This document shows positions 1-64,000 of a DNA stretch of 64,000 nucleotides, piece after piece; the first letter of the stretch is position 1; every line of letters starts with the position of its first letter. The position numbers and the translations under genes are program-made. The stretch spans positions 1 to 64,000 of the forward strand of contig NZ_JACYOX010000019.1 in NCBI RefSeq assembly GCF_015352955.1, written 5' to 3'. This DNA is from Noviherbaspirillum soli (GTDB taxonomy: Bacteria > Pseudomonadota > Gammaproteobacteria > Burkholderiales > Burkholderiaceae_D). The notes beneath the pieces are model-generated. The model was not told the origin of the DNA. It searched no databases and saw only the letters and a program-made list of their open reading frames with translations.

Positions 1-2
1 TG

Positions 3-194
3 ACGCCGGATCAGCGTCATCGTGGCCAGGCGGACCAGCTGCTGGCCCATCGCAAGGCGGTCTATCAAGCCGCCCGGGCCGCCAAGCCGCAGCGCTGGGC
101 AGGCGCCGTGCGCCATTGGGATCTTGACGAGGTGGTGTATCTGAACCCCGAGCGAAAGGAGGCTTTGCCGGCCGCGATGCCACGTGCTGCATGA
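3..194 (+). CDS. C-terminal end of an IS3-like transposase (cut by window start)
   Basis: An open frame runs from the first bases to a TGA at 192-194 and encodes 63 residues beginning TPDQRHRG. The series TPDQRHRGQADQLLAHRKAV, then RWAGAVRHW and VVYLNPE, is the usual tail of IS3-group integrase-core transposases, just after the last catalytic Glu region. The DDE core lies outside the window, so whether the element is intact cannot be judged. It reads toward the structured repeat that follows, and no clear IS end was seen between them. The family call is by eye. Confidence 0.6.
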   Translation, partial: TPDQRHRGQADQLLAHRKAVYQAARAAKPQRWAGAVRHWDLDEVVYLNPERKEALPAAMPRAA

Positions 195-290
195 CTAATT
201 TGGCGACAACTACCTTGACACATACCGCTTCGCCAAAAAAAGTAACCAAAAAAAGGCGACCCGGTGATCGCGCCCCGCTGCGCGGGGTGC

Positions 291-392
291 CCGTGTCAGC
301 GGTACCCGGAGCGGGGCGCGGCTAAACTCGCCAAGCAAAGCTTGGCTCAGACAGACGCCGCACCTTATCCGCTCCGGGCACCGCTGACACGG
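291..392. repeat. Long inverted repeat with nested hairpin
   Basis: Bases 291-314 and 369-392 are 24-base reverse complements with one mismatch (A at 304). Between them lies a smaller perfect hairpin with arms GCCAAGC (330-336) and GCTTGGC (340-346) around AAA. The transcript would fold into a long stem with an inner stem-loop. No T-run follows, so a simple terminator is unlikely; it looks like a dispersed intergenic element. Confidence 0.75.
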
Positions 393-397
393 CGCGC

Positions 398-484
398 TCA
401 ACGGGACTTCACTGCAACTGCAACGGCCACTTCAAAAGCAACTGCAACTGCAACTGCAACTGCAACTGCAACTGTCGCTGCGCG
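398..484 (+). repeat. Dispersed repeat copy A with (GCAACT)6 tract
   Basis: Three blocks are shared with a second copy on the other strand at 51027-51101: 398-412 (15 bases), 427-441 (15 bases) and 474-484 (11 bases). Between blocks two and three lie six perfect GCAACT units at 438-473. The spacers differ between the copies by 12 and 24 bases, both multiples of six, as expected if copies diverge by slippage of hexamer units. Confidence 0.75.
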
Positions 485-522
485 TACGGCAACGGCAGCG
501 CCAACTACCCCATTACCAGCCG

Positions 523-2148
523 TCAGGCAAACTTCCCTATCTTCCCCTCCACCGCCGCCCGCACCGACCCGCTCGCCACGAACGAATGCGCAACCTCGAT
601 ATCGTGATGGAACCAGCGGTCGCCTTCCAGGCAGGCCGGGATCTGGCGGCGCACCTCGTCGTAGGCGGCCTGGGTGCCGGCGCCCAGCACGAAGCCCGGC
701 AGCAGCGCTTCGGTCATGGTCAGCGCCTGCGCGGCCAGCAGCATTTCCACGCCGACGATGTAGCGGGTATTGGCCACCACGGTTGCGGCCTTGCGGGCGC
801 ACCAGGTGGAGTTGGAGATGTGGTCTTCGCTGTTGCCCTTGGACGGGATGCTGTCGACGCTGCCGGGCATGCACAGGGTGCGGTTTTCCATCACCAGCGA
901 ACTCATCGAGCATTGCACCACCGGATAGCCGGTGTTGACGCCGCGGATGCCGGTCATCAGGTTGCGCGGCAAGCCCCAGGACAGGGTCGGGTCGATCAGG
1001 CGCGCAATGCGGCGCTCGCAGATGCTGCCGAGGTCGGTCACTGCCATCGCCAGCAGGTCCATCGCCTGCGCCAGGTACTGGCCGTGGAAGTTGCCGCCGG
1101 AGATGATCTCGAAGCCGCCGCCATCCTTGCCAAAGATCAGCGGATTGTCGGTGGCGGCATTGATCTCGTTGCCGACGATGGTGTCGATGTAGTCCAGCGC
1201 ATCGAACACGGGGCCATACACCTGCGGCGCGCAGCGCAGCGAGTACACGTCCTGGATGCGCGGCGTGTAGGCGATGTCGGTGCGGCGCAGTTCATCCGGG
1301 AACTGCACGGCGCGCGCCGCATGGCTGGCGCGGGTGGAGCCGGCCAGCAGCTTCCTGACGATGGCGGCGGTCTTGATCTGGCCCGGATGCGGGCGCGCCT
1401 TGTGGATGCGCTCGTCGAAGCCCGCCATCTCGGCGCGCATCGCCTCCAGCGTCAGGCCCAGCGACAGGCAGGCATCCGACAGCAGGTTGCGGGCGTCGTC
1501 GGCGGCCAGCACGGCCACGGCCAGCGACACGGTGCAGCCATTGATCAGCGCCGATGCATCCTTGGCCTTCAGGTCGAACTTCACCGGCGACAGTCCGGCT
1601 TCGGCGATGGCCTGCGGCGCGCGCATGCGCTGGCCGCGGTACATCACCTCGGCTTCGTCGAAGCCGGCGATCGCGGCGGCCAGGTAGGCCAGCGGCGCCA
1701 GGTCGCCGGATGCGCCGACCGAGCCCTTCTGCGGCATCACCGGATGGATGCCGGCATTGACGAAGTCCAGCAGGCGGTCCACCACTTCCACCCGCGGCGC
1801 GGAATAGTTGCTGGCGAAGGCGTTGGCGCGCAGCAGCATGGTGGCGCGGCTGACTTCCTCGGAAAACGGCTCGCCCATGCCGGCCGCGTGGGCGCGGATC
1901 ATCTGGGTCTGGAACAGCTCGATATGGTCGACGCTGATGCGGGTGTCCTTCAGCAGGCCGACGCCGGTGTTGAAGCTGTACATCATCGGCGCTTCGTCAT
2001 GCATCCAGTTGGCTTCGATATAGTCGCGGCTTTCCTTCAATGCAGCGCGCGACGAATCCGCCAGGCCCACCTTGATGGAGGCGTCGCGCGCCACGGCCAG
2101 CACCTGTTGCGCGGAAAGGGTGAAGCCATCGATCAGTAATTCAGTCAT
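523..2148 (-). CDS. HAL/PAL-family aromatic amino acid ammonia-lyase (histidine ammonia-lyase-like)
   Basis: The 541-residue protein has the MIO-forming Ala-Ser-Gly at residues 146-148 inside KGSVGASGDLAPLAYL, and the catalytic Tyr57 in YSFNTGVG. These define the family that eliminates ammonia from histidine, phenylalanine or tyrosine without a metal or PLP. Length and order match HutH. However, YSFNTGVG (HutH normally has YGxNTGFG) and LRANAFASNYSAPR (HutH normally has an LAKGYSG-type motif) depart from classical HutH, and no other hut gene is near, so the substrate is uncertain. It starts at the ATG at 2148, 27 bases after the stop of the co-directional amidohydrolase, so the two are probably one operon. 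Confidence 0.88.
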   Translation of the reverse strand: MTELLIDGFTLSAQQVLAVARDASIKVGLADSSRAALKESRDYIEANWMHDEAPMMYSFNTGVGLLKDTRISVDHIELFQTQMIRAHAAGMGEPFSEEVSRATMLLRANAFASNYSAPRVEVVDRLLDFVNAGIHPVMPQKGSVGASGDLAPLAYLAAAIAGFDEAEVMYRGQRMRAPQAIAEAGLSPVKFDLKAKDASALINGCTVSLAVAVLAADDARNLLSDACLSLGLTLEAMRAEMAGFDERIHKARPHPGQIKTAAIVRKLLAGSTRASHAARAVQFPDELRRTDIAYTPRIQDVYSLRCAPQVYGPVFDALDYIDTIVGNEINAATDNPLIFGKDGGGFEIISGGNFHGQYLAQAMDLLAMAVTDLGSICERRIARLIDPTLSWGLPRNLMTGIRGVNTGYPVVQCSMSSLVMENRTLCMPGSVDSIPSKGNSEDHISNSTWCARKAATVVANTRYIVGVEMLLAAQALTMTEALLPGFVLGAGTQAAYDEVRRQIPACLEGDRWFHHDIEVAHSFVASGSVRAAVEGKIGKFA

Positions 2149-2175
2149 GCCAGTCTTTCTGTGAGAGGTAACGGA

Positions 2176-3435
2176 TCAGGCCGCAGCCTGCTGCGGAACA
2201 AAGCTTTCAACGAAGCGGGTGAATACATCGGCCGCCGCCTGCGCATCGGCGGCGGTCATGGTCTCGTCGGGATGGTGGCTGATGCCGCCATTGCCGCAAC
2301 GGACGAACAGCATCGCCACATCGGTCAGCGCGGCCACCGCCATGGCGTCATGGCCGGCGCCGGAAGGCAGGTGGCGCAGCGGCAGGCCAAGGCCGGCGAT
2401 CGCCTGTTCCAGCTGCGCCTGCAGCCAGGGCGCGCAGGGCACGCTGGCGGCATCGTGGGTCTGGTTGATGTCGAGGCTGACGTTGCGGCGCGCGGCGATG
2501 GCCTGCATCTCGCGCAGCACATCGGCCACGGCAGCCTGCCGCACCGCGTCCTGCTCGGCGCGGATGTCGATGGTGAAGACGGCGCGGCCCGGCACCACGT
2601 TGGCCGCGCCGTTGGGCACTTCCAGCACGCCCACGGTGCCCACCAGGCCCGGCGTGCCGGAACAGCGCCGCTCGATGTAGAGGCCAATCTCGGCGGCGGC
2701 CATCGCGGCGTCGCGGCGCAGGCCCATCGGCACCGTGCCGGCATGGCCGGCCAGGCCGCTCGCCTGCACCATGAAGCGGGAAGCCCCGGAAATCGCGGTG
2801 ACCACGCCCACCGGCAAGCCCTCGTCCAGCAGCACCGGGCCCTGCTCGATATGCACTTCGACAAAGGCCAGCACGTCCTGGCGGTGATAGGCGGCGGCGG
2901 GCAGGGCGGCGGCATCGAAGCCGGCCGCGGCGATGGCCTCGCGCATGCTGGTGCCGGTGTCGTCGCGCCGCTCCAGCACGCTGTGATCGAAGGTGCCGGC
3001 AATGGCGCGGCTCCCCAGCAGCGTGGCCTTGAAGCGCACGCCTTCTTCCTCGGCGAACCCGATCACCTCGATGGCGAACGGGAAACGCCGGCCCTGGCGA
3101 TGCCAGGCGGCGATGCAGGCGATCGGCAGGATGATGCCGAGGTTGCCGTCATAGCTGCCGGCATTGCGCACGGTGTCGAAATGCGAGCCGGTCAGGAGCG
3201 CCGGCGCATCGGGCGTTGCGCCTTCATAGCGGCCGATCACATTGCCGGCGGCGTCGCGCCGCACGCGCATGCCGGCATCAAGCATCCACTGCGCCAGCAG
3301 CGCGCTGGCGGCATGGTGCGCCGGCGTCAGGTAGGTGCGGGTCAGCATGCCCGGCGTCTCGGTGTGCTGCGCCAGTTGGTCGGCGTGGCGCATCACAAGC
3401 GCGCCGGTGTCGGTGGTTTCTGCTGCCGCAGTCAT
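2176..3435 (-). CDS. M20-family Zn-dependent amidohydrolase (N-carbamoyl-amino-acid hydrolase / allantoate amidohydrolase type)
   Basis: The 419-residue product shows the M20 carbamoylase signature: GSHFDTV with His85, SYDG with Asp96, the Glu129-Glu130 pair before GVRF, HIEQGP, GLAGHAGTVPM, and CGNGGISHHPDE near the C-terminus. Family members cleave N-carbamoyl groups from amino acids or ureido groups from allantoate using two metal ions. The start at 3435 was chosen because AAGGAG sits just upstream and the family N-terminus fits; the frame stays open further upstream. It is first in an operon with the ammonia-lyase and divergent from a GntR regulator. The real substrate is unknown; an amino acid derivative feeding the lyase is a reasonable inference. 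Confidence 0.88.
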   Translation of the reverse strand: MTAAAETTDTGALVMRHADQLAQHTETPGMLTRTYLTPAHHAASALLAQWMLDAGMRVRRDAAGNVIGRYEGATPDAPALLTGSHFDTVRNAGSYDGNLGIILPIACIAAWHRQGRRFPFAIEVIGFAEEEGVRFKATLLGSRAIAGTFDHSVLERRDDTGTSMREAIAAAGFDAAALPAAAYHRQDVLAFVEVHIEQGPVLLDEGLPVGVVTAISGASRFMVQASGLAGHAGTVPMGLRRDAAMAAAEIGLYIERRCSGTPGLVGTVGVLEVPNGAANVVPGRAVFTIDIRAEQDAVRQAAVADVLREMQAIAARRNVSLDINQTHDAASVPCAPWLQAQLEQAIAGLGLPLRHLPSGAGHDAMAVAALTDVAMLFVRCGNGGISHHPDETMTAADAQAAADVFTRFVESFVPQQAAA

Positions 3436-3483
3436 GATCGCTCCTTGGTCAAGTCGGTGGAAGTATAGTATCGGATGCAAAGA

Positions 3484-3505
3484 TTGTATACAAAAAAAGT
3501 GTACA
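3484..3505. promoter_or_regulatory. Candidate GntR operator in divergent promoter region
   Basis: The 152-base gap between the amidohydrolase and the GntR gene holds the perfect palindrome TTGTATACAA (3484-3493), followed by a second small palindrome TGTACA (3500-3505). The first matches the operator form typical of FadR/FCD-type GntR regulators. Its position between divergent genes suggests the neighbouring regulator controls both transcripts. Confidence 0.6.
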
Positions 3506-3587
3506 TGCCGGCTGCGCCGGGTCCGGCCGGCTGGTATAGTGACGGCCATTGCGGCATGCACGAAACAGGCCGCCACACGCGTTCACC

Positions 3588-4286
3588 ATGACCACCACCG
3601 ACACCGAAGAAAAGACCAGCACCCGCAGTTCGGCCGCGATCGCGGACGATATCGCCGCCGCGATCGCGGCGCGCAAGCTGCCGCCCGGCACCAAGCTGCG
3701 CGAAGAGGCGCTGTCGCGGGTGTACTCGGTCAGCCGCACCAAGATCCGGGCCGCGCTGCTGATTCTGTCCAAGGACAAGCTGATCAACATCGTGCCCGAC
3801 AAGGGCGCTTTCGTCAGCCAGCCGACCGAGACCGAGGCGCGCGACGTGTTCGCCGCGCGCCGCATCATCGAGGCGGCGCTGGTGGCGCAGTTCGTGGAAA
3901 AGGCAAGGCCCGCGGATTATGTGCGGCTGGAAAAGCACATCAGGAACGAGCGGGCAGCGGTGGCCCGGCCCGATTCCAAGGCCCGCTCGCAGCTGCTGGG
4001 CGACTTCCATGTGCTGCTGGCGCAGGTGGTGGGCAACCCGGTGCTGACGGAAATCGTGCAGGAACTGGTGGCGCGCAGCTCGCTCATCACCATGCTGTAC
4101 CAGTCGGTGCGCGATGCCGCCTGCTCATCCGACGAGCATGTGGCCTTTCTGCAGGCCGCAAGGGCCGGCGATGCGGCGCAGGCGGCGGCCTTGATGCTGG
4201 AACATCTCAATCATGTGGAAGCGGCGCTGCGCTTCGATGGCGCCGGGCCTGGGCCGGTCGACCTGGTAGCCGGCCTGCTGGCCTGA
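3588..4286 (+). CDS. GntR-family transcriptional regulator, FCD (FadR-like) type
   Basis: The 232-residue protein has an N-terminal winged helix of about 60 residues (AIADDIAAAIAARKLPPGT, then REEALSRVYSVSRTKIRAAL) and a helical C-terminal effector domain (AARRIIEAAL, FHVLLAQVVGNPVL, DEHVAFLQAARAGDA) typical of FCD regulators. These bind small carboxylates or amino acids and usually repress an adjacent catabolic operon. The start at 3588 (MTTTDTEEK) places the helix-turn-helix at the normal distance; an ATG at 3549 is in frame but adds an atypical tail. It is divergent from the amidohydrolase and lyase genes, so their breakdown substrate is the likely effector. Confidence 0.88.
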   Translation: MTTTDTEEKTSTRSSAAIADDIAAAIAARKLPPGTKLREEALSRVYSVSRTKIRAALLILSKDKLINIVPDKGAFVSQPTETEARDVFAARRIIEAALVAQFVEKARPADYVRLEKHIRNERAAVARPDSKARSQLLGDFHVLLAQVVGNPVLTEIVQELVARSSLITMLYQSVRDAACSSDEHVAFLQAARAGDAAQAAALMLEHLNHVEAALRFDGAGPGPVDLVAGLLA

Positions 4287-4337
4287 GGCAGCCGTCAATC
4301 GTGAATGGCCCGCAGCGGCCATGGCGCACGGCCGCGC

Positions 4338-5492
4338 TCAGTGCAGCTGCGGAAGTTCCCAGCAGAGCAGCGCCAGCACCAGCATGAAGAAGAACAGAAT
4401 GCTGCCGCTCATGCCCGCCGCGCTTGCCAGCGCCATGGTGGCGCGGCGGCGGCGTCCCTGCCGCTTGTGCATCCATGCCGCCAGCGGCAACGGCCGCGGC
4501 TCGCGATATGCGGGCGCGCCTCCCTGCTCAGGCGCGGTCCATACCGGTTCCAGCCTCGCGTCAGGGGCGGCAGGCGCCGTCGGCTCGTCCGCCGTCCTTG
4601 TGTCATCCGCGTCGAATGACAGATCCGGCGCCGCCTGTTCCAGCAGAGAGGGAAAGGGGCGGCGCCGGCGTGGCGCTTGCGGGCCGGCAGGCGCATCGGC
4701 CGTGGCTGGCGCGCTGTCGTCGTCCTGGTCGGATGCCGGCTCGGGCCAGAAGGGCGCGGCGAACGGTGCCAGGGTCGGCTCCTGGCGCTGCAGCCAGTCG
4801 GGTGTGGACGGCGCCGGTTCGGGCGGCATGTCCGCCATCGGTTCGTCCCGCAGTGGCGTCAGGGGCGATGCAAACAGCGACGCCGGCAGGATCGGTTCGG
4901 GTTCAGCCATCAGCGCGCTGCCGCGCAGCGCAGCCGCCGCGGCCGGTTCCGGCAGGCGCAGATAATCCTCTCCCAGGTCGGGAAGTTCGGCGCGCAGGCG
5001 CTCCAGCAGCGGCGCGGCTGCCTCATCCATCAGCAGCAGCAGGCTGAGGTCCAGCGCCGGATCGCGCACCAGGCGCAGCAACTCCGCCTCGAATGCGGCG
5101 TCGGGCCGGGCGAGCGCCGCATCGAAGCGATAGAAGACCAGCAGGAAGCGCAAGTCCAGCGCCTGCTGCCAGGCCAGCAGTGCCTCCACCGGACCGGCCA
5201 TCGGCGGCGCCAGCGGCGCCTGCGGCTTGGCTTCCAGCACCGCTTCCTCGATGGCGCTGAGCAAATCCGGCAGCGGCATGTCGCTGCCGGCGTCGAACAG
5301 CACGGCAATGTCGCCGCTGCTGGCGCGGGCCAGCGCGGCAGCCTGTTCACGACCGCCGTCACTGCCGACCGGGCCGTGGTAGAGCAGGGTCAGGCGTGAG
5401 AGACGGGCCAGGCCGACGAGGCCGGACAGGGCGGCATCGCTGGCCGCGCCGGCGTTGTCCTGCGGGGCTTGGTCGGTATCCAGGGTAATCAT
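4338..5492 (-). CDS. Membrane-anchored protein resembling a STAND NTPase with lost nucleotide-binding motifs
   Basis: The 384-residue protein is not a named family. Residues 34-183 follow the layout of nSTAND-type P-loop NTPases: a strand ending LLYHGPVGSDGG (39-47) where a Walker A would be, IAVLFDAGSD, LRFLLVFYRFDA (114-125) at the Walker B position, then LLLLMDEAAAPLLERLRAEL and PDLGEDYLRLPEP (to 183), which parallels the LLSLRED...LDRL...P.L..NYLRL segment of that family. The Walker Lys is absent, and Tyr and Asp replace the Walker B acid pattern. A Pro/Ala/Asp/Glu-rich linker leads to a basic stretch (KRQGRRRR) and one C-terminal transmembrane helix. Start at 5492. Function unknown; the fold assignment is by eye. 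Confidence 0.7.
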   Translation of the reverse strand: MITLDTDQAPQDNAGAASDAALSGLVGLARLSRLTLLYHGPVGSDGGREQAAALARASSGDIAVLFDAGSDMPLPDLLSAIEEAVLEAKPQAPLAPPMAGPVEALLAWQQALDLRFLLVFYRFDAALARPDAAFEAELLRLVRDPALDLSLLLLMDEAAAPLLERLRAELPDLGEDYLRLPEPAAAAALRGSALMAEPEPILPASLFASPLTPLRDEPMADMPPEPAPSTPDWLQRQEPTLAPFAAPFWPEPASDQDDDSAPATADAPAGPQAPRRRRPFPSLLEQAAPDLSFDADDTRTADEPTAPAAPDARLEPVWTAPEQGGAPAYREPRPLPLAAWMHKRQGRRRRATMALASAAGMSGSILFFFMLVLALLCWELPQLH

Positions 5493-5760
5493 TGCCGGTT
5501 CATGCAATCGCTGTGGTTTCCGTTTTTGGGTGGCTGCATCATGACGCCTTTGAAGGGAGGCGCGACACTGCCCGACGAACGACAATGTTGCGCTGCGTAT
5601 CCAGTGTTGACCATATTGCACGGTTTGGGTTCAATTGCCGTGCGGGCAGATTGGCTGGAAACGGATGCTTAAAATATTTCCTCCAATAATTCATGCCTTT
5701 ATGCATGCCTATTTTTGATTGAAATCGGCGAACTGCTCCAATAGTCGGCTAGAATTCGGT

Positions 5761-5792
5761 TTGCTGCATAGCAGCAATCGTAATCATTACGA
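5761..5792. promoter_or_regulatory. Two adjacent palindromes upstream of phasin gene (PhaR-like operator plus second site)
   Basis: The 321-base gap 5493-5813 separates divergent genes and is AT-richer than its surroundings. Just before the phasin it holds TTGCTGC-ATA-GCAGCAA (5761-5777), which contains CTGC-N3-GCAG, the core bound by PHA regulators of the PhaR/PhbF family. Immediately after comes a second perfect palindrome TCGTAAT-C-ATTACGA (5778-5792), only 21 bases before the start codon. Autorepression by a PHA-sensing regulator is likely; the second site's binder is unknown. Nothing else was recognised in this gap. Confidence 0.6.
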
Positions 5793-5813
5793 TGTTCTTT
5801 TCATGAGGAATCC

Positions 5814-6548
5814 ATGTATCCACTACAAGAACAGTTCAAGAGCGATGCGCTTGCACAGCTGAACTCCCAAGTCCTTCAGGCGGGGCGGATCGCCGGCAAC
5901 CTGCTTGAGATCGGCCACCAGATCGGCGTGCTCAATGTACGCACCGGCAAGGCTTCCGCCGAAGCCCTGGCTGGCGCAGTGCAGAAACTGCTTGCGGCGA
6001 ATAATCCGGTCGAATTCATTCAATTGGCCGCCAACGTGATGCGTCCGGTGCCGCAGGTCTGGACCAATTATGCGGAACAATTGCGCGGCATTGCCGGCAA
6101 GATGGTTGCACCCGTGACACAAGACCTGGTGGAAGCCGCCACGGGAGAAACGCCTTCTGCGCCTTCTGCCGCGCTGGACTTGCAGGGCGTGGTGCCGCCG
6201 GCGGCGCTGGACGCAGCCTTACCGGAACCCGTGCTGCCTGTCGAAGCGCTCGTTCCGCCTAAAACCGAGATGGAAGCTGAAGTTCAGGCCCAGCCACAGC
6301 CCGCCGCCGCTGCCCCATCCGGGGCGGAAGCTGCGACAGAAGTGCTGCAGGCAGTGCAGGAAGTGACGGAAGCCATCAACAATGTGGCCAAGGCTACGCC
6401 GGTAATCCCTGCTGCTGCTACTCCGGACACAAAAACCCTGGCCAGGTCTACGGTGGTACCGAAGGCTGCCGTCAAGGCCAGCCGCGCTCAGCCAATGCAG
6501 AAAACTGCGCCATCAGGCAAGCAGGCCGGCCGTGCAAGGAAATCCTGA
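5814..6548 (+). CDS. Phasin family protein (long form with Ala/Pro-rich tail)
   Basis: Residues 1 to about 110 (MYPLQEQFKSDALAQLNSQV, then NLLEIGHQIGVLNVRTGKAS and ANNPVEFIQLAANVMRPVPQ) form the amphipathic helical phasin domain, which coats polyhydroxyalkanoate granules in the cytoplasm. The rest, to residue 244, is a low-complexity Ala/Pro/Glu/Val tail ending in a basic stretch (KQAGRARKS). Phasins with Ala/Pro/Lys-rich tails are known, and some bind DNA through them, but whether this one does is inference. The start at 5814 follows GAGGA at good spacing. A second phasin lies 187 bases downstream behind its own operator. Confidence 0.85.
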   Translation: MYPLQEQFKSDALAQLNSQVLQAGRIAGNLLEIGHQIGVLNVRTGKASAEALAGAVQKLLAANNPVEFIQLAANVMRPVPQVWTNYAEQLRGIAGKMVAPVTQDLVEAATGETPSAPSAALDLQGVVPPAALDAALPEPVLPVEALVPPKTEMEAEVQAQPQPAAAAPSGAEAATEVLQAVQEVTEAINNVAKATPVIPAAATPDTKTLARSTVVPKAAVKASRAQPMQKTAPSGKQAGRARKS

Positions 6549-6661
6549 ACAAGGGTTGAGTTGCTTTTTTGAAACCATGGCGATTTTGCCAGCTGTGCGG
6601 ATTTCGGTTCGATCAAAGAATTTGCTGCCTAAAACCTCGGATTTTCGCGTAAAATCAATTA

Positions 6662-6674
6662 TGTTGCACTGCAA
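6662..6674. promoter_or_regulatory. PhaR/PhbF-type operator upstream of second phasin
   Basis: TGTTGCACTGCAA fits the form TG-N-TGC-N3-GCAA that I recall for the Herbaspirillum PHA regulator PhbF, and it contains the palindrome TTGCA-C-TGCAA. It sits 61 bases before the phasin start at 6736, where a repressor would cover the promoter. No regulator gene is in the window. Confidence 0.6.
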
Positions 6675-6735
6675 TATAGGTAGTGCATGTATGTCAACTC
6701 ATCAATCGCAACCCTGAATCATTTCGGAGAACCGC

Positions 6736-7323
6736 ATGTTTCCCAATGTCGAGCAGTACCTCAATTCGAGCAAGGCGCTGATGCAATCGCAGGCAAGCGC
6801 ATTTCAGACCCTGGCTGGCAGCGCGCTGGAAAGCGCCGAGAAAGTGGCTACGCTGAACCTGGCGGCCATGAAGGCGTCGGCCCAGGACTTCGGCAATGTG
6901 CTGACCCAGGCGAGCACCGCGCGTGATCCGCAGGCATTTCTGGCACTGGTGACGGCTCAGTTCCAGCCCAACACCGAGAAGGCCGCTTCCTATGCCCGTT
7001 ATCTGGGCGAGATCTTTAGCGAGACGCAGCAGATTTTTTCCAAGACCGCGGAAGCCCAGGTCGCCGAAGTCAGCCGCGCAGCCACTGCCATCGTCGATCA
7101 GTTCGCAGCAGCCACTCCCGCCGGTTCGTCCGATGCCATGGCGCTGGTCAAGTCCATGATGGGCACGGCCAACGCGGTGTATGAGCAGGTCAACAAGGTT
7201 GCCAAGCAGACTGGCGAAGCGATGCAGGCACAGGCAGCCAGCCTGTCGGGCCAGTTCGTCAAGCCGGTCCAGGCAGCGACCAATCAGACCGTGTCCGCCG
7301 TCACCGATAGCGCAGCAGCCTGA
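6736..7323 (+). CDS. Phasin family protein (PhaP type)
   Basis: The 195-residue, almost entirely helical protein has the PhaP pattern: FPNVEQYLNSSKALMQSQAS at the N-terminus, LNLAAMKASAQDFGNVL, then DPQAFLALVTAQFQPNTEKA and a C-terminal helix rich in Ala, Gln and Val. It coats PHA granules and limits their size. The start at 6736 has GGAG upstream at good spacing (TTTCGGAGAACCGC). It has its own PhaR-like site and a strong terminator behind it, so it is probably monocistronic and induced when polymer accumulates. Confidence 0.92.
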   Translation: MFPNVEQYLNSSKALMQSQASAFQTLAGSALESAEKVATLNLAAMKASAQDFGNVLTQASTARDPQAFLALVTAQFQPNTEKAASYARYLGEIFSETQQIFSKTAEAQVAEVSRAATAIVDQFAAATPAGSSDAMALVKSMMGTANAVYEQVNKVAKQTGEAMQAQAASLSGQFVKPVQAATNQTVSAVTDSAAA

Positions 7324-7341
7324 ATCCAGCGCCGCTGAAAA

Positions 7342-7370
7342 AATCGCCCGCCTTGCGGGCGATTTTTTTT
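7342..7370. terminator. Rho-independent terminator after phasin
   Basis: The stem AATCGCCCGC (7342-7351) and GCGGGCGATT (7355-7364) closes a CTT loop and runs straight into a T-run to 7370. A-rich sequence on the other side gives the minus strand a T-run too, so it probably also ends the convergent PP2C phosphatase transcript. Confidence 0.9.
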
Positions 7371-7424
7371 GGTGCGTGCTGACGGCGTGGCCGGGAAGCC
7401 GCCTTTGCCTTCGATGCTGCCCGC

Positions 7425-8186
7425 TCAGGAATGCAGGTCGTTGACGCCCACCAGCGCCACGGAGATATTGTCAGCGCCGCCAGCCGCATTGGCTGCATCG
7501 ATCAGCGCCGCGCCGGCGTCGGCCAGCGTGCCAGGAGCCTGCAGCAGCACTTGTGCAATCTCTTCGTCGTCAATCATGTCGTTCAGGCCATCCGAGCAAA
7601 ACAGATAGACGTCGCCGCGCTCCACCGCATGCTCATGCACTTCCACCGCGAGTTCGGCCTCGACGCCCAATGCTCTTGTGACCAGATTGCGTATCGATGA
7701 GCCCCGCGCCTCTTCCACCGTCAGCAGCCCGCCGTCGATGCGTTCCTGCAGCACCGAATGGTCGCGCGTGATCAGGCTCAGCAGGCCATCGCGCAGCCGG
7801 TAGGCACGCGAGTCGCCCGCGTGCGCCACGATCAGCCTGTCCTGGTGAAACAAGCCGGCGACCAGCGTGGCGCCCATGCCGCGGTAAGCCGGCTCGTCGA
7901 GCGCCGCGGCAATGATGGCGGTATTGGCCTCCAGCACCGCGTCGACCAGCACTTGCCACAGATCGTCGGGAACGATGGGCCGGTGCAGGAAGTGCTGCTC
8001 GACCACATCCGTGATCACCGACACGGCGATATCGCTCGCCACTTCCCCCGCCGCGTAGCCACCCATGCCATCGGCCAGCACCACCAGTCCGCAAGCCGGC
8101 AGCACCGTAACCGCATCTTCATTGTGGTCGCGCACCCGGCCGGCGTCGGTCAAGGCGGCATAGTCGAATCCGGCATGGGTGGACAT
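7425..8186 (-). CDS. PP2C-family Ser/Thr protein phosphatase (Stp1-like)
   Basis: The 253-residue protein carries the PP2C metal-binding motifs: DAGRVRDHNED (14-24), LADGMGGYAAGEVAS with Asp39-Gly40, GDSRAYRL, and CSDGLNDMIDDEEI followed by GGADNISVALV. These enzymes remove phosphate from Ser/Thr in the cytoplasm using two Mn or Mg ions, often opposing a eukaryote-like kinase. No kinase or FHA protein is encoded nearby. The start at ATG 8186 (MSTHAGF) is chosen; a TTG at 8213 would add nine residues. It is convergent with the phasin and shares its terminator. Confidence 0.9.
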   Translation of the reverse strand: MSTHAGFDYAALTDAGRVRDHNEDAVTVLPACGLVVLADGMGGYAAGEVASDIAVSVITDVVEQHFLHRPIVPDDLWQVLVDAVLEANTAIIAAALDEPAYRGMGATLVAGLFHQDRLIVAHAGDSRAYRLRDGLLSLITRDHSVLQERIDGGLLTVEEARGSSIRNLVTRALGVEAELAVEVHEHAVERGDVYLFCSDGLNDMIDDEEIAQVLLQAPGTLADAGAALIDAANAAGGADNISVALVGVNDLHS

Positions 8187-8484
8187 GAGGGCGCGGGAGT
8201 TGTCAGGATTCAAACAATATAGCGCAGTGCATTGGTGAGGGGCAATGGCGGCCTGCGGGGCAGCTCCGTATCACGCGCAGAGGGCTGCACTTTTGAAAGT
8301 GATGGGGCAGGTGCCGCGTTGTTGCCGTTGCTTTTGAGGTTTCGTCGATAACGCCGTCTTGTTATCTCCAGCCAGTTTCCACCTTCCCTGGCGGTCTGCG
8401 CAAGGCCGCTTCCAGTCGCCCGAACTTTTTGCTGCCCGCTGACTCCCTCCGGGTAGTCATCTGTTTCAGCAAAAGGAGAAGCAC
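8187..8484. other. Divergent promoter gap with a repeat fragment
   Basis: This region between the phosphatase and the PfpI-like gene holds no convincing gene. CCGTTGCTTTTGAGGT at 8325-8340 resembles part of repeat copy B (gttgcttttgaagt near 51012 and 51045) and may be a decayed fragment of that family. Otherwise nothing was recognised. Confidence 0.4.
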
Positions 8485-9084
8485 ATGGATCCGGCACTCA
8501 ACGGGCTGCACATCGCCATCCTCGTTACCGATGGCTTCGAGCAGGCTGAACTGACGCAACCCAAGGATGCGCTGGAAGGCGAGGGGGCGATTACCAAGAT
8601 CATTTCCGACAAGCGCGGCATGGTGCAGGGCATGAACCATGACCAGCCGGCCGACCAGTTTCCGGTGGACCTGACTTTCGACGAAGCCTATTCGCAAGAC
8701 TTCGATGCGGTGCTGCTGCCCGGCGGCGAGGTCAATTCGGCGCGGATACGCGATATCGAGCCGGCGCAAAAGATCGTGAAAGGCATCACGGCGCAGGGCA
8801 AGCCGATCGCAGTGATCTGCCACGGCGCATGGCTGCTGGCATCGGCCGGGCTGGTGCAGGGAAAGACCATGACCAGCCACCAGGACCTGGAACAGGACCT
8901 GAAAAAGGCCGGTGTCAACTGGGTGGATCAGGAAGTGGTGGTGGACGGCAACTGGGTCAGCAGCCGCAAGCCGGAGGACATACCGGCATTCAATGCGCGC
9001 ATGGTCGAGGTCTTCGGACAACGCATGCGCGACAGGGTGGCGGGGACGCCGGATGAGGGCGCGGTAGGCATCGCGTCGAGCTGA
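8485..9084 (+). CDS. DJ-1/PfpI family protein (class I glutamine amidotransferase-like)
   Basis: The 199-residue protein has the PfpI fold: HIAILVTDGFEQAEL with Glu19, FDAVLLPGGEVNSARIR, and the nucleophile elbow AVICHGAWLL with Cys112-His113. Relatives such as YhbO and PfpI act as stress-related glyoxalases, deglycases or chaperones; the exact activity here is not shown. The start at 8485 has a strong AAAGGAG ribosome site. It stands alone, divergent from the PP2C gene and convergent with the RNA methyltransferase. Confidence 0.92.
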   Translation: MDPALNGLHIAILVTDGFEQAELTQPKDALEGEGAITKIISDKRGMVQGMNHDQPADQFPVDLTFDEAYSQDFDAVLLPGGEVNSARIRDIEPAQKIVKGITAQGKPIAVICHGAWLLASAGLVQGKTMTSHQDLEQDLKKAGVNWVDQEVVVDGNWVSSRKPEDIPAFNARMVEVFGQRMRDRVAGTPDEGAVGIASS

Positions 9085-9136
9085 TGCCGGGACCGCATGC
9101 CGCCGCGATGCGGGCTGGCGGCATAGGACGCAGGCG

Positions 9137-10342
9137 TCAGGACTTCGGCTTGGCTTCCTCGCGCCGGTTGAAACCGGCGACCATGTCGAAGCGGAACAGC
9201 CTGCATTCGATCGCGCCGTTGAAGAACGGCGTCTTGCGTGCTTCCTTCAGGCGCAGCAGCTTGGGCAGGCCGAGGTCGGCGGTGAACAGGAACACCTTCC
9301 AGCCGGCGAAGCGCTGCTTGAGCGTGGTGCCGAATGCGCTGAAGAAGGCAATCGCCATGTCGTCTTCGGGCATGGTGCTGTCGCCGCGCACGCCGATCCG
9401 CTCGCCATAGGGCGGGTTGGTGACGATAAAGCCCGGCGCATCGCTGGGCGGCTTCACCTCCTGCGCCTCGATCTGCTTCAGCGGCACCTCGAACGGAATG
9501 CCGGCGCGCTGCAGGTTGGCGCGCGCCATGGCCACCATGTCGCCGGAAATGTCGCTGCCGAAAATCGTCGGTTCGGCCGGCAGGGGCCGCGGCTTGACGC
9601 TGCCCTTGACCTGCCGCCATTCATCGGCGCTGAAGGGCGTGAACTTCTCGAATGCAAAGGCGCGGCGGGCGCCGGGCGGAATGCCGGCCAGCATCTGCGC
9701 CGCCTCGGCCAGGATGGTGCCCGAGCCGCACATCGGATCGAACAGCACCTCGCCGGGTTTCCAGCCCGATACCCGCAGCAAACCGGCCGCCAGGTTCTCG
9801 CGCAGCGGCGCGTCGCCGGTGTCGAGCCGCCAGCCGCGCTTGAACAGCGCCTCGCCCGAGGTATCGAGATAGAGCGTGACGGTGCGCGCGTCGATGAAGG
9901 CAAACACCCGCATGTCGGGCGTGCGGGTGTTGACCGACGGCCGCTTGCCGCAGAGGTCGCGGAAACGGTCGCAGACGGCATCCTTGATCTTCAGCGTGGT
10001 GAATTCCAGGCTCTTCAGCGGCGACTTGATGGCGGTGACATCGATGCGGATCGTATGGTGCACGTCGAACCAGTCTTCCCAGGGCTGGGCCAGCGCCAGG
10101 TCGTAGACGTCGTTTTCATTGAGATAGCTGGCATGCGCCACCCGCATCAGCACCCTGGAGGCGATGCGCGAGTGCAGGTTGACCCGCATTGCGTCGGCCA
10201 TCGTGCCCGAGCAATGCACGCCGCCCGGCACCTGGGTGTGGACCTTGAGCGTGGGCGAATAGCCTTGCGCGATCTCGTTGAGTTCTTCCGCCAGCGCGGC
10301 TTCCATGCCGCGCGGGCAGGGGCAAAAATAGGAATGGTTCAT
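9137..10342 (-). CDS. THUMP-domain class I SAM-dependent RNA methyltransferase (RlmL N-terminal-half type)
   Basis: The 401-residue protein begins NHSYFCPCPRGMEAALAEEL, continues with a THUMP RNA-binding domain to about residue 160, then a Rossmann methyltransferase with LFDPMCGSGTILAEAA (SAM-binding), FGSDISGDMV and the catalytic NPPYGERIG. It matches the half of E. coli RlmL that makes m2G at position 2445 of 23S rRNA, without the RlmK half. The exact target is inferred. The start at 10342 is preceded by AAAGGG, and just upstream is a hexanucleotide repeat tract that could affect expression. Confidence 0.88.
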   Translation of the reverse strand: MNHSYFCPCPRGMEAALAEELNEIAQGYSPTLKVHTQVPGGVHCSGTMADAMRVNLHSRIASRVLMRVAHASYLNENDVYDLALAQPWEDWFDVHHTIRIDVTAIKSPLKSLEFTTLKIKDAVCDRFRDLCGKRPSVNTRTPDMRVFAFIDARTVTLYLDTSGEALFKRGWRLDTGDAPLRENLAAGLLRVSGWKPGEVLFDPMCGSGTILAEAAQMLAGIPPGARRAFAFEKFTPFSADEWRQVKGSVKPRPLPAEPTIFGSDISGDMVAMARANLQRAGIPFEVPLKQIEAQEVKPPSDAPGFIVTNPPYGERIGVRGDSTMPEDDMAIAFFSAFGTTLKQRFAGWKVFLFTADLGLPKLLRLKEARKTPFFNGAIECRLFRFDMVAGFNRREEAKPKS

Positions 10343-10366
10343 GGGGTACCCTTTGTCCGTTGTGTC

Positions 10367-10403
<37 letters not shown>

Positions 10404-10440
10404 TGCTGCTATGTCTGTTGTGGCTGTGAATGACGTGAAG

Positions 10441-11046
10441 TCATTCTCTGCGGAAGGCGCGTTCGACGAAGTCGAGCCGGTCCTGGCCCCAGTACGGTTC
10501 GCCGTCGACGACGTACCATGGCGCGCCGAATACATTGGCGGCAATGGCGTCATCGGTATAGCGCTGATACTCGGCCTGCACTGCGGCCGTGGCGGCTGCC
10601 TTCATCAGGGCCGCGCCGTCGAGTCCGGCCTCGCCGGCGATCGCGGCCAGCGTGGCGTCGTCGGCGATATTGCGCTGCTCGGCCCATACCGCGCTGCCGA
10701 TGCGGCCGGTCAGGTCCATGGCGGCCTCATTGCCGTGCGCCAGCTTGGCGGCGATGATCAGGAACGCCGCCGGGTCGCCGGCGACCGGGAAGAACTGCGG
10801 CTGCAGGTTCAGCGGCTTGCCCAGATAACGGCTCCAGCGTTCCAGTTCCACCAGCCGGTAGGCTTGGCGCTGCGGCGCCCGCTTGCCCAGCGGCAAGCCA
10901 CCCGAAAGTCCGAAGACCCGGCCAAGGTCGAATGGACGCACATCCACCTGCACCTGGTATTGACGCACCAGGTCGGCGAAGCGCTGGTGTCCCAGGTAGA
11001 CGTAAGGCGAGGGCGGAGCGAGATAGTAGGTGCAGGTTTGGGTCAT
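10441..11046 (-). CDS. 2-hydroxychromene-2-carboxylate isomerase / DsbA-like thioredoxin-fold protein
   Basis: The 201-residue protein fits the kappa-GST-like HCCA isomerase family: YYLAPPSPYVYLGHQRF at the start, a helical middle domain, and FGAPWYVVDGEPYWGQDRLDFVER at the end with the cis-Pro loop (GAPW). There is no CxxC, so it is not a disulfide oxidoreductase. HCCA isomerases use glutathione in naphthalene breakdown, but no aromatic pathway is nearby, so the role here is open. It starts at 11046, 15 bases after the hemJ stop, in the same direction. Confidence 0.87.
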   Translation of the reverse strand: MTQTCTYYLAPPSPYVYLGHQRFADLVRQYQVQVDVRPFDLGRVFGLSGGLPLGKRAPQRQAYRLVELERWSRYLGKPLNLQPQFFPVAGDPAAFLIIAAKLAHGNEAAMDLTGRIGSAVWAEQRNIADDATLAAIAGEAGLDGAALMKAAATAAVQAEYQRYTDDAIAANVFGAPWYVVDGEPYWGQDRLDFVERAFRRE

Positions 11047-11061
11047 GGATGGCTCGGTTTC

Positions 11062-11490
11062 TTAAAAGGGTTTGACCACGACCAGGATGGTCACGGCAAG
11101 CAGGCCGATCACGGGGACTTCATTGAACCAGCGGTACCAGGTATGGCTGCGCGCATTGCGGCCGCCTTCGAACTTGCGCAGCAGCGAGCCGCAGGCATGG
11201 TGATAGCCGATCAGCAGCACCACCAGCGCCAGCTTGGCATGCAGCCAGCCGTTACCCGGCCCGCGGCCGATGCCGTAGCCCAGCCACAGCCACAGGCCGA
11301 AGGCCAGCGCCGCCACCATCAGGATGCCGGAGAAGCGGTACAGCTTCCTCGCCATCAGCAGCAGGCGATCGGTCGTGGTTTTGTCTTCCGGCGCCACCAT
11401 GGCCAGGTTGACGAAAATCCGCGGCAGGTAGAACAGGCCGGCGAACCAGGAGGCGACGAAGACGATGTGCAGCGATTTGACCCAGAGCAT
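11062..11490 (-). CDS. hemJ: Protoporphyrinogen IX oxidase HemJ
   Basis: The 142-residue membrane protein begins MLWVKSLHIVFVASWFAGLF and has four predicted membrane helices (about 1-20, 55-75, 82-100 and 120-142). The conserved His8 in KSLHI and the LHAKLALV segment with its Lys match HemJ (UPF0093), the oxygen-independent enzyme for the next-to-last step of heme synthesis in many Proteobacteria. hemH (last step) and hemL (early step) also occur in this window but are not adjacent. It starts at 11490 and lies 31 bases past the proA stop in the same direction. Confidence 0.9.
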   Translation of the reverse strand: MLWVKSLHIVFVASWFAGLFYLPRIFVNLAMVAPEDKTTTDRLLLMARKLYRFSGILMVAALAFGLWLWLGYGIGRGPGNGWLHAKLALVVLLIGYHHACGSLLRKFEGGRNARSHTWYRWFNEVPVIGLLAVTILVVVKPF

Positions 11491-11521
11491 GCGGTATGTG
11501 TTCCTTCAGTTGATCGGGCGC

Positions 11522-12787
11522 CTACTTGCGCACTTCGCCGTGGCCGAACACCACGTATTTCAGCGAGGTGAGGCCTTCCAGGCCGACCGGGCCGCGGGCA
11601 TGCAGCTTGTCGTTGGAGATGCCGATCTCCGCGCCCAGGCCGTATTCGAAGCCGTCGGCGAAGCGGGTGGATGCGTTCACCATTACCGAGGCGGAATCGA
11701 CCTCGCGCAGGAAACGCATCGCCCGGCTGTAGTTCTCGGTGACGATGGCGTCGGTATGCCTGGAAGAATAGGTGTTGATGTGGTCGATGGCCTCGTCCAT
11801 GTCGTCGACGATCTTCACCGCGAGAATCGGCGCCAGGTATTCGGTCTGCCAGTCGGCTTCGGTGGCGTGCGCCAGGTGCGGATAGCCGGCCAGCAGCGTA
11901 TGCGCGGTTTCATCGGCACGCAATTCCACTTCGCGGGTGCGGTACAGCGCGGCCAGGCGCAGCAGGGCCTCGGGCGCGATCTCGCGCGCCACCAGCAGGG
12001 TTTCCATGGTGTTGCAGGTGCCGTAGCGGTGGCACTTGGCATTGAAGGCGATCGCCAGCGCCTTTTCAATGTCGGCCTGGTCGTCGATGTAGACATGGCA
12101 GATGCCATCCAGGTGCTTGATCATCGGCACCGTGGATTCGCGCATCAGCCGTTCGATCAGGCCCTTGCCGCCGCGCGGCACGATCACGTCCACATACTGC
12201 GGCATCGTGATCAGCGCGCCGACCGCAGCGCGGTCGGTGGTCTCGACGATCTGCACGCCGTCGGCCGGCAGGCCGGCGCCGGCCATGCCTTCCTTGACCA
12301 GCTTTGCCAGCGCCTGGTTGCAATGGATCGCTTCCGAGCCGCCGCGCAGGATGGTGGCGTTGCCGCTCTTGATGCACAGGCCGGCGGCGTCCACCGTCAC
12401 GTTGGGACGGGCTTCATAGATGATGCCTATCACGCCCAGCGGCACCCGCATCTGGCCGACCTGGATGCCGGTCGGGCGGAATTTCATGTTGGAGATTTCG
12501 CCGATCGGGTCGGGCAGGGCGACGATCTGCTCCAGGCCTTCGGCCATGGTGGCAATCGCCTGGTCCGACAGCGTCAGGCGGTCCAGCATGGCTGGCGCCA
12601 GGCCGGCGGCGCGGGCGGCTTCCAGGTCGCGCTGGTTGGCTGCCTTCAACTCCTCGGCGTCGCGCCTGATTGCGGCCGCGATCAGCGACAGCGCCTGGTT
12701 CTTGGCGGCGGTGTCGGCGCGCGCCATGGCGCGCGATGCGGCGCGGGCGCGCTGGCCGACTTCACTCATGTACTGTTGGATATCCAT
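11522..12787 (-). CDS. proA: Gamma-glutamyl phosphate reductase
   Basis: The 421-residue enzyme reduces gamma-glutamyl phosphate to glutamate semialdehyde with NADPH, the second step of proline synthesis in the cytoplasm. Recognisable segments are [33 protein letters not shown], the catalytic Cys in [11 protein letters not shown], and the C-terminal [19 protein letters not shown]. The start at ATG 12787 ([14 protein letters not shown]) follows GAGGAAAG at good spacing; a TTG at 12802 is in frame but weaker. proB is not adjacent. It follows holA by 30 bases on the same strand. Confidence 0.97.
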
Positions 12788-12817
12788 TTCTTTCCTCTTC
12801 AAATGCGTGCGACCGCT

Positions 12818-13843
12818 TCAGTGGGCGCGTCCGCGGGCCAGTTTCAGCGCCAGTTGCAGGAGTGCATCCCAGGGATCGCCGGAAAACGCCTTGGCGCGCA
12901 GGCCCTTGACCATGCGGTCGATCTGCGCCGCATCCTGCAATGCTTCCCGCAGCAGCGACAGCGGCAGGCGCCGCAGCGCGCCTTCGGCCAGCCGCTCGCG
13001 CGGCCCCCAGATGCGGTATTCCTTCAACAGCGCCGGCAGGGGCCTGCCCTGCGACAGGCCGGTCTGCAACTTGAGCAGGGTGCGGATTTCCTCGGCCACC
13101 GCCCACAGCACCAGCGGCAGCGCCTCGCCTTCGCCTTTCAAACCTTCCAGCATGCGCACCAGGCGCGCCGCATCGCCGGCCAGCATCGCCTCGCTGAGCT
13201 TGAACACATCATAGCGCGCCACGTTCAGCACCGCGTCGTGGATGGCCTCGAAGCTGAGCTTGCCGGGCGGATGCAGCAGCGCCAGCTTCTGCAGTTCCTG
13301 ATGCGCTGCCAGCAGATTGCCTTCGACCCGTTCGACGATGAAGGCGATGCCGTCACGGTCGGCGCTCTGCTGCTGCGCCGCCAGGCGCTGGCCTATCCAG
13401 TTGGGCAACTGGGCCCGGTCCACCAGCGGGATGTCGATGAAGACGCCGGCCTGCTGCAGGGTCGTCACCCAGGCTGCCTTCTGGCTGGCCCAGTCCAGCT
13501 TGGGCAGGGTGATCAGCGTCACATTGTCCGGGTTGAGCGCTGCCGCATAGGCCTGCAGCGCCTGGCCGCCGTCCTTGCCCGGCTTGCCGGTGGGGATGCG
13601 CAGCTCGATCAGCTTGCGCTCGCCGAACAGGGATTGCGACTGGCTGGCGGCCAGCAGTTCGCCCCACTTGAAGCTGCGCTCCACGCTCAGCACCTCGCGC
13701 TCGGCATAACCCTGGGCGCGGGCGCACTTGCGTATCTTGTCGGCCGCCTCCAGCGCCAGCAAGTGCTCGTCGCTGGCGATCACGTACAGCGGCGCCAGGC
13801 TCTTGGCCAGGTGCGCGTCCAGCGCGTCGATGCGCAGTTGCAT
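12818..13843 (-). CDS. holA: DNA polymerase III delta subunit
   Basis: The 341-residue clamp-loader subunit HolA opens the beta clamp for loading onto DNA. The N-terminal YVIASDEHLLALEAADKIR, the VERSFKWGELLAASQSQSLF segment and the C-terminal collar with GPRERLAEGAL match beta-proteobacterial HolA, as does the length. The motif positions equivalent to Walker A are degenerate, which is normal for this subunit. It starts at 13843, nine bases after the lptE stop, in the usual leuS-lptE-holA order. Confidence 0.96.
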   Translation of the reverse strand: MQLRIDALDAHLAKSLAPLYVIASDEHLLALEAADKIRKCARAQGYAEREVLSVERSFKWGELLAASQSQSLFGERKLIELRIPTGKPGKDGGQALQAYAAALNPDNVTLITLPKLDWASQKAAWVTTLQQAGVFIDIPLVDRAQLPNWIGQRLAAQQQSADRDGIAFIVERVEGNLLAAHQELQKLALLHPPGKLSFEAIHDAVLNVARYDVFKLSEAMLAGDAARLVRMLEGLKGEGEALPLVLWAVAEEIRTLLKLQTGLSQGRPLPALLKEYRIWGPRERLAEGALRRLPLSLLREALQDAAQIDRMVKGLRAKAFSGDPWDALLQLALKLARGRAH

Positions 13844-13852
13844 GGTATCGGC

Positions 13853-14404
13853 CTACTTTGAAGCCGGCGCCGGCGTCGGTGCCGCTTCCGGCGCCGGCGC
13901 CAGCGGCTTGATGGCGGAAATGCGGCGCAGCACCTGCTGCACCAGGTCGGTCTGCATTTCCTGGTACATCTGGGCTTCCTCGACTTCCTTGGCCAGCGCC
14001 TGGGCTTCGTTATAGCTCTGCACGCGCCGGATCAGCACCTCGTTCGGCGCCAGCAGCTGCCGGCCCTCTTTGTCGATCACGCGGAAATTGAGCCGGTAGA
14101 ACAGGTTGTATTCCCGCACCCGGCCCTGGCTGTTCAGGGACAGGATCTGCTTTTCCCGGCCTTCGCGGAGCACTTCCAGTATCGCGTCGGCTTCCTCGCG
14201 CGTCTTCACCACCCGCACATTGCCCATCGCGTTGAGGTTGCGCCGCAGCTGCACGCCCACCGGCGAGGTTTCGCCAAAGCCCAGGAAGATGGTGGAAAAG
14301 GGCAGCGGATCCTGCGGCCCGGTGCCGCGCAGCGTGAAGCCGCAGGCGCTCAGCGCCAGCATCGCTGCCAGCGCCAGCAGGGTCGTGCTCAACAATTTAC
14401 GCAT
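13853..14404 (-). CDS. lptE: LPS-assembly lipoprotein LptE
   Basis: The 183-residue outer-membrane lipoprotein has a signal peptide (MRKLLSTTLLALAAMLALSA) with lipidation at Cys21 in LSAC, followed by GFTLRGTGPQDPLPFSTIFL, typical of LptE/RlpB. It plugs the LptD barrel that inserts lipopolysaccharide into the outer leaflet. The C-terminal tail is Ala/Pro rich (APAPEAAPTPAPASK), a common feature in this group. It lies 22 bases after leuS and just before holA in one transcript. Confidence 0.95.
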   Translation of the reverse strand: MRKLLSTTLLALAAMLALSACGFTLRGTGPQDPLPFSTIFLGFGETSPVGVQLRRNLNAMGNVRVVKTREEADAILEVLREGREKQILSLNSQGRVREYNLFYRLNFRVIDKEGRQLLAPNEVLIRRVQSYNEAQALAKEVEEAQMYQEMQTDLVQQVLRRISAIKPLAPAPEAAPTPAPASK

Positions 14405-14426
14405 GGCGTTCCGTTTCCTCGTTGGC

Positions 14427-17150
<2,724 letters not shown>

Positions 17151-17205
17151 TTATACTGGCTGCCCACCGCAAGTGGCGCCGCCGCCGCTTGCGCCCGGGC
17201 GGGCG

Positions 17206-17535
17206 TCAGCGCAGCAGCAGCCGCAATGCCGGCGCCGCGCCGGTCTCGGCATGGCGCAGGTTGACTTCCTCCACCACGTCTTCCAGCGCGGCCAGCACCT
17301 CGGGCGCCTGTCGCCTGACCAGGCCGGCATCGGTGACGGTGATGTCGAGCAGTTCGCCCGGCGCCAGCGCGAAGCGGCTCATGCCGTCGTTATCGCGCAC
17401 GCCGGACAGGCAGTCGATCAGGGCGCTGATGTTGTTGCCGTAAAAATCGGGCAGGCCGAATTCGCGCCGGCATTCGCGGTGCAGCGCCGGCATGCCGGTC
17501 AGCCGGCGGCCATCCAGGCGGGCGCTGGCCGTCAT
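17206..17535 (-). CDS. Barstar-family protein (predicted ribonuclease inhibitor)
   Basis: The 109-residue protein has the barstar pattern: a strand-turn segment RLDGRRLTGMPALHRECRRE, then FGLPDFYGNNISALIDCLSG, which is the conserved GxPxYYGxNxDAxxDCL motif, and a C-terminal strand. Barstar proteins bind and block barnase-type RNases. No barnase-like gene is visible here, so its partner is unknown. Its ATG (17533-17535) lies one base after the exbD stop, so the two are translationally coupled. Confidence 0.85.
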   Translation of the reverse strand: MTASARLDGRRLTGMPALHRECRREFGLPDFYGNNISALIDCLSGVRDNDGMSRFALAPGELLDITVTDAGLVRRQAPEVLAALEDVVEEVNLRHAETGAAPALRLLLR

Positions 17536-17536
17536 G

Positions 17537-17983
17537 CTATTTACGCGCCGGCGCAGCTGCGGCGGCCGCAGCCGTGGGTTCGGTGACGAATCCCAGCTTG
17601 CTCAGCCCGTTGTTCTGGGCAGCCGCCATCACCTGGGCGATCACTTCATAGCGGGTCGACTTGTCGGCGCGCAGCTGCAGTTCCGGCTGCGGCTGTTTCT
17701 GCGCCGCTTGCGCCATCCGCGCCGGCAGGTCGGCCTGGGCGACCGGCGCATCGTTCCAGAATACCTCGCCGGCCGCATTGATCGACAGCGTCACGGTTTC
17801 CGGCTTTTCCGGCGCCGGCGCCGACTGCGCGCTCGGCAGGTCGAGCTTGACCGCGTGGGTGAACAGCGGCGCGGTGATGATGAAGATCACCAGCAGCACC
17901 AGCATCACGTCCACCATCGGTGTGACGTTGATGTCAGCCATCGGCGCGCCCTGCCGGTTATTGTCGAATCCGCCAAATGCCAT
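17537..17983 (-). CDS. exbD: Biopolymer transport protein ExbD
   Basis: The 148-residue inner-membrane protein has one N-terminal transmembrane helix (MVDVMLVLLVIFIITAPLF, residues 23-41) holding the proton-pathway Asp in TPMVDVMLVLL, followed by a periplasmic domain with LDLPSAQSAP. It forms the proton-driven motor with ExbB that powers TonB. A C-terminal Ala-rich tail (TAAAAAAAPARK) is unusual but harmless. It starts at 17983, 14 bases after exbB, and is followed by the barstar-like gene after a single base. Confidence 0.95.
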   Translation of the reverse strand: MAFGGFDNNRQGAPMADINVTPMVDVMLVLLVIFIITAPLFTHAVKLDLPSAQSAPAPEKPETVTLSINAAGEVFWNDAPVAQADLPARMAQAAQKQPQPELQLRADKSTRYEVIAQVMAAAQNNGLSKLGFVTEPTAAAAAAAPARK

Positions 17984-17997
17984 GATGTTCCTCCTGC

Positions 17998-18690
17998 TTA
18001 TTTGCCGACGCGGCTGCCGGTGGTCAGGTACGCATGCAGATCGTGCGCGAAGGCATCGAGTTCCGCCAGCGTGACCCGGTTGACGCGGGTGAAGGCGTTA
18101 TAGGCCAGCACCGCCGGAATGGCCACCACCAGGCCCAGCGCGGTCATGATCAGCGCCTCGCCGACCGGCCCGGCCACCTTGTCGATCTGCACCGTGCCCG
18201 ACGCCGAGACCGCGATCAGCGCATGATAGATGCCCCATACCGTGCCGAACAGGCCGACGAAGGGGGCGGTTGATCCGACCGATGCCAGCAGTGTCAGGCC
18301 GTTTTCCAGCCGCGAGGAAACCCGGTTGATTTCCTGGCGCAGCGTGCGGGTGATCAGCTCGCCCGGATCGACCGCCGCATTCAGCGAGTTGTCCTGGGCG
18401 CGCAGGTTGGCCGCTTCCATGCTCTGCGCCGCCAGCGGCGTGTAGACCCGCTCGCTGTCGGCGCTCTTCATCACCGCGACGGCGTCGGCCAGCGTCGGCG
18501 CCTTCCAAAAAGCTTCCAGCGCGCCGGCGCTGCGCCGGATGCGCCAGGAACTCCAGGCCTTGGCCAGGATGTAGTACCAGCTGACGATGGACATGGCCAG
18601 CAGCACATAGGCGACTGCGTGCGATACCGCGTCGCCTTGCGCCCAGTAGTGGGCCAGTCCCATGCTTTGATTTGCGATTGTCGGGTTCAT
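17998..18690 (-). CDS. exbB: Biopolymer transport protein ExbB (MotA/TolQ/ExbB family)
   Basis: The 230-residue inner-membrane protein has three transmembrane segments, including GSTAPFVGLFGTVWGIYHAL and EALIMTALGLVVAIPAVLAY, which are the two family signatures around the proton channel. With ExbD it converts the proton gradient into force on TonB. The start at 18690 (MNPTIANQSMGLAHYW) is 11 bases after the tonB stop; the frame is open further upstream but would overlap tonB. The tonB-exbB-exbD order suits iron uptake, and fur is encoded close by. Confidence 0.95.
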   Translation of the reverse strand: MNPTIANQSMGLAHYWAQGDAVSHAVAYVLLAMSIVSWYYILAKAWSSWRIRRSAGALEAFWKAPTLADAVAVMKSADSERVYTPLAAQSMEAANLRAQDNSLNAAVDPGELITRTLRQEINRVSSRLENGLTLLASVGSTAPFVGLFGTVWGIYHALIAVSASGTVQIDKVAGPVGEALIMTALGLVVAIPAVLAYNAFTRVNRVTLAELDAFAHDLHAYLTTGSRVGK

Positions 18691-18701
18691 CTGCGTTTGT
18701 T

Positions 18702-19436
18702 CTAGTTGGAAAGTTTGAAAACGATGGGTACCAGGTACCACTCGGCCACCGGCTTGCCGTTGCTGGTGGCGGGATTGAAACGCCAGGACTGGACCGCGCT
18801 GCGCGCCGCCTCGTCCAGCATCGGAAAGCCGCTGGAAGTGCGTACCTGGACCTCGCCGGCGCTGCCGTCGGCCTGCACCAGCACCCGCAGCATCACCCGT
18901 CCCTCCTCGCCGTTGCGCAGCGAGCGCGCCGGCTGCACCGGCGGCCGGTTGGCGGCGGCATAGCTGGCGGGTATGGAGACGCCGGTGCGCACCGGCTCGG
19001 CTGGCGGCGCTGGCGGGGCAGGGGGCGAGGGAAGCGCGGTCGGCGCCGGGGTTGGCGCGGTTGTCGGGGGTGTCGCTTCCGCGACAGGCGGCGCTGCCGG
19101 TGCGGGTTCCGTCCTCGCTGGCGCGGCGCGGCGCGGCGCCGGTGCGGGTCGTGGCGCCGGCTTCGCCACCGGCGCAGGCCGTGGCGGCGATGCTGGTTTC
19201 GGCGGCGGGGATGGTTTGGCAGGAGGTGGCGGCTCGGGCTGCGGTTGCGGCGCCGGCATGGCAACGGGCGCTGGCACTGGCTGCGGCGGTGGCAACAGCG
19301 CCACCGTGATCGGCTTGGGTTCCGGCGATGGATGCACGTGGGTTTTCACGCCGGAAAGCACGGCGACGAGCGCGCCGGCATGCACGGCCACCGAAATGGC
19401 AATCGCTGCCAGCGAACGGCGGGCCGGCGCGCTCAT
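18702..19436 (-). CDS. tonB: Energy transducer TonB
   Basis: The 244-residue protein has an N-terminal membrane anchor (about 9-28), a long Pro/Ala/Lys spacer (about 36-165) that crosses the periplasm, and a C-terminal TonB domain (YPPVQPARSLRNGEEGRVML-like region, then SGFPMLDEAARSAVQSWRF). It passes energy from ExbBD to outer-membrane receptors for iron complexes and vitamin B12. The spacer is encoded by highly repetitive GC-rich DNA. It starts at 19436, 26 bases after the dapB stop. Iron control through Fur is likely but no clear Fur box was seen. Confidence 0.94.
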   Translation of the reverse strand: MSAPARRSLAAIAISVAVHAGALVAVLSGVKTHVHPSPEPKPITVALLPPPQPVPAPVAMPAPQPQPEPPPPAKPSPPPKPASPPRPAPVAKPAPRPAPAPRRAAPARTEPAPAAPPVAEATPPTTAPTPAPTALPSPPAPPAPPAEPVRTGVSIPASYAAANRPPVQPARSLRNGEEGRVMLRVLVQADGSAGEVQVRTSSGFPMLDEAARSAVQSWRFNPATSNGKPVAEWYLVPIVFKLSN

Positions 19437-19462
19437 CGCGTCCTCACACGGCGTATCGTGCG

Positions 19463-20269
19463 TCAGCGCAGGCCAAGTACGTCCTGCATGTCGTAGAGTC
19501 CGCTGTCGCGGCCGGCCAGGAAGCGGGCGGCGCGCAGGCTGCCGTGGGCATAGGTGACCCGGCTCGACGACTTGTGGCTGATCTCGATGCGCTCGCCGAT
19601 GCCGGCAAACAGCACGGTGTGGTCGCCGACGATGTCGCCGCCGCGTATCGTGGCAAAGCCGATCGAGGAAGGGTCGCGCTCGCCGGTCACGCCTTCGCGC
19701 GCGAACACGCCGACTTCCTTCAGGTCGCGGCCCAGCGCGCGCGCCACCACTTCGCCCATCTGCAGCGCGGTGCCGGACGGCGCGTCGACCTTGTGGCGGT
19801 GATGCGCCTCGATGATCTCGATGTCATAGCCTTCGGCAAAACTCTTTGCCGCAAGCTCCAGCAGCTTCATCGTCACGTTCACGCCCACGCTCATGTTGGG
19901 CGCGAACACGATGGCGGTCTTTTCGGCGGCGGCGGCGATCGCGGCCTTGCCGGCTTCGTCGAAGCCGGTGGTGCCGACGATCATCTTGATGCCATGCGCG
20001 GCGCAGTATTCCATGTGCTTCAACGTGCCTTCCGGCCGGGTGAAGTCGATCAGGTAGTCGGCGTTGGCCAGTCCCTGCTCCAGCTTGTCGGTGATCAGGA
20101 CGCCGGAATCCTGGCCGAGGAAACCGGATGCGTCGGCGCCCAGGCCGGGAGCGCCGGCAACGTCGAGCGCGCCGGCGAGTTCTGCGTCGGACGCATTGCG
20201 GATGGCTTCAATCAGCATGCGGCCCATGCGGCCGGATGCGCCGGCAACGGCAATTTTCATTTGAGTCAT
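19463..20269 (-). CDS. dapB: 4-hydroxy-tetrahydrodipicolinate reductase
   Basis: The 268-residue enzyme carries out the second committed step of lysine and diaminopimelate synthesis, using NAD(P)H. The nucleotide-binding [14 protein letters not shown] is at the N-terminus, and the catalytic [15 protein letters not shown], FARxG-type segment and C-terminal [18 protein letters not shown] are all present. The ATG at 20269 overlaps the bamE stop by four bases (ATGA), so translation is coupled; a second Met at 20260 is possible. Confidence 0.97.
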
Positions 20270-20844
20270 GGCTTGGTGGCGGGAGTTTGCGGGTCGGCGG
20301 CGGAAGAAGGCACCGGCTGCGGGCCGGGGGTCATGGTGTTGGCCTTGCGAACCTTCTCCCCGGCGATGCGCGACAGGTAATCGGCTTCGGTCGGCAGGTC
20401 GCCGCCCTCGATGCGCGCCAGGCGGTTGTCGACGAAGGTCAGCGTCACGCGGCTGGTGGTGACTTCGCCATTGCCCTTCTTCATGCGGAACGGATAGTCC
20501 CAGCGGTTGTTGTGGAACACGTCGGTCAGGAGCGGCGTGCCGAGCACGAAGCGGACCTGGTCCTGGGTCATGCCTTCCTTCAGTTGCGCGACCATTTCGC
20601 GGGAGACGAAGTTGCCCTGCTGAATGTCGGGCCGGTAAGGGCGCAGAAAGCCGAGAAACGGCTTTTCGCGCGTGACCTGCACGTCGCTGCCGCCCTGCTC
20701 GCTGGCCTGTTGCGCCTGCACTGCCGGCTCGCTGCGGCGTACGCTCGCAGGCTCGTCAATCAGCGGGTTCTTCGACGCGCAGCCGGCTAGGGCGGCGGCG
20801 AACAGCACGCACAGCGCACCGGAATGGGAAAACAGCATACGCAT
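20266..20844 (-). CDS. bamE: Outer membrane protein assembly factor BamE
   Basis: The 192-residue lipoprotein has a signal peptide with lipidation at Cys22 (ALAGCAS) and the SmpA/OmlA domain: [52 protein letters not shown]. It belongs to the BAM complex that folds beta-barrel proteins into the outer membrane. The Pro/Ala-rich tail beyond the domain is longer than in E. coli. It is divergent from fur across a 78-base gap and first in an operon with dapB. Confidence 0.96.
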
Positions 20845-20922
20845 AAGGGGAGATCTCAGTCGATTGAGCTAGGTGGTCAAACGCTATATGATAAAGCAGA
20901 TCATCTCCATCCGACCAAATCC

Positions 20923-21354
20923 ATGCCTAACAACCCCACCGACCTGAAGGCCAGCGGCCTCAAGGCCACGCTGCCGCGGCTCAAGATCCTCGAAATTTTC
21001 CAGGGCAGCACCGTGCGCCACCTTAGCGCCGAAGATGTCTACAAGATACTGCTGGCCGATAACATGGATGTCGGCCTGGCCACCGTCTATCGCGTGCTGA
21101 CCCAGTTCGAGCAGGCCGGCCTGCTGAGCCGGAATCACTTCGAGTCCGGCAAGGCCGTGTTCGAGCTGAACGAAGGCTCGCATCATGACCATCTGGTGTG
21201 CCTGGACTGCAGCCGGGTGGAAGAATTTTTCGATGAGGAAATCGAGCGCCGCCAGCAGGTCATCGCGCAGCAGCGCGGCTTTGCCATCGCCGAGCATGCG
21301 CTGGCGCTGTATGCGCATTGCACCAAGCAGGATTGCCCGCATCGCGGCCGCTAG
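20923..21354 (+). CDS. fur: Ferric uptake regulator Fur
   Basis: The 143-residue repressor has a winged-helix DNA-binding domain ([42 protein letters not shown]) and a C-terminal dimer and metal domain with [16 protein letters not shown] and CTKQDC, giving the His cluster and two Cys pairs. It blocks iron-uptake genes when loaded with Fe(II). The start at 20923 ([19 protein letters not shown]) matches the family N-terminus; earlier in-frame codons run into the bamE promoter side. Its TAG stop lies within a CTAGAGCG sequence that also ends the adjoining repeat region. Confidence 0.96.
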
Positions 21355-21642
21355 AGCGAATTTGGCCAGACTAGCCTCATGCCGCAGGTTTAGGCGCGGC
21401 GCAACCTGCATCCTGCACATACCCCTGATGCTGTAGGGTGGAATACCCTGAAGGGGCATTCCCCATGCGTGGACCAGCGAAGGTCATTGAGATGGTCTTT
21501 GCGGTATGCGGCCGCGGTGCAATGCCCTTCGGGTATTGCACCCTACTCACCCTCGGGCGACTCTTCCAAAGGCAATCCTGCTTGGCCGGTGGATGCCAGT
21601 CAGGCTGGAAACGCTCTAGCTGCCGCGCAGGCTTCTAGAGCG
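21351..21642. repeat. Structured repeat region bounded by CTAGAGCG, with tandem REP-like hairpins
   Basis: This gene-free stretch after fur begins and ends with CTAGAGCG (21351-21358 and 21635-21642), and an inverted copy CGCTCTAG is at 21612-21619. Inside are two hairpin-forming arms, 21433-21462 and 21516-21546, that are also inverted repeats of each other: GTAGGGTG with an imperfect palindrome around CCCTTCGGG, ending in CACCCTAC. Such units resemble dispersed intergenic palindromic elements. The first CTAGAGCG supplies the fur stop codon. No protein was recognised. Confidence 0.7.
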
Positions 21643-21656
21643 GCTCGCCCCCACTG

Positions 21657-22322
21657 TCATTCATATGCCCGGAACGCCTCTGCAAGGGTTCCGGCCAGTT
21701 CTTCCGGCGCGCTGATGGAAACGCCCAGGTCGCGCAGCAAACCGTCCTGGATGCCGTAGATCAGGCTGTGGATGGTGAGATCCTGGCCGCGCTCCCAGGC
21801 ATCCTGAACGATGGTGGTCTGGCACAGGTTGGTCACCTGCTCCATCACGTTGAGCTCGCACAGGCGGTCCAGCCGCTGCTTGTCGGGCAGGACCTCGCCC
21901 AGATAGCGCTCATGCTTCATGTGCACGTCCTGCACATGGCGCAGCCAGTTGTCCGCCAGGCCGACCCGCCGGCCCACCAGCGCCGCATGCACGCCGGAGC
22001 AGCCGTAGTGGCCGCAGACGATCACATGCTTGACCTTCAACACGTCGACGGCGAACTGCAATACCGACAGGCAGTTCAGGTCGGTGTGCACGACCACATT
22101 GGCAATATTCCTGTGGACGAACAGCTCGCCCGGCAGCAGGCCCAGCAGTTCGTTGGCCGGCACCCGGCTGTCGGAGCAGCCTATCCACAGGTATTCGGGC
22201 GTCTGCTGGGCGGCCAGCTTCTTGAAGAAGTCGGCGTCCTCGGCGGAAATGGCGGCCGCCCACTGGCGGTTGTTTTCAAACAGCTGTTGGAAGGTGATGT
22301 CGCGTGCTTGCTTGCGTTGCAT
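21657..22322 (-). CDS. can: Beta-class carbonic anhydrase
   Basis: The 221-residue zinc enzyme interconverts CO2 and bicarbonate in the cytoplasm. Ligands are clear: Cys49 and Asp51 in WIGCSDSRVPANE, His105 and Cys108 in VCGHYGCSGV, the pattern of E. coli Can. FVHRNIANVV and WLRHVQDVHMKH complete the family signature. It starts at 22322, in the same direction as the flavoprotein gene upstream, with a 14-base gap, so the two may share a transcript. Confidence 0.95.
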   Translation of the reverse strand: MQRKQARDITFQQLFENNRQWAAAISAEDADFFKKLAAQQTPEYLWIGCSDSRVPANELLGLLPGELFVHRNIANVVVHTDLNCLSVLQFAVDVLKVKHVIVCGHYGCSGVHAALVGRRVGLADNWLRHVQDVHMKHERYLGEVLPDKQRLDRLCELNVMEQVTNLCQTTIVQDAWERGQDLTIHSLIYGIQDGLLRDLGVSISAPEELAGTLAEAFRAYE

Positions 22323-22336
22323 TTTGTTTGTTCCTA

Positions 22337-23482
22337 TTAACTATTGAACTGGGTAGGTACATCCCAATCCGAAAAACGGTGCATGAATCTGCGGTCGATC
22401 GCATCCTTCCAGCGCCATACCCAGGCGCCTTCCCAACTCAGGCCCTGCCATACCGCCACCGCATGGCGCGGGCCGGTGCCGAGCAGCGACAGGTGGCCGC
22501 GCTGCGCCAAGTAGGCCGCCAGCGGCTGGCCGGCGACCGTGCGCAGCAGGTTGTCGGCCAGCACCGGCCCTTGCCTCACTGCATAGACGCCAGCCTTGGC
22601 GCGCGGTTGGAGCGGATCGGTGGCAATGTCGCCGGCGGCAAACACATGGCCATGGCTGACCGAGCGCAGATGGCTGTCGATATGGACGAAACCGTCCAGG
22701 CAGGCCAGGCCAGATTGCGCCACCCAGGGCTGCGCGCCGGCGCCAGTGGCCCATAGCAGCGCATCGTAGGCCGCCGTGCTGCCATCGGCAAAGTGCAGCA
22801 TGTCCGGTTCCACCCGCAGCACGTCGGTCCGGGTAAGCACCGCAATGCCTTGCCTTGCCAGGTGGCGCGCCATGCGCCGGGCCGCGCCGCGCGGATAGCC
22901 GGCAAGCAGTTCGCCGCGCGTCACCAGCGACCACTTGACGCGGTCGCGCCGGCCCGCCATCCGGTGCGCCATCGCCAGCACCAGTTCGACGCCGCCGGCG
23001 CCGCCGCCCACCACCACCATGTGCACCGGCCGCGCCAGGCTGTCGGCCTGGGCCTGGAAGGCGCGCCATTGCTGCAGGAAGACGTCGACCGGCTTGATCG
23101 GCAGCGCATGGTCCTGCGCGCCGGGCACCCGGTCCAGCGGCGGCGCCGAGCCGATGTCGAGCGAGGCGAGGTCGAAATCCCATTGCCGGCCGCAATCGTC
23201 CAGCGCCACGCGCGCTGCCGGGTCGAAGGAGACGATGCTGGCCTGCGCCAGTTCCACCTGCGCCGCCGCGGCCAGCGGCGCCAGGTGCACATGGGCTTCA
23301 TTGTGCCGGTAATGGCCGGCGATCAGGCCAGGCAGCATGCCGGAATAGGGCGTGTGGAGGTCGCGGCTGACCATGGCCACCTGCAGCCGGTCGCGCCATT
23401 CGGGCAGGCGCCTGCGCAGCGCCTCCAGCACGAACAGGTGGGCATGGCCGCCGCCAACGAGGAGCAGGCGCTGTGTCGTCAC
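22337..23482 (-). CDS. FAD-dependent pyridine nucleotide-disulfide-type oxidoreductase (SelD-associated type)
   Basis: The 381-residue flavoprotein starts with a GTG at 23482 and has a dinucleotide-binding start RLLLVGGGHAHLFVLEALRR, TPYSGMLPGLIAGHY, a second nucleotide-binding VVVGGGAGGVELVLAM, and HVFAAGDIATDP near the FAD. This matches the NDH-2-like proteins that are found fused to or beside selenide water dikinase (SelD). No selD is near, so a link to selenium is only a family hint; membrane-bound NADH oxidation is another option. The C-terminal W-rich segment (WEGAWVWRWKDAID) is typical of the group. Confidence 0.82.
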   Translation of the reverse strand: MTTQRLLLVGGGHAHLFVLEALRRRLPEWRDRLQVAMVSRDLHTPYSGMLPGLIAGHYRHNEAHVHLAPLAAAAQVELAQASIVSFDPAARVALDDCGRQWDFDLASLDIGSAPPLDRVPGAQDHALPIKPVDVFLQQWRAFQAQADSLARPVHMVVVGGGAGGVELVLAMAHRMAGRRDRVKWSLVTRGELLAGYPRGAARRMARHLARQGIAVLTRTDVLRVEPDMLHFADGSTAAYDALLWATGAGAQPWVAQSGLACLDGFVHIDSHLRSVSHGHVFAAGDIATDPLQPRAKAGVYAVRQGPVLADNLLRTVAGQPLAAYLAQRGHLSLLGTGPRHAVAVWQGLSWEGAWVWRWKDAIDRRFMHRFSDWDVPTQFNS

Positions 23483-23487
23483 GGCGG

Positions 23488-24132
23488 CTACTCGCTGGAA
23501 AAGCTGATGTCGCCGTACCAGGCGCGGGCCTGGCGGGCGCCGTTGTCGCCGTCGGTCATCACGGCGACCGCGTCGATTTCAGTGAAGTCTTCACCAAAGG
23601 CGGCGCGCAGGTCATCGCGCACATTGCGCTGGTGGCTGACCCAGGTGCCGGCCCTGGCATCGCCGCTGTCGACCGCCTGCATCATCGCCTGGCTGGTGAA
23701 GGGATTCGGCCAGCGCGCGCCAACCGGCTTGCCCGATGCCCACACATAGTTCAGCGCGCGGCTGCGCAGGCCAAGCGGACCGCGTTCCACAACGACATAG
23801 ATGCGCACCGGGAAGTCGTCGCCGGCCCTGGACTCTTCATCGTTGCCGCGATACGGCGCGTCGATCTTCCAGCGCCAGCGCAGCACCGGCGTTCTGGCCA
23901 GGTCGACCCGTATCTTGCGAAATCGGCCCGAGGCCATGCCGTCCGTGCTGGCCTGCAGCACGGTCACGCCGCCATCGCGCACCAGTTCGTAGCGGGTCTC
24001 GCCCTTGAAGGACTTGACGTCCCAGCCGGCCAGGTCGCCGCTGGAAAAGCTGCCGACCCGCAGGGTTTCCGCCGCGGCGGGGCCGGCGGAAAACAGCATA
24101 AGCGCAGTGAGAAAGGGGAAGGCGACTCGCAT
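23488..24132 (-). CDS. DUF3047-domain exported protein
   Basis: The 214-residue protein has a signal peptide (MRVAFPFLTALMLFSAGPAAAE) and then the DUF3047 pattern: LAGWDVKSFKGETRYELV, VLRWRWKIDAPY, DDFPVRIYVVVERGP, LNYVWASGKPVGARW and FTEIDAVAVMTDGDN. The function of the family is unknown; a sandwich fold binding carbohydrate or lipid in the periplasm is speculation. The start at 24132 is chosen because the signal peptide begins there; the frame stays open into dnaJ antisense sequence. It lies five bases before the GTG of the flavoprotein, in the same direction, suggesting shared transcription. Confidence 0.85.
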   Translation of the reverse strand: MRVAFPFLTALMLFSAGPAAAETLRVGSFSSGDLAGWDVKSFKGETRYELVRDGGVTVLQASTDGMASGRFRKIRVDLARTPVLRWRWKIDAPYRGNDEESRAGDDFPVRIYVVVERGPLGLRSRALNYVWASGKPVGARWPNPFTSQAMMQAVDSGDARAGTWVSHQRNVRDDLRAAFGEDFTEIDAVAVMTDGDNGARQARAWYGDISFSSE

Positions 24133-24159
24133 GCGGACTTTCGGAAACGGTGCGGACAA

Positions 24160-24190
24160 GAAAAAGCCGCTGGGCATTGCTGCCAGCGGC
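24160..24190 (-). terminator. Rho-independent terminator after dnaJ
   Basis: Read on the minus strand, the arms GCCGCTGG (24190-24183) and CCAGCGGC (24173-24166) form a stem followed by TTTTT (24165-24161). It lies 20 bases past the dnaJ stop and so ends the heat-shock transcript before the DUF3047 gene. Confidence 0.85.
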
Positions 24191-24209
24191 CATTGCGGGG
24201 TGATGCTGC

Positions 24210-25349
24210 TTATTCGAAGAACTCCTTGACCTTGTCTTTCCAGGACTTGCTCTGCGGACTGTGCTTGGCGCCGCCCTCGGTCATCGAACGCTCGAACTCG
24301 CGCAGCATGTCCTTCTGGCGATCGGTCAGGCGCACCGGGGTTTCCACCACGACGTGGCAGAACAGGTCGCCGGACAGGCCGGAGCGCACGCCCTTGACGC
24401 CCTTGCCGCGCAGCCGGAACACCTTGCCGCTCTGGGTGCCTTCCGGCACCGAAAACGACACCTTGCCGCCCAGCGTCGGCACTTCGATGTCGCCGCCCAG
24501 CGCCGCGGTGGCGTAGGAAATCGGCATCTCGCAATGCAGGTCGTCGCCTTCGCGCTGGAACACCGGATGCGGCTTGATGTGGATTTCCACATACAGGTCG
24601 CCCGGCGGGCCGCCGTTCATGCCCGGCTCGCCGTTGCCGGAAGAGCGGATGCGCATGCCGTCGTCGATGCCGGCCGGGATCTTCACTTCCAGCGTCTTGT
24701 TGCGCTTGATGCGGCCGGCGCCGGCGCAGGTGGGGCAGGGTTCCGGAATGATCTTGCCGGTGCCGTGGCATTTCGGGCAGGTCTGCTGGATGCTGAAGAA
24801 GCCCTGCTGCATGCGCACCTGGCCGTGGCCGGCGCAGGTGGGGCAGGTGGTGGGCGACGTGCCCGGCTTGGCGCCGCTGCCGTGGCAGGTGTCGCAGCTG
24901 TCCCAGGACGGCACGCGGATCGTAGTGTCGAAGCCGTTGGCAGCCTGTTCCAGCGTGATTTCCAGGTTGTAGCGCAGGTCGGCGCCGCGGTAGACCTGCG
25001 GGCCGCCGCCGCGGCCGCCGCGGCCGCCGGCCGCGTTGCCGAAGATGTCGCCGAAGATGTCGCCAAACGCATCGGCGAAGCCGCCGGCGTTGCCGCCGAA
25101 GCCGCCGCCGCCCATGTTGGGATCGACGCCAGCATGGCCGTAGCGGTCATAGGCATCCCGCTTCTGCGGGTCCGACAGCATCTCGTAGGCCTCCTTGGCC
25201 TCCTTGAATTTCTCTTCCGCGCCCTTGCTGTCCGGATTGCGGTCCGGATGGTATTTCATTGCGAGCTTGCGATACGCCTTCTTGATGTCATCATCGGAAG
25301 CGTTTTTCGCCACGCCCAGTATTTCGTAAAAATCGCGCTTTGCCGCCAT
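24210..25349 (-). CDS. dnaJ: Chaperone DnaJ (Hsp40)
   Basis: The 379-residue co-chaperone has a J domain with the HPD tripeptide (His34-Asp36 in [10 protein letters not shown]), a Gly/Phe-rich linker ([17 protein letters not shown], about 78-120), and four zinc-binding repeats: [24 protein letters not shown] and CPTCAGAG. It delivers clients to DnaK and stimulates its ATPase. It starts at 25349. A terminator-like hairpin separates it from dnaK, so its level may be lower than that of dnaK. Confidence 0.98.
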
Positions 25350-25373
25350 GTTATAGGCACCTCTCTGGTAAGC

Positions 25374-25411
25374 AAAAAGCCGAGCCGCAGTCGCGCGACC
25401 ACTGGCTCGGC
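25374..25411 (-). terminator. Intercistronic terminator/attenuator between dnaK and dnaJ
   Basis: On the minus strand, GCCGAGCC (25411-25404) pairs with GGCTCGGC (25386-25379) and is followed by TTTTT (25378-25374). It lies 32 bases after the dnaK stop and 25 bases before the dnaJ start. It probably ends most dnaK transcripts, letting a fraction continue into dnaJ. Confidence 0.8.
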
Positions 25412-25442
25412 AAACTCTGCGGCCTCGGCCGCAAAATTGTTA

Positions 25443-27401
<1,959 letters not shown>

Positions 27402-27499
27402 GATTGTTATCCCTTAAAAATACGGTGAGACAGAATTTCGCTTGCTGCCTATATGTGGAGAAAGGTGGACCTTTCAAGAACCCTGATGAGTCGTATCGT

Positions 27500-28048
27500 T
27501 TATTTTTGTTGCGAGACGGTAACCAGGGCAGGGCGCAGCAGGCGGTCGGCGATGGTATAGCCCTTCTGCAGCACGCTGACGATGGTGTTGGCTTCCTGGT
27601 CGGACGGCACCATCGAGATGGCCTGGTGCTTCATCGGGTCCAGCTTCTCGCCGGCTTGCGGATTGACTTCCAGCAGGCGGTTTTTCTCGAAGGCGGAGAC
27701 CAGCTGCTTCAGGGTCATGTCAACGCCTTCCTTCAGGGATTCGACCGACGGCGTCTCCACCTTCAGCGCCATTTCCAGGCTGTCCTTCACCGGCACCAGC
27801 GCCTCGGCGAAGCTTTCGATCGCAAATTTGTGGGCCTTGGCAATGTCTTCCTGCGCCCGGCGCCGCATGTTCTCCGCCTCGGCCTTGGCGCGCAGGAAGG
27901 AATCCTGCAGTTCGGCCAGGCGGGCTTCCGCCTCGGCCAGCTTCTGCTCGGCGGTGGATGCGGCCGGCTGGGCCGCTTCGGGCGCGGCGTCAGCGGACGG
28001 GACGCCCTGTGTCGCTTCCTGGGAATTCTTGTTTTCTTCGTCGTGCAT
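27500..28048 (-). CDS. grpE: Nucleotide exchange factor GrpE
   Basis: The 182-residue protein has a charged N-terminal tail, a long coiled-coil helix ([40 protein letters not shown]) and the beta-domain motif [20 protein letters not shown], then [18 protein letters not shown]. It releases ADP from DnaK. It starts at 28048 behind a sigma32-type promoter and a perfect hairpin in the leader, and is followed by dnaK and dnaJ in the same direction. Confidence 0.97.
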
Positions 28049-28083
28049 CGTGAGACTCCAGCAATATCAAGGACTTATGCGAA

Positions 28084-28107
28084 CTGGCGCCGAGGAGTCG
28101 GCGCCAG
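28084..28107. other. Perfect hairpin in the grpE leader
   Basis: CTGGCGCCGA (28084-28093) and TCGGCGCCAG (28098-28107) pair perfectly around a four-base loop. It lies between the predicted heat-shock promoter and the grpE start, 36 bases before the ATG. There is no T-run, so it is not a terminator. It is not a CIRCE element. It may stabilise the mRNA or tune translation. Confidence 0.7.
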
Positions 28108-28137
28108 CGCATTGCTATTGAATTAACCACTCGCCGC

Positions 28138-28167
28138 AAATGGGGATAGCGGCAGGCATTTCAAGGG
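28138..28167 (-). promoter_or_regulatory. Sigma32 heat-shock promoter of grpE-dnaK-dnaJ
   Basis: On the minus strand the sequence reads CCCTTGAA (28167-28160), a 14-base spacer, then CCCCATTT (28145-28138). This fits the sigma32 consensus CTTGAA - 13 to 15 - CCCCATnT closely. It sits 90 bases before grpE, after the hemH stop. Confidence 0.85.
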
Positions 28168-28201
28168 CGGGTTTTGGGCGGGATGGAAAATCCGGCCCGT
28201 G

Positions 28202-29308
28202 TCAGTCGGCGGCTCCCAGGGCCAGCGCCCGTTCGCGGCCGGTGGCGGCATCCTGCCGGCGTGCCGCCTGCAGCGCGCCGTCGCGCGCGGTGGGCCAGCC
28301 CTGCATGTGGCGCTCGGCGAGGGTGGCCATCGCGGCCACCCAGGCCGGCGCTTCGTTCAGGCAGGGGATGTAGTGATAGGCGCTGCCGCCGGCGGTGAGG
28401 AAGTCGGTGCGCACTTCCATGTCGATTTCCTCCAGCGTCTCCAGGCAGTCGCTGGTGAAGCCGGGACAGATCACGTCGACGCGCTTGACGCCTTCCTTCG
28501 CCAGCTTCTGCATGGTCGGCGCGGTGTAGGGCTGCAGCCATTCGGCCTTGCCGAAGCGCGACTGGAAGGTCACCAGATACTGCTCCTGCGTCAGGCCCAG
28601 GGCGGCGGCCAGGAGGCGCGCGGTCTTGTGGCATTCGCAGTGATACGGGTCGCCCAGCAGCAGGGTGCGCTTGGGCACGCCGTGAAAGCTCATCACCAGC
28701 TTGTCCGGCCGGCCATGGCTTTCCCAGTGCTTCTGCACCGACTGCCGCAGCGCCTCGATATAGCCGGGGTCGTCATGGTAGTTGCGCACCAGGCGCAGCT
28801 CGGGAATATTGCGCGCCTTCTTGTAATAACTGAAGACGGCGTCGTAGATCGAGGCCGTGGTGGTGCCGGAATACTGCGGATAGGCCGGCAGCACCAGCAC
28901 CCGCTGGCAGCCATCGGCCTTGAGCTTTTCCAGCACCGAGGGCAGCGACGGATTCCCGTAGCGCATCGCGGCGACCACCTCGACATCATGGCCGCGCTCG
29001 CCGAGCGCGCCGCGCAGCAGCATGGCCTGCTTGACCGTATGCGTGAGCAGCGGCGAGCCTTCCTTGGTCCAGATTGCCGCGTACTTGTGCGCCGACTGCT
29101 TGGAACGGAAGGGCAGGATGATGCCGTTCAGGATGAACCACCAGACCGCCTTCGGGATTTCCACCACTCGCGGATCGGACAGGAATTCCTTCAGGTAGGG
29201 CCGTACCGCGGCGGCGGTCGGCGCGTCCGGCGTGCCGAGGTTGACCAGCACGATGGCGCTGCGGCTGATGCTGCCGTGGTGATGCGGTGGTTCTGGCTGG
29301 AAGCGCAT
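28202..29308 (-). CDS. hemH: Ferrochelatase
   Basis: The 368-residue enzyme inserts iron into protoporphyrin IX, the last step of heme synthesis. Family segments are AIVLVNLGTPDAPTAAAVRP, FLSDPRVVEIPKAVWW, YGNPSLPSVLEKLK, VLPAYPQYSGTTTASIYDAV, the catalytic His in KLVMSFHGVPKRTL, and CPGFTSDCLETLEEID with the catalytic Glu. The start at 29308 (MRFQPEPPHHHG) has AAGAAAGAG upstream. The frame stays open far upstream, but that is antisense-like sequence over recN. The Ala/Arg-rich C-terminus beyond the fold is a lineage extension. Confidence 0.97.
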   Translation of the reverse strand: MRFQPEPPHHHGSISRSAIVLVNLGTPDAPTAAAVRPYLKEFLSDPRVVEIPKAVWWFILNGIILPFRSKQSAHKYAAIWTKEGSPLLTHTVKQAMLLRGALGERGHDVEVVAAMRYGNPSLPSVLEKLKADGCQRVLVLPAYPQYSGTTTASIYDAVFSYYKKARNIPELRLVRNYHDDPGYIEALRQSVQKHWESHGRPDKLVMSFHGVPKRTLLLGDPYHCECHKTARLLAAALGLTQEQYLVTFQSRFGKAEWLQPYTAPTMQKLAKEGVKRVDVICPGFTSDCLETLEEIDMEVRTDFLTAGGSAYHYIPCLNEAPAWVAAMATLAERHMQGWPTARDGALQAARRQDAATGRERALALGAAD

Positions 29309-29349
29309 GAGCGGGTAACTCTTTCTTTGTTTTTTGTGGAAACCGGAGT

Positions 29350-31002
29350 TTACAGCGCCAGCAGTTCGCGCGCGTGCTTGCGGGTGGTGGCGGTGATCTC
29401 GATGCCGCCCAGCATGCGCGCCACTTCCTCCACCCGTGCCTTGGCGTCCAGCGGCTCGATGCGCGAGACGGTCTTGCCGTCCGGCGCGCCGGCCTTGCTG
29501 ACCTGGAAGTGCTGGTTGGCCTGGCTCGCCACCTGCGGCAGGTGGGTCACGCACAAGACCTGGTGGTCCTGTCCCAGGCGCTTGAGCAGGCGTCCGACCA
29601 CCTCGGCCACGCCGCCGCCGATGCCGGTGTCGACCTCGTCGAAGATCAGCGTTGGCGTTGCCGTGGCGCTGGACGTGATCACGGCAATCGCCAGCGAAAT
29701 GCGCGCCAGTTCGCCGCCGGAAGCCACCTTGGCCAGCGGACGCGGCACGGTGCCGGCATGTCCCGCCACCAGGAATTCCACCTGTTCCAGGCCGTAGGCG
29801 GCCGGCTCGCAGGCATTCAGGCCGACCGCGAAGCGCCCGCCCGCCATGCTCAGTTCCTGCATGGCGGTTGTGACCGACTGGCCGAGTTGGGCGGCGGCGG
29901 CGGCGCGGGCGCGGGACAGCTTCTGCGCCAGCGCCAGGTAGGCAGCCTTCAGCTTTTCTTCCTGGGCCCGCAGCGCATCGACGTCGGACGCATCGGCCAG
30001 CTGCTGCAACTGGGCCGACAGGGTTTCCAGTTCGCGCGGCAGCTCGTCCGGGGCGACATGGAATTTGCGGGAGGTGGAATGGATCGCTTCCAGCCTGTCC
30101 TCCACCACGCGCAGGCGGGCCGGATCGAGTTCGACCCGGCTCAGGTAGTCGTTCAACGCATAGACCGCTTCCTGCAGCTGGATCTGCGCCGGCTCCAGCG
30201 CTTCCATCACCGGCTTCAGGCCATCGTCGATGTCGACCAGCTTGCCTATCCTGGTGTTGATCGACGACAGCAGCGACAGGATGGGATTCTCGTCGGACTC
30301 GGAAATCGCCGTCAGCGCTTCCTGCGCGCCCTCGATCAGGCTGGCCGCATGCGACAGCCGGCTGTGCTCGTTGCTGATCTCGTCCCATTCGCCCGGCTTG
30401 ACCGCCAGCTTTTCCAGCTCGGCCACCTGCCATTCCAGGCGCTCGCGCTCCAGCAGCACGTTGCGGGCATTGGTTTCGAATTCCTCGCGCTGGCGCGCCG
30501 TCGTGCGCCAGGCGCGGTAGGCCGCGCCGACCGCCTTGGCGTCTTCCGCCAGGCCGCCCTGGCTGTCGAGCAGCGCGCGCTGGGCATCGGCCTTGAGCAG
30601 CGACTGGTGCGCATGCTGGCCGTGGATGTCGACCAGCAGTTCGCCCAGGTCGCGCAGCTGGGTGGCGGTGGCGGCGACGCCGTTGATATAGGCCTTGGAG
30701 CGGCCGGCATTGTCGATCACCCGGCGCAGCAGCACGCAGCCGTCTTCCGGCGAGAATTCATTGACCGCCAGCCAGGCGTCGGCTTCGCTGCCGGTGGCGA
30801 ACTGGGCGCTGATGTCGGCCTTGGCGGCGCCTTCGCGCACCACGCTGGCGTCGCCGCGGCCGCCCAGCGCCAGCGCCAGCGCATCGATCAGGATGGATTT
30901 GCCGGCGCCGGTTTCGCCGGTGAAGACAGTGAAGCCGGAGCCCAGCTCAAGTTCGATCGCATCAACAATGACAAAGTCGTGTATGGAGAGTGTGCGCAGC
31001 AT
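29350..31002 (-). CDS. recN: DNA repair protein RecN
   Basis: The 550-residue SMC-like ATPase helps recombination at double-strand breaks. The Walker A is at 27-36 (FTGETGAGKS), followed by coiled-coil arms in the middle and a C-terminal half with the ABC signature VASGGELARISLAIAVI and Walker B LIFDEVDTGIGGG. The length is normal. It starts at 31002 and is followed by hemH after a 41-base gap, in the conserved nadK-recN order. No LexA site was confirmed upstream. Confidence 0.97.
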   Translation of the reverse strand: MLRTLSIHDFVIVDAIELELGSGFTVFTGETGAGKSILIDALALALGGRGDASVVREGAAKADISAQFATGSEADAWLAVNEFSPEDGCVLLRRVIDNAGRSKAYINGVAATATQLRDLGELLVDIHGQHAHQSLLKADAQRALLDSQGGLAEDAKAVGAAYRAWRTTARQREEFETNARNVLLERERLEWQVAELEKLAVKPGEWDEISNEHSRLSHAASLIEGAQEALTAISESDENPILSLLSSINTRIGKLVDIDDGLKPVMEALEPAQIQLQEAVYALNDYLSRVELDPARLRVVEDRLEAIHSTSRKFHVAPDELPRELETLSAQLQQLADASDVDALRAQEEKLKAAYLALAQKLSRARAAAAAQLGQSVTTAMQELSMAGGRFAVGLNACEPAAYGLEQVEFLVAGHAGTVPRPLAKVASGGELARISLAIAVITSSATATPTLIFDEVDTGIGGGVAEVVGRLLKRLGQDHQVLCVTHLPQVASQANQHFQVSKAGAPDGKTVSRIEPLDAKARVEEVARMLGGIEITATTRKHARELLAL

Positions 31003-31089
31003 CTGGAGAGGGAGAGTTCGGATGTTGCCCGCAGGCAGGCGAATTTTTGGATTTGCGGAATTCCGCGCCGCGGCGTCGCGGCGGGGAAA

Positions 31090-31974
31090 TTATTTTAACT
31101 GACCTTCGACGGAAGGATATTCATTCCAGTGCAACTTCTCGCGCAGCGTGTCGTAGTAGCTCCAGCCGCGCGGATGCAGGAAGGTGGCCGAATGCGCCGA
31201 GCGCCGCACCAGGATGCAGTCGTGATAGGCCAGGCTGGCCAGCGACTGCATGTCGAAATTGATGCTGCAGTCGCGCCCGGCGATGACCTCGATCCTGATC
31301 TCGCAGGAGTCGGGCAGCACGATCGGACGGTTCGACAGCGCATGCGGTGCGATCGGCACCAGCACGATCCCGCCCAGGGTAGGGTGCAGCAGCGGTCCGC
31401 CGGCCGACAGCGCATAGGCGGTCGAGCCGGTGGGCGTGGAGGCGATCAGGCCGTCCGAGCGCTGGTTGTACATGAAGTGGCCATCGACCGTCACCCGCAG
31501 CTCGACCATGCCGGAGCCGGCGCCGCGCGCCACCACCACGTCGTTGAAGGCCAGGCCGCGGAAGATGATCCGGCCGTCGCGCAGCACCGCGCCTTCCAGC
31601 AGGCTGCGCTGTTCCGATTCCATCTCGCCGGCCAGCATGTCCGACAGGATCGGCAGCATGCCCTCGGCCGGGATGTCGGTCATGAAGCCCAGCCGGCCCT
31701 GGTTGATGCCGATCAGCGGCACATTGTAGGGCGCCAGCTGGCGGGCGATGCCCAGCATGGTGCCGTCGCCGCCGACCACGATGGCGGCGTCCGCCTGTTC
31801 GCCGATCTGCTGCGCGTTCAGGCCGATGCCCTGATGGTTGATGTTCTGCGCCGTCTCGGTCTCGAACAGCACCTCGATGCCGGCATCCTGCAGGAAGGCG
31901 GCGAGCTGCGTCAGCGACTCGGCGATACCCGTGGCGCCCGGCTTGCCGATAATCGCAATTTTCTGAAAATTCAT
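31090..31974 (-). CDS. nadK: NAD kinase
   Basis: The 294-residue enzyme phosphorylates NAD to NADP. It shows the GGDGTML motif with catalytic Asp, [12 protein letters not shown], and the NAD-binding [17 protein letters not shown]. The start at 31974 ([13 protein letters not shown]) matches the family; an ATG at 31989 would add five residues. It is divergent from a HAD phosphatase gene and runs in the same direction as recN and hemH, with an 87-base gap to recN. Confidence 0.95.
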
Positions 31975-32080
31975 CTGTGTGGGAGGCATGAACGACGGCA
32001 TGCGGCAGATTAGACCATAATTCCCGTGCAAACCAGTTTATGCGCCGACAAACTGTTAAAACTCTGGAAACTTCAGTCTC

Positions 32081-32791
32081 ATGCCTGCCATCAAAGCCGT
32101 ACTGTTCGACCTGGACGATACCCTGTGGCCCATCGTGCCCGTCATTTTGCGCGCCGAGCGCCTGCTGTTCGACTGGATCAGGGAGCATGCGCCAGCCGTC
32201 GCGGCCGGCTACAGCATCGAGGAAATGCGGGCGCGGCGGGTGGCGCTGATGAAGTCCGAACCGCGCTACGCGATCAACCTGGCGGCGCTGCGCCACGCGG
32301 TGCTGACCGAGGTGTTCGTTGCCTGCGGGGAAAATATGGCGGCGGTGGATACGGCGATGGCCATCTTCAACGCCGCCCGCAACCAGGTCGAGCCGTATCC
32401 GGACGTGCATCCGGTGCTGGACGCCCTGCGGCGCAAGGTGGCGCTGGGCTCGGTCTCCAACGGCGTGGCCGACCTGGGCGCGATAGGCATGGATCATTAT
32501 TTCGACGTGTCCATCGCCGCCCACCAGTTCGGCAGCGCCAAACCGGACCCGGCGATCTTCCGCCATGCCTGCGAGGCGCTGCAGGTCGAGCCGGCCGAGG
32601 CGGTCTATGTCGGCGACGATCCGCTGCTCGACGTGGAAGGCGCGCAAAAGGCCGGCCTGCGCGGCGTCTGGCTGCGGCGGCAGGACTTGCCGCTGCGTAC
32701 CATGCCTGACCATGTGGCGCCGGATGCGGTCTGTGCGTCGCTGCACGACCTGGAAGTCTGGCTGGAAACACGGATAAATCATGGCGCCTGA
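32081..32791 (+). CDS. HAD-family hydrolase (phosphoglycolate phosphatase / pyrimidine nucleotidase type)
   Basis: The 236-residue enzyme has the four HAD motifs: FDLDDTLWP with nucleophile Asp, VSNGVADL, the Lys in GSAKPDPAIF, and VGDDPLLDVEGAQKAG. A helical cap lies between motifs I and II (about 20-100). The substrate is a phosphate ester that cannot be named from sequence. It starts at 32081, divergent from nadK, and is followed by hrcA after 25 bases; a small GGCGC/GCGCC hairpin overlaps its stop. Confidence 0.88.
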   Translation: MPAIKAVLFDLDDTLWPIVPVILRAERLLFDWIREHAPAVAAGYSIEEMRARRVALMKSEPRYAINLAALRHAVLTEVFVACGENMAAVDTAMAIFNAARNQVEPYPDVHPVLDALRRKVALGSVSNGVADLGAIGMDHYFDVSIAAHQFGSAKPDPAIFRHACEALQVEPAEAVYVGDDPLLDVEGAQKAGLRGVWLRRQDLPLRTMPDHVAPDAVCASLHDLEVWLETRINHGA

Positions 32792-32816
32792 TGCGCCACG
32801 ACATTAGACTACGGAC

Positions 32817-33842
32817 ATGCAACTCGATCATCGCGCACAAACCCTGCTCAAAGCCCTGGTGGAACGGTATATCGCCGATGGCCAGCCGGTCGGTTCCCGC
32901 GCACTGTCCAAGATATCCGGACTCGACCTGTCGCCCGCCACCATCCGCAACATCATGGCCGACCTGGAGGAAATGGGGCTGGTCGCCAGCCCGCACACCT
33001 CGGCCGGCCGCATTCCCACGCCACGCGGCTACCGGATGTTCGTCGACACCCTGCTGACGGTGCAGCCGCTGGACGAAAAGGCGGTGGAGTTCCGGCTGCA
33101 GCCGAAGAACCAGATCGGCTCGCCGCAGCGCATCATTTCCAGCGCCGCGCAGGTGCTGTCATCGCTGTCGCAATTCGCCGGCGTGGTGCTGACGCCGCGC
33201 CGCGAATCGGTCTTCCAGCAGGTTGAATTCCTGCGGTTGTCGGAAAAACGCATCCTGCTGGTGATCGTCGCGCCCAATGGCGAAGTCCAGAACCGGCTGC
33301 TGCTGACCGACGTCGACTACACCCGCTCGCAACTGGTGGAAGCGGCCAACTACATCAACCTGCACTATGGCGGCCTGAGTTTCGACGATGTGCGCAACCG
33401 GCTGCAGGCCGAGCTGCGCCAGCTGCGCGACGACATGACGCGGCTGATGCAGGCGGCGGTCGAGGCGGGCAGCGACGCGATGACGGAGAACAATGACGAG
33501 GTCGTCATTTCCGGCGAGCGCAACCTGCTGTCGGTGAGCGACCTGTCCTCCAACATGAGCTCGCTGCGCAAGCTGTTCGACATGTTCGAGCAGAAGACCA
33601 GCCTGATGCAGCTGCTGGATGTGTCGAGCAAGGCCACGGGCGTGCAGATCTTCATCGGCGGCGAGTCGCAGCTGATGCCGGTCGATGAAATGAGCGTGGT
33701 CACCGCGCCCTACGGCGTCAATGGCAAGGTGGTCGGCACGCTGGGCGTGATCGGCCCGACCCGGATGGCTTATGAACGGGTGATTCCGATCGTGGACATC
33801 ACGGCCAAGCTGCTGTCCAACGCGCTGAGCCACGGCAGCTGA
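32817..33842 (+). CDS. hrcA: Heat-inducible transcription repressor HrcA
   Basis: The 341-residue repressor starts [20 protein letters not shown], with the winged helix [20 protein letters not shown] and [20 protein letters not shown], then GAF-like domain segments ending [20 protein letters not shown]. It binds CIRCE (TTAGCACTC-N9-GAGTGCTAA) and is kept active by GroE. No CIRCE was found before grpE, dnaK or dnaJ here, so its targets are probably groESL elsewhere. It begins at 32817 and is followed by a phosphoesterase gene after 10 bases. Confidence 0.96.
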
Positions 33843-33852
33843 CCGGACGGCG

Positions 33853-34305
33853 ATGCGCATCGGCCTGATCTCCGACACCCACGGCCTGCTGCGGCAGGAA
33901 GCCGTGGCCGCGCTGGCCGGCGTGGACCGCATCATCCATGCCGGCGACATCGGCAATGCGCAGATCCTGGAGGCGCTGGCGGCGATCGCGCCGGTCGATG
34001 CTGTGCGCGGCAACAACGACACGGGCCCGTGGGCAAAGGCGGTGCCGCACAGCCTGACGCTGAACGTCGATGGCGTCGCGATTCACCTGCTGCATGATTT
34101 GAAGGAATTGAAGAATGCGCTGCCGCCGGTGCAGGTGGTCATCGCCGGCCATTCCCACAAGCCCATGGTGCGCGAGGAGGGCGGCGTGCTGCTGGTCAAC
34201 CCAGGCAGCGCCGGACCGCGCCGCTTCAAGCTGCCGGTCACGGTCGGCTTTCTGTCGATCGACGCAGGCCTGGCCACGGCGTCGATCACGCAACTGACGG
34301 TCTGA
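33853..34305 (+). CDS. YfcE/MJ0936-family metallophosphoesterase
   Basis: The 150-residue protein has the compact metallophosphoesterase set: LISDTHGLL, IIHAGDIGN, VRGNNDTGP, and VVIAGHSHKPMVREEGGVLL ending in NPGSAGPRR. These bind two metal ions and cleave phosphodiesters; members cleave cyclic nucleotides in vitro. The true substrate is not known. It starts at 33853, ten bases after hrcA, and is convergent with panB across a long hairpin. Confidence 0.9.
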   Translation: MRIGLISDTHGLLRQEAVAALAGVDRIIHAGDIGNAQILEALAAIAPVDAVRGNNDTGPWAKAVPHSLTLNVDGVAIHLLHDLKELKNALPPVQVVIAGHSHKPMVREEGGVLLVNPGSAGPRRFKLPVTVGFLSIDAGLATASITQLTV

Positions 34306-34346
34306 CGCCGCACTGTGCTGCCACAAGCTGGCAGCACAGTGCGGCG
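34306..34346. terminator. Long perfect hairpin between convergent genes
   Basis: Arms 34306-34323 and 34329-34346 are perfect 18-base reverse complements around CAAGC. It lies directly after the phosphoesterase stop and 10 bases from the panB stop. There is no T-run on either side, so it may stop transcription weakly or protect mRNA 3' ends instead of acting as a standard intrinsic terminator. Confidence 0.65.
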
Positions 34347-34356
34347 GGTCGGCAAC

Positions 34357-35187
34357 TCAGAAGCAGTGCTCGGCCGCCGGGAAGCTGCCGTCCTTCACCG
34401 CCGCCACATAGGCCTTGACCGCGGCGTCGATGCTGGTCTGGCCATCCATGAAGTTCTTCACGAAGCGCGCCTTGTGGCCGGGAAAGACGCCCAGCATGTC
34501 ATGCATCACCAGCACCTGGCCCGAGCAGTCGGGGCCGGCGCCGATGCCGATGGTGGGGATCGCCAATGCCTCCGTCACCTCGCGGCCGAGCGCCGCGGGG
34601 ATTGCTTCCAGCACCAGCACCGATGCGCCCGCCGCTTGCAAGGCCAGCGCGTCATCCTTCATCTGCTCGGCGCCGGCAACCGACTTGCCCTGCACCTTGA
34701 AGCCGCCCAGCACATGCACCGATTGCGGCGTCAGGCCGACATGGGCGCAGACCGGGATCGCGCGCTCGGTCAGGAAGCGCACGGTCGACGCCAGCCAGGC
34801 GCCGCCTTCGAGCTTGACCATGTGGGCGCCGGCGCGCATCAGTTCGGCGGCGTTGTTGAAGGCCGCCTCGGGCGTGGCATAGGTGCCGAACGGCATGTCG
34901 GCCACCAGCAGCGCGGTACGGTTGCCACGCGCCACGCTGGCGGTGTGATACGCCATGTCGGCCAGCGTGACCGGCAGGGTGGACTGGTGTCCCTGCGACA
35001 CCATGCCCAGCGAGTCGCCCACCAGCAGCATCTCGACGCCGCAGCGGTCCATCAGCGCGGCGAAGCTGGCGTCGTAGCAGGTGAGCATGGTGATCTTTTC
35101 GCCTGCCGCGCGCATTGCCATCAGCGCCGGCGCGGTGACTGCCTTGCTGCGTCCCGCAGCCTGGTTTTCCTGCAGATAGCCTGCCAT
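34357..35187 (-). CDS. panB: 3-methyl-2-oxobutanoate hydroxymethyltransferase
   Basis: The 276-residue enzyme makes ketopantoate from ketoisovalerate and methylene-THF, first in the pantothenate branch. Segments are [59 protein letters not shown], and [17 protein letters not shown] with the catalytic Glu. Start at 35187 (MAGYLQENQ) has GGAGG at ideal distance; the frame runs on upstream but the ribosome site decides. It follows folK by 113 bases on the same strand; panC is not here. Confidence 0.97.
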
Positions 35188-35300
35188 TTGTTGTCCTCCG
35201 GTTGCAGTGTCTGGGATGGGCGCGCACGGCGCCTGTTCTTGTTTTAAATCGGCTGGTCGCAAACCGCTACGCATTTCCGCCGGCGCTTTCAGGATTGGCT

Positions 35301-35786
35301 TCAGTCCCTGATCACCGAAATCGCCTGGTCCGCCACATCGGGCACGAAGCCATGCGCCGGCCCCTTGCCGGGAATCTCGATCAGGGGCGCGATCTGCAGC
35401 AGCGGAATCAGCACGAAGGCGCGCTGCGTCATGCGCGGATGCGGCACCGTCAGCGCCGCCGTGGCGATCCTTTCGCTGCCATACAGCAGCAGGTCCATGT
35501 CCAGCGTGCGCGGTGCATTGTAGCCCGGCCGGGTGCGGCCATGCGCCTGCTCGATCTCCAGCAGCCGCTCCAGCAGTTGCTGCGGCTGCAGCCGGGTTTC
35601 GATCCGGGCCACGGCATTGACGTAATCGTCGCCGCCGGCATCGACCGGCGCGGTCCTGAACAGGCTGGACTTGGCCAGCAGCCTGGTCTCGGGCAGTTCG
35701 CCCAGGGCCTGCAGCGCCGCCTGGACGGCGCCGCGGGCGTCGCCCAGATTGGCCCCCAGGCCGATGTAGGCGGCCACCGGCTTCAT
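35301..35786 (-). CDS. folK: 2-amino-4-hydroxy-6-hydroxymethyldihydropteridine pyrophosphokinase
   Basis: The 161-residue enzyme transfers pyrophosphate to hydroxymethyl-dihydropterin in folate synthesis. It shows [47 protein letters not shown] with the catalytic DMDLLLYG, and [20 protein letters not shown]. The ATG at 35786 overlaps the pcnB stop (ATGA), so the two are translationally coupled, an order widely seen in proteobacteria. The frame is open upstream inside pcnB but that part is not real. Confidence 0.95.
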
Positions 35787-37171
35787 TCGCCGTGCTCTCC
35801 CGCCATGGTCGGGTTGTCGCCAGCCATGTCGGTGGCCGATTCCTTCTTCGGACGGCGGCGCCGGGCGCGTTTCTTCGGCGCGGCGGCTTCGCCATCGGCT
35901 TTCGGCTTCCTGGTCAGCAGTTCCTCGCGGCCGGGGCCGTCGGCTTCCATGAAGGCGGTCCACCATTCGCCGGCCTCGGTGTCGAGTTCGCCGGACTCGC
36001 AGCGCAGCAGCAGGAAGTCGTAGCCGGCGCGCAGGCGCGGATGCTCCAGCAGCTTGTACGGCGACTTGCCGCTGCGGCGCTCGAAGCGCGGCTGCATCGC
36101 CCAGATGTCGCGCATGTCGGTGGCGATGCGGCGCTGCAGGGCCAGCTTCTCGGTCTGGCCGTTGAGCACGTCGTCGGCCGCCTGGTGCAGGGCCGGGATC
36201 GGATATTCGCCGGCGGCCTGGTAGGCGCGCCATTTTTCCAGCACCTGGTGCCACAGCAGCGAGGCGAACAGGAAGCCCGGCGACACCGGCTTGCCCTGCC
36301 TGATGCGCAGGTCGGTATTGTCCAGCGCCAGGCGCACGAAGCGCTCGCCCAGGGGCTGCTCCATCACCACGTCCAGGAGCGGCAGCAGGCCATGGTGCAG
36401 GCCCTCGCTGCGCAGCCGCTCCAGGCAGGCCATCGCCTGGCCGCTCATCAGGAGCTTCAGCATTTCATCGAATACCCGCGCCGCCGGCACGTTGTTGATC
36501 AGCGGCGCCATCACCGGGATCGGCGCCTGCGCCGACGGATCGATCTCGAAACCGAGCTTGGCGGCAAAGCGCACCACCCGCAGCATGCGCACCGGGTCTT
36601 CGCGGTAGCGCTCCTCGGGCACGCCTATCATGCGCAGCGTGCGGTTGCGGATGTCGGCCATGCCGCCATGGTAGTCCAGCACCTGCTGGGTGGCCGGGTC
36701 GTAGTACATCGCATTGATGGTGAAGTCGCGCCGCAGGGCGTCTTCATGCTGCTCGCCGAAGGTATTGTCGCGCAGCACCCGGCCATGCTCGTCCTTGGGC
36801 GCGGCTTCCTTGGCCGCGCCGCGGAAGGTGGTGACTTCCAGCAGGTCCTGACCGAACATCACATGCACGATCTGGAAGCGCCGGCCGATGATGAAGGCGC
36901 GCCGGAACAGCGCCTTGACCTGCTCGGGCGTGGCATTGGTGGCGATGTCGAAGTCCTTGGGCTTGACGCCCAGCAGCAGGTCCCGCACCGCGCCGCCGAC
37001 CAGGAAGGCCTTGAAGCCGGCCTGCTGCAGCGTCTGCGTCACCCGGATCGCATTGTTCGATACCAGTTCGGGATTGATGCCATGTTCCTGCGGTCCGAGG
37101 ACCACGGGCTGGGTCGGGTCGGCTGCCTGCTGCGGCTTGCCGAGGATGCGCCGTATGAGCTTTTTAATCAT
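35783..37171 (-). CDS. pcnB: Poly(A) polymerase I
   Basis: The 462-residue nucleotidyltransferase adds 3' poly(A) tails that mark RNA for decay. The catalytic core is at [20 protein letters not shown] with the DxD in DFDIATNAT, then [18 protein letters not shown] and [17 protein letters not shown], features that separate PcnB from CCA-adding enzymes. The C-terminus is strongly basic ([12 protein letters not shown]), an RNA-binding tail. Its start at 37171 overlaps the HAD gene stop by eight bases, and its stop overlaps folK. Confidence 0.95.
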
Positions 37172-37838
37172 TGAACAGATTCAGGATGGGCCAGCCGCGC
37201 TCTTTCGCATGCGCGCCCAGCAGGGCATTGGGATTGGTCGCAACCGGATGGGTGACGGCTTCCAGTAGCGGTATGTCGTTCTGTGAATCGCTGTAAAACG
37301 TGCTGCGGGCGAAGCCTTCCAGCGACTGGCCGCGCGCATCCAGCCACTTGCGGATGTTGACCACCTTGCCGGCGCCGTAGGGCGGCGTGCCGACGAAGGC
37401 GCCGGTGATGTCGCCGTTGGCATCGACTTCCGGCTCGGCGGCGATCAGGTGCTCGACGCCGAATTCCCGGGCGATCGGCGCGGTCACGAAGCGGTTGGTG
37501 GCGGTGATGATGGCCACCAGGTCGCCCGCGTCCAGGTGTTTCTGCACCAGCGCCAGCGCGCCGGGCTTGAGGGCCGGGCGGATCACTTCGTCCATGAACT
37601 GGCGGTGCCAGGCGTCGAGCTGGGCGCGGGGAAACTGCGCCAGCGTGCCGAAGGCGAATTCGAGGTAGGCCACCGGGTCCAGCGTGCCGGCCTGGTACTG
37701 GGCATAGAACTCGGCATTGCGGCGCGCGAACTCCACCGGGTCCACCGCGCCGATGCGGGACATGAACTGGCCCCACTCATAGTCGGAGTCGAGCGGCAGC
37801 AGCGTGTGGTCAAGGTCAAACAGGGTCAGGTTGTTCAT
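37164..37838 (-). CDS. HAD-IB family hydrolase (SerB-like phosphatase)
   Basis: The 224-residue enzyme has LTLFDLDHTLLPLDSD with the nucleophile Asp, ITATNRFVTAPIAREFG, Lys in GAGKVVNIRKWLD, and FYSDSQNDIPLLEAVTHPVA. It is a subfamily IB member like phosphoserine phosphatase, but it is shorter and lacks the ACT domain, so its substrate is uncertain. The ATG at 37838 overlaps the hda stop (ATGA), and its stop overlaps pcnB by eight bases, making a tightly coupled hda-HAD-pcnB-folK unit. Confidence 0.9.
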   Translation of the reverse strand: MNNLTLFDLDHTLLPLDSDYEWGQFMSRIGAVDPVEFARRNAEFYAQYQAGTLDPVAYLEFAFGTLAQFPRAQLDAWHRQFMDEVIRPALKPGALALVQKHLDAGDLVAIITATNRFVTAPIAREFGVEHLIAAEPEVDANGDITGAFVGTPPYGAGKVVNIRKWLDARGQSLEGFARSTFYSDSQNDIPLLEAVTHPVATNPNALLGAHAKERGWPILNLFND

Positions 37839-38515
37839 GGCTTGGTGTCGTCTTCGAGCTGCAGCAGGTCGCGCAGCAGGGGCAGGGTGATGGGCCGCTG
37901 GGTTTCGAGCGAATAGCGGTCCAGCGCGTCGAGCATCGCGGACAGGGATCGCATGTCGCGCTCGAAGTGGGTGATCAGGTAGGGCAGCACGCCGGGCGAG
38001 ACCGCCAGCCCGCGGGTGGCCGCGGCCTGGCTCAGCGCAGCGATTTTCTCCTCGTCGCTCAGTTCATGCACCTGGTAGATCAGGCCCCAGCCCAGGCGGG
38101 TGCGCAAGTCTTCCCGCACCGGCAGCACCGCCGGCGGCACCGCGCCGCCGGTAATCATCAGCGCGCCGTGCTCGCGCACTTCATTGAACAGGTTAAAGGC
38201 CGCGATCTGCGCCTGCGGCGACAACTGCTCGCAGTCGTCCAGCAGGTAGATGCGGATGGCAGGGTCGTAGCAGCAGGCCTCTGCCGCGCTGGCGGCGTCG
38301 ATATAGCGGGCATGCGGCAGCACCGCCAGCGAGCGCAGCAGATGCGTCTTGCCGGCGCCGGCGCGGCCCCACAGATAGACGAAGCGTTCGCGGCTGTCTT
38401 CGGGATGCGCAGCCAGCCGGCACAGCAGCTGATAAAGCTCGGCATTTTTCCCGGCCTCGAAATTGGCCAGGGTTTGCGGCTTTTCCGCGATCAAATCCAG
38501 CAGCAGCTGTCTCAT
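37835..38515 (-). CDS. hda: DnaA regulatory inactivator Hda
   Basis: The 226-residue AAA+ protein is DnaA-like: LWGRAGAGKTHLLRSLAVL (Walker A), IYLLDDCEQLSPQAQIAAFN (Walker B), and SMLDALDRYSLETQRPITL near the end. With the beta clamp it triggers hydrolysis of DnaA-ATP and so limits re-initiation. A clamp-binding N-terminus (MRQLLLDLIAEKP) is visible. It starts at 38515 and heads a coupled operon. It is divergent from purM. Confidence 0.95.
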   Translation of the reverse strand: MRQLLLDLIAEKPQTLANFEAGKNAELYQLLCRLAAHPEDSRERFVYLWGRAGAGKTHLLRSLAVLPHARYIDAASAAEACCYDPAIRIYLLDDCEQLSPQAQIAAFNLFNEVREHGALMITGGAVPPAVLPVREDLRTRLGWGLIYQVHELSDEEKIAALSQAAATRGLAVSPGVLPYLITHFERDMRSLSAMLDALDRYSLETQRPITLPLLRDLLQLEDDTKP

Positions 38516-38791
38516 GCGTGAAGTGGTGGGGCTGTTCGGTGGCGCTGCATGCGCCCGAGGTCGTATGAAATAGGCAATGTTGTCAGAGAGCAGCCTGCAT
38601 CATCGCCGAGCACGACCTTGCAGGCAAGTCCCAGGCAAGCGTGCCCGATGCGCCGCCGGCATCGTTCCGTGATCAAAGAAAATGGCATGAATTCGGCGGC
38701 TGGATTGTCCGGTTTGATAAAATACGCGTTTTTCCGGAAGAAAGTTCCGGCGCCAACCGTCTATTTTACCGCCTCCGCCGCCAATCACATC

Positions 38792-39835
38792 ATGAGTTCC
38801 CAATCCAACGTTTCCCTTTCCTACCGCGACGCCGGTGTTGATATCGATGCGGGCGATGCCCTGGTGGAAGCGATCAAGCCCTTCGCCAAACGCACCATGC
38901 GCGAAGGCGTGCTGGGCGGCATCGGCGGTTTTGGCGCGCTGTTCGAGATCAGCAAGAAATACAAGGAGCCGGTGCTGGTGTCCGGCACCGACGGCGTCGG
39001 TACCAAGCTGAAGCTGGCCTTCCACCTGAACCGGCATGACACGGTCGGCATCGACCTGGTGGCGATGAGCGTCAACGATATCCTGGTGCAGGGCGCCGAG
39101 CCGCTGTTCTTCCTCGACTACTTCGCCTGCGGCAAGCTCGACGTGCCGACCGCCACCGACGTGGTCAAGGGCATCGCCCGCGGCTGCGAACTGGCCGGCT
39201 GCGCACTGATCGGCGGCGAAACCGCCGAAATGCCCAGCATGTACCCGGACGGCGAATACGACCTGGCGGGCTTCGCCGTCGGCGCGGTGGAAAAGTCGGC
39301 CATCATCGACGGCACGAAAATCACGCCGGGCGACGTGGTGCTGGGCCTGGCTTCCTCCGGCGCCCATTCCAACGGTTATTCGCTGGTGCGCAAGATCATC
39401 TCGGTGGCTCAGCCCGACCTGAACGCCGACTTCCACGGCCGTCCGCTGGCCGACGCGCTGCTGGAACCGACCCGCATCTATGTGAAGCCGCTGCTGGCGC
39501 TGATGCAGAGCATGGAAGTGCGCGGCATGGTGCACATCACCGGCGGCGGCCTGGTGGAAAACATCCCGCGCGTGCTGCAGCCCAACCTGACTGCAGTGCT
39601 GCACCGCGACAGCTGGACCATGCCGCCGCTGTTTTCCTGGCTGCAGCAGCATGGCGGCGTGGCCGACGCCGAGATGCACCGGGTGTTCAACTGCGGCATC
39701 GGCATGGCGGTCATCGTGTCGGCGGCGAATGCCGACGCGGCGATGGCGCAGCTGAAGGCGGCGGGCGAGACGGTGTTCCGGATTGGCGAGATTCGCGAGC
39801 GCCAGGGCGAGGAAGCGCAGACCATCGTTCTTTAG
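38792..39835 (+). CDS. purM: Phosphoribosylformylglycinamidine cyclo-ligase
   Basis: The 347-residue enzyme makes AIR, the fifth step of purine synthesis. Signature parts are [58 protein letters not shown] and [18 protein letters not shown]. The start at 38792 (MSSQSNVS) suits the family; the frame is open further upstream through the promoter region. The 276-base gap to hda holds a possible -10 (TAAAAT near 38718) but nothing else was identified. Confidence 0.97.
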
Positions 39836-40390
39836 AGTGCAGGCGGATGAACCGCCATGGCTTCTGCCGCCAAGCATGGCAGATATAGGACTGCCGGTCC
39901 GTATCTGCTGCGCCAGCCAGGGTATGCGGGCGGCTGCTTATTTACTAATAACGACCCCGAAAAGCGCTGCCTGGCGCGAGAAAAAACTGTCCTGGTTTCT
40001 TTCATTCATCCTGGTTCGTGATCCGTTGGCGATCAACTGCGACTGGCATCGCCGCGCAACGCATGCTGCCCTTATACCGATTCCTGCTCATAACATGCCA
40101 TGAAACCGCGTTTCTTTGCGTGTGGCTGCGTTGGAAGCGTCATCAATCGCTTGCCATTTAAAGCCTCGCCCAATTGCAGGCTGGTGCCGGAAAGCCGGCG
40201 AGCGGTATTGCCGCTCCAATTCCCGGCTTCGCCCTTGCCGGAACAAATCCATCAGTTTCATCCGGCACATGACCAATCGGATTTGGCATTGCTTGCCCTT
40301 GCCGGGCATTGAACCCTTTTTAAACCAGCGGGTAACCTAGCCGTGGTTCGCACAGAACCGCTGCGCGACTCAACTATTAAGGGAAGATTT
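39836..40390. other. Long intergenic region without a recognised gene
   Basis: This 555-base stretch after purM is less GC-rich and lacks good codon use. Short open frames on both strands have no family features or ribosome sites. A small hairpin GAGCGG (40200-40205) with CCGCTC (40211-40216) is present. It may carry a promoter for the small gene at 40391, or an unrecognised RNA; nothing firmer can be said. Confidence 0.4.
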
Positions 40391-40636
40391 ATGCTGGAAA
40401 AAAATGAAATGTCACATGACGAAACCGCCGGCGAGCGTTATGGACTTTTAACTGATGCCGCTCTGGACAGCATTGCCGCCGGCTTCGATGACGAATTGGC
40501 ACACCTGTTTGCGAAAAAAATGCTCGCGGATATGGAGAAAGCTGGTTTCGGTCCGACGCCCGAAAAAAAGGCAGCAGCGGAAGAATATTTTTTTCAGGCC
40601 TACAAGCTTGTTGAGGAAATCAAGCATCCAGCCTGA
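40391..40636 (+). CDS. Small hypothetical protein, 81 residues
   Basis: I do not recognise this protein. It starts at ATG 40391 with AAGGGA eight bases before, giving MLEKNEMSHDETAGERYGLL, then mostly acidic, amphipathic helices (DDELAHLFAKKMLADMEKAG, EKKAAAEEYFFQAYKLVEEI). There is no signal peptide or membrane segment. An in-frame start at 40343 would add 16 residues but lacks a good ribosome site. Base composition is lower in GC than neighbouring genes, which fits recent arrival or relaxed constraint. It is convergent with the Anbu cluster. Confidence 0.6.
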   Translation: MLEKNEMSHDETAGERYGLLTDAALDSIAAGFDDELAHLFAKKMLADMEKAGFGPTPEKKAAAEEYFFQAYKLVEEIKHPA

Positions 40637-40805
40637 TTGTTCCTGAGCTCGTGCCTGCCTTGCCGTTGGCACCAGGAATGAACGGCAGCATGCGCTGACC
40701 CGATTGCGCGCCGCTCATGCAAACCAGCGGCGCGCATCATTTCTTCATATCCCAGCGGTGCGTCATGGACGCTTGAAGCAAAGGTGACTTGGCGACACTG
40801 CCATC

Positions 40806-41681
40806 TCAATGCTGCCCGCCACCATTCTCCTGCGCCACGCTCTGCAGCGGCGCAGCCTCATTCCCCGCCACCCGCAACTCCTCCGGAGGCTGTATCCGCA
40901 CCGGATAGCTGCGGTCGCCCGCCAGTGACAGCGCCACCGGCTGCGCCGGGTCCGGCGCATTCCAGACCGGGTCCTCGATGCCTTCGAAGATGTGCTTCAG
41001 CTGTTCGCCCCAGATGCCGCGGATCATCTGGAAGTATTTATTCTTCTCGGTGATCTTGACGAAGCGCCGGATCGCCAGCGAGCCGGATTCATAGACCAAG
41101 AGGTCCAGCGGCAGGCCGACCGACACGTTCGAACGCAGCGTGGAATCCATCGAGATCAGCGCGCACTTGGCGGCTTCGTCCAGGCTGCTGGCCGGCGTGA
41201 TCACGCGGTCGATGATGGGCTTGCCGTATTTCGACTCGCCGATCTGGAAGTAGGGGTTCTCATCATGAGATTCGATGAAGTTGCCGGCGGAGTAGACCTG
41301 GAACAGCCGGCAGTTCTCGTTGCCGATCTGGCCGCCGAAGATCATGCGCACGTTGAAGTCGATGCCGAACTGCTCCAGCGCCTTGGCGTCGCGGGCATAG
41401 ACGATGCGGATCGCCTCGCCGACGATCTGCGCTGCCTCGTACATGTTGCCCACGGTCCAGATGGTCTTGCCGTCCGGCGTCACATGGTCGCTGATCACCT
41501 GGCGTATCGCCTGCGACAGCGACAGGTTGCCCGAGGTCATCAGCACCATCACCCGGTCGCCCGGGTTCTCGAAGGCGTACATCTTGCGGAAGGTGCCGAC
41601 ATTGTCGATGCCGGCATTGGTGCGGGAGTCGGACAGGAAAACCAGTCCCTCGTGGAGACGCATGGCGACGCAGTAAGTCAT
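40806..41681 (-). CDS. Proteasome-type peptidase Anbu (HslV-related)
   Basis: The 291-residue protein begins MTYCVAMRLHEGLVFLSDSR, so removal of Met exposes Thr2, the N-terminal nucleophile, with Asp18 and Lys33 as partners. This is the Anbu group, an ancestral-type bacterial proteasome relative that forms open helical rings. The natural substrate is unknown. It is last in a minus-strand group after the transglutaminase-like gene (63-base gap). It has a longer C-terminal tail (AAPLQSVAQENGGGQH) than the core fold needs. The neighbouring ATP-grasp and alpha-E genes are the usual companions of Anbu. Confidence 0.92.
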   Translation of the reverse strand: MTYCVAMRLHEGLVFLSDSRTNAGIDNVGTFRKMYAFENPGDRVMVLMTSGNLSLSQAIRQVISDHVTPDGKTIWTVGNMYEAAQIVGEAIRIVYARDAKALEQFGIDFNVRMIFGGQIGNENCRLFQVYSAGNFIESHDENPYFQIGESKYGKPIIDRVITPASSLDEAAKCALISMDSTLRSNVSVGLPLDLLVYESGSLAIRRFVKITEKNKYFQMIRGIWGEQLKHIFEGIEDPVWNAPDPAQPVALSLAGDRSYPVRIQPPEELRVAGNEAAPLQSVAQENGGGQH

Positions 41682-41744
41682 GATCGCAGTAAGAGATCCA
41701 AAAAAAAAGATTGTACCGCAGCAACCTTTGGGCCCGTCCAGCTC

Positions 41745-42542
41745 CTAGCGCCGCACCACACTGACGCGTACCTCCAGCGATTCCATGCCGCCGCCCTGCC
41801 TGACGCCCCGCACCGGCGCCGCCGAATCGTAGTCGCGGCCGATGGCGAGCCGGCAGTAGTGGGTATTCTGGTAGCAGGCATGCGTGACGTCGAAGCTGGC
41901 CCATCCCTGGAAGCTGCCGTCATCCACCCACATGTCCACCCATGCATGGCTCTCTGCATGGTCGCTGGTGCCGGGGTCAATATACCCTGATACGTAACGC
42001 GCCGGGATGCCTTGCACATGGCAGCAGGCCAGAAAAAGATGCGCATGGTCCTGGCATACGCCCTCGCCCAGCTTCAGTGCGTCGGCGGCGGTGGTGGTGA
42101 CTTCGGTTGCACCGCTGCGGTACGAAACTGCACCATTGATGGCCTCGGCCAGCGCCAGCGCGGCGCGGCTGTCCTTGCCCTGCAGATGGCGGCGGGCAAA
42201 GTCGGCAACGTCTTCCGGCGCCTCGGTGAGCCGGGTAGTGACGGTGTAGACCAGCGGCGACAGCCTGTCCTGGTCGTCCAGCCGGCCGCGGTCGAGTTCC
42301 TCCACTTCCAGCGTGCCATTGGCGACGATGCGGATTTCATCATGCATGCCGGTGACGGTCAGGATATGCGCCCGGTTGCCGTAGGCGTCGAGGTAGTCGT
42401 GGCAGCTGCCCGGCGCGTTGACCCGCCAGTCGCGCACCTTCTGGTGCGGCTCGGAACGGGGCGTCAGGCGCAGCTGCTGGATGGTGTAGGACATCGGCGC
42501 CGTATACCGGTAGATGGTTTCGTGCTTGATGGAGAGGATCAT
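41745..42542 (-). CDS. Transglutaminase-like cysteine peptidase domain protein
   Basis: The 265-residue protein opens with the bacterial transglutaminase N-terminal region (LSIKHETIYRYTAPMSYTIQ) and has the catalytic triad Cys163 (GEGVCQDHAH), His199 (ESHAWVDMW) and Asp218 (ASFDVTH). Such proteins may cleave or form isopeptide bonds. No signal peptide is present, so it probably works in the cytoplasm with its neighbours. It starts at 42542, four bases after the alpha-E stop. In this cluster it is predicted to process a peptide tag made by the ATP-grasp enzyme; that is inference from gene context. Confidence 0.92.
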   Translation of the reverse strand: MILSIKHETIYRYTAPMSYTIQQLRLTPRSEPHQKVRDWRVNAPGSCHDYLDAYGNRAHILTVTGMHDEIRIVANGTLEVEELDRGRLDDQDRLSPLVYTVTTRLTEAPEDVADFARRHLQGKDSRAALALAEAINGAVSYRSGATEVTTTAADALKLGEGVCQDHAHLFLACCHVQGIPARYVSGYIDPGTSDHAESHAWVDMWVDDGSFQGWASFDVTHACYQNTHYCRLAIGRDYDSAAPVRGVRQGGGMESLEVRVSVVRR

Positions 42543-42546
42543 GGCG

Positions 42547-43518
42547 TCATGCGCTTATCGGAAGGAGGAAGTCGCGGCTGACCCGGTTGCCCAGTTCATT
42601 GATGTCGGCCAGGAAGCGTTCGAGGTAGTCATGCAGGCCCTGCTCGAGAATGTCGTCGATGTTGGCGAATTTCAGCTGCGCATGCAGGCGCCCGGCAAAG
42701 CGCTCGGTCCGGGCCGAGTTGTCGTTGGCGACATTCCCCAGGTTGGCCACCACTTCCTCCAGGCAGCCCAGCAGCGAGCGCGGCATGTCCGCGCGCAGCA
42801 TCAGCAGTTCGGCCACCCGCGCCGGCGTGATCACGTCGCGGTAGACCTTGCGGTAGATCTCGAACGCCGACACCGAGCGCAGGATCGCCGCCCAGTAATA
42901 GAAATCGCGCTGCGCATCCTGGACAGTGGGTTCGCCCAGGTCGCCGGATGGGCTGCCCTGCTTGGCGCCGTGGAACTTCACGTCGAGTATCCGGGCGGTG
43001 TTGTCGGCGCGCTCCAGATGGGTGCCGAGCCGGATGAAGTAGAAGGCCTCGTCCTTCAGCATGGTGCCGATGGTGACGCCGCGCGACAGGTGGGAGCGGT
43101 ACTTCACCCATTCGAAGAAGGGGCTGGGGTCGTCGCGCAGGCTGCGGTTCCTGAGCTGGTTCTGCAGTTCCAGCCAGGTGGTGTTGTGGGTTTCCCAGAC
43201 CTCGGTGGTGAGCGTGCCGCGCACGGCGCGCGCATTCTCGCGGGCGCTGGCCAGGCAGGACACGATGGAGGACGGATTGGCCGGGTCGCGTGTCATGAAG
43301 TCGATCACGTCGGGCGCGCTGATGCGCGGGTACTTGGCGTGGAAGTCTTCTTCCAGCTCGGAGATGCCGAGCATGGCGCGCCAGCCGCGCTCGGTGGCGT
43401 CGGCCGACTGCGGCAGCAGGGCGGTCTGGACGTTCACGTCCAGCATGCGGGCGGTGTTCTCGGCGCGTTCGGTATAGCGCGCCATCCAGAACAGATGGTC
43501 TGCGGTGCGGCTCAGCAT
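42547..43518 (-). CDS. Alpha-E domain protein
   Basis: The 323-residue, all-helical protein begins MLSRTADHLFWMARYTERAE and has NTARMLDVNVQTALLPQS, FYFIRLGTHLERADNTARIL and the conserved WxE-type pattern. This is the alpha-E domain, known almost only from gene clusters with circularly permuted ATP-grasp proteins; its biochemical job is not established. Its ATG at 43518 is one base after the stop of the ATP-grasp gene, so translation is tightly coupled, and the transglutaminase gene starts four bases after its stop. Confidence 0.93.
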   Translation of the reverse strand: MLSRTADHLFWMARYTERAENTARMLDVNVQTALLPQSADATERGWRAMLGISELEEDFHAKYPRISAPDVIDFMTRDPANPSSIVSCLASARENARAVRGTLTTEVWETHNTTWLELQNQLRNRSLRDDPSPFFEWVKYRSHLSRGVTIGTMLKDEAFYFIRLGTHLERADNTARILDVKFHGAKQGSPSGDLGEPTVQDAQRDFYYWAAILRSVSAFEIYRKVYRDVITPARVAELLMLRADMPRSLLGCLEEVVANLGNVANDNSARTERFAGRLHAQLKFANIDDILEQGLHDYLERFLADINELGNRVSRDFLLPISA

Positions 43519-43519
43519 G

Positions 43520-44935
43520 TCATTCCTCCAGTATCCAGGTGTCCTTGGTGCCGCCGCCCTGCGACGAATTCACCACCAGCGAGCCTTCCTTCAGCGCCAC
43601 CCGCGTGAGGCCGCCCGGCACCATGGACACGGTCTTGCCGGACAACACGAAGGGACGCAGGTCTATATGGCGCGGCGCGATGCCGGCATTGACGAAGGTC
43701 GGGCAGGCCGACAGCGCCAGCGTAGGCTGCGCGATGTAGCCTTCGGGCCGGGCGATGATGCGCTGGCGGAATGCCTCGATCTCCGCTTTGGTGGAGGCCG
43801 GCCCGACCAGCATGCCGTAGCCGCCGGCGCCGTGCACTTCCTTGACTACCAGCTCCTGCAGGTTCGCCAGCGTATAGGCAAGATCGTCCTTCTTGCGGCA
43901 TTGCCAGGTCGGCACGTTGTTCAGTATCGGCTCTTCCGACAGGTAGAAGCGGATCATGTCGGGCACATACGGATAGATCGACTTGTCGTCGGCCACGCCG
44001 GTGCCGATCGCATTGGCCAGCGTGACGCGGCCGGCGCGGTACACCGACAGCAGGCCCGGCACGCCCAGCGTGGAGTCGGCCTTGAAGGACAGCGGGTCGA
44101 GGTAGTCGTCGTCGATGCGGCGATAGATCACGTCGACCCGGCGCGGGCCGCGCGTGGTGCGCATGTACACCGCGTTGTCGTTGACGAACAGGTCCTTTCC
44201 CTCCACCAGCTCCACGCCCATCTGCTGCGCCAGGAAGGCATGCTCGAAGTAGGCCGAGTTGTACATGCCGGGCGTCATCACCACCACGGTCGGGTCGGTC
44301 ACGCCCAGCGGCGCCACCGAGCGCAGGTTGTCCAGCAGCAGGTCGGGATAATGCTCGACCGGCGCCACCTTGTAGCGGGCGAAGAGTTCGGGGAACAGCC
44401 GCATCATCATCTTGCGGTCTTCCAGCATGTAGGACACGCCTGACGGCACCCGAAGGTTATCTTCCAGCACATAGAACTCGCCTTCGCCGGCGCGCACCAG
44501 GTCGATGCCGGCGATATGGGCGTAGATGTCGGAAGCGACCGAAATGCCCTGCACCTCGGGCCGGTACTGCGCATTGCGGAACACCTGCTCGGCCGGCATG
44601 ATGCCGGCGCGGACGATGTTCTGGTCGTGGTAGATGTCGTGGATGAACATGTTGAGCGCGGTCACGCGCTGCACCAGGCCGGCTTCCATGCCTTTCCATT
44701 CCTGCGCGGTGATGATGCGCGAAATGATGTCGAACGGGATCAGCCGCTCGGTGCCGGCGTCGTCGCCATAGACCGCGAAGGTGATGCCAACCCGGCGAAA
44801 GATCAGGTCAGCCTCGGCCCGCTTGCGGGCCAGGGTCTCCGGCGACTGCTCGGATAGCCAGGCGGCGAATTCGCGATAGTGCGCGCGCACATCGCCTGAG
44901 CCGCCGGCATACATCTCATCAAAAAACGTTGGCAT
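43520..44935 (-). CDS. Circularly permuted ATP-grasp type 2 protein
   Basis: The 471-residue protein begins MPTFFDEMYAGGSGDVRAHY and has the permuted ATP-grasp pattern: FAVYGDDAGTERLIPFDIIS, FIHDIYHDQNIVRAGIMPAE, EFYVLEDNLRVPSGVSYMLE, DVIYRRIDDDYLDPLSF, and a late PFVLSGKTVSMVPGGLTRVA with GGTKDTWIL. Family members are predicted amide- or peptide-forming ligases using ATP; none has a well-proved substrate here. The start at 44935 is the family N-terminus; an ATG at 44989 would add 18 odd residues. It is first in the four-gene group. Confidence 0.93.
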   Translation of the reverse strand: MPTFFDEMYAGGSGDVRAHYREFAAWLSEQSPETLARKRAEADLIFRRVGITFAVYGDDAGTERLIPFDIISRIITAQEWKGMEAGLVQRVTALNMFIHDIYHDQNIVRAGIMPAEQVFRNAQYRPEVQGISVASDIYAHIAGIDLVRAGEGEFYVLEDNLRVPSGVSYMLEDRKMMMRLFPELFARYKVAPVEHYPDLLLDNLRSVAPLGVTDPTVVVMTPGMYNSAYFEHAFLAQQMGVELVEGKDLFVNDNAVYMRTTRGPRRVDVIYRRIDDDYLDPLSFKADSTLGVPGLLSVYRAGRVTLANAIGTGVADDKSIYPYVPDMIRFYLSEEPILNNVPTWQCRKKDDLAYTLANLQELVVKEVHGAGGYGMLVGPASTKAEIEAFRQRIIARPEGYIAQPTLALSACPTFVNAGIAPRHIDLRPFVLSGKTVSMVPGGLTRVALKEGSLVVNSSQGGGTKDTWILEE

Positions 44936-45003
44936 GATTGCTCCGCTGTGTTTGCCATCTGGCTTTGGGTACGACCTAACAAGAAACATGCCAGCAGGAA
45001 GCG

Positions 45004-47046
45004 CTAAGGCATTCTTAGTTGGTCAATAAAGGCTTGGGTGCGTTGATCGGGCGGATCGGTCAGCAAGCTCACCAGCGCCAGCGCGATACAGCCGGCCGGC
45101 ACGCCGAACACGCCCGCCGAGATCGGCGCGATATGGAACCATTGCGCGGCTGACGTGCCGCCCAGTGAAGGATTGGTATGCAGCATGTAAAAAACACATA
45201 CGCCAAAGCCGGTCAGCATGCCGGCGATGGCACCCGGTTGATTGGCGCGGCGCCAGAAAACGCCCGCCACCAGCGCCGGGAACAGCGTCGAGGCCGCCAG
45301 CGAGAACGCGGCGCCCACCAGCGACAGGATGTCGCCCGGCTTCAGCGATGCCGCATAGGCGGCGATCAGCGCCACCACCAGCAGCAGCAGCTTGGAGATG
45401 GTGACGCGCTTCTGGGTCGAGGCTTTCGGGTCCAGCGTCTTGAAATACACATCATGCGACAGCGCATTGGAGATGGTCAGCAGCAGGCCGTCGGCGGTGG
45501 ACAGCGCGGCGGCCAGGCCGCCGGCGGCGATCAGGCCCGAGATCACATAGGGCAGGCCGGCGATCTCGGGCGTTGCCAGCACCACCATGTCGCCGTCGAT
45601 TGCGATCTCGGCCAGCTGCACGATGCCGTCGCCGTTGATGTCGGCAATCTGCACCAGCGGCCGCAGCTTGTCGATGCTGGCCCAGTACGACACCCAGGCC
45701 GGCAGTTTTGAAAATTCTGAACCGACCAGCGAGCTGTAGATGTCGTATTTCACCAGCACCGCCAGGGCCGGCACCGCGGTATAGATCAGCATGATGAACA
45801 GCAGCGTCCAGAACACCGAATGGCGGGTGGACGACACCGATGGCGTCGTGTAATAGCGCACCAGCACATGGGGCAGGGCGGCGGTGCCCATCATCAGGCA
45901 CAGCACCAGGGCCAGGAAATTGTTGCGCCGGATGTCCGAGCTTTCCCTGTCCGGGCCGGGGAATGGCTGCACATGCGAGGTCACTGGCGCAGCGCGCGCC
46001 AGGTCGGCGGCCCGTTCCTCGGTCCAGACGCGCTGCGCTTCGATGCTGTCCTTCGGATAGTTGGCCAGCGCGCGCGAGGCGGCGCGGATTTCCAGCAGCG
46101 AGGCATTGCCGGTCTTGAGCTGCTCCACCCGGCGCTGCGCCTGCAGCCTGCCGTCTTCCCAGGAATGCGGCAGGCCGGCCAGCCTGACCGTGTAGTCGTC
46201 GGCGCGCTTTCTGAACACGGCCCGCACTTCCTCCTCGGTCGGGTCGGCGGCCAGCAGCGCCTCGCGCTCGGACAGCTTGGCCAGCGCCGAGCCGTAGGCG
46301 ATCTGCGGCACCGGCACCGCGGTGTGCTTGGCCGACAGCCATACCACCGGAATCATGTAGGCGACCAGGATGATGATGTACTGCGCGATCTGGGTCCAGG
46401 TGATGGCGCGCATGCCGCCGAGGAAGGAGCAGACCAGGATGCTGGCCAGGCCGAGGAAGATGCCGATCGAGAAATCGATGCCGGTGAAGCGCGAGGTGAT
46501 CAGGCCCACGCCGTAGATCTGCGCCACCACGTAGGTGAAGGAAATCAGGATGGTGGCCAGCACCGCGAGCATGCGGATCAGGTTGCCGTTGTAGCGGCCC
46601 GGATAGCGCGCCGCCAGGAAGTCCGGGATGGTGTACTGGCCGAAGCGGCGCAGAAAGGGCGCGATCAGCAGCGCCACCAGCACGTAGCCGCCGGTCCAGC
46701 CCATGATGTAGGCCAGGCCGTCGAAACCCTGCAGGTAGAGGCCGCCGGCCAGGCTGATGAAGCTGGCCGCCGAGATCCAGTCGGCGGCGGTGGCCATGCC
46801 GTTGAAGACGGCCGGCACGCGGCGTCCGGCGACGTAGTATTCGGAGACGTCGGAGGTGCGGCTGATCACGCCGATGCCGGCATACAGCACGATGGTGGAG
46901 AAAATGAAAAGGTAGCCGATCCAGGTGCGCGGGAAGCCTTCCTTTTCCAGGATGGCCAGGGCCACCAGGAACAGGATGAAGCCGGCGGTGTAGAGCAGGT
47001 AGTAGCGGCTGAGCTGGCGGGCGTAGCTGCGTGGCTTATCCGCCAT
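45004..47046 (-). CDS. Sodium:solute symporter, large VC_2705-like type, with EF-hand-like loop
   Basis: The 680-residue transporter has 13 or so membrane helices in the SSS fold (YYVAGRRVPAVFNGMATAAD, WISAASFISLAGGLYLQGFD, TYVVAQIYGVGLITSRFTGI, SGLIAAGGLAAALSTADGLL). A hydrophilic insert of about 125 residues (240-370) separates two helices, and residues 469-480 read DINGDGIVQLAE, a complete EF-hand calcium loop. The DUF4212 gene upstream overlaps it by 11 bases, so both are made together. Homologous pairs move acetate or other monocarboxylates; the substrate here is not shown. The start at 47046 matches MADKPRSYARQLSRYY. Confidence 0.9.
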   Translation of the reverse strand: MADKPRSYARQLSRYYLLYTAGFILFLVALAILEKEGFPRTWIGYLFIFSTIVLYAGIGVISRTSDVSEYYVAGRRVPAVFNGMATAADWISAASFISLAGGLYLQGFDGLAYIMGWTGGYVLVALLIAPFLRRFGQYTIPDFLAARYPGRYNGNLIRMLAVLATILISFTYVVAQIYGVGLITSRFTGIDFSIGIFLGLASILVCSFLGGMRAITWTQIAQYIIILVAYMIPVVWLSAKHTAVPVPQIAYGSALAKLSEREALLAADPTEEEVRAVFRKRADDYTVRLAGLPHSWEDGRLQAQRRVEQLKTGNASLLEIRAASRALANYPKDSIEAQRVWTEERAADLARAAPVTSHVQPFPGPDRESSDIRRNNFLALVLCLMMGTAALPHVLVRYYTTPSVSSTRHSVFWTLLFIMLIYTAVPALAVLVKYDIYSSLVGSEFSKLPAWVSYWASIDKLRPLVQIADINGDGIVQLAEIAIDGDMVVLATPEIAGLPYVISGLIAAGGLAAALSTADGLLLTISNALSHDVYFKTLDPKASTQKRVTISKLLLLVVALIAAYAASLKPGDILSLVGAAFSLAASTLFPALVAGVFWRRANQPGAIAGMLTGFGVCVFYMLHTNPSLGGTSAAQWFHIAPISAGVFGVPAGCIALALVSLLTDPPDQRTQAFIDQLRMP

Positions 47047-47305
47047 GGCTGTCCTCGCCGAAGCGCGCGTCGAGCCGGCGCATGCGCAGCGCATAGAAGC
47101 CGACGATGGCCAGGTAGATCAGGATGGCGCCCTGGGCTGCCAGGTAGAAGGACACCGACCAGCCGAACAGGGTCAGGCCGGCCAGTTCACGCGCAAAGAA
47201 GATCACGGCAAAGGTCACGCCCAGCCACAGGGCCAGCAGCATGCCGGTCAGGCGGCGGACATGGCGCCAGTAGGCGGCGCGGCGGTTGGCATCTCTATGC
47301 ACCAT
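47036..47305 (-). CDS. DUF4212 small membrane subunit of the symporter
   Basis: The 89-residue protein has two membrane helices (about 21-43 and 50-70: MLLALWLGVTFAVIFFAREL, VSFYLAAQGAILIYLAIVGF) and the DUF4212 pattern HRDANRRAAYWRHVRRLTGM. It is the small partner of VC_2705-type symporters. It starts at 47305, overlapping the histidine kinase stop by 11 bases, and its own stop overlaps the symporter start by 11 bases, so all three are translationally coupled. Confidence 0.93.
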   Translation of the reverse strand: MVHRDANRRAAYWRHVRRLTGMLLALWLGVTFAVIFFARELAGLTLFGWSVSFYLAAQGAILIYLAIVGFYALRMRRLDARFGEDSHGG

Positions 47306-48809
47306 CTGAAACGGACTCCTCGGCCGCGGCCGGCTTTTCCTGCAGCGCCAGCGATACCCGGAACAGCGAACCGGGATGCGCCTTGTCATTGCTGTGCGGG
47401 TTGTTATAGATCTCGACCTCGGCGCCGTGCTGCTGCGCGATCTCGCGCACGATGGCCAGCCCCAGGCCGCTGCCCTCGGTATGGCTGCCCAGTATGCGGT
47501 AGAAGCGCTCGAACACATGGGCGCGTTCGGCCGGCGCGATGCCGGGGCCGGTATCCTCCACTTCCATGATCGCCAGCCTCCGTTCGCGGTCGGCGCGCAC
47601 CCGCACGGTGACGGCGCCGCCGGCCGGCGTGTAATGCAGCGCATTGTCGATCAGGTTGCCCAGCAGTTCGCGCAGCATGGTCGGATTGCCGCTGACCATC
47701 AGCGGATGGCCGGGCTGCTCGAAGCCCAGGTCGATGCGCCGCGCAAAGGAGAGCTGCACCCAGTCATGCACCACGTTGCGCGCCAGTTCGGACAGTTCGA
47801 TCGGCATGAATGGGTAAGCCTGCGGCGACTGGTTCTCGGCCCGGGCCAGCGCCAGCAGCTGGTTGACCAGGCGGGTGGCCGACTCCGAACTCTTGGCCAG
47901 CTGCTCCAGCGAGCGGTGTATCTCGTCGGCGCTGGTCTGGCGCAGCGCCAGTTCGGACTGCATGCGCATGCCGGCCAGCGGCGTCTTCATCTGGTGCGCG
48001 GCATCGGCGATGAAGCGCTTCTGCATCTGCAGGCTTTGCGACAGTTGCTCCAGCATGTAGTTGAGCGAGCCGACCAGCGGCGTGATCTCTTCCGGCACAT
48101 GGCTCGAATCGATGGGGGAGAGGTCGTCGGTGCGGCGGGCGCGGATGTGCTGCTGCAGCTCGGCCAGCGGTTTCAGGCCGCGCGACAGCGCGAACCACAC
48201 CAGTGCCAGCGCAATCGGCAGGATGATGAATTCCGGCAGGATCACGCCCTTGATGATCTGATTGGCCAGTTCGGCGCGCTTGTCCAGGGTTTCGCCGACC
48301 TGCACCAGCGCCAGCCGGCGCTCCGCATCGGGCGCGCTCGGCGGCAGGGTCACATAGACATAGGCAATGCGGATGTCGGTGTTGCGCACGGTCGCATGGC
48401 GCAACTGCACTGACCACGGCGACACCTCTTCCTCTTCCCTGGGCGCAGGCAGCTCGAAGTCGCCGTCGATCACCGCGCCGTCCGGCGAGCGCACCTGGTA
48501 ATAGACATTGTCGACATCATCGGCGCGCAGCAGGTCGCGCGCGGCCGCCGGCAGCGGCACCGTCAGCCGGCCATTGATCTCCTTGACCTGCTGCGCCAGC
48601 ACGGTCACCCGGTCGTCCAGCGCGCGGTCGAACGGCTGGTTGGCGATGTTCTTGGCCACCACATAGGTGATGGCGATGCTGATGGGCCACAGCAGCAGCA
48701 GCGGCACCAGCATCCAGTCCAGGATCTCGCCAAACAGCGAGCGCTGCATGGTCTCTTCCGCTTCGTCGAACCCGGTGGTCGCGGAGGCGGGCGGCGGCGC
48801 CGGTTTCAT
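47295..48809 (-). CDS. Sensor histidine kinase (TctE/PhoR-type, two membrane helices)
   Basis: The 504-residue kinase has a first membrane helix (about 33-52), a periplasmic sensor region to about 185, a second helix (about 190-208), a HAMP-like linker, and the phosphoaccepting His272 in FIADAAHQMKTPLAGMR. Then come the ATP-binding boxes LLGNLIDNALHYTP, EVEDTGPGIA and EGSGLGLAIVREI. TctE-like kinases sense small carboxylates outside the cell. The start at 48809 has GACAGGG before it; ATG 48749 is another option. It lies five bases after the response-regulator stop. Confidence 0.92.
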   Translation of the reverse strand: MKPAPPPASATTGFDEAEETMQRSLFGEILDWMLVPLLLLWPISIAITYVVAKNIANQPFDRALDDRVTVLAQQVKEINGRLTVPLPAAARDLLRADDVDNVYYQVRSPDGAVIDGDFELPAPREEEEVSPWSVQLRHATVRNTDIRIAYVYVTLPPSAPDAERRLALVQVGETLDKRAELANQIIKGVILPEFIILPIALALVWFALSRGLKPLAELQQHIRARRTDDLSPIDSSHVPEEITPLVGSLNYMLEQLSQSLQMQKRFIADAAHQMKTPLAGMRMQSELALRQTSADEIHRSLEQLAKSSESATRLVNQLLALARAENQSPQAYPFMPIELSELARNVVHDWVQLSFARRIDLGFEQPGHPLMVSGNPTMLRELLGNLIDNALHYTPAGGAVTVRVRADRERRLAIMEVEDTGPGIAPAERAHVFERFYRILGSHTEGSGLGLAIVREIAQQHGAEVEIYNNPHSNDKAHPGSLFRVSLALQEKPAAAEESVSDGA

Positions 48810-48814
48810 CCCTG

Positions 48815-49513
48815 TCAACTGGCGGGGGCAGGCGGATGGGCGGCTTCGCTGTACTTCTCCAGGCAGTAGCCCAGCCCGCGCACGGTGGCGATGCGCACGC
48901 CGCCGGTCTCGATCTTCTTCCTCAGCCGGTGCACATAGACCTCGATCGCATTGTTGCTGACTTCCTCGCCCCATTCGCACATGTGGTCCACCAGCTGTTC
49001 CTTGGACACCAGGCGGCCGGTGCGCTGCAGCAGCACTTCCAGCAGGCCCAGCTCGCGCGCCGACAGGTCCAGCATCTGGTCATTGATGTAGGCGATGCGG
49101 CCGACCTGGTCGTAGCACAGCGGCCCATGCCGGATCACGGTCGGCCCGCCGCCGACGCCGCGCCGCACCAGTGCCCGCACCCGCGCCTCCAGCTCGGACA
49201 GGGCAAACGGCTTGGCCATGAAGTCGTCGGCGCCGAGGTCCAGGCCCTTGACCCGCTGGTCTACGGAGTCGTTGGCGGTCAGGATCAGCACCGGCAGCCG
49301 GGAGTTGCGCGCCCGTAGCCGCCGCAGCACTTCCAGGCCGCTCATCCTTGGCAGGCCAAGGTCGAGGATCAGCAGGTCGAAATCCTGGGTGGAAAGTGCG
49401 GAATCGGCTTCCTGGCCGGACTTGACGCAGTCGGTCGCATAGCCCGACTGGCGCAGGGAACGGGTCAGGCCATCGGCCAGTACGCCGTCATCTTCAGCTA
49501 ACAGAATACGCAT
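48815..49513 (-). CDS. OmpR/PhoB-family response regulator
   Basis: The 232-residue regulator has a receiver domain with the acidic pair in LLAEDDGVLA, phosphoacceptor Asp51 in LLILDLGLPRM, and Lys in FMAKPFALSEL. The C-terminal winged helix (DLSARELGLLEVLLQRTGRL, SNNAIEVYVHRLRKKIETGG, IATVRGLGYCLEKY) binds DNA. With the neighbouring kinase it probably controls the DUF4212/symporter pair, as in other TctD-like systems. It starts at 49513, divergent from recA across a 249-base gap. Its promoter was not clearly seen. Confidence 0.94.
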   Translation of the reverse strand: MRILLAEDDGVLADGLTRSLRQSGYATDCVKSGQEADSALSTQDFDLLILDLGLPRMSGLEVLRRLRARNSRLPVLILTANDSVDQRVKGLDLGADDFMAKPFALSELEARVRALVRRGVGGGPTVIRHGPLCYDQVGRIAYINDQMLDLSARELGLLEVLLQRTGRLVSKEQLVDHMCEWGEEVSNNAIEVYVHRLRKKIETGGVRIATVRGLGYCLEKYSEAAHPPAPAS

Positions 49514-49678
49514 GGTGAAACGGTGTCCCCTCTAGTTGGCGCCAGTCTATTGTCTTTTTGTCTACCCGGCAATAAATCAGGCGAACATCGAACAACTATC
49601 AATGATTCGGCAGATTTTCAGCGAACATTTAGTGTACTGTCTCGGTCCATAAAAAACCCAGGTTTAGCTTGCATAAAG

Positions 49679-49698
49679 TACTGGATTTTTGTACAGTA
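49679..49698 (+). promoter_or_regulatory. LexA (SOS) box of recA
   Basis: TACTGGATTTTTGTACAGTA is a 20-base near-palindrome with the conserved CTG and CAG ten bases apart, matching the LexA site TACTGT-N8-ACAGTA with one changed base (G for T). It lies 64 bases before recA, where LexA would block the promoter until DNA damage. Confidence 0.9.
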
Positions 49699-49762
49699 CT
49701 GGCTGTGAAATAAATTCGTTGAATCAGACTATCCATCGTTGATCTCACGCTGAAAGAAATTT

Positions 49763-50851
49763 ATGGACGACAAGAAAGCAGCAATCTCCGGCTCGGACAA
49801 ATCCAAGGCACTTGCTGCCGCGCTGGCCCAGATCGAAAAGCAGTTTGGCAAGGGCTCCGTCATGCGCATGGCTGACGGCGCGGTGGTCGAGGAAGTGCAG
49901 ACCGTTTCCACCGGTTCGCTGGGACTGGACATTGCGCTGGGCGTAGGCGGCCTGCCGCGCGGCCGGGTAGTGGAAATCTACGGTCCGGAATCCTCGGGCA
50001 AGACCACGCTGACGCTGCAGACCATTGCGCAGATGCAGAAAATGGGCGGCACCTGCGCCTTCATCGACGCCGAGCATGCGCTGGACGTGGTGTATGCGCA
50101 GAAGCTGGGCATCAACCTGCAGGACCTGCTGATTTCCCAGCCGGACACCGGCGAGCAGGCACTGGAAATTTGCGATGCGCTGGTGCGTTCCGGCGGCGTT
50201 GACCTGATCGTTGTCGACTCGGTGGCGGCACTGACGCCGCGCGCCGAAATCGAAGGCGACATGGGTGACTCCCTGCCTGGCCTGCAGGCCCGCCTGATGT
50301 CGCAAGCGCTGCGCAAGCTGACCGGCTCGATCAACCGCACCAACACCCTGGTGATCTTCATCAACCAGATCCGCATGAAGATCGGCGTGATGTTCGGCAA
50401 CCCGGAAACCACCACCGGCGGCAATGCGCTGAAGTTCTATGCGTCGGTGCGCCTGGACATTCGCCGTACCGGCTCGATCAAATCGGGCGATGAAGTGATC
50501 GGCAATGAAACCAAGGTCAAGGTCGTGAAGAACAAGATTGCGCCGCCGTTCAAGGAAGCGCACTTCGACATCCTGTACGGAGAAGGCACCTCGCGCGAAG
50601 GCGAGATCCTGGACCTGGGCGCGGATGCAAAGATCATCGAGAAGTCGGGCGCCTGGTACAGCTACAACGGCGAGCGCATCGGCCAGGGCAAGGACAATGC
50701 ACGCAACTTCCTGAAAGAGCGTCCGGAACTGGCGCTGGAAATCGAAAACAAGGTGCGTGCTTCGCTGGGCGTACCGCTGTTGCCGGTGCCGAAGGGTGCG
50801 GAAGCAGGCAAGGCTGCGCGTGAAGTGAAGGAAGCCGGCGCTGCCGAGTAA
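49763..50851 (+). CDS. recA: Recombinase RecA
   Basis: The 362-residue recombinase has Walker A at 74-82 (GPESSGKTT), Walker B in [20 protein letters not shown], the L2-region [20 protein letters not shown], and an acidic/Ala-rich C-terminal tail. It coats single-stranded DNA, pairs homologues and triggers LexA self-cleavage. It starts at 49763 and is controlled by the LexA box upstream. A strong terminator follows, and recX, which often sits next to recA in related genomes, is not in the following 700 bases. Confidence 0.99.
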
Positions 50852-50914
50852 GGTGGAAAAGGGTGGCGATCTGTGATCGCTGCATTTCTTTACAAGCCAG
50901 TTGCTTGGGATAGA

Positions 50915-50946
50915 GAAGCCTGCTGGAGACAGCGGGCTTCTTTCAT
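50915..50946 (+). terminator. Rho-independent terminator of recA
   Basis: GAAGCCTGCTG (50915-50925) pairs with CAGCGGGCTTC (50930-50940), with one G-U pair, around a GAGA loop, then TTTCATTTCT. It lies 64 bases past the recA stop. Confidence 0.8.
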
Positions 50947-51026
50947 TTCTGGAAGGCTTAGAGAAATGGCGATGAACGAAAGCGGCACTTGCGGTCGCGG
51001 TTTAGGTTTCGGTTGCTTTTGAAGTC

Positions 51027-51101
51027 CGCGCAGCGACCGTTGCCATTGCTTTTGAAGTGGTATCTGCAGTTGTAGTAGCCGTTGCCGTGAAGTCCCGTTG
51101 A
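51027..51101 (-). repeat. Dispersed repeat copy B (inverted relative to copy A)
   Basis: On the minus strand the three blocks of copy A recur in the same order: 51101-51087 (15 bases), 51060-51046 (15 bases) and 51037-51027 (11 bases), all exact. Here only short GCAAxG-like units lie between, so it lacks the (GCAACT)6 expansion. Another CTTCAAAAGCAA-type unit is at about 51012-51024. Confidence 0.75.
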
Positions 51102-51131
51102 TCGAAGGCGGGAAGCCCACACGACAAGACT

Positions 51132-51593
51132 GACAAGCGGCAATTCTTCTGCAATCAGTATGTCGGCTTGTTGCTTCTGTATTTCTTCAACCCGACCCTA
51201 AGAACACTGCGCTGCATGCGCAAGCTCACCGACCTGGAGTGCGTGCAGCGCCGGCTGAAATGTCATCGCGTTTCGCTCAGCTCGCTGTCGGAAGCGGGAT
51301 CAGCCTTCGATGCCGAGCCAGTGCGCGAGATTTTCAGGGAATTGAGCGCGCAAATGCCGGCAGCGCCCATGTCCAACCAGCACAACGCCTTGCGCACGCT
51401 GACTGCCGTCGAAGGCAGCTTGTTGCCGGCCTTGCCGCGCATGATGTGGGGATTGTGGCTCAACGAGCATCACCATGCGGCGAGGCTGCATTTGCATTTC
51501 GAAGTGGCACGCGGCATCCCGGCCGATGCCAGCATCACCACCGGACAAGGTTCGGAAGTGCGTCAACTGCGTCAGCATTTCCAGGCCGGGCGC
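51132..51593 (+). pseudogene. Transposase fragment (IS4-like DDE family), broken at both ends
   Basis: A frame without a start codon reads CNQYVGLLLLYFFNPTLRTL, then LSSLSEAGSAFDAEPVREIF, LTAVEGSLLPALPRMMWGLW and HHHAARLHLHFEVARGIPAD, ending EVRQLRQHFQAGRL. This is the centre of a transposase of the IS4-like DDE family, where the first catalytic Asp is expected in AVDGS; here it is Glu (AVEGS). The start and the rest of the catalytic core are missing. The fragment stops at the stop codon of the RMD1/YagE gene on the other strand. The frame runs on by chance inside that gene. Confidence 0.8.
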
Positions 51594-52481
51594 CTAGTGG
51601 CCGAAATGCCCATACAGCGACACCACCAGCTCCATCACGATCAGCGCCACGATGTACCACTCGACCCGGTGCGAACTCTTGTAGCGGACCGTCTCCAGCA
51701 GCGTTTCGGCAGTGCGCACCAGCGTGGCCAGCTTGCGCTCCAGCGCCTTGGCGCGGTCGATGATTTCATAGTCGCCTTCGAGCCGCGCATGCAGTCCTTC
51801 AAGGTGGCTGTTGCTCCATAACAGCTCGGGCTTGTCCATCACCTCGGCTCGGCTGGTCAGCCTGTGTTCCGACAGCAGCATGTTGCCCACTGCCCGCATC
51901 AGTTCCTGGGAGCGCACCGAGAAGCGGCCGTCGTCGGCCAGGTCCTGCGCCAAGGGTTCGATGCGGTCGAATTCGCCGGCCGAGCGGCGTTCCTGGAAGG
52001 ACAGCATGGCCGCCTTGGACATCACTTCGGCCAGCAGCTGCAGCCGGTCGCGGTCGGCCGCATGGATGTGGATGGCATTGCCAACCGGGCCTTCATGGGT
52101 TTCCGGGTCGACGATGACAGTCGCCTTTTCCTCGGCCAGCGCGTCGCCCTTGCCCGAACTGGCGGGACCGATGCTGGCCATCAGCCATTCGCGGTCGCCG
52201 GCTTCCTCGGCGAAGAAGGCCACCGCGCCATAGCGGAAGATGGCCGCCACGCCGGCGCCGGGCAGGCGCACCATCAGCGGCGACTGCGCCACCATCGGCA
52301 GGTGGGCCAGCGCCTTGATGTCGATGCGCTCGGCGACGATGGCCACGGCGGCGGTGAATTCGGTGGCGGCAATCAGCGGCTTGCCCTCGCGGCGCACGAT
52401 GCGCTGGGTGCGGGACCGGCGACGGCCAGCGCGCGGCGTCCAGTTGATCGCGGGCCGGTGCGGGATGGATGGCTGGGTCAT
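51594..52481 (-). CDS. RMD1/YagE family (DUF155) protein
   Basis: The 295-residue protein has a basic N-terminus, a mixed domain with AVAFFAEEAGDREWLMASIG, the conserved helical SFQERRSAGEFDRIEPLAQD and MLLSEHRLTSRAEVMDKPEL-LWSNSHLEGL, and one C-terminal membrane helix (YIVALIVMELVVSLYG). The yeast relatives Rmd1 and Rmd8 act in meiotic division and mitochondria; the bacterial role is unknown. It starts at 52481 behind GGGAGAAG. Its stop codon is the junction with the transposase fragment. Confidence 0.88.
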   Translation of the reverse strand: MTQPSIPHRPAINWTPRAGRRRSRTQRIVRREGKPLIAATEFTAAVAIVAERIDIKALAHLPMVAQSPLMVRLPGAGVAAIFRYGAVAFFAEEAGDREWLMASIGPASSGKGDALAEEKATVIVDPETHEGPVGNAIHIHAADRDRLQLLAEVMSKAAMLSFQERRSAGEFDRIEPLAQDLADDGRFSVRSQELMRAVGNMLLSEHRLTSRAEVMDKPELLWSNSHLEGLHARLEGDYEIIDRAKALERKLATLVRTAETLLETVRYKSSHRVEWYIVALIVMELVVSLYGHFGH

Positions 52482-52653
52482 TGTTCTTCTCCCGTAAATG
52501 AAAACGCGTTCCTGCTCAGTAACGTGGCGTGCCGGCAGGTATGCAGCCCTGTTGCGCTGCCTTTCTACTGTAGCGCATGCCTGATGAAAGCTTTACCCTC
52601 CGGCGCAAGCCTTGCCGGTGCCGCGCGCCCATTTTTCCTTTATGCTGGCGGCC

Positions 52654-53142
52654 ATGCCGATTCCCTCGATTTTCTCCGCCGTCGTGCCGGCCCCGTTTGG
52701 CGCGATGGGCGTGCGCACCGACCATGGCCTGGTGCGTGAACTGGTGTACCTGCCGCCATCCCATGCGCTGCTGGACCCGGTCGATGACCTGGCCGGACAG
52801 GTCGCGCGCCAGCTGCAACGCTATTTCGCCGACCCTGAATTCCGCTTCGACCTGCCGCTGCAGGCAGCCGGCACGCCATTCCAGCAAAAGGTCTGGTCCG
52901 CGATCTCCGCCATTCCGCCCGGCCGGGTGCGCACCTATGGCGACATCGCCCGCCTGCTCGGCTCGGCGCCGCGCGCGGTGGGCCAGGCCTGCGGCGCCAA
53001 CTGGTTTCCGCTGGCGGTGCCGTGCCACCGCGTCACCGCGGCCGGCGGGCTGGGCGGCTTTGCCAACAGCGCCGACGCCGATGGCTTTCACCTGCGGGTC
53101 AAGCGCTGGCTGCTGGCCCATGAAGGCGTGGAGGGCTACTGA
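52654..53142 (+). CDS. ogt: Methylated-DNA-[protein]-cysteine S-methyltransferase
   Basis: The 162-residue suicide enzyme takes the methyl group from O6-methylguanine. The active site AVPCHRV has Cys124, preceded by the recognition helix region TPFQQKVWSAISAIPPGRVR, TYGDIARLLGSAPRAVG and GANWFPL. The start at 52654 is chosen; 52642 would add four residues. Its TGA overlaps the xerD ATG by one base (TGATG), so translation is coupled, an odd pairing of repair and chromosome-dimer genes found in some relatives. Confidence 0.95.
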   Translation: MPIPSIFSAVVPAPFGAMGVRTDHGLVRELVYLPPSHALLDPVDDLAGQVARQLQRYFADPEFRFDLPLQAAGTPFQQKVWSAISAIPPGRVRTYGDIARLLGSAPRAVGQACGANWFPLAVPCHRVTAAGGLGGFANSADADGFHLRVKRWLLAHEGVEGY

Positions 53143-54053
53143 TGGAGCAGGCAGCAAAGGCGCTCGCAAGCCAGCCGCAGATCGATGCCTTCTGCGACAC
53201 CCTGTGGCTGGAAGACGGCCTGGCGAAGAACACCCTGGAAGCCTACCGGCGCGACCTCACCCTGTTTGCGGTTTGGCTGGAAGCCGAGCACGGCAAGCCG
53301 CTGGACGCGGCGGGCGCGCCGGAACTCAACGGCTATTTCGCCGCCCGCCATGCCGACAGCCGCGCCACCTCGTCGAACCGCCGGCTGGCGGTGCTGCGGC
53401 GCTATTACCAGATGGCGCTGCGGCAGAACCGCATTGCCATCGACCCCTGCCTGCGCATGCGTTCGGCGCGCCAGCCGCAGCGTTTCCCCAAGACATTGTC
53501 GGAGGCCCAGGTCGAGGCGCTGCTGGCCGCGCCCGACACCGGCACGCCGCTGGGCCTGCGCGACCGCACCATGCTGGAACTGATGTATGCCAGTGGCCTG
53601 CGGGTATCGGAACTGGTGCTGCTCAAATCCATGGAAGTCGGCATGAACGAAGGCGTGCTGCGCATCACCGGCAAGGGCGACAAGACGCGGCTGGTGCCGT
53701 TCGGCGACGAGGCGCGCGGCTGGATCGAGCGTTACCTGAAGGAAGCGCGCGGCGCCATCCTGAACGGGCAGACCGATGACGCCCTGTTCGTCACTGCCCG
53801 CGGCGGCGCGATGACCCGGCAGATGTTCTGGATACTGATCAAGAAACATGCGTTGAAGGCCGGCATCAATGCGCCGCTGTCGCCGCATACCCTGCGCCAT
53901 GCCTTCGCCACCCATCTGCTCAACCATGGCGCCGACCTGCGGGTGGTGCAGTTGCTGCTGGGCCATGCCGACATTTCCACCACCCAGATCTATACCCACG
54001 TCGCCCGCGAGCGTCTGAAGCTGCTGCATGCGCAGCATCATCCCCGCGGCTGA
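53142..54053 (+). CDS. xerD: Tyrosine recombinase XerD
   Basis: The 303-residue enzyme resolves chromosome dimers with XerC at dif. The catalytic set is complete: Arg154 (SGLRVSEL), Lys178 (TGKGDKTRL), His249 and Arg252 ([14 protein letters not shown]), His275 (LLGHADIST) and Tyr284 ([12 protein letters not shown]). The N-terminal SAM-like domain ([20 protein letters not shown]) is standard. It starts at 53142 right on the ogt stop. XerD is preferred over XerC because of [17 protein letters not shown], but only whole-genome comparison can settle this. Confidence 0.92.
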
Positions 54054-54069
54054 CGAAATGATTGGCGCC

Positions 54070-54456
54070 ATGGCGATCCGCATCGTCCGTCTCGGCAGCC
54101 CGCGCGTGCAAGGCGAGGGCTTGCGGCTGGGCACCGTGCGGCGTCCGCCGCGCGGCGTGCCCAAGGCCGACTTCGCCCGGCGCGACTTCTACGACGTCTG
54201 GCTGCCGCTGCTCTCGCCTGAACCGGAACTGGTGAAAACCTGGCTGCAGGCGGAGGATGACGCCTCTCTATCCCGCTGCCGCAGGCACTTCATCGCCCAG
54301 ATGAACAAGCCCGACGCCGCCCGCCTGCTCGACCTGCTGGCGGCGCTGTCGCACCAGACCGCCTTGTCCCTGGGCTGCTACTGCGTCGACCCGGCCCGCT
54401 GCCACCGCACCGTATTGCGCGATCTCCTTATTGAGCGTGGAGCGATTATCGAATAA
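54070..54456 (+). CDS. DUF488 family protein
   Basis: The 128-residue protein has the DUF488 pattern: IRIVRLGSPRVQGEGLRLGT, RRPPRGVPKADFARRDFYDV and WLPLLSPEPELV, with a late CYCVDPARCHRTVLRDLL that places paired Cys residues near a possible metal site. Function is unknown; relatives are often near nucleic-acid enzymes. The start at 54070 (MAIRIVRLG) matches the family; 54058 is an alternative. It follows xerD closely and may be co-transcribed. Confidence 0.88.
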   Translation: MAIRIVRLGSPRVQGEGLRLGTVRRPPRGVPKADFARRDFYDVWLPLLSPEPELVKTWLQAEDDASLSRCRRHFIAQMNKPDAARLLDLLAALSHQTALSLGCYCVDPARCHRTVLRDLLIERGAIIE

Positions 54457-54518
54457 AAGTTCGGCATGCTACGATGCTGGGACAGCCCACCCAGTAGTCC
54501 TTCATCGGAGAGAACGTC

Positions 54519-54716
54519 GTGGCGAAAACCAATTTTCAGTATGAGAAGCGGCAGAAAGAGCTTGAAAAGAAGCGCAAGAAGGAAGAGAAGCTGAAGCGCA
54601 AGCAGGAGCGCGGAAGCGAAAGCGGCGAGAGTGGCGAGAGTGGCGATACCCAGGCCAGCGGCACGGAAGCGCTGCCCGAGCCGGTGGAACACGATTCCCA
54701 GACCGAAACGCCCTGA
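54519..54716 (+). CDS. Small, highly charged conserved protein
   Basis: The 65-residue protein starts with GTG at 54519, six bases after GGAGAG. Residues 1-35 are almost all Lys, Glu, Arg and Gln (KRQKELEKKRKKEEKLKRKQ), likely one long helix that binds nucleic acid or ribosome, and the rest is a Ser/Gly/Glu/Thr tail. Short KRQKELEKKRK-type proteins occur in many Burkholderiales. The function is unknown. It is convergent with the EEP-nuclease gene, only five bases apart. Confidence 0.75.
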   Translation: MAKTNFQYEKRQKELEKKRKKEEKLKRKQERGSESGESGESGDTQASGTEALPEPVEHDSQTETP

Positions 54717-54721
54717 TCCGG

Positions 54722-55678
54722 TTACCGCTGGAACAGGCGCAGCCTGACCAGCACCGCGCCGTGGTCGGAGGTTTCGGGGGCGCGGAAAATGACATGGTCA
54801 TTCAGGTAGGCCACGTCGAGCACTTCACCCAGCGCATGCTTTGATGCCGGATTGAACTCCTCCGAGACCAGCACATGGTCGATGGTCTCAAAGTTGCCGT
54901 CATGCACATGGGTATAGCCGACATCGCGCAGCGGGTCGCGCCGTGACTGCAGCCGGTAGCATTCAAACATCCGTTCGTCATGGCCATTCAAACCACGGCC
55001 GCCGCCCAGCGCCATCTGGGTCGGCACCGCGTCGGCCACATCATTGAAGTCGCCCATCACCATCATCGGCAGGCGCCGGCCGGCGGCGAAGTCGGTCAGC
55101 AGGTAGCGCAGGCCCAGCGCTTCGGCGCCGCGCCGCACCATGGATCGCAATACCGCCGCGCCGACGCTGGCGGGATCGGTTTCATTGTCATCGGTCCGGT
55201 AGTCAGGTCGCTTGGATTTGAGGTGGACCACAAAAATCGTCAGCGCCAGTCCAGGCGCCAGCAGGACCGGCACCTGCAGCACCGGCCGGGTGAAGCGGGT
55301 CATGGCTTCCTTCAGGTCCAGCAGCGGCACCGCCAAGCCACGCGGCAGGTCCACATGCTTGACGGGCTCGCCGGCCAGCGGCAGCCGGGTGACCAGCGCA
55401 ACGCTGGGTGTAAGCTTGCCCGGCTCGGGCTCGAAGCCGATATGGACGGCATCGCGGTAGCGTTCGCTGCGGGCCATCACGTCCCTGACCGCGTCCTGCG
55501 AAAACACTTCCTGCAGGGCAATGACATCGGCGTCGAGCCGGTCGAACTGGCGCGCCAGCCAGTCGATCTTGGCGCCGTACTGCGCTTCGGTATAGGGTTC
55601 GATGCCGTCGTAGAAGCGCAGGCCGGGACGGGCGAGGTTCAGGACGTTAAAGGTCGCCAGGCGAATTTCCTGTTGCAT
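54722..55678 (-). CDS. Endonuclease/exonuclease/phosphatase (EEP) family protein
   Basis: The 318-residue protein has the EEP set of motifs: LATFNVLNLARPG, DADVIALQEVFSQ with the metal-binding Glu, FVVHLKSKRPD, MGDFNDVADAVP, and SDHGAVLVRLR at the end. Such enzymes cut DNA, RNA or phosphate esters using Mg; the substrate cannot be told. There is no signal peptide. The start at 55678 has GGTGAGG before it. It is divergent from the ybaK gene across 36 bases. Confidence 0.9.
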   Translation of the reverse strand: MQQEIRLATFNVLNLARPGLRFYDGIEPYTEAQYGAKIDWLARQFDRLDADVIALQEVFSQDAVRDVMARSERYRDAVHIGFEPEPGKLTPSVALVTRLPLAGEPVKHVDLPRGLAVPLLDLKEAMTRFTRPVLQVPVLLAPGLALTIFVVHLKSKRPDYRTDDNETDPASVGAAVLRSMVRRGAEALGLRYLLTDFAAGRRLPMMVMGDFNDVADAVPTQMALGGGRGLNGHDERMFECYRLQSRRDPLRDVGYTHVHDGNFETIDHVLVSEEFNPASKHALGEVLDVAYLNDHVIFRAPETSDHGAVLVRLRLFQR

Positions 55679-55714
55679 AATACCTCACCAAAATTTCGAA
55701 TGAGCGTATCACGC

Positions 55715-56209
55715 ATGAGCAGGAAAGAGCATATCTCCGAGACCCCGGCCACCCAGTATCTGCGGCGCCAGCGCATTGTGTTCTCGGAACATCCCTATCA
55801 GTACGAGGAACATGGCGGCACCACGGTGTCGGCGCGCGAGCTGGGCGTGAATGAACACCAGGTGGTCAAGACCCTGGTGATGCAGGACGAGGCCGGCAAG
55901 CCGCTGATCGTGCTGATGCACGGCGACTGCAAGGTGTCGACCAAGAACCTGGCGCGCCAGATCGGCTGCAAGTCGGTCGAACCCTGCGCGCCCGAGGTTG
56001 CGCAGCGGCATTCCGGCTACCAGGTCGGCGGCACCTCGCCGTTCGGCACCCGCAAGGCCATGCCGGTATATGTCGAACAGGGCATCCTCGGGCTGGAGCG
56101 GATCTACATCAACGGCGGCCGGCGCGGCTACCTGGTCGGCCTCGATCCGGCCGTTCTCCCTGCGATACTCCCGGTGACCGCTGTATCATGCGCGCTGGCC
56201 GGGCAATAG
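55715..56209 (+). CDS. ybaK: Cys-tRNA(Pro)/Cys-tRNA(Cys) deacylase YbaK
   Basis: The 164-residue editing protein hydrolyses mischarged Cys-tRNA(Pro). It has TPATQYLRRQRIVFSEHPYQ, KTLVMQDEAGKPLIVLMHGD, CKVSTKNLARQIGCKSVEPC with the key Lys, and GGTSPFGTRKAMPVYVEQGI, all typical of the YbaK/EbsC group. Start at 55715 (MSRKEHISETP) gives the usual length; ATG 55700 would add five residues. Just downstream is plsY with a 36-base gap on the same strand. Confidence 0.92.
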   Translation: MSRKEHISETPATQYLRRQRIVFSEHPYQYEEHGGTTVSARELGVNEHQVVKTLVMQDEAGKPLIVLMHGDCKVSTKNLARQIGCKSVEPCAPEVAQRHSGYQVGGTSPFGTRKAMPVYVEQGILGLERIYINGGRRGYLVGLDPAVLPAILPVTAVSCALAGQ

Positions 56210-56245
56210 CCGGCTCCGACACCATCAATAAGACCCAGGGAGTCT

Positions 56246-56851
56246 ATGTATACCGTTTTGTTCGCCGTTGCCGCCTATCTGATCGGCTCCATTTCCTTTG
56301 CCGTGGTTTGCAGCCGGCTGTTCGGCATCGCCGACCCGCGCACCTACGGCTCGAAAAATCCGGGCGCCACCAATGTGCTGCGCAGCGGCAACAAGAAGGC
56401 GGCAATCGCCACGCTGATCGGCGACTGCGCAAAGGGCTGGTTCGCGGTCTGGCTGGCCATCCGCCTCGCGCCGCAGTTCGGCGTGGAAGAGGGCGGCATT
56501 GCGCTGGTGGCGATCGCGGTCTTTCTCGGCCATCTGTGGCCGGTGTTTTTCCGTTTCGTCGGCGGCAAGGGCGTGGCCACCGCGCTCGGCGTGTTGCTGG
56601 GCCTGAATGTCTGGCTGGGACTGGGAACGCTGGCCACCTGGCTGATCATCGCCTATGCCTTCCGCTATTCTTCGCTGGCGGCGCTGGTGGCCAGCCTGTT
56701 TGCGCCGTTCTTCTATGTGCTGCTGTTCGGCGTCGATGTGCAATTGCTGGCGGTGGTGGCGATGAGCGTGCTGCTGGTTTATCGCCATGGCAAGAATATT
56801 GCCAACCTGATCAGCGGCAAGGAAAGCCGCATCGGCAGCAAGAAGTCGTAG
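56246..56851 (+). CDS. plsY: Glycerol-3-phosphate acyltransferase PlsY
   Basis: The 201-residue integral membrane enzyme uses acyl phosphate to acylate glycerol-3-phosphate, starting phospholipid synthesis with PlsX. The family motifs are [39 protein letters not shown] and [14 protein letters not shown], with about five membrane helices. The start at 56246 has AGGGAG upstream. A CGGCTG/CAGCCG hairpin (56852-56869) directly follows the stop. It is convergent with tsaD. Confidence 0.95.
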
Positions 56852-56926
56852 CGGCTGTTCTGGCAGCCGTGCTGGATCACGGTCCATCGCAGGCGCCGGC
56901 AGGCGGCATCTGCGCCGGCCCTGGCC

Positions 56927-57952
56927 TCAGATCCTCAGTTCATCCAGCGGCCAGCGCGGCCGCACATTGAAGGCATAGTCCTTCTGCGCCGCTTCCGGCT
57001 GCAATTGCAGCCGCATCGCGCCGGCAAAGGCGATCATCGCCCCGTTGTCGGTGCAGAACTCCAGTTCCGGGTAAAACACCCGGAAGCGTTTTTTCGCCGC
57101 CGCCGCATTCAGTGCTTCCCGCAACTGCCGGTTGGCGCCGACGCCGCCGGCGATCACCAGTCGCTTCAGCCCGGTCTGCTTCAGCGCCGCCAGGCACTTC
57201 GCCACCAGCACTTCCACGATCGCATCGACGAAGGCGCGCGCCACATTGGCCTTGTCCTGCTCGCAGATATTGGTGATGTTGTTCTTCACCAGCGTCAGCA
57301 CCGCGGTCTTGAGCCCGGAAAAGCTGAAATTGAGGTTCTTCGAATGCAGCATCGGCCGCGGCAGGGTATAGACGCCCGGATCGCCGAATTCCGCCAGCCG
57401 CGAAATCGCCGGACCGCCCGGATAACCCAGGCCCAGCAGCTTGGCCGACTTGTCGAACGCCTCGCCGGCCGCATCGTCCACCGTCTCGCCCAGGAGCGTG
57501 TAGCGGCCAACGCCATCGACCCGCATCAGCTGGGTATGGCCGCCCGATACCAGCAATGCGACGAAGGGAAATTCCGGCGGCTCGCTGGCCAGCAGCGGCG
57601 ACAGCAGGTGGCCTTCCAGGTGATGCACGCCCAGCACCGGCTTGTCCAGCGCCAGGCCCAGCCCGCAGGCGACGGAAGCGCCGACCAGCAGCGCGCCGGC
57701 CAGGCCGGGGCCCTGGGTATAGGCGATCGCATCGATCGCATGGCGGTCGGTGCCGCCCTGGGCCAGCACCTGTTCCAGCAGCGGCAGCGCGCGCCGGATA
57801 TGGTCGCGCGACGCCAGTTCCGGCACCACGCCGCCGTATTGTTCATGCATGGCCACCTGCGAATGCAAGGCATGGGACAGCAGGCCGCGCTGCGTGTCGT
57901 ACAGGGCCAGGCCGGTTTCATCGCAGGAGGATTCGACGCCGAGGACTATCAT
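56927..57952 (-). CDS. tsaD: tRNA N6-adenosine threonylcarbamoyltransferase TsaD
   Basis: The 341-residue enzyme makes t6A in tRNA with TsaB and TsaE. It has the metal-binding HHLEGH region ([14 protein letters not shown]), [20 protein letters not shown] at the start, and [17 protein letters not shown], together with VASRDH-like [17 protein letters not shown]. Length and order match. It starts at 57952. It is divergent from the ANTAR regulator across 79 bases. Confidence 0.97.
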
Positions 57953-58031
57953 TCAGAAGGACCGGAAGAGGGTGGCAAGCTTTTTGCAAAGCGGTATTGT
58001 AAAGGAAAGCGCCCCTGCGCTTATCAGACCC

Positions 58032-58664
58032 ATGACCTCCATGACCGATTCGAAACTGCTGCGCATTGTCGTCGTCAATTCCCTGGTTCCCGCCGACGGC
58101 GCGGATGCCGCCGCCATCGAGCGGGCCGAGCGCGCCCGCACGCTGCGCATCAGCCTGCTCGAAGCCGGCTACAACATCCTGGCCGCGCTGCCGCCGGACG
58201 CCAGGCTGCAGGAGCAGATCGCCCACCTGCAGCCGGATGTGATCATCGTCGACGCCCAGTCCGACGCCGCGCTGAAGGAAGTGGTGTCGGCCACCACCAA
58301 CGCGCCGCGGCCCATCATCTGCTTTTCCGAGGACGGCGACCGCGACCGCATGCATGCGGCGCTGGAGGCCGGCGTCTCGGCCTATGTCGCCGCCGGGCTG
58401 TCGGCGGACTGGGTCAAGGCCGTGCTGGACGTGGCGGTGGCGCGGTTCGAGGTCGACCGCAAGCTGCGCGACGAGCTCTCCGAAACCCGCATGAAGCTGG
58501 CCGAGCGCAAGGTGATCGAGCGCGCCAAGGGCCTGCTGATGGAGCGCCACCGCTGCAGCGAGGACGAGGCCTACCGCAAGCTGCGCCGCCTGGCCATGGA
58601 CAAGAACCTGAAGCTGTCCGATGTGGCGCAGCGCATGATCGACGTGGCTGATCTACTCATTTAA
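58032..58664 (+). CDS. nasT: ANTAR-domain response regulator (NasT-like)
   Basis: The 210-residue protein has a receiver domain with Asp74 in DVIIVDAQSDAA, then an ANTAR RNA-binding domain (about 150-205: ERKVIERAKGLLMERHRCSE, DEAYRKLRRLAMDKNLKLSD). NasT-type proteins bind hairpins in leader RNA and stop early termination of nitrate-assimilation operons; the sensor NasS normally holds NasT in check. Here nasT sits alone between tsaD and the nitrate-type ABC genes, and no nasS is in the window. The start is ATG 58032. A GGCCATG/CATGGCC hairpin (58679-58699) may end its transcript. Confidence 0.92.
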   Translation: MTSMTDSKLLRIVVVNSLVPADGADAAAIERAERARTLRISLLEAGYNILAALPPDARLQEQIAHLQPDVIIVDAQSDAALKEVVSATTNAPRPIICFSEDGDRDRMHAALEAGVSAYVAAGLSADWVKAVLDVAVARFEVDRKLRDELSETRMKLAERKVIERAKGLLMERHRCSEDEAYRKLRRLAMDKNLKLSDVAQRMIDVADLLI

Positions 58665-58818
58665 CCGCACCACCGCCGGGCCATGTTCCGGGCATGGCCT
58701 GCACTTTTCCCGCCGCCTTCCTCTTCTTCTCCTTTGAAAACCCGCGCTGTCCTGGTGCGTCGCACAGGCGCAGGGCAAATCACGCCTCGCGGTGAGGCAA
58801 ACCGGTTTTCTACTGTGC

Positions 58819-58834
58819 TGGCATACCAATTGCT
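58819..58834 (+). promoter_or_regulatory. Sigma54 (-24/-12) promoter of the nitrate-type ABC operon
   Basis: TGGCATACCAATTGCT fits TGGCAC-N5-TTGCW with the GG and GC elements ten bases apart, the key feature of sigma54 promoters. Nitrogen-controlled operons commonly use NtrC with sigma54. It starts the leader about ten bases before the first ANTAR hairpin. A near-palindrome CCTGGTGCGTCGCACAGG (58751-58768) could be an activator site, but does not match the classic NtrC form. Confidence 0.75.
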
Positions 58835-58846
58835 GTATGGCAGTGA

Positions 58847-58900
58847 GCGCCAAGGGAGGCGCACAACACGGTAGTGGGTCGCGGCCAATGGTGGCCGCGA
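58847..58900 (+). ncRNA. ANTAR-target leader RNA: two hairpins with A1/G4 hexaloops
   Basis: Hairpin one: stem GCGCC (58847-58851) and GGCGC (58858-58862), loop AAGGGA. Hairpin two: stem TCGCGGCC (58879-58886) and GGCCGCGA (58893-58900), loop AATGGT. Both loops are six bases with A at position 1 and G at position 4, the known requirement for ANTAR protein binding. The nasT gene is immediately upstream. Confidence 0.85.
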
Positions 58901-58921
58901 TCTTATGGGATCGCTCCCGTT
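58897..58921 (+). terminator. Candidate terminator overlapping the second ANTAR hairpin
   Basis: GCGATC (58897-58902) pairs with GATCGC (58909-58914) around TTATGG, followed by TCCCGTTT. Its first arm reuses the 3' arm of the second ANTAR hairpin (GCGA at 58897-58900), so the two structures exclude each other, as expected for antitermination. The T-run is short, so strength is uncertain. Confidence 0.6.
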
Positions 58922-58939
58922 TCTCGACGCAAGGAAGCC

Positions 58940-60193
58940 ATGACAGCCAAAGCAGACAAATCATCATTGACCCGCCGCAGCATGCTCAAGGCGGGCGCCG
59001 CGGCCGGCCTCGCCGGCGCCTTTTCCGCGCTGTCCACCCGGGGCGCCTGGGCAGCCGGCTCGGACAAGCCGGAAAAGGAAGAGGTCAAGGTCGGCTTCAT
59101 TCCGCTGACCGACTGCGCGTCGGTGGTGATGGCATCGGTGCTGGGCATCGACAAGAAGTACGGCATCAGGATCACGCCGTCCAAGGAGGCGTCCTGGCCG
59201 GGCGTGCGCGACAAGCTGGTCAACGGCGAACTCGATGCCGCCCATGTGCTGTATGGCCTCATCTATGGCGTGCACCTGGGCGTGTCGGGCCCGAAGAAGG
59301 ACATGGCGGTGCTGATGACCCTCAATAACAATGGCCAGGCGATCACGCTGTCGAAGAAGCTGGCCGACAAGGGCGCAGTCGACGGCGCATCGCTGGCCAG
59401 GCTGATGAAAGCAGAGAAGCGCGAATACACCTTCGCCCAGACCTTCCCGACCGGCACCCATGCGATGTGGCTCTACTACTGGCTGGCGGCCAACGGCATC
59501 GATCCGATGAAGGATGCCAAGATCATCACCGTGCCGCCGCCGCAGATGGTGGCCAATATGCGGGTCGGCAACATGGACGGCTACTGCGTCGGCGAGCCCT
59601 GGGGCCATCGCGCCATCGCCGACGGCATTGGCATTACCGCCATCACCACGCAGGACATCTGGCGCGACCATCCCGAGAAGGTGCTGGGCACCAGCGCCGA
59701 GTGGGTGAAGAAATATCCGAACACGGCGCGCGCGCTGACCGCGGCGGTGCTGGAAGCAGGCAAGTGGATCGATGCATCGCTGTCGAACAAGAACAAGATG
59801 GCCGAAACAATCGCCGACAAGTCTTATGTGAACACCTCGGTGGACGTGATCAACCAGCGCATTCTCGGCCGCTACCAGAACGGCCTGGGCAAGACCTGGG
59901 ACGACCCGAATCACATGAAGTTCTTCAACGACGGCGCGGTGAACTTCCCCTACCTGTCCGACGGCATGTGGTTCCTGACCCAGCAGAAGCGCTGGGGCCT
60001 GCTGAAGAACGATGTGGACTATCTGGCCGTGGCGAAGCAGATCAACCAGATCGACCTGTACAAGGACGCCGCCGGCATGGCCAAGGTCAGCGTGCCGAAG
60101 GACGCCATGCGCAGCAGCAAGCTGGTCGACGGCGCGGTATGGGACGGCAAGAATCCGCAGGCCTATGCGGCCTCCTTCAACATCAAGGTCTGA
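58940..60193 (+). CDS. ABC transporter substrate-binding protein, NrtA/CmpA type, Tat-exported
   Basis: The 417-residue protein begins with a twin-arginine signal (LTRRSMLKAGAAAGLAGAFS, Arg12-Arg13) and continues EEVKVGFIPLTDCASVVMAS, WPGVRDKLVNGELDAAHVLY and YTFAQTFPTGTHAMWLYYWL, the nitrate/bicarbonate-binding NrtA/CmpA family. It captures the anion in the periplasm for the permease and ATPase encoded next. Start at 58940 follows AAGGAAG. The leader RNA and promoter upstream suggest nitrogen control; nitrate or nitrite is the likely ligand. Confidence 0.92.
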   Translation: MTAKADKSSLTRRSMLKAGAAAGLAGAFSALSTRGAWAAGSDKPEKEEVKVGFIPLTDCASVVMASVLGIDKKYGIRITPSKEASWPGVRDKLVNGELDAAHVLYGLIYGVHLGVSGPKKDMAVLMTLNNNGQAITLSKKLADKGAVDGASLARLMKAEKREYTFAQTFPTGTHAMWLYYWLAANGIDPMKDAKIITVPPPQMVANMRVGNMDGYCVGEPWGHRAIADGIGITAITTQDIWRDHPEKVLGTSAEWVKKYPNTARALTAAVLEAGKWIDASLSNKNKMAETIADKSYVNTSVDVINQRILGRYQNGLGKTWDDPNHMKFFNDGAVNFPYLSDGMWFLTQQKRWGLLKNDVDYLAVAKQINQIDLYKDAAGMAKVSVPKDAMRSSKLVDGAVWDGKNPQAYAASFNIKV

Positions 60194-60221
60194 TCGACCA
60201 ACCGCCAGAACAGGAAACGCC

Positions 60222-61145
60222 ATGAGCGCTGTGATGAAATCCCTCGACCCTGCCAATCCTCTCGCCTCGCCGGACGCGGCGAGCCCGGCCCCCCAGATCG
60301 CCGCAGCAGCCCCGGCGCAGAAGCCCGTGGCCCGCGCCAGGCCGGCCGGCATGTCCCTGCGGCTGCGGCTGCGCGCACTGGCCGGCGTGGTGCTGCCGCC
60401 CATGCTGGGCATGGGCTTCCTGGTGCTGATCTGGCAGATCGTCTCGGTCAGCAGCAGCGGCATCCCGTCGCCCTTGGCCACGCTGGAAGAGGCGGTGAAG
60501 ATATTTTCCGACCCCTTCTACCGCAAGAGCCCGAATGACCAGGGCATAGGCTGGAACCTGCTGGCCTCGCTGCAGCGGGTGGCGGTGGGCTTCGGCCTGG
60601 CGGCCGCGGTGGGCATCCCGGCCGGCTTCCTGATCGGCCGCTTCCGCATCCTGGCCGCAATGTTCAATCCCCTCATCTCGATCCTGAAGCCGGTATCGCC
60701 GCTGGCCTGGCTGCCGATCGGCCTGCTGGTGTTCAAGGCCGCCAACCCGGCATCGATCTGGGCCATCTTCATCTGCTCGATCTGGCCCATGATCATCAAC
60801 ACCGCGGTCGGCGTGCAGCGGGTGCCGCAGGACTACATGAACGTGGCGCGGGTGCTGAACCTGTCGGAATGGAAGATCCTGACCCGCATCCTGTTCCCCT
60901 CGGTGCTGCCCTACATGCTGACCGGCGTGCGCCTGTCCATCGGCACCGCCTGGCTGGTGATCGTGGCGGCGGAAATGCTGACCGGCGGCGTTGGCATCGG
61001 CTTCTGGGTGTGGGACGAATGGAACAACCTCAATGTGCCGCACATCATCATCGCCATCTTTGCCATCGGCCTGGTCGGCCTGGTGCTGGAGCAGGCGCTG
61101 GTCATGTTGGCCCGCGCATTCACCTATGAAGATGTCAAGAACTGA
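60222..61145 (+). CDS. ABC transporter permease, NrtB type
   Basis: The 307-residue membrane protein has a Pro/Ala-rich N-terminal tail (residues 1-45), then about six helices with the permease coupling motif region NVARVLNLSEWKILTRILFP and GVRLSIGTAWLVIVAAEMLT, typical of NrtB/SsuC/TauC. It forms the channel for nitrate uptake with the neighbouring ATPase. It starts at 60222 behind CAGGAAAC, 28 bases after the binding protein gene. Confidence 0.92.
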   Translation: MSAVMKSLDPANPLASPDAASPAPQIAAAAPAQKPVARARPAGMSLRLRLRALAGVVLPPMLGMGFLVLIWQIVSVSSSGIPSPLATLEEAVKIFSDPFYRKSPNDQGIGWNLLASLQRVAVGFGLAAAVGIPAGFLIGRFRILAAMFNPLISILKPVSPLAWLPIGLLVFKAANPASIWAIFICSIWPMIINTAVGVQRVPQDYMNVARVLNLSEWKILTRILFPSVLPYMLTGVRLSIGTAWLVIVAAEMLTGGVGIGFWVWDEWNNLNVPHIIIAIFAIGLVGLVLEQALVMLARAFTYEDVKN

Positions 61146-61155
61146 GGACAGCACC

Positions 61156-61962
61156 ATGGACAACCGTAAATTCATCGATATCCAGGACGCGCAGATGTCC
61201 TTCAACACCCGCAACGGCGTGTTCCAGGCGCTGCAGGACATCAACCTGACCGTGGCCAAGGGCGAATTCATCACACTGATCGGCCACTCGGGCTGCGGCA
61301 AGTCCACGCTGCTGAACCTGATCGCCGGCCTGCTCAAGGCCAGCGGCGGCGCGCTGCTGTGCGCCAACCGCGAGATCGCCGGCCCGGCGCCGGAACGGGC
61401 GGTGGTGTTCCAGAACCATTCGCTGCTGCCCTGGCTGACCTGCTTCGAAAACGTCTATCTGGCGGTGGAGCGGGTGTTCGGCGCCAGCGAGAGCCGCGCG
61501 CAGTTGAAGGAACGCGCCAATGCCGCGCTGGCGATGGTGGGCCTGGCCCATGCGGCGCAGAAGCGCCCGAATGAAATCTCCGGCGGGATGAAGCAGCGCG
61601 TCGGGATTGCCCGCGCGCTGTCCATGGAGCCCAAGGTGCTGCTGATGGACGAGCCCTTCGGCGCGCTCGATGCGCTGACCCGGGCCCATCTGCAGGACGA
61701 GCTGCTGAAGATCGTCGCCCGCACCAGCTCCACCGTGGTGATGGTGACCCATGATGTCGACGAGGCAGTGCTGCTGTCGGACCGTATCGTGATGATGACC
61801 AATGGCCCCGCGGCCACCATCGGCGAGATCTTGCAGGTGGAACTGGAGCGGCCGCGCGAACGGGTGGCGCTGGCGCAGGATGCGCGCTATTCGCAGTACC
61901 GCACCGCGGTGCTGGAATTCCTGTACCACCGGCAGGCGCATCCGGCACGGGAAGCGGCCTGA
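61156..61962 (+). CDS. ABC transporter ATP-binding protein, NrtC/NrtD type
   Basis: The 268-residue ATPase has Walker A at 43-50 (GHSGCGKS), Q-loop VVFQNHSLLPWLTCFENV, signature EISGGMKQRVGIARAL, Walker B VLLMDEPFGALDALT and the H-loop VVMVTHDVDEAVLL. It matches the short NrtD form, without the extra binding-protein domain of NrtC. It starts at 61156, ten bases after the permease stop, completing a nitrate-type uptake operon. The assimilatory reductase genes are not in the window. Confidence 0.93.
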   Translation: MDNRKFIDIQDAQMSFNTRNGVFQALQDINLTVAKGEFITLIGHSGCGKSTLLNLIAGLLKASGGALLCANREIAGPAPERAVVFQNHSLLPWLTCFENVYLAVERVFGASESRAQLKERANAALAMVGLAHAAQKRPNEISGGMKQRVGIARALSMEPKVLLMDEPFGALDALTRAHLQDELLKIVARTSSTVVMVTHDVDEAVLLSDRIVMMTNGPAATIGEILQVELERPRERVALAQDARYSQYRTAVLEFLYHRQAHPAREAA

Positions 61963-61981
61963 TTGGCTGCGATTGCCCGGC

Positions 61982-62632
61982 TCAGTTGGTCGGCTCGACC
62001 TTCAGCTCCAGCACCCGCGGCACGCCGCTCGGTCCGGGAAAGTCGGCGAAGGCGCTCTTTACCATGGCCGGCATCACGGTCGCCAGCGTTGGCGTCTGGC
62101 CCTGGCTGTCGACCGTGACCTGATACAGGTTGCGGCCATCGGCGGCGCGGCTGATCGTGATCTTCAGTTGCCGGCTGTAGACCACGAAGCGCCGCTCGAC
62201 CGGCTGCACCACCGGCGGGCCAAACCAGAACGGATCGGCGAACGGGCTGTAGAAGCCATAAGGATAGCGATACCGGCCGAAGAAGCCCGGACCGTACCAG
62301 GGATCGACAATCACCGGCTCCACCACCCGCAGGTCGCGCGCATCGACGTGGTAATCGAGGCTGACGTTCAGGCGGCCGCGGTCCGACTCGGAAAAGCCCA
62401 GGCGCTGCAATTCGGCGCGCACCAGGTTTTCGTAATTGCGGTATTCCAGGTCGTTGGCCTGCGCGGCGTCCCGCCGGAAGGTATAGCTTTTCTCGCCCGC
62501 TTCGGCCGGCCATTCATGAAACGCCGTAACCTCGCTGCGCACGATGGTGCCGGCGCAGCCGGAGAGCAGCAGCGCAAACAGAATGGACAGCCAGGGCAGA
62601 AGCCGCCGCGCCAGTTGGCCAGGAAGAGACAT
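61982..62632 (-). CDS. DUF4136-domain lipoprotein
   Basis: The 216-residue protein has a signal peptide ending in LLLSGC with lipidation at Cys26, then the DUF4136 domain: EVTAFHEWPAEAGEKSYTFR, NDLEYRNYENLVRAELQRLG, SLDYHVDARDLRV, a Pro/Gly/Tyr/Phe-rich middle (WYGPGFFGRYRYPYGFYSPF) and SRQLKITISRAADGRNLYQV. Such lipoproteins are probably anchored in the outer membrane; the function is unknown. The start at ATG 62632 has GGGAG at ideal spacing; ATG 62647 is less likely. It is convergent with the nitrate ABC operon. Confidence 0.88.
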   Translation of the reverse strand: MSLPGQLARRLLPWLSILFALLLSGCAGTIVRSEVTAFHEWPAEAGEKSYTFRRDAAQANDLEYRNYENLVRAELQRLGFSESDRGRLNVSLDYHVDARDLRVVEPVIVDPWYGPGFFGRYRYPYGFYSPFADPFWFGPPVVQPVERRFVVYSRQLKITISRAADGRNLYQVTVDSQGQTPTLATVMPAMVKSAFADFPGPSGVPRVLELKVEPTN

Positions 62633-62731
62633 ATCGGACTCCCTCATGCAGATGGATTATTCTGCGCCGCCCTCATGCCGCCTGCACAGCCATGGCCATG
62701 GCGGCATGAGGGCAAACAATGCCGCGCCGCG

Positions 62732-64000
62732 TCAGGCGATGGCGGCAAAGGCGGCGCGGGCCGCATCCAGGGTGGCATCCACCACCGCGTCGTCATGCTG
62801 CGCGGAGAGGAAGCCGGCCTCGAACGCCGATGGCGCCAGGTAGACGCCGGCATCGAGCATCGCATGGAAGAAGGCGTTGAAGGCGCTCTTGTCGCACTTC
62901 ATCATCTCGGCATAGGAGCGCGGCACCGTCTGCGCAAAATAGATGCCGAACATGCCGCCCACCGAATCGCCGCAGAAGGCCACGCCGGCCGCACGCGCTG
63001 CTTCCGTCATGCCTGCCACCATGCGCGCGGTCTGCGCCGACAGTGCCTCGTGGAAGCCGGGCGCCTGGATCAGTTTCAGCGTCGTCATGCCGGCCGCCAC
63101 CGCCACCGGATTGCCCGACAGGGTGCCGGCCTGGTACACGCCGCCCAGCGGAGCCAGGTGCTTCATGATGTCGGCGCGTCCGCCGAAGGCCGCCACCGGC
63201 AGTCCGCCGCCGATCACCTTGCCCAGTACCGTCATGTCCGGCGTGATCTTGTAGATCGACTGCGCGCCGCCCAGCGCCACGCGGAAGCCCGACATCACCT
63301 CGTCGAACACCAGCAGCGCGCCATGCTTGCTGCACAGGCGGCGCATGGTCTGCAGGAATTCCGGCGTGGCCGGCAGCAGGTTCATGTTGCCGGCCACCGG
63401 TTCGACGATCACGCAGGCAATGCGGTCGCCGACCTTGGCGAAGGTGTCCTCGAGCTGTTGCGGATCGTTGAAGTCGAGCACCATGGTGTGGCGGGCAAAG
63501 TCTTCCGGCACGCCCGACGAGGTCGGATTGCCGAAGGTCAGCAGGCCGCTGCCCGCCTTCACCAGCAGGGAATCGGCATGGCCGTGGTAGCAGCCTTCGA
63601 ACTTCACCACCAGGTCGCGGCCGGTGGCGCCGCGCGCCAGGCGCAGCGCGCTCATTGCCGCCTCGGTGCCCGAGGACACCAGACGCACCTGCTCCAGCGA
63701 CGGCACCAGCCGGCAAATTTCCTCGGCCATCTGCACCTCGCCCTCGGTCGGCGCGCCGAACGACAGGCCGCGCTCGGCCGCTTCCTGCACGGCCTTGATC
63801 ACGGTCGGATGGGCATGGCCGACGATGGCCGGTCCCCAGGAGCCGATGTAGTCGATATAGCGGCGATCGTCGGCATCCCAGAAATAGGGGCCGGCGGCGC
63901 GGGTGATGAAGCGCGGCGTGCCGCCCACGGAACGGAAGGCGCGCACCGGGGAATTGACGCCGCCAGGCGTGGTGCGCTGGGCGCGTTCAAACAGGATGTC
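62732..64000 (-). CDS. hemL: Glutamate-1-semialdehyde 2,1-aminomutase, N-terminus beyond window
   Basis: The visible 422 residues begin [20 protein letters not shown] at the window edge, so only about five residues or so are missing. The PLP enzyme makes 5-aminolevulinate, the early heme precursor. Seen are [40 protein letters not shown], the PLP-binding Lys in [20 protein letters not shown] and [16 protein letters not shown]. hemH and hemJ are elsewhere in the window and not linked. The gene runs toward the DUF4136 gene. Confidence 0.97.

Follow-up and report, generated by a model that had tools for sequence, protein, structure and literature searches.

The nrtABC leader of Noviherbaspirillum soli: a NasT-class leader that has probably lost its attenuator

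Leaders of the ANTAR dual-hairpin class carry tandem hairpins with A1 and G4 in six-base loops and are found with an ANTAR protein and nitrogen genes (Ramesh 2012, PMC3369931; Klebsiella nasF with NasR, PMC7496416). About 30% of the matches reported by Ramesh 2012 in ANTAR-bearing genomes overlap a terminator; for the others, control of translation was suggested (PMC3369931). One question discussed for such leaders is whether the ANTAR dimer spans both hairpins or first sits on a recruitment hairpin and then passes to the antiterminator hairpin (PMC8934654). In the NasS-NasT system of P. denitrificans the leader lies between the regulator and the nas/nrt genes, and its hairpin is reported to be needed in vivo (PMC3795266; PMC5424462). 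There the cytoplasmic NasS, which resembles NrtA, keeps hold of NasT as long as no nitrate is bound (PMC3795266).

The locus described here was found in a stretch of 64,000 nucleotides of Noviherbaspirillum soli DNA, referred to as the window. It resembles the dual-hairpin class in its tandem A1/G4 hexaloops, its ANTAR protein and its nitrogen genes, and the P. denitrificans system in that a leader separates nasT (58041-58664) from nrtABC (58940-61962). The features are:

57973-57988, plus strand: sigma54-like site TGGCAAGCTTTTTGCA, 68 nt before nasT, 10 of 11 positions matched
58041-58664, plus strand: nasT, ANTAR regulator of 207 aa (PF03861, 81.6 bits)
58744-58758, plus strand: NtrC-like box GCGCTGTCCTGGTGC, 7 of 8
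58762-58776, plus strand: second NtrC-like box GCACAGGCGCAGGGC, 7 of 8, with identical letters in the sister genome G002
58819-58834, plus strand: sigma54 -24/-12 promoter TGGCATACCAATTGCT, 10 of 11 to TGGCAC-N5-TTGCW
58847-58862, plus strand: hairpin P1, GCGCC-AAGGGA-GGCGC, 5-bp stem, A1/G4 hexaloop at 58852-58857
58876-58903, plus strand: hairpin P2, GGGTCGCGGCC-AATGGT-GGCCGCGATCT, up to 11 bp, A1/G4 hexaloop at 58887-58892
58897-58914, plus strand: hairpin GCGATC-TTATGG-GATCGC, -8.4 kcal/mol, mutually exclusive with P2; the terminator of the first-pass annotation
58905-58920, plus strand: P3-like hairpin ATGGG-ATCGCT-CCCGT, A1/G4, 23 nt after the P2 loop
58931-58937: ribosome site (SD) of nrtA
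58940-60193, plus strand: nrtA, NasF-type nitrate-binding protein of the NMT1_2 kind, 417 aa, with a Tat-type signal (PF13379, 351 bits; RR motif)
60222-61145, plus strand: nrtB permease, NtrB-type (TIGR01183, above cut-off)
61156-61962, plus strand: nrtC/D ATPase (TIGR01184, above cut-off)

The domain matches agree with the first-pass annotation, a reading of the bare sequence that had placed a nasT-like ANTAR gene directly upstream of the leader and a nitrate-type ABC operon downstream. A search of the genome returned nasT as its sole ANTAR gene. In an alignment of NasT that included EutV, NasR and Rv1626-type chains we read, for the residues with which EutV contacts RNA, equivalents of Arg142, Lys149, Glu160, Tyr164 and Met172 in the window protein; Asn173, Arg175 and Arg177 are replaced by Asp, Asn and Lys. 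Compared with plasmid proteins, the window NrtA had its top scores among the matches listed with Erwinia (65%) and Klebsiella (58%).

The arrangement differs from that of P. denitrificans in that no NasS gene was found and an nrtA with a Tat signal stands in its place. At E <= 1e-5 the sole NrtA/NasS homologue in the genome (a 99.83% complete draft of 105 contigs) is NrtA itself, which bears the Tat-type signal; the cytoplasmic NasS beside NasT that marks the NasS-NasT system is thus missing from the window. A diverged NasS among the PF13379 proteins was also considered and rejected, as the four weaker proteins above the cut-off carry export signals by eye. It had been proposed that NasT lets the polymerase pass a terminator when nitrate is present. 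This would need a NasS, and the genome search gave none.

The -24/-12 promoter proposed at 58819-58834 is present and contains the GG-N10-GC pattern. With GG and GC fixed, the 64 kb hold one further site with at least 10 of 11 matches, at 57973. Such a site (10/11) lies 53-177 nt ahead of nasT in 13 of the 18 loci scanned, the window counted, and we regard the one at 57973-57988 as the probable promoter of nasT itself. A sigma54-type element between nasT and nrtA is common to all 27 relatives in which the two genes lie no farther than 1.5 kb apart, and the Erwinia nasF leader has one as well. The two NtrC-like boxes, 7/8 matches to GCAC-N7-GTGC, which we take to be the NtrC consensus, are positioned at -75 and -57 from the sigma54 element. 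A full box 5' of the -24 element was found in 18 of 25 leaders scanned (23 loci, the window and G002). The sole sigma70-type match, 9/12, lies at 58940 inside nrtA and none within the leader, and it was discarded. NtrC and sigma54 would start nrtABC transcription near 58845, a position that we assume from the spacing usual for sigma54 promoters, so that the RNA would begin at the foot of P1.

Both hexaloops, AAGGGA and AATGGT, were recovered at 58852-58857 and 58887-58892, as annotated at first pass. When stems of 5 or more pairs (4 or more of them GC), A1/G4 loops and a loop spacing of 18-40 nt are required, P1 and P2 are the sole pair on the two strands of the 64 kb, and 5000 dinucleotide-shuffled versions of the leader gave none. 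The leader also folds better than shuffled versions of it (z = -2.65), of which 2 in 200 did equally well, and the 26-nt core of P2 has a predicted energy of -20.3 kcal/mol. The P1 and P2 loops are 35 nt apart; in eutP the loop-to-loop distance is 24 nt (A29 to A53).

A search for related loci yielded 34 NasT loci which, by their titles, belong to genera that we take to be Oxalobacteraceae and to a few more broadly labelled MAGs. In 27 of these nrtA starts no more than 1.5 kb downstream of nasT; in one (L024) it lies farther away and in six there is no nrtA in the stretch. We aligned 22 of the 27 leaders, omitting L003, which is without P3 and terminator, and four near-duplicates of rows kept (L028, L031, L033, L036). 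The aligned leaders comprise a P1 of the type GCGCC-AACGAT-GGCGC, a P2 of the type GGCC-AACGGC-GGTC and a third hairpin, P3 (GGAC-AAAGGC-GTCC). A strong terminator, whose 5' arm overlaps P3, follows and ends in CGCCTTTTTT. RNAalifold recovered this terminator as well as P1 and P2. Over P1, P2 and P3 together 92.7% of the alignment cells are paired, with two-sided changes in 10 pairs, amounting to 42 cells; none of 500 shuffles scored as high, and slid controls were 31-57% paired. The terminator helix is 98.0% paired and shows two-sided changes in 5 of 9 pairs. A1 and G4 are kept in 21 and 22 of the 22 P1 loops, in 20 and 21 of the P2 loops and in 22 and 21 of the P3 loops; loop positions 3, 5 and 6 are variable in P1 and P2. 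When, more strictly, A1, G4 and 3 or more unbroken loop-adjacent pairs are demanded, all three hairpins pass in 14 of the 22 leaders. The loop spacings are 24-36 nt from P1 to P2 and 22-25 nt from P2 to P3 (n = 22). In the relative L005, P3 is predicted at -4.0 kcal/mol and the terminator at -33.9 kcal/mol, so termination should be the default there. P3 and the U-tailed terminator together would thus make the off-state of these leaders.

The covariation that the first-pass annotation had asked for is therefore found in the related leaders: P1 and P2 covary, and A1 and G4 of the loops are conserved. Together with the promoter and the loops this bears out its assignment of a sigma54-driven leader of the NasT/ANTAR class ahead of nrtABC. 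P1 and P2 are accordingly best described as putative NasT-recognition hairpins; conservation and covariation support the class, and NasT binding is inferred.

A leader model that includes P1 and was built without the window (R1) recognizes the window leader with 36.8 bits (E 1.3e-5). Leaders of this class were detected in 90 of 145 Oxalobacteraceae genomes and 91 of 349 Burkholderiales genomes. Across the 145 genomes, which are related and hence not independent, R1 and NasT occur together in 81 and are both missing from 47, while R1 alone is found in 9 and NasT alone in 8. The nine that have the R1-type leader but gave no NasT match at E <= 1e-20 are G028, G060, G082, G100, G115 and G128 (genus group g26) and G041, G101 and G117; they may rely on an ANTAR protein more distantly related to NasT.

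R1 also led to 25 Burkholderiales loci outside the family, of which 12 have at least three hairpins, 10 have two and 3 have none. The 12 span the family groups f5, f14, f21, f25, f27 and f51; because R1 itself contains P1, this count leans towards three. A second leader family lies at least 1.3 kb upstream of nirB and was taken to stand ahead of narK, which is unannotated. Of 18 loci examined, 4 gave no leader with at least two hairpins, and half of the remaining 14 leaders (7/14) have three hairpins with other stems (e.g. GGATC, GGTCC, GGAC) and a T-rich end. The Erwinia nasF leader, which adjoins a 'nitrate regulatory protein' (NasR type), has exactly two hairpins 26 nt apart, the second on the terminator. 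The same holds for the Shinella narK leader, located beside ANTAR and NrtA-family genes (NasTS type), with a distance of 19 nt. The two hairpins are the counterparts of P2 and P3, which makes P1 the extra one. The first-pass annotation had taken P1 and P2 as the canonical ANTAR pair; the Erwinia leader aligns the dual motif with P2 and P3 instead. Other plasmid leaders are harder to read, with one four-pair hairpin each in Paracoccus marcusii and Rhizobium and two each in Methylocystis and Sphingobium.

Most relatives of the window thus depart from the known dual-hairpin leaders by a third hairpin placed farther upstream, and many Burkholderiales nitrate leaders have three ANTAR hairpins rather than two. 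No description of three-hairpin ANTAR leaders was found in the open-access literature searched. Such leaders bear on whether an ANTAR dimer bridges hairpins or moves between them.

Two Rfam families resemble these leaders. The L005 leader (5741-5892) scores 34.7 bits (E 2.3e-5; gathering threshold 43.2) with RF03032, narK RNA, and 34.3 bits (E 2.6e-6; gathering threshold 70) with RF00625, P11. By our own reading, both consensus sequences contain a sigma54-like GGCAC, a CAACG-type hairpin and GAC-AAAG-GTC. At the gathering threshold the whole window has no Rfam match, RF03032 and RF00625 included, and neither of these two matches any of 17 loci, among them L005; the narK-type leader L101 matches neither at E <= 0.01. 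P11 comes from P. aeruginosa and is reported to induce avoidance of this bacterium by C. elegans (PMC10977744). As its model resembles a sigma54-NasT leader with a terminator, P11 may be an attenuated nitrate leader. The leader class itself is known; its three-hairpin form and the arrangement without NasS are variants.

In the genus of the window the second half of this structure is gone. Four genomes were available, three of them with nasT (the window genome, G002 and N. suwonense, locus L003) and one without (G001). Neither P3 (GGAC-AAAGGC-GTCC) nor a U-tailed hairpin is present in the leaders of the window, G002 and L003, and after P2 these leaders are by our comparison about 60 nt shorter than those of the relatives. 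P3 and the terminator thus appear to have been lost in this genus, as judged from three sequences, of which two are closely related. In G002 (nasT 99% and the stretch 94% identical to the window) P1 (AAGGAA) and P2 (AATGGT, stem paired) are retained. That their letters are kept at 94% overall identity may reflect selection, although the differences between the window and G002 are by themselves too few to say. A loss of the A1/G4 loops in close relatives, which the first-pass annotation had named as counting against it, is seen in part: in N. suwonense (nasT 87% identical) P1 keeps them (AATGAT), whereas the P2 hexaloop is lost (ATGTT by eye). R1 gave L003 19.0 bits in a small search and missed it in the family-wide one.

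The hairpin at 58897-58914 exists, as annotated at first pass; it shares six bases (58897-58902), not four, with the 3' arm of P2. Its assignment as a terminator does not stand. It is followed by TCCCGTTTCTC with no U-tract, and it is not homologous to the terminator of the relatives. In G002 the region reads GCGATC...GGGCTTTGC and the hairpin is broken (-0.7 kcal/mol). Compared with P2 (-20.3 kcal/mol) it is weak (-8.4 kcal/mol), so that readthrough should be the default in the window. A terminator scan of the window leader found none; since the same scan also missed the long-loop terminator of L005 it is of little use as a control, and our verdict relies on the alignment and the folding energies. 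We therefore see no credible terminator at this position. The window leader consequently differs from the dual-hairpin class in lacking the P3/terminator half, that is, a downstream hairpin overlapping a mutually exclusive intrinsic terminator. The P3-like hairpin at 58905-58920 is a possible remnant of P3; its loop is retained neither in G002 (CTTTGCT, 7 nt) nor in L003.

NasT itself has been maintained in the line of the window, as judged from a dN/dS of 0.034 between the window and G002 (own Nei-Gojobori script). The ratio is 0.18 between the window and L003 and 0.145 between the window and L005; outside the genus it is 0.039 (L005-L008) and 0.061 (L008-L012). For nrtA the window-L003 value is 0.079. 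Purifying selection on NasT in the line of the window, with a looser phase within the genus, would fit a change of role.

A second candidate target of NasT was found ahead of nirB. The next R1 match in the window genome (17.9 bits, E 0.49, not significant alone) lies about 190 nt upstream of nirB, directly behind a sigma54 site; the two remaining matches are weak (E 0.66 and 0.85). The feature is:

1009-1340 of locus L086 (window genome, contig C83): nirB leader with P2 (GAACCC-AACGGC-GGGTTC) and P3 (GGAC-AATGGT-GTCC) ANTAR hairpins and no visible U-tailed terminator

P2 and P3 with A1 and G4 occur in seven nirB loci, most of them scored poorly by R1: those of the window genome, of G002, and of four genomes of genus group g23 and one of g24 (L091, L092, L094-L096). 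In the 230-nt stretches of these leaders no U-tailed terminator was seen by eye. Six of the seven are without any run of four T, and the one in L096 is not behind a hairpin end. In G001, which has no nasT, a sigma54 site lies 98 nt before nirB, and upstream of the gene no ANTAR hairpin was seen by eye; the hairpin scan, which lists leaders with two or more hairpins, did not report this sequence either. From this comparison of a few genomes, NasT and its hairpins thus appear to occur together, also in leaders that have no visible intrinsic terminator.

Based on these results we propose, with somewhat better than even confidence, that the window carries a derived NasT leader that has lost its attenuator, that nrtABC is ruled mainly at initiation by nitrogen limitation, and that P1 and P2, if they are not a relic, serve NasT in a terminator-independent way, as the nirB leader may. 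As P2 would fold unaided and no terminator follows, the polymerase would, judging by the energies, read through with NasT bound or not. With such unconditional readthrough, nrtABC is probably controlled mainly at initiation, and NtrC/sigma54 is its likely main control. Against this explanation stand the P3-like A1/G4 hairpin that persists 23 nt after P2 and the fact that intrinsic terminators with poor U-tracts can work in some bacteria. The first-pass annotation had instead proposed that 58897-58914 is a working terminator and that NasT, freed by nitrate, holds P1 and P2 so that the polymerase passes. We consider this quite improbable. A hairpin exclusive with P2 does exist, NasT, the sigma54 site and the A1/G4 loops are present, and antitermination is the expected mode in the relatives with P3 and terminator. 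The hairpin has, however, no U-tract, is broken in G002 and is about 12 kcal/mol weaker than P2, and no NasS was found in the genome. With no credible terminator and with P2 outcompeting the candidate, NasT antitermination is therefore unlikely here.

Two further readings concern the fate of P1 and P2; both are variants within the favored explanation, and their probabilities overlap with its own. The leader may simply be decaying, NasT being irrelevant to it and surviving for nirB only. P3 and the terminator are gone in all three genomes, the P2 loop is lost in L003, and the dN/dS of NasT is raised towards L003 (0.18 against 0.039 for L005-L008). This reading is nevertheless doubtful, since the window and G002 retain both A1/G4 loops, and nasT together with a perfect P1 persists in N. 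suwonense even though a search of its genome (G003) gave no nirB match at E <= 1e-150. Rather unlikely, in our estimate, is a role in which NasT binds P1 and P2, and perhaps the P3-like hairpin, near the SD at 58931-58937 and alters translation or blocks Rho, with the nirB leader acting likewise. The seven nirB loci that keep P2 and P3 without a visible terminator would fit such a role, as would the SD, which is partly to largely paired in predicted folds, and the leaders without terminator overlap for which translation control was suggested (PMC3369931). The predicted pairing of the SD varies, however, among the three relatives, the P2 loop is lost in L003 and the P3 loop in G002. Under the favored explanation, that of a lost attenuator, the locus itself is modest, a known leader type minus its switch, and the comparison with its relatives is of more interest.

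In order to see how nitrate might reach NasT in the family, we surveyed its 145 genomes, 89 of which have NasT at E <= 1e-20. The gene right after nasT is nrtA (at least 69% identity) in 48, a NasS-like gene (42-68% identity) in 28 and neither within 1.5 kb in 13, some of which lie at contig ends. The dividing line of 69% was set after viewing the table, and G042 sits on it. None of the 48 nasT-nrtA genomes has a NasS-like gene anywhere at E <= 1e-25, and they seem to make do without NasS. A further homologue of 34-38% identity, left uncounted, occurs in eight of them (G012, G019, G024, G061, G080, G098, G113, G141); its matches begin at query residue 8-24, so the signal region is covered. The RR motif is present in all 18 NrtA N-termini inspected among the 48 (the window and 17 loci). 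It is absent from 17 distinct NasS-like rows, with start sites chosen by script; several of these retain a remnant of the NrtA cleavage region such as GGAWVAGSDKPE. In a quick tree with long branches and odd composition (duplicate loci L112, L116 and L139 omitted), the 17 NasS-like rows of Oxalobacteraceae group in a single clade (SH-aLRT 96) next to 38 NrtA rows (97), with Erwinia NasF outside and the alphaproteobacterial NasS far off on long branches. The single clade lends no support to the idea, also considered, that NasS arose recently and several times in different genera. Taken with the cleavage-region remnants it suggests that the NasS of Oxalobacteraceae is an NrtA copy that lost its signal.

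Tat substrates fold in the cytoplasm before export, so this would be expected of pre-NrtA. It is conceivable, although we hold it to be somewhat unlikely, that NrtA itself does the job of NasS in this lineage and that NasS is a sensing-only copy of it. Nitrate-free pre-NrtA could then hold NasT, and nitrate would release it. A search by title and abstract found no paper on NrtA as a sensor for NasT. If this were true, an NrtA sensor combined with triple-hairpin leaders (two hairpins for recruitment, one as antiterminator) would make uptake traffic the input of an RNA switch. With the NasS-less, nrtA-adjacent genomes (48 of the 89 with NasT) the point of entry of the nitrate signal can be tested directly.

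In genus group g30 (L153, L133, L159) a NasS-like gene that has an R1-type leader comes after nasT. Behind the NasS-like gene stands an nrtA with a second leader in L153 and, judging by gene positions, in G032. This looks like a tandem copy of leader and nrtA, the first copy minus its export signal.
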